A stretch of DNA of 5,048 nucleotides from an uncultured Flavobacteriales bacterium. GTDB taxonomy: Bacteria > Bacteroidota > Bacteroidia > Flavobacteriales > Crocinitomicaceae. The position numbers and the translations under genes are program-made. Below, piece by piece: positions 1-5,048 of this stretch. The stretch lies in NCBI GenBank assembly GCA_946479125.1, contig CAMLET010000286.1:1-5048 (forward strand). The letters are read 5' to 3'. The notes beneath the pieces are model-generated. The model was given only the letters and a program-made list of their open reading frames with translations. It had not been told where the DNA came from and did not search any database. How positions within the stretch are numbered: the first letter of the stretch is position 1; the number at the start of each line of letters is the position of its first letter.

Positions 1-497
1 TCTTGTTTCCAGGAAAGTTTCTTCGCTGTTTTCTGAATTTCTTCGTCTTTTTGCGGCTGATAACCTGTGCTTTTAGTGTAATGCTGTGTTTGACCGTAGA
101 TGATGGAATCTGAGAAACAATCGTAAACTCCGTAAATAAAGTCTTCGTTCAAACTTTGATTGTCGAATTCTCTTTTTAGAAGCGTTTCAATGTAGAACGG
201 CTGAACTTCTTCCGCCAGATCTACCACGTAGTAATTCGGACGAACCTGCTTAACCGCACCGTAGAATTTAATAGAAGCATTATCGCCACCTTCAGCTTTC
301 TCCAGCACATTCCGAAGTGCAATGTAAGTTCTGTCCTCAAAATCGCGTTGATTTAAGAGTACTTCCTTTTTCTGGATCTCAATGGATTTCTCCTGAGTTT
401 CCAGCGTTTTCCGAATCCAGGTAATTTGAATGAACAGCACGCTCACAAAGGAAATTAATCCTAGTACAACAACCGTATTTACCTGTTTTCTTTTCAT
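1..497 (-). CDS. N-terminal part of a membrane sensor, probably a histidine kinase (runs off left edge)
   Basis: An open frame of 165 complete codons reads leftward from the ATG at 497-495 to the window edge without a stop, so the gene is partial. The protein starts with basic residues (MKRK), then one hydrophobic helix at about residues 7-27 ending in QITWIRK. A charged, probably coiled stretch follows at about 30-65, then an extracytoplasmic-looking domain containing LLKREFDNQ and DFIYGVYDCFSDSIIYG (118-134). In Bacteroidota, sensor histidine kinases often begin with one helix ending in an 'IQ..WI' pattern, a short coiled stretch and a periplasmic domain with a 'GVYD...YG'-like segment. That resemblance is the basis of the call; the second helix and the kinase core would lie outside the window. 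The start lies two bases after the rhodanese stop, and a GGAG (minus strand, 511-508) sits ten bases upstream of the ATG inside the rhodanese gene. Transcriptional and translational coupling to rhodanese is therefore likely. The ligand is unknown. Confidence 0.7.
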   Translation of the reverse strand, partial: MKRKQVNTVVVLGLISFVSVLFIQITWIRKTLETQEKSIEIQKKEVLLNQRDFEDRTYIALRNVLEKAEGGDNASIKFYGAVKQVRPNYYVVDLAEEVQPFYIETLLKREFDNQSLNEDFIYGVYDCFSDSIIYGQTQHYTKSTGYQPQKDEEIQKTAKKLSWKQ

Positions 498-499
498 TG

Positions 500-817
500 T
501 TATGCTACTCCGACTTCAGGATCAATTTCTGTAGCCCATGCAATAATTCCACCTTCCAAATTGTAAAGGTTTTCAAACTGATGATTCATTTCCAAAAACT
601 GAATAACGTTTGCGCTTCTTTTTCCCGAACGACATTGAACAATCACTTGTTTGTCGCGGGCAATTTTGTCCACATTCGCAGGAACATCATTCATTGGAAT
701 GTGTTCTCCATTAATGTTTCCCGTTTCGTACTCGTAATCCTCACGAACATCGATCAACTGAAATTCAGTTCCGTTGTCCATTAGATCTTTTAATTCTTTT
801 ACTGTAATTGATTTCAT
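500..817 (-). CDS. Single-domain rhodanese-like protein (sulfurtransferase)
   Basis: This 105-residue protein is one rhodanese domain with no signal peptide, so it is probably cytoplasmic. Diagnostic pieces in order are IDVRE (22-26), the substrate-side H39-I-P motif (EHIPMNDVP), the active-site loop QCRSGKRSA (61-69) with Cys62 as the predicted persulfide-carrying residue, and the closing LEGGIIAWATEIDP (87-100). The six-residue loop after Cys62 (RSGKRS) fits sulfurtransferases of the GlpE/PspE/YgaP type rather than Cdc25-like phosphatases, whose loop is one residue longer. The length is normal for the single-domain form. By family knowledge it moves sulfane sulfur from donors such as thiosulfate or polysulfide to a thiol acceptor; the physiological partner cannot be read here. 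The gene follows the NADP+ reductase in the same direction and is followed two bases later by the sensor gene. A repeat element fills nearly all of its upstream gap, and I see no good promoter there, so readthrough from the reductase gene is plausible. Confidence 0.93.
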   Translation of the reverse strand: MKSITVKELKDLMDNGTEFQLIDVREDYEYETGNINGEHIPMNDVPANVDKIARDKQVIVQCRSGKRSANVIQFLEMNHQFENLYNLEGGIIAWATEIDPEVGVA

Positions 818-822
818 ATTTA

Positions 823-926
823 AATTGAAAATTTAAAATGGAGAATTGAGAAGAAGTGGAATTGTTAATAGGCATTTCAACTAACACGTTTTAGACTTCT
901 ACATTTTCAATTTTCCATTCTCAATT
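823..926. repeat. Imperfect-palindrome intergenic repeat, copy A (104 bp)
   Basis: The gap between the reductase stop and the rhodanese start is almost wholly this element. Its two ends are inverted copies: the left end begins AATTGAAAATTTAAAATGG and the reverse complement of the right end begins AATTGAGAATGGAAAATTG, matching at about 24 of the first 31 positions. An inner TGTTA block also pairs in the same register. The reverse complement of the right end shares AATGTAGAAG, six variable bases, then ACGTGTTAG with the left end of copy B (2034-2165), so the two are members of one family in opposite orientations. No coding potential is seen. It resembles a MITE- or REP-like dispersed palindrome; no transposase is nearby. 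When transcribed it could form a long AU-rich hairpin just after the reductase gene. Confidence 0.75.
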
Positions 927-931
927 AATAA

Positions 932-1942
932 TTAGAAGCCTTGTACTCCGTTAACTGTTGTATATTTTAATACGTTTTTCTTTTCCGGGTGAATGCGAGC
1001 AAATGCACTTTGAACAGCCAGTGTTCCTTCATGGAAACCGCAAAGAATCAGTTTCAGTTTATTCTCATATGTATTAACATCACCAATAGCATAAATACCA
1101 GGTATGTTCGTTGAATAATCCAACGTATTTACTTTAATAGCGCTTTTCTCGATTTCCAATCCCCAGTTCGCAATCGGACCAAGCGACGGTTTCAAACCAA
1201 ATAAAGGAATAAAATGGTCAGTTGGACGAATGATTTCACCTTGTGTTTGATGTGTGATTACCACTTTTTCCACTTCAGAAGCACCCATTAATCCTGTTAC
1301 CTCAGCTTCAGTAATTAAAGAGATCGCTCCTTTTTCAGCAAGGTCAATTACTTTCTGAACTGAATCTAAATGTCCGCGGAAAGAAGCGCTTCTATGAACC
1401 AACACCACTTCAGAAGCGATGTTCTTTTCAGCTAAGAAAATCGACCAATCCAAAGCAGAGTCACCACCTCCGGCAATTACACATCGTTTGTTTCTGTAGA
1501 ATTCAGGATCCTTAATAATGTACTCAACCCCTTTATCTTCAAAATCAACGATGTTTTCAATAGGTGGTTTACGTGGTTCAAAAACACCCAATCCACCAGC
1601 AATAATAACAACCGGTGCTTTGTGCTTTGTTCCTTTTATGGTTGTAACGATGAATGATCCATCGTCTTGTTGATCAATTTCAGTTGCTGCTTCGCCAAGA
1701 GTAAATCCAGGTTTGAAAGGCGCAATTTGTTCCATCAGATTATCAACCAGTTCACCAGCCAAAACAGATGGGAATCCTGGAATGTCATAAATCGGTTTTT
1801 TGGGATAGATCTCAGAACATTGTCCTCCCGGTTGAGGAAGGGAGTCAATCAAATGACATTTTAACTTCAATAAACCTGCTTCAAATACGGTGAAAAGTCC
1901 GCATGGACCAGCTCCAATTATGATAATATCTGTTTCAATCAT
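932..1942 (-). CDS. Ferredoxin/flavodoxin-NADP+ reductase, thioredoxin-reductase-like type
   Basis: This 336-residue flavoprotein has the two-dinucleotide-domain layout of the thioredoxin reductase fold. The FAD site is DIIIIGAGPCG (5-15), followed by QPGGQCSEIYPKKPIYDIPG (37-56). The NADP(H) site is CVIAGGGDSALDW (154-166) with HRSASFRGH (183-191), whose basic residues suit the NADPH 2'-phosphate. The C-terminal FAD contact is IYAIGDVN (283-290). The redox-active CxxC of true thioredoxin reductases is absent: the central domain has GGGDSALDW directly and no Cys pair. Together with the C-terminal tail TTVNGVQGF this fits the homodimeric ferredoxin-NADP+ reductase group (YumC-like), which exchanges electrons between NADPH and ferredoxin or flavodoxin. 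Length is typical. A TATTTTTG box lies 18 bases upstream, so it probably has its own promoter. The rhodanese gene follows after 114 bases; a link with sulfur or redox metabolism is only an inference from position. Confidence 0.93.
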   Translation of the reverse strand: MIETDIIIIGAGPCGLFTVFEAGLLKLKCHLIDSLPQPGGQCSEIYPKKPIYDIPGFPSVLAGELVDNLMEQIAPFKPGFTLGEAATEIDQQDDGSFIVTTIKGTKHKAPVVIIAGGLGVFEPRKPPIENIVDFEDKGVEYIIKDPEFYRNKRCVIAGGGDSALDWSIFLAEKNIASEVVLVHRSASFRGHLDSVQKVIDLAEKGAISLITEAEVTGLMGASEVEKVVITHQTQGEIIRPTDHFIPLFGLKPSLGPIANWGLEIEKSAIKVNTLDYSTNIPGIYAIGDVNTYENKLKLILCGFHEGTLAVQSAFARIHPEKKNVLKYTTVNGVQGF

Positions 1943-1960
1943 TACTTAAAATTCGTTGTG

Positions 1961-1968
1961 CAAAAATA
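1961..1968 (-). promoter_or_regulatory. Probable Bacteroidota -7 box for the NADP+ reductase gene
   Basis: On the minus strand this reads TATTTTTG, an exact match to the Bacteroidota primary-sigma -7 consensus TAnnTTTG, followed by C. It lies 18 bases before the ATG at 1942, giving an expected leader of roughly ten bases. No convincing -33 TTG is visible at the usual spacing, so the call rests on the -7 box and its position. It lies between repeat copy B and the gene, so it is not part of the repeat. Confidence 0.55.
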
Positions 1969-2033
1969 AGGATTCATTGAAAATTATTTAGAATAATTCT
2001 ACGGAATTACAACAAGTTTAACACCATCTGACT

Positions 2034-2165
2034 AATTGAAAATTGAAAATGGGGAATGTAGAAGAGGAACACGTGTTAGATTTATCGAGATAAAACCTCG
2101 ATTCTTCAAAAATTGATTTTTAGCACGCTTCGGACTTTTCAATTTTGCATTTTCAATTTTCAATT
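2034..2165. repeat. Imperfect-palindrome intergenic repeat, copy B (132 bp) with perfect 18-bp terminal inverted repeats
   Basis: Positions 2034-2051 and 2148-2165 are perfect inverted repeats of 18 bases (AATTGAAAATTGAAAATG). Inward of these the arms keep pairing imperfectly, including an ACGTGTTA block at 2071-2078 against the inner right arm, where GCGTGCTA is read on the opposite strand. The centre holds two small hairpins: ATCGAG/CTCGAT (2084-2089 with 2097-2102) and AAAAAT/ATTTTT (2108-2113 with 2116-2121). Copy A at 823-926 is a relative in the opposite orientation. The right end overlaps the methyltransferase gene and provides its last three codons (I-E-N) and stop. The element lies between that gene and the reductase promoter, so it may act as an RNA-stabilising or terminating hairpin. 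It has no run of T suited to a classic intrinsic terminator at a fixed end. Confidence 0.8.
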
Positions 2166-2701
2166 GGAGCGATATATCGCTTTGCGAATTCCCAGGTCAC
2201 AATTCCTGCGCAAACTGCAACGTTGAAACTGTGTTTGGTTCCAAATTGAGGAATTTCGATAATGTGATCTGCAGCGTTAATTACTTCCTGATCAACACCA
2301 TCTACTTCGTTTCCAAAAACAAGCGCGAATTTTTGTTCGGTCAATTGATCGATTTCATGCAGAAACGTGGTTTTCTCCGTTTGTTCAATGGTGCAAACCG
2401 AAACATTGTTCGCTTTCAATTCTGAAACAAGATCAAGAATGTTTTCTCTGTATTCCCATTCAACAGTTTCTGTGGCGCCAAGAGCGGTTTTGTGAATGTC
2501 GCGATGTGGTGGAAGTGCCGTAATTCCGCACAAATAGATCTTTTCTACATTCAATGCATCTGCTGTTCTAAAGAAAGAGCCAATGTTGTTCAGACTTCTA
2601 ATGTCGTTTAGAACAAGAATTATCGGGAATTTTTCCTGTTGACGAAATTCTTCTTCACCAACACGGTCTAATTCCCACAGTTTTAATTTGCGATTTTCCA
2701 T
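2153..2701 (-). CDS. SpoU/TrmH-family RNA 2'-O-methyltransferase
   Basis: This is an S-adenosylmethionine-dependent enzyme of the knotted SPOUT class that methylates a ribose 2'-OH in tRNA or rRNA; the target nucleotide cannot be told from sequence. With the start chosen here it has 182 residues. Motif 1 is NDIRSLNNIGSFFRTADA (32-49), with Asn39 and the catalytic-type Arg45. Motif 2 is ALVFGNEVDGV (126-136). Motif 3 is IEIPQFGTKHSFNVAVCAGI (148-167), forming the trefoil-knot SAM site. There is no N-terminal L30e-like substrate domain, as in compact TrmH/TrmL-like members. The frame is open for 19 more codons, to an ATG at 2758. I prefer 2701 because homologues of this type begin close to the 'RKLKLWEL' segment, a -7-like box lies just upstream, and the extension would overlap the divergent lipoprotein promoter. 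The last three residues and the stop come from repeat copy B. Confidence 0.9.
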   Translation of the reverse strand: MENRKLKLWELDRVGEEEFRQQEKFPIILVLNDIRSLNNIGSFFRTADALNVEKIYLCGITALPPHRDIHKTALGATETVEWEYRENILDLVSELKANNVSVCTIEQTEKTTFLHEIDQLTEQKFALVFGNEVDGVDQEVINAADHIIEIPQFGTKHSFNVAVCAGIVTWEFAKRYIAPIEN

Positions 2702-2706
2702 CGGCG

Positions 2707-2714
2707 CGAAGATA
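2707..2714 (-). promoter_or_regulatory. Probable -7 box for the methyltransferase gene
   Basis: On the minus strand this reads TATCTTCG, one base away from TAnnTTTG, and ends five bases before the ATG at 2701. Such a spacing would make the mRNA leaderless or nearly so. The box would be inside the coding sequence if the longer ATG at 2758 were used, so it supports the shorter start. No clear -33 element was found. Confidence 0.4.
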
Positions 2715-2743
2715 CGATTTCGAACTTTAAGCCGTTTAAGAAC

Positions 2744-2773
2744 TTGCTGCTTGCGCACAAATTTGTAAACTTG
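2744..2773 (+). promoter_or_regulatory. Probable promoter of the three-gene lipoprotein cluster
   Basis: A TTG at 2744-2746 is followed, after 19 bases, by TAAACTTG at 2766-2773. This matches the Bacteroidota arrangement of a -33 TTG-type element and a -7 TAnnTTTG element, with one mismatch in the latter. The predicted start of transcription is about 2780, leaving a leader under ten bases before the ATG at 2788. It lies in the 86-base divergent gap shared with the methyltransferase gene, so the two directions could influence each other. Confidence 0.55.
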
Positions 2774-2787
2774 CCTTAATCAATAAC

Positions 2788-3612
2788 ATGAAACATCTAA
2801 TTATCACCGTTTTATTTTTCGGATTTCTATTTTCCTGTACAGTTGAAAAACGTTTGTACAATAAAGGATTTCATGTGGAATGGCATAAATCCATTAAAAA
2901 AGAGAAGTCAGAATCTTCGGAAGATTTTGCTTTAGCTTCTTCAGAGGCTGGTACTGAAAGTCAAAGTGCAGTTGTTGCTCTAGATTCTGCAATTGTTCAA
3001 GTTAGTGATGAATCTTCGAGTGATATTGGAACTGATGATTTGATATCAGAAGAACTGAATGAAAACCGTTCTTCAAATGTTGACTCAAACAAGAAAAAGG
3101 ATGATTCATCGGTTTCTTTAGAAGATGAAAAAGAAGTGAAAAAAGCGCCAAGTCCATGGCTTTCCATCTTTCCAATGATCATGATCGGTGGAGGGGCGAT
3201 GTTGCCCTATCTTGCTCTGACGAAAGATTTGATTCCATTACTGTTTGCGACTATCATATTAACCATACTAGGATATTATTTGTTTCAGATTTTCCGGGGA
3301 CATGCAAGAACGGAAGACAAAAATTATAGAGTTGTCGTTTCACTGTTTTATTCAACTACATTAACGTTTCATATTTGTGTTGCTTTGTTTTTGACGGCGA
3401 TCGAACTTTCATATGAAGAATCACCGATACTACCGTTTAATTTGGCTTATTATTGGGTTTTATTTGCATTGTTATTAATCTCAATTATTCGAAGTATCAA
3501 AGCAAAAAGAAAAGAGGGTGTACGTTTGCCAAAAGATTTTGCGATAAAGGTAATTCTAGCGTTTGTCGCACTTGCTTTCTGTGTTTTCAAAACGGTGGCT
3601 TTAATTGTTTGA
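2788..3612 (+). CDS. Predicted polytopic lipoprotein, first paralogue of the cluster (function unknown)
   Basis: I do not recognise a characterised family. The 274-residue product starts with a short lipoprotein signal: a hydrophobic stretch at 4-16 and a lipobox LFSC, with Cys17 as predicted lipidation site. The mature N-terminus CTVEKRLYNKGFHVEWHKS (17-35) is shared with the next two genes. Residues 36-120 form a Ser/Glu/Asp-rich, low-complexity linker with almost no hydrophobic core, so probably disordered. From about 125 to the end there are some five hydrophobic helices (about 125-145, 149-169, 183-206, 218-236, 251-274), with basic loops such as KAKRKEG (238-244). The C-terminal domain is larger than, and not clearly alignable to, those of the two following genes. 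It is the first gene after the predicted promoter and ends three bases before the next start. Envelope location is inferred; a lipid anchor plus helices suggests the inner membrane. Confidence 0.85.
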   Translation: MKHLIITVLFFGFLFSCTVEKRLYNKGFHVEWHKSIKKEKSESSEDFALASSEAGTESQSAVVALDSAIVQVSDESSSDIGTDDLISEELNENRSSNVDSNKKKDDSSVSLEDEKEVKKAPSPWLSIFPMIMIGGGAMLPYLALTKDLIPLLFATIILTILGYYLFQIFRGHARTEDKNYRVVVSLFYSTTLTFHICVALFLTAIELSYEESPILPFNLAYYWVLFALLLISIIRSIKAKRKEGVRLPKDFAIKVILAFVALAFCVFKTVALIV

Positions 3613-3615
3613 TCT

Positions 3616-4200
3616 ATGTTTCGAAGTCTTTTCATCTTGTTCATTATTGTTGGTTTTCTTTCAGGATGCTCCATTGAAAAACGCCTTTATTCTCGTGGTT
3701 ATCACGTGGAATGGAAAAAATCGCTGAAATCATCTGGTGAAAACCAAGCTGAAGCGAATGTGGTATTGCCTGAAGTGAAAGAGCAATCCCAGAAGGCAGG
3801 TTATTCGGAAGCTTTGGAACTACCTGCTTTGGATGAAGTTGATAATGAAAAAAAGACAACCACTGAAGAATCAACTCTTATTAACGAATCGAAATTAGTG
3901 TTACCGGTAAAAGACACCGTCTACATTTATGATGATCAGGTGGAGATTGAACCATTCGGTTTGGCAGCGTCATTATCGTTAGTGGGATCGTTTTTAATAA
4001 CCAGAATTCCAATTCCACAGGTTTGGTTAATTGCTCTGGCATTGTTTGCAGCGGCTTTCATTTTATCAATCATTTCCATGATTCATTTTGCTACTAACAA
4101 AGGGTATTACAAAACCAATGTACTGGGAGTATTAACCTTCATTTTGTGTTTGGTGGTAATTCTCATTTTTGCATTAATAATTATTGCATTCGCTTTCTGA
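3616..4200 (+). CDS. Predicted polytopic lipoprotein, second paralogue of the cluster (function unknown)
   Basis: The 194-residue product has a signal with a textbook lipobox LSGC (Cys18) and the shared mature N-terminus CSIEKRLYSRGYHVEWKKS (18-36). A polar, Glu/Lys-rich linker spans about 37-108. The C-terminal membrane domain starts at IEPFG (111-115), with strong helices at about 134-156 and 168-193 and a weaker hydrophobic segment at 114-129. Between the two strong helices is SIISMIHFATNKGYYKTN (151-168), matched in the third paralogue. This 'EPxG, helix, polar GYYK-type loop, helix' layout vaguely resembles DUF4190-like small membrane domains common in Bacteroidota; I treat that as a weak suggestion only. 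The start is three bases after the preceding stop (TGA-TCT-ATG), indicating translational coupling. No function can be assigned. Confidence 0.85.
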   Translation: MFRSLFILFIIVGFLSGCSIEKRLYSRGYHVEWKKSLKSSGENQAEANVVLPEVKEQSQKAGYSEALELPALDEVDNEKKTTTEESTLINESKLVLPVKDTVYIYDDQVEIEPFGLAASLSLVGSFLITRIPIPQVWLIALALFAAAFILSIISMIHFATNKGYYKTNVLGVLTFILCLVVILIFALIIIAFAF

Positions 4201-4266
4201 TACTACACATTACTCCTTTTCTTATAGAAGAGGGCACGAAAACGTAAAGCAAGTCGTTACTGTACT

Positions 4267-4869
4267 ATGCGACTTCTTTTTGCCATTGTACTTTCTATCA
4301 CCTTCATGTGTTCATGTACCATTGAAAAACGATTACATGGTCGTGGTTACCACATTTCGTGGAATAAAAAGTATTCCAGAGTTAAGAAGGATGAAGTGAA
4401 GAAACAATTGGAGGAAGAAGAGGTTGTTGAAGAAGAAGTCATTGATACACTTAGTACTTCTCAAAATGAAGAAGCTCTAATCGAAGAAGAACCAATTACA
4501 CCGCCAGAAGCCGATTCCACTGATATTTCTAGAGAAGATAGGAAAAAAGAACGTGCTGAGAAATATCCCGATTTACCTCGTGAGGACAGAAAGTTCGAGC
4601 CGCTTGGAGTGAAAGCTGTCAAACTTCTGGCATTGGATGGGCTTATTTTAATTTGGGCAGATAATGAGGATGATCATCAACGATATGTTGGATTAGCGCT
4701 TACATTTCTTATCGTTCTTGCAGTTGTTTTTGCCATGGGAATTGTTTCCATGATTCGCTACCTGAGGCATCCGAGGCATTATCGCTTCAATATCTGGGCG
4801 TTGCTCTGTATCTTCGTTGGTGCACTTTACATCACATTTGCCGTTTTGGGGACACTCGCTGTTTTCTAA
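4267..4869 (+). CDS. Predicted polytopic lipoprotein, third paralogue of the cluster (function unknown)
   Basis: The 200-residue product has a hydrophobic signal at 3-16 and a Cys17 placed like that of its paralogues. The lipobox here is MCSC, a less standard form with Met at -3 and an additional Cys15. The mature N-terminus CTIEKRLHGRGYHISWNKK (17-35) matches the other two, with Ser in place of Glu before the Trp. The linker (36-109) is highly acidic (a run of Glu around 49-57) and carries REDRK twice (89-93 and 105-109). The membrane domain opens with FEPLG (110-114), has helices at about 140-163 and 175-199, and carries GIVSMIRYLRHPRHYRFN (158-175), equivalent to the 151-168 segment of the second paralogue. 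A 66-base gap without an evident promoter or hairpin separates it from the second gene, so it is probably in the same operon. Confidence 0.85.
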   Translation: MRLLFAIVLSITFMCSCTIEKRLHGRGYHISWNKKYSRVKKDEVKKQLEEEEVVEEEVIDTLSTSQNEEALIEEEPITPPEADSTDISREDRKKERAEKYPDLPREDRKFEPLGVKAVKLLALDGLILIWADNEDDHQRYVGLALTFLIVLAVVFAMGIVSMIRYLRHPRHYRFNIWALLCIFVGALYITFAVLGTLAVF

Positions 4870-4892
4870 GAAGATCTCCCTCTCTAATTATC

Positions 4893-5010
4893 CCACAGAT
4901 GCGCAGATGACCTGGGCGCTTATATCTTCCGCCGCGGCGGACTCGATAACCGCCAGTCGTGAACCGAAAAAAGCTAGTCCGGTAGGCGAGCAAAATCTGT
5001 GCATCTGTGG
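4893..5010. repeat. GC-rich intergenic element bounded by 16-bp inverted repeats
   Basis: CCACAGATGCGCAGAT at 4893-4908 is the inverted copy of ATCTGTGCATCTGTGG at 4995-5010, with one difference that would be a G-U pair in RNA. Each arm is itself a short tandem (CAGAT/GCGCAGAT-type). The interior is clearly richer in G and C than the flanking genes and contains a perfect 12-bp palindrome, CCGCCGCGGCGG at 4929-4940. Its last five bases can alternatively pair with CCGCC at 4950-4954. CGGACT (4938-4943) is also repeated inverted as AGTCCG (4976-4981). No credible reading frame exists. It starts 24 bases after the last lipoprotein gene, so it could end that transcript, but the size and layered symmetry fit a dispersed mobile-type repeat as well. 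Confidence 0.7.
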
Positions 5011-5048
5011 AAAGAGGAAGAGTAATTTTGATATCAATAGGCAAATCT

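What the first reader, a model, noticed from the sequence alone, without database searches (positions are those of the whole stretch)
2788..4869. Three tandem lipoprotein paralogues share a conserved mature N-terminus but have divergent bodies
All three proteins carry C-[ST]-[VI]-E-K-R-L-x3-[KR]-G-[FY]-H-[VI]-x-W-x-K starting exactly at the predicted lipidated Cys, while the linkers are unrelated and the C-terminal membrane domains range from similar to unalignable. Codons in this block differ at many third positions while residues are kept, which points to selection on the protein rather than recent duplication. A conserved module right at the lipid anchor, attached to variable cargo, suggests a sorting, docking or processing tag for an undescribed envelope system. 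The function is inference; the pattern is seen directly.
Basis: partly seen in the sequence, partly recalled or inferred. Interest (0 to 1): 0.7.

Follow-up and report, generated by a model that had tools for sequence, protein, structure and literature searches.

The report
Shared N-terminal module on membrane lipoproteins
Many bacteria related to Fluviicola carry envelope lipoproteins that share the same short module at the lipid-anchored end, joined by a flexible spacer of nearly constant length to one of several unrelated membrane pieces, which suggests a reusable docking head whose function is unknown.

Summary
In detail: three tandem ORFs (2788-3612, 3616-4200, 4267-4869) share a block that starts at the lipobox Cys, while spacers and C-termini differ. 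The block recurs widely. A 28-position profile hits 109 of 249 genomes of the order and 85 of 295 of the class; 18 genomes picked from hits hold 1-10 copies. No Pfam or NCBIfam family was found to cover it. It sits on different C-terminal membrane families (TM2, Pmp3, DUF4190, DUF5670, orphans). The Cys-to-first-TM spacer has nearly the same median whatever the body (123-134). A DUF2752 gene follows TM2 bodies (17 of 21) and Pmp3 bodies (12 of 25) but no other body (0 of 151). AlphaFold2 makes the block a beta-hairpin. In divergent members the Cys lies further upstream, and one has none nearby, so a Cys-linked sorting signal is less likely; the known surface-export signal is absent (0 of 211). 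Best reading: a docking hairpin on a long flexible tether anchored by an interchangeable membrane hairpin. Partner and location are unknown.

The parts
2788..3612 (+). Gene 1, 274 aa lipoprotein with a C-terminal membrane region of its own type
   Evidence: ORF; no Pfam or NCBIfam family over cut-off; one relative over most of the length, P0006, 42% identity over 95% (P0005 of that list looks like the window's own protein)
2836..2895 (+). Module of gene 1, from lipobox Cys
   Evidence: Pattern match; AF2 strands at residues 17-21 and 28-32, block means pLDDT 90-93 for residues 1-30 and 79 for 31-40
2896..3162 (+). Spacer of gene 1, predicted disordered
   Evidence: AF2 block means 43-59 for residues 41-130; the end coordinate is approximate, from the hydropathy scan
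3616..4200 (+). Gene 2, 194 aa lipoprotein, DUF4190-like C-terminal helices
   Evidence: ORF; relatives P0001-P0004 at 43-50% identity; 'DUF4190-like' is my reading, Pfam gives no match over cut-off
3667..3726 (+). Module of gene 2, from lipobox Cys
   Evidence: Pattern match; AF2 strands at residues 18-22 and 29-33, block means 66-81
3727..3951 (+). Spacer of gene 2, predicted disordered
   Evidence: AF2 block means 53-69 for residues 31-110
3952..4194 (+). Three C-terminal helices of gene 2
   Evidence: AF2 helices 113-129, 136-160, 169-193, block means 90-98
4267..4869 (+). Gene 3, 200 aa lipoprotein, C-terminus related to gene 2
   Evidence: ORF; BLASTP 28% identity over 196 columns with gene 2
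4315..4374 (+). Module of gene 3, from lipobox Cys
   Evidence: Pattern match

Best explanation
The three genes encode members of a large family of envelope proteins built from three parts: a small N-terminal module (about 16 residues, predicted beta-hairpin) at or near the lipidated Cys; a flexible spacer, so that the first membrane segment usually starts 110-150 residues after the Cys; and a C-terminal membrane hairpin or bundle drawn from several families. Most likely the C-terminal helices hold the protein in the inner membrane, and the hairpin is a docking head that the spacer lets reach a partner in the periplasm, the cell wall or the outer membrane. Shown: architecture, recurrence, near-constant spacer, body exchange, the DUF2752 neighbour of TM2 and Pmp3 bodies. 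Predicted: hairpin fold, lipidation, disorder. Inferred: inner-membrane anchorage, docking, reach across the periplasm, and that DUF2752 acts with the membrane hairpin.
For: Module recurs on different bodies: of 114 full proteins 32 match DUF4190, 16 TM2 and 14 Pmp3 at E <= 0.01, and one DUF5670 body is over its cut-off (L250). Positions left free by the search pattern are conserved too: +2 T/S 110 of 119, +4 E/Q/T/K 113 of 119, +15 E/D/S 94 of 119. Spacer medians by body: DUF4190-like 123, DUF5670 130, Pmp3 130, TM2 133.5, rest 126; where a beta domain is inserted the Cys-to-TM distance is longer, medians 161-174.5, as if the flexible length were added to and not replaced. Hairpin in both AF2 models. 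Module kept when the Cys lies further upstream (18 of 21 fetched divergent proteins) or is absent nearby (L295), as expected of a binding head. DUF2752 directly downstream only with TM2 or Pmp3 bodies. In genomes chosen for it, 11 of 11 Pmp3 copies and 11 of 14 TM2 copies sit at module loci.
Against: No partner, ligand or localisation is known. Spacer constancy may partly reflect shared descent: related proteins were not collapsed, and the control set for spacer length was too small (9 proteins). Lipid anchor and helices could sit in the same membrane, so that the spacer is only a loop. Bodies without a membrane segment exist (L038; L302 by my reading), which need no tether. The window's three genes have no DUF2752 neighbour in the window. 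A copy of Pmp3 without the module exists (77-aa frame in G592), and three of 14 TM2 copies lie away from module loci. AF2 strands in such a short segment rest on the same conserved columns. No PDB relative of the module by sequence; no fold match for the gene 2 model at E <= 0.001.
Confidence: 0.4

Rival explanations
1. Lipoprotein sorting signal: the block tells the Lol machinery to leave the protein in the inner membrane (or directs it elsewhere), which proteins with C-terminal helices would need.
For: K-R at a fixed +5/+6 after the Cys in 218 of 232 hits (that set is mostly pattern-picked); 208 of 211 proteins have a TM segment after the Cys by hydropathy; positive net charge, mean +3.3 over +2 to +22.
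Against: Divergent members keep the block with the Cys further upstream (Cys-to-K 5-14 in 18 of 21; these were picked for late-starting profile matches, and five of them are near-identical). L295 has no Cys in the 30 residues before the block; L290 has one only within its signal, 17 before. The known Bacteroidota export signal is position-critical in C. canimorsus (PMC5080379, passages read) and does not match (0 of 211). Sixteen residues are more than a sorting rule should need (inference).
Confidence: 0.22
2. Assembly or regulation inside the inner membrane: the hairpin packs against its own helices or against DUF2752-type partners, as a subunit contact or a regulated cleavage site, with no reach across the periplasm.
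For: Operon-like arrangement with DUF2752 for TM2 and Pmp3 bodies.
Against: The same module is used on bodies that had no DUF2752 directly downstream (0 of 151); the spacer is long and of low confidence in both models.
Confidence: 0.2
3. Shared descent only: one fast-evolving family kept its N-terminus because of signal-peptide processing and its body drifted beyond recognition.
For: Tandem copies (window; L030, L061, L081, L109) show that duplication goes on; genes 2 and 3 share their C-terminus. Distant kinship between the bodies was not excluded: my own profile comparison was spoilt.
Against: TM2, Pmp3, DUF4190 and DUF5670 are separate Pfam families; Pmp3 and TM2 also match in control genomes outside this group (2 and 4 of 14), so bodies were probably exchanged, not only drifted. 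Processing does not explain G at +11, H/Y at +13 and W at +16 (G and W were set by the pattern, but HMM-picked relatives keep G and mostly Y/F/W-H/Y).
Confidence: 0.15
4. Chance or composition.
For: None found.
Against: 0 of 200 shuffles have even one match; profile E-values down to 1e-16 for one genome; the 5 of 120 scan stretches without a signal-like segment lie in other taxa or a short broken frame.
Confidence: 0.01

Closest known systems
Lipoprotein export signal (LES) of Bacteroidota (Lauber et al. 2016, PMC5080379; passages read)
   Same: Short conserved stretch directly after the lipidated Cys of Bacteroidota lipoproteins
   Different: LES is K-(D/E)2 or Q-A-(D/E)2 in C. canimorsus, SDDDD or SDDFE in others, at +2 to +6; here 0 of 211 have two acidic residues there, the block is about 16 residues with K-R, G, Y/H and W, and bodies are mostly membrane-embedded
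Inner-membrane retention by the +2 rule of E. coli (recalled)
   Same: N-terminal determinant that could keep a lipoprotein in the inner membrane
   Different: No Asp at +2 in 211 proteins; block much longer; spacing to Cys varies
TM2 (PF05154), Pmp3 (PF01679), DUF4190 (PF13828), DUF5670 (PF18919)
   Same: C-terminal bodies of many module proteins match these families
   Different: They are models of about 43-51 positions for TM2, Pmp3 and DUF5670 that match the C-terminal body; the module, signal and spacer lie outside
Envelope-spanning proteins such as TonB, TolA and Lpp (recalled)
   Same: Membrane anchor plus an extension long enough to cross the periplasm
   Different: Not compared by sequence here; in this family the head is a lipid-proximal hairpin at the N-terminus and the bodies vary

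Membership tests
Bacteroidota LES surface lipoproteins | K-(D/E)2, Q-A-(D/E)2 or S-(D/E) rich at +2 to +6 | tested here: not met
   0 of 211 match; 0 of 211 have two or more acidic residues at +2 to +6
Bacteroidota LES surface lipoproteins | Fixed position relative to Cys | tested here: inconclusive
   Cys-to-K spacing 4 in 218 of 232 (mostly pattern-picked) but 5-14 in 18 of 21 divergent proteins picked for late profile starts
Bacteroidota LES surface lipoproteins | Exposure on the cell surface | not testable with these tools
   Needs surface labelling
Bacterial lipoproteins | Signal peptide with lipobox and Cys | tested here: met
   119 of 125 testable motif proteins have [LIVFMATS]-x-[SAGN]-C; 114 of 126 have an ATG 12-35 residues upstream. 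Of the divergent proteins L295 has no Cys nearby and L290 none with a normal lipobox signal by my reading
Bacterial lipoproteins | Actual lipidation | not testable with these tools
   Needs labelling or mass spectrometry
TM2 / Pmp3 / DUF4190 families | Match over Pfam cut-off by the window proteins | tested here: not met
   No Pfam or NCBIfam match over cut-off for the three window proteins; other module proteins do match
BamJ (NF053689) | FKBP-type isomerase domain | tested here: not met
   Weak match only, E 0.0036, 17.6 bits against a cut-off of 100; 5 of 6 genomes hold a separate protein over the cut-off; BamJ is a peptidyl-prolyl isomerase (PMC12578637, passages)
Solved structures | PDB relative of the module or of gene 2 | tested here: not met
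   Module profile: one match, E 3.1, an antibody chain. Gene 2 model: 0 Foldseek matches at E <= 0.001, best 1.5. The gene 1 model was not searched

The most novel reading that the evidence does not exclude
A previously undescribed envelope tether system: one docking hairpin, a measured flexible spacer and swappable inner-membrane hairpins (TM2, Pmp3, DUF4190, DUF5670) make a set of 'fishing lines' that link the inner membrane to a common cell-wall or outer-membrane receptor, several lines per cell, each with its own membrane-side job.
Probability: 0.2. Interest if true: 0.85.

Novelty: new variant of a known kind. Interest (0 to 1): 0.6.

Why it matters
It gives one handle on many membrane lipoproteins without a described function (211 full proteins gathered here), and a context for TM2, Pmp3, DUF4190, DUF5670 and DUF2752, small families that Pfam mostly lists as of unknown function. 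If the hairpin has a receptor, finding it would show how these bacteria connect their envelope layers.

Tried and rejected
Pfam and NCBIfam for a known domain over the module: none over cut-off in the window proteins; in the scans of 114 proteins the output lists families without positions and only the 25 commonest of 32 and of 31, so there I rely on the family names. BamJ relation suggested by a weak NCBIfam match (E 0.0036): rejected, BamJ is an isomerase. A universal genomic partner: not found; among the 25 neighbour clusters shown only the DUF2752 cluster occurs near module genes in more than 5 loci, and its downstream copies sit beside TM2 or Pmp3 bodies; one further DUF2752 gene lies 3.5 kb upstream of a DUF4190-type body (L062). 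PDB by sequence and by fold: nothing. My iterative body clustering drifted and merged TM2 and Pmp3; I replaced it by simple regex labels, which are rough (a few of the 26 'Pmp3' look misfiled, for instance L085), and I do not use its profile comparisons. The control of 71 other putative lipoproteins left out by construction any protein with the motif; it shows only that no other common block stands out (commonest residue K at +3, 23 of 71). Phylum-wide draws gave few hits (3 of 395 with A4 at E <= 0.001, of which one is a 29-aa frame; 7 of 395 with A5 at E <= 0.01), against 85 of 295 in the class draw; how the draws are spread is not told, so I give no phylum frequency. A resemblance to the N-terminus of SprE/PorW was recalled and not tested. 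Promoter, terminator and Rfam scans of the window gave nothing above chance. Paper searches (open-licence PMC papers only) listed no paper that by title or abstract start describes the motif; for only 15 of 231, 12 of 55, 12 of 7,620 and 10 of 15 papers were listed. 'DUF2752' is in none of the papers.
Full report
OBSERVATION. The window holds three tandem ORFs on the + strand at 2788-3612, 3616-4200 and 4267-4869, 3 and 66 bases apart. Each begins with a signal-like segment ending in a lipobox-type Cys, and from the Cys (codons at 2836, 3667, 4315) runs the shared block. A degenerate DNA pattern for the block matches these three places and none in 200 shuffles. Gene 1 aligns with genes 2 and 3 over the N-terminal part only; genes 2 and 3 also share the C-terminal membrane region. 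Identical residues in the block often use different codons (7 of 14, 5 of 10, 4 of 12 for pairs 1-2, 1-3, 2-3).

RECURRENCE. In 115 of them, giving 126 proteins with the three of the window, the match follows a signal-like segment; 5 stretches (L002, L016, L037, L100, L120) I judged by eye to be chance matches. Of 125 proteins with enough upstream sequence, 119 have [LIVFMATS]-x-[SAGN]-C, and 114 of 126 have an ATG 12-35 residues upstream. By record title 111 of the 115 are Bacteroidota or a group within it; L023 and L036 say only 'bacterium', L058 says Glaciecola and L113 Saccharospirillaceae. The contigs of L036, L058 and L113 have the same lengths as contigs of G549, G528 and G422, which the tool draws in the order (G549 and G528 also in the family) of Fluviicola, so the last two titles look wrong. 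In the 119 distinct blocks, positions that the pattern left free are conserved: +2 T or S in 110, +4 E, Q, T or K in 113, +15 E, D or S in 94, and -1 S in 96. A 28-position profile (A4) finds the module at E <= 0.001 in 57 of 100 genomes of the family of Fluviicola chungangensis, 109 of 249 of its order, and 85 of 295 of the class of G690 (the tool gives no group names; Bacteroidia is my reading). Phylum-wide draws gave 3 of 395, one of them a 29-aa frame. In 18 genomes picked because they hold a scan hit, copies number 1 to 10 (6 genomes at E <= 0.01, 12 genomes at E <= 0.001). No Pfam or NCBIfam family over cut-off matches the window proteins, and the families listed for 114 module proteins are body families or weak matches.

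BODIES. From the 126 proteins 12 were dropped (running off the contig, too short, or L041), leaving 114. Of these, 32 match DUF4190, 16 TM2 and 14 Pmp3 at E <= 0.01; the listing does not say which pass the cut-offs. A DUF5670 body is over its Pfam cut-off (L250), while a similar one (L139) is not. Others carry an extra beta domain before or after the helices (for instance L107 and L067, NCBIfam matches below cut-off). L038 has no membrane segment by hydropathy, and L302 by my reading has a soluble C-terminus. One genome, G690, holds ten copies on several different bodies. In 12 genomes, 10 of them chosen for a module-Pmp3 protein, all 11 Pmp3 copies lie at module loci. In 12 genomes, 10 chosen for a module-TM2 protein, 11 of 14 TM2 copies do. 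Of the 10 Pmp3 genomes 6 have no TM2, and 3 of the other 4 have it at a module locus. Of the 10 TM2 genomes 7 have no Pmp3; the other 3 hold 4 copies, of which two have the module (L330, L332), one is a 77-aa frame without it and one (L331) I did not resolve. So the two bodies often but not always replace each other. Genomes were picked from earlier hits, so these are not frequencies.

SPACER. From 232 profile hits 211 full proteins were kept; 21 were dropped as open-ended, short, masked or without a Cys. By a simple hydropathy scan 208 of 211 have a TM segment after the Cys; the exceptions are L038, L137 and L268. In 173 without a recognised beta domain the first TM starts 92-217 residues after the Cys (median 127, 10th-90th percentile 113-153). 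Medians by body are 123 (DUF4190-like, n 19), 130 (DUF5670, n 5), 130 (Pmp3, n 26), 133.5 (TM2, n 16) and 126 (rest, n 107); with a beta domain they are 161, 165.5 and 174.5 (n 7, 22, 6). Body labels here are regex-based and related proteins were not collapsed. At about 0.34 nm per residue (textbook value) about 107 spacer residues could stretch to about 36 nm, enough for a periplasm; that is inference. Among 71 putative other lipoproteins of the same loci, chosen to lack the motif, only 9 had any later TM segment, so this control for spacer length is too small.

PARTNER GENE. Among neighbours in the loci (up to 8 kb each), one family stands out: 19 loci, 18 of them within 600 bases of a module gene, same strand, downstream, 0-26 bases away. 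The nineteenth (L062) lies 3.5 kb upstream of a DUF4190-type body. Three tested copies are DUF2752 over cut-off. In the wider set a DUF2752-like frame (found by a Cys motif, not by Pfam) follows 17 of 21 TM2 bodies, 12 of 25 Pmp3 bodies, and 0 of 151 others; 14 proteins with too little downstream sequence were left out, 1 TM2, 1 Pmp3 and 12 others. The window genes belong to the others. No paper of the library holds the word DUF2752.

DIVERGENT MEMBERS. Weak profile hits were fetched on purpose, 20 stretches and 20, the latter picked mostly because the profile match starts late. In the second set, 21 proteins, the Cys lies 5-14 residues before the K-R in 18, 4 in L302, 17 in L290, and none is found within 30 in L295; five of them (L286-L289, L291) are nearly the same protein. 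In the earlier, mostly pattern-picked set it is 4 in 218 of 232. Two far-Cys members also have Pmp3 bodies and a DUF2752 gene (L203, L197), which supports homology. The signals of L290 and L295 end in an A-Q type site, like signal peptidase I substrates of Bacteroidota (my reading; PMC5837995, title and start of abstract seen in a listing); the Cys in L290 lies inside its signal. So the module proper is K-R-x-[YH]-x-x-G-[YFW]-[HY]-[IV]-x-[WF], and it does not seem to need a fixed distance to the lipid.

STRUCTURE. AlphaFold2 with 114 sequences gives gene 1 strands 17-21 and 28-32 (residues 1-30 mean pLDDT 90-93, 31-40 79), a low-confidence spacer and four long helices (block means 55-83). With 44 sequences gene 2 gives strands 18-22 and 29-33 (66-81), a low-confidence spacer and three helices at 90-98. 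The PDB has no relative of the module by sequence and none of the gene 2 model by fold at E <= 0.001; the gene 1 model was not searched.

MECHANISM. A head that stays constant while the membrane body changes, a flexible spacer of nearly set length, and a module that tolerates a shifted lipid position fit a docking head on a tether better than a sorting signal. That the helices lie in the inner membrane follows from general knowledge of alpha-helical membrane proteins; lipidation, docking and the partner are inferred. I put the docking-tether reading at 0.4, sorting at 0.22, in-membrane assembly at 0.2, and descent without further function at 0.15.

KNOWN KINDS. The surface-export signal of Bacteroidota (PMC5080379, passages) is acidic and position-critical; none of 211 proteins matches it. 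The main text of a paper on LolA and LolB in F. johnsoniae (PMC11885536, passages) has no hits for 'retention' or 'avoidance'. Searches of open-licence papers listed no description of this module (several lists were cut). YqaE, which I recall to be the Pmp3 protein of E. coli, is induced when LolCDE is inhibited (PMC5105897, two passages), a hint at most.

VERDICT. Real, widespread in the relatives of Fluviicola, not found in the family libraries, function unknown. I call it a new variant of a known kind (N-terminal modules of envelope lipoproteins), with interest 0.6.

Noticed in passing
window 4893-5010: Intergenic element after gene 3: 16-nt inverted repeat arms (94% complementary, 86 nt apart) around a GC-rich palindrome at 4915-4954.
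   Followed up: no
window 822-936 and 2034-2168: Two related AT-rich imperfect palindromes between genes, 78-82% alike to each other in parts.
   Followed up: no
window 500-2758, minus strand: Neighbours are ordinary: rhodanese-like protein (500-817), FAD/NAD oxidoreductase (932-1942), SpoU-type RNA methylase (2153-2758).
   Followed up: partly
L007, L014, L020, L083 and others: DUF2752 genes directly downstream of TM2- or Pmp3-bodied module proteins, a recurrent two-gene unit; the word DUF2752 is in no paper of the library.
   Followed up: yes
L107, L109, L067, L249: A small beta domain inserted before or after the helices in many members; a similar stretch also occurs in neighbour genes such as L087 408-1326.
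   Followed up: partly
L290, L295: Module behind a signal that looks like a signal peptidase I substrate; no Cys within 30 residues in L295, one only inside the signal in L290.
   Followed up: partly
L302: Module lipoprotein whose C-terminus looks to me like a type IX secretion tail; not tested.
   Followed up: no
L058 (CP034120.1) and L113 (CATLPG010000026.1): Records titled Glaciecola amylolytica and Saccharospirillaceae have the lengths of contigs in G528 and G422, drawn in the order of Fluviicola; the titles look wrong.
   Followed up: partly
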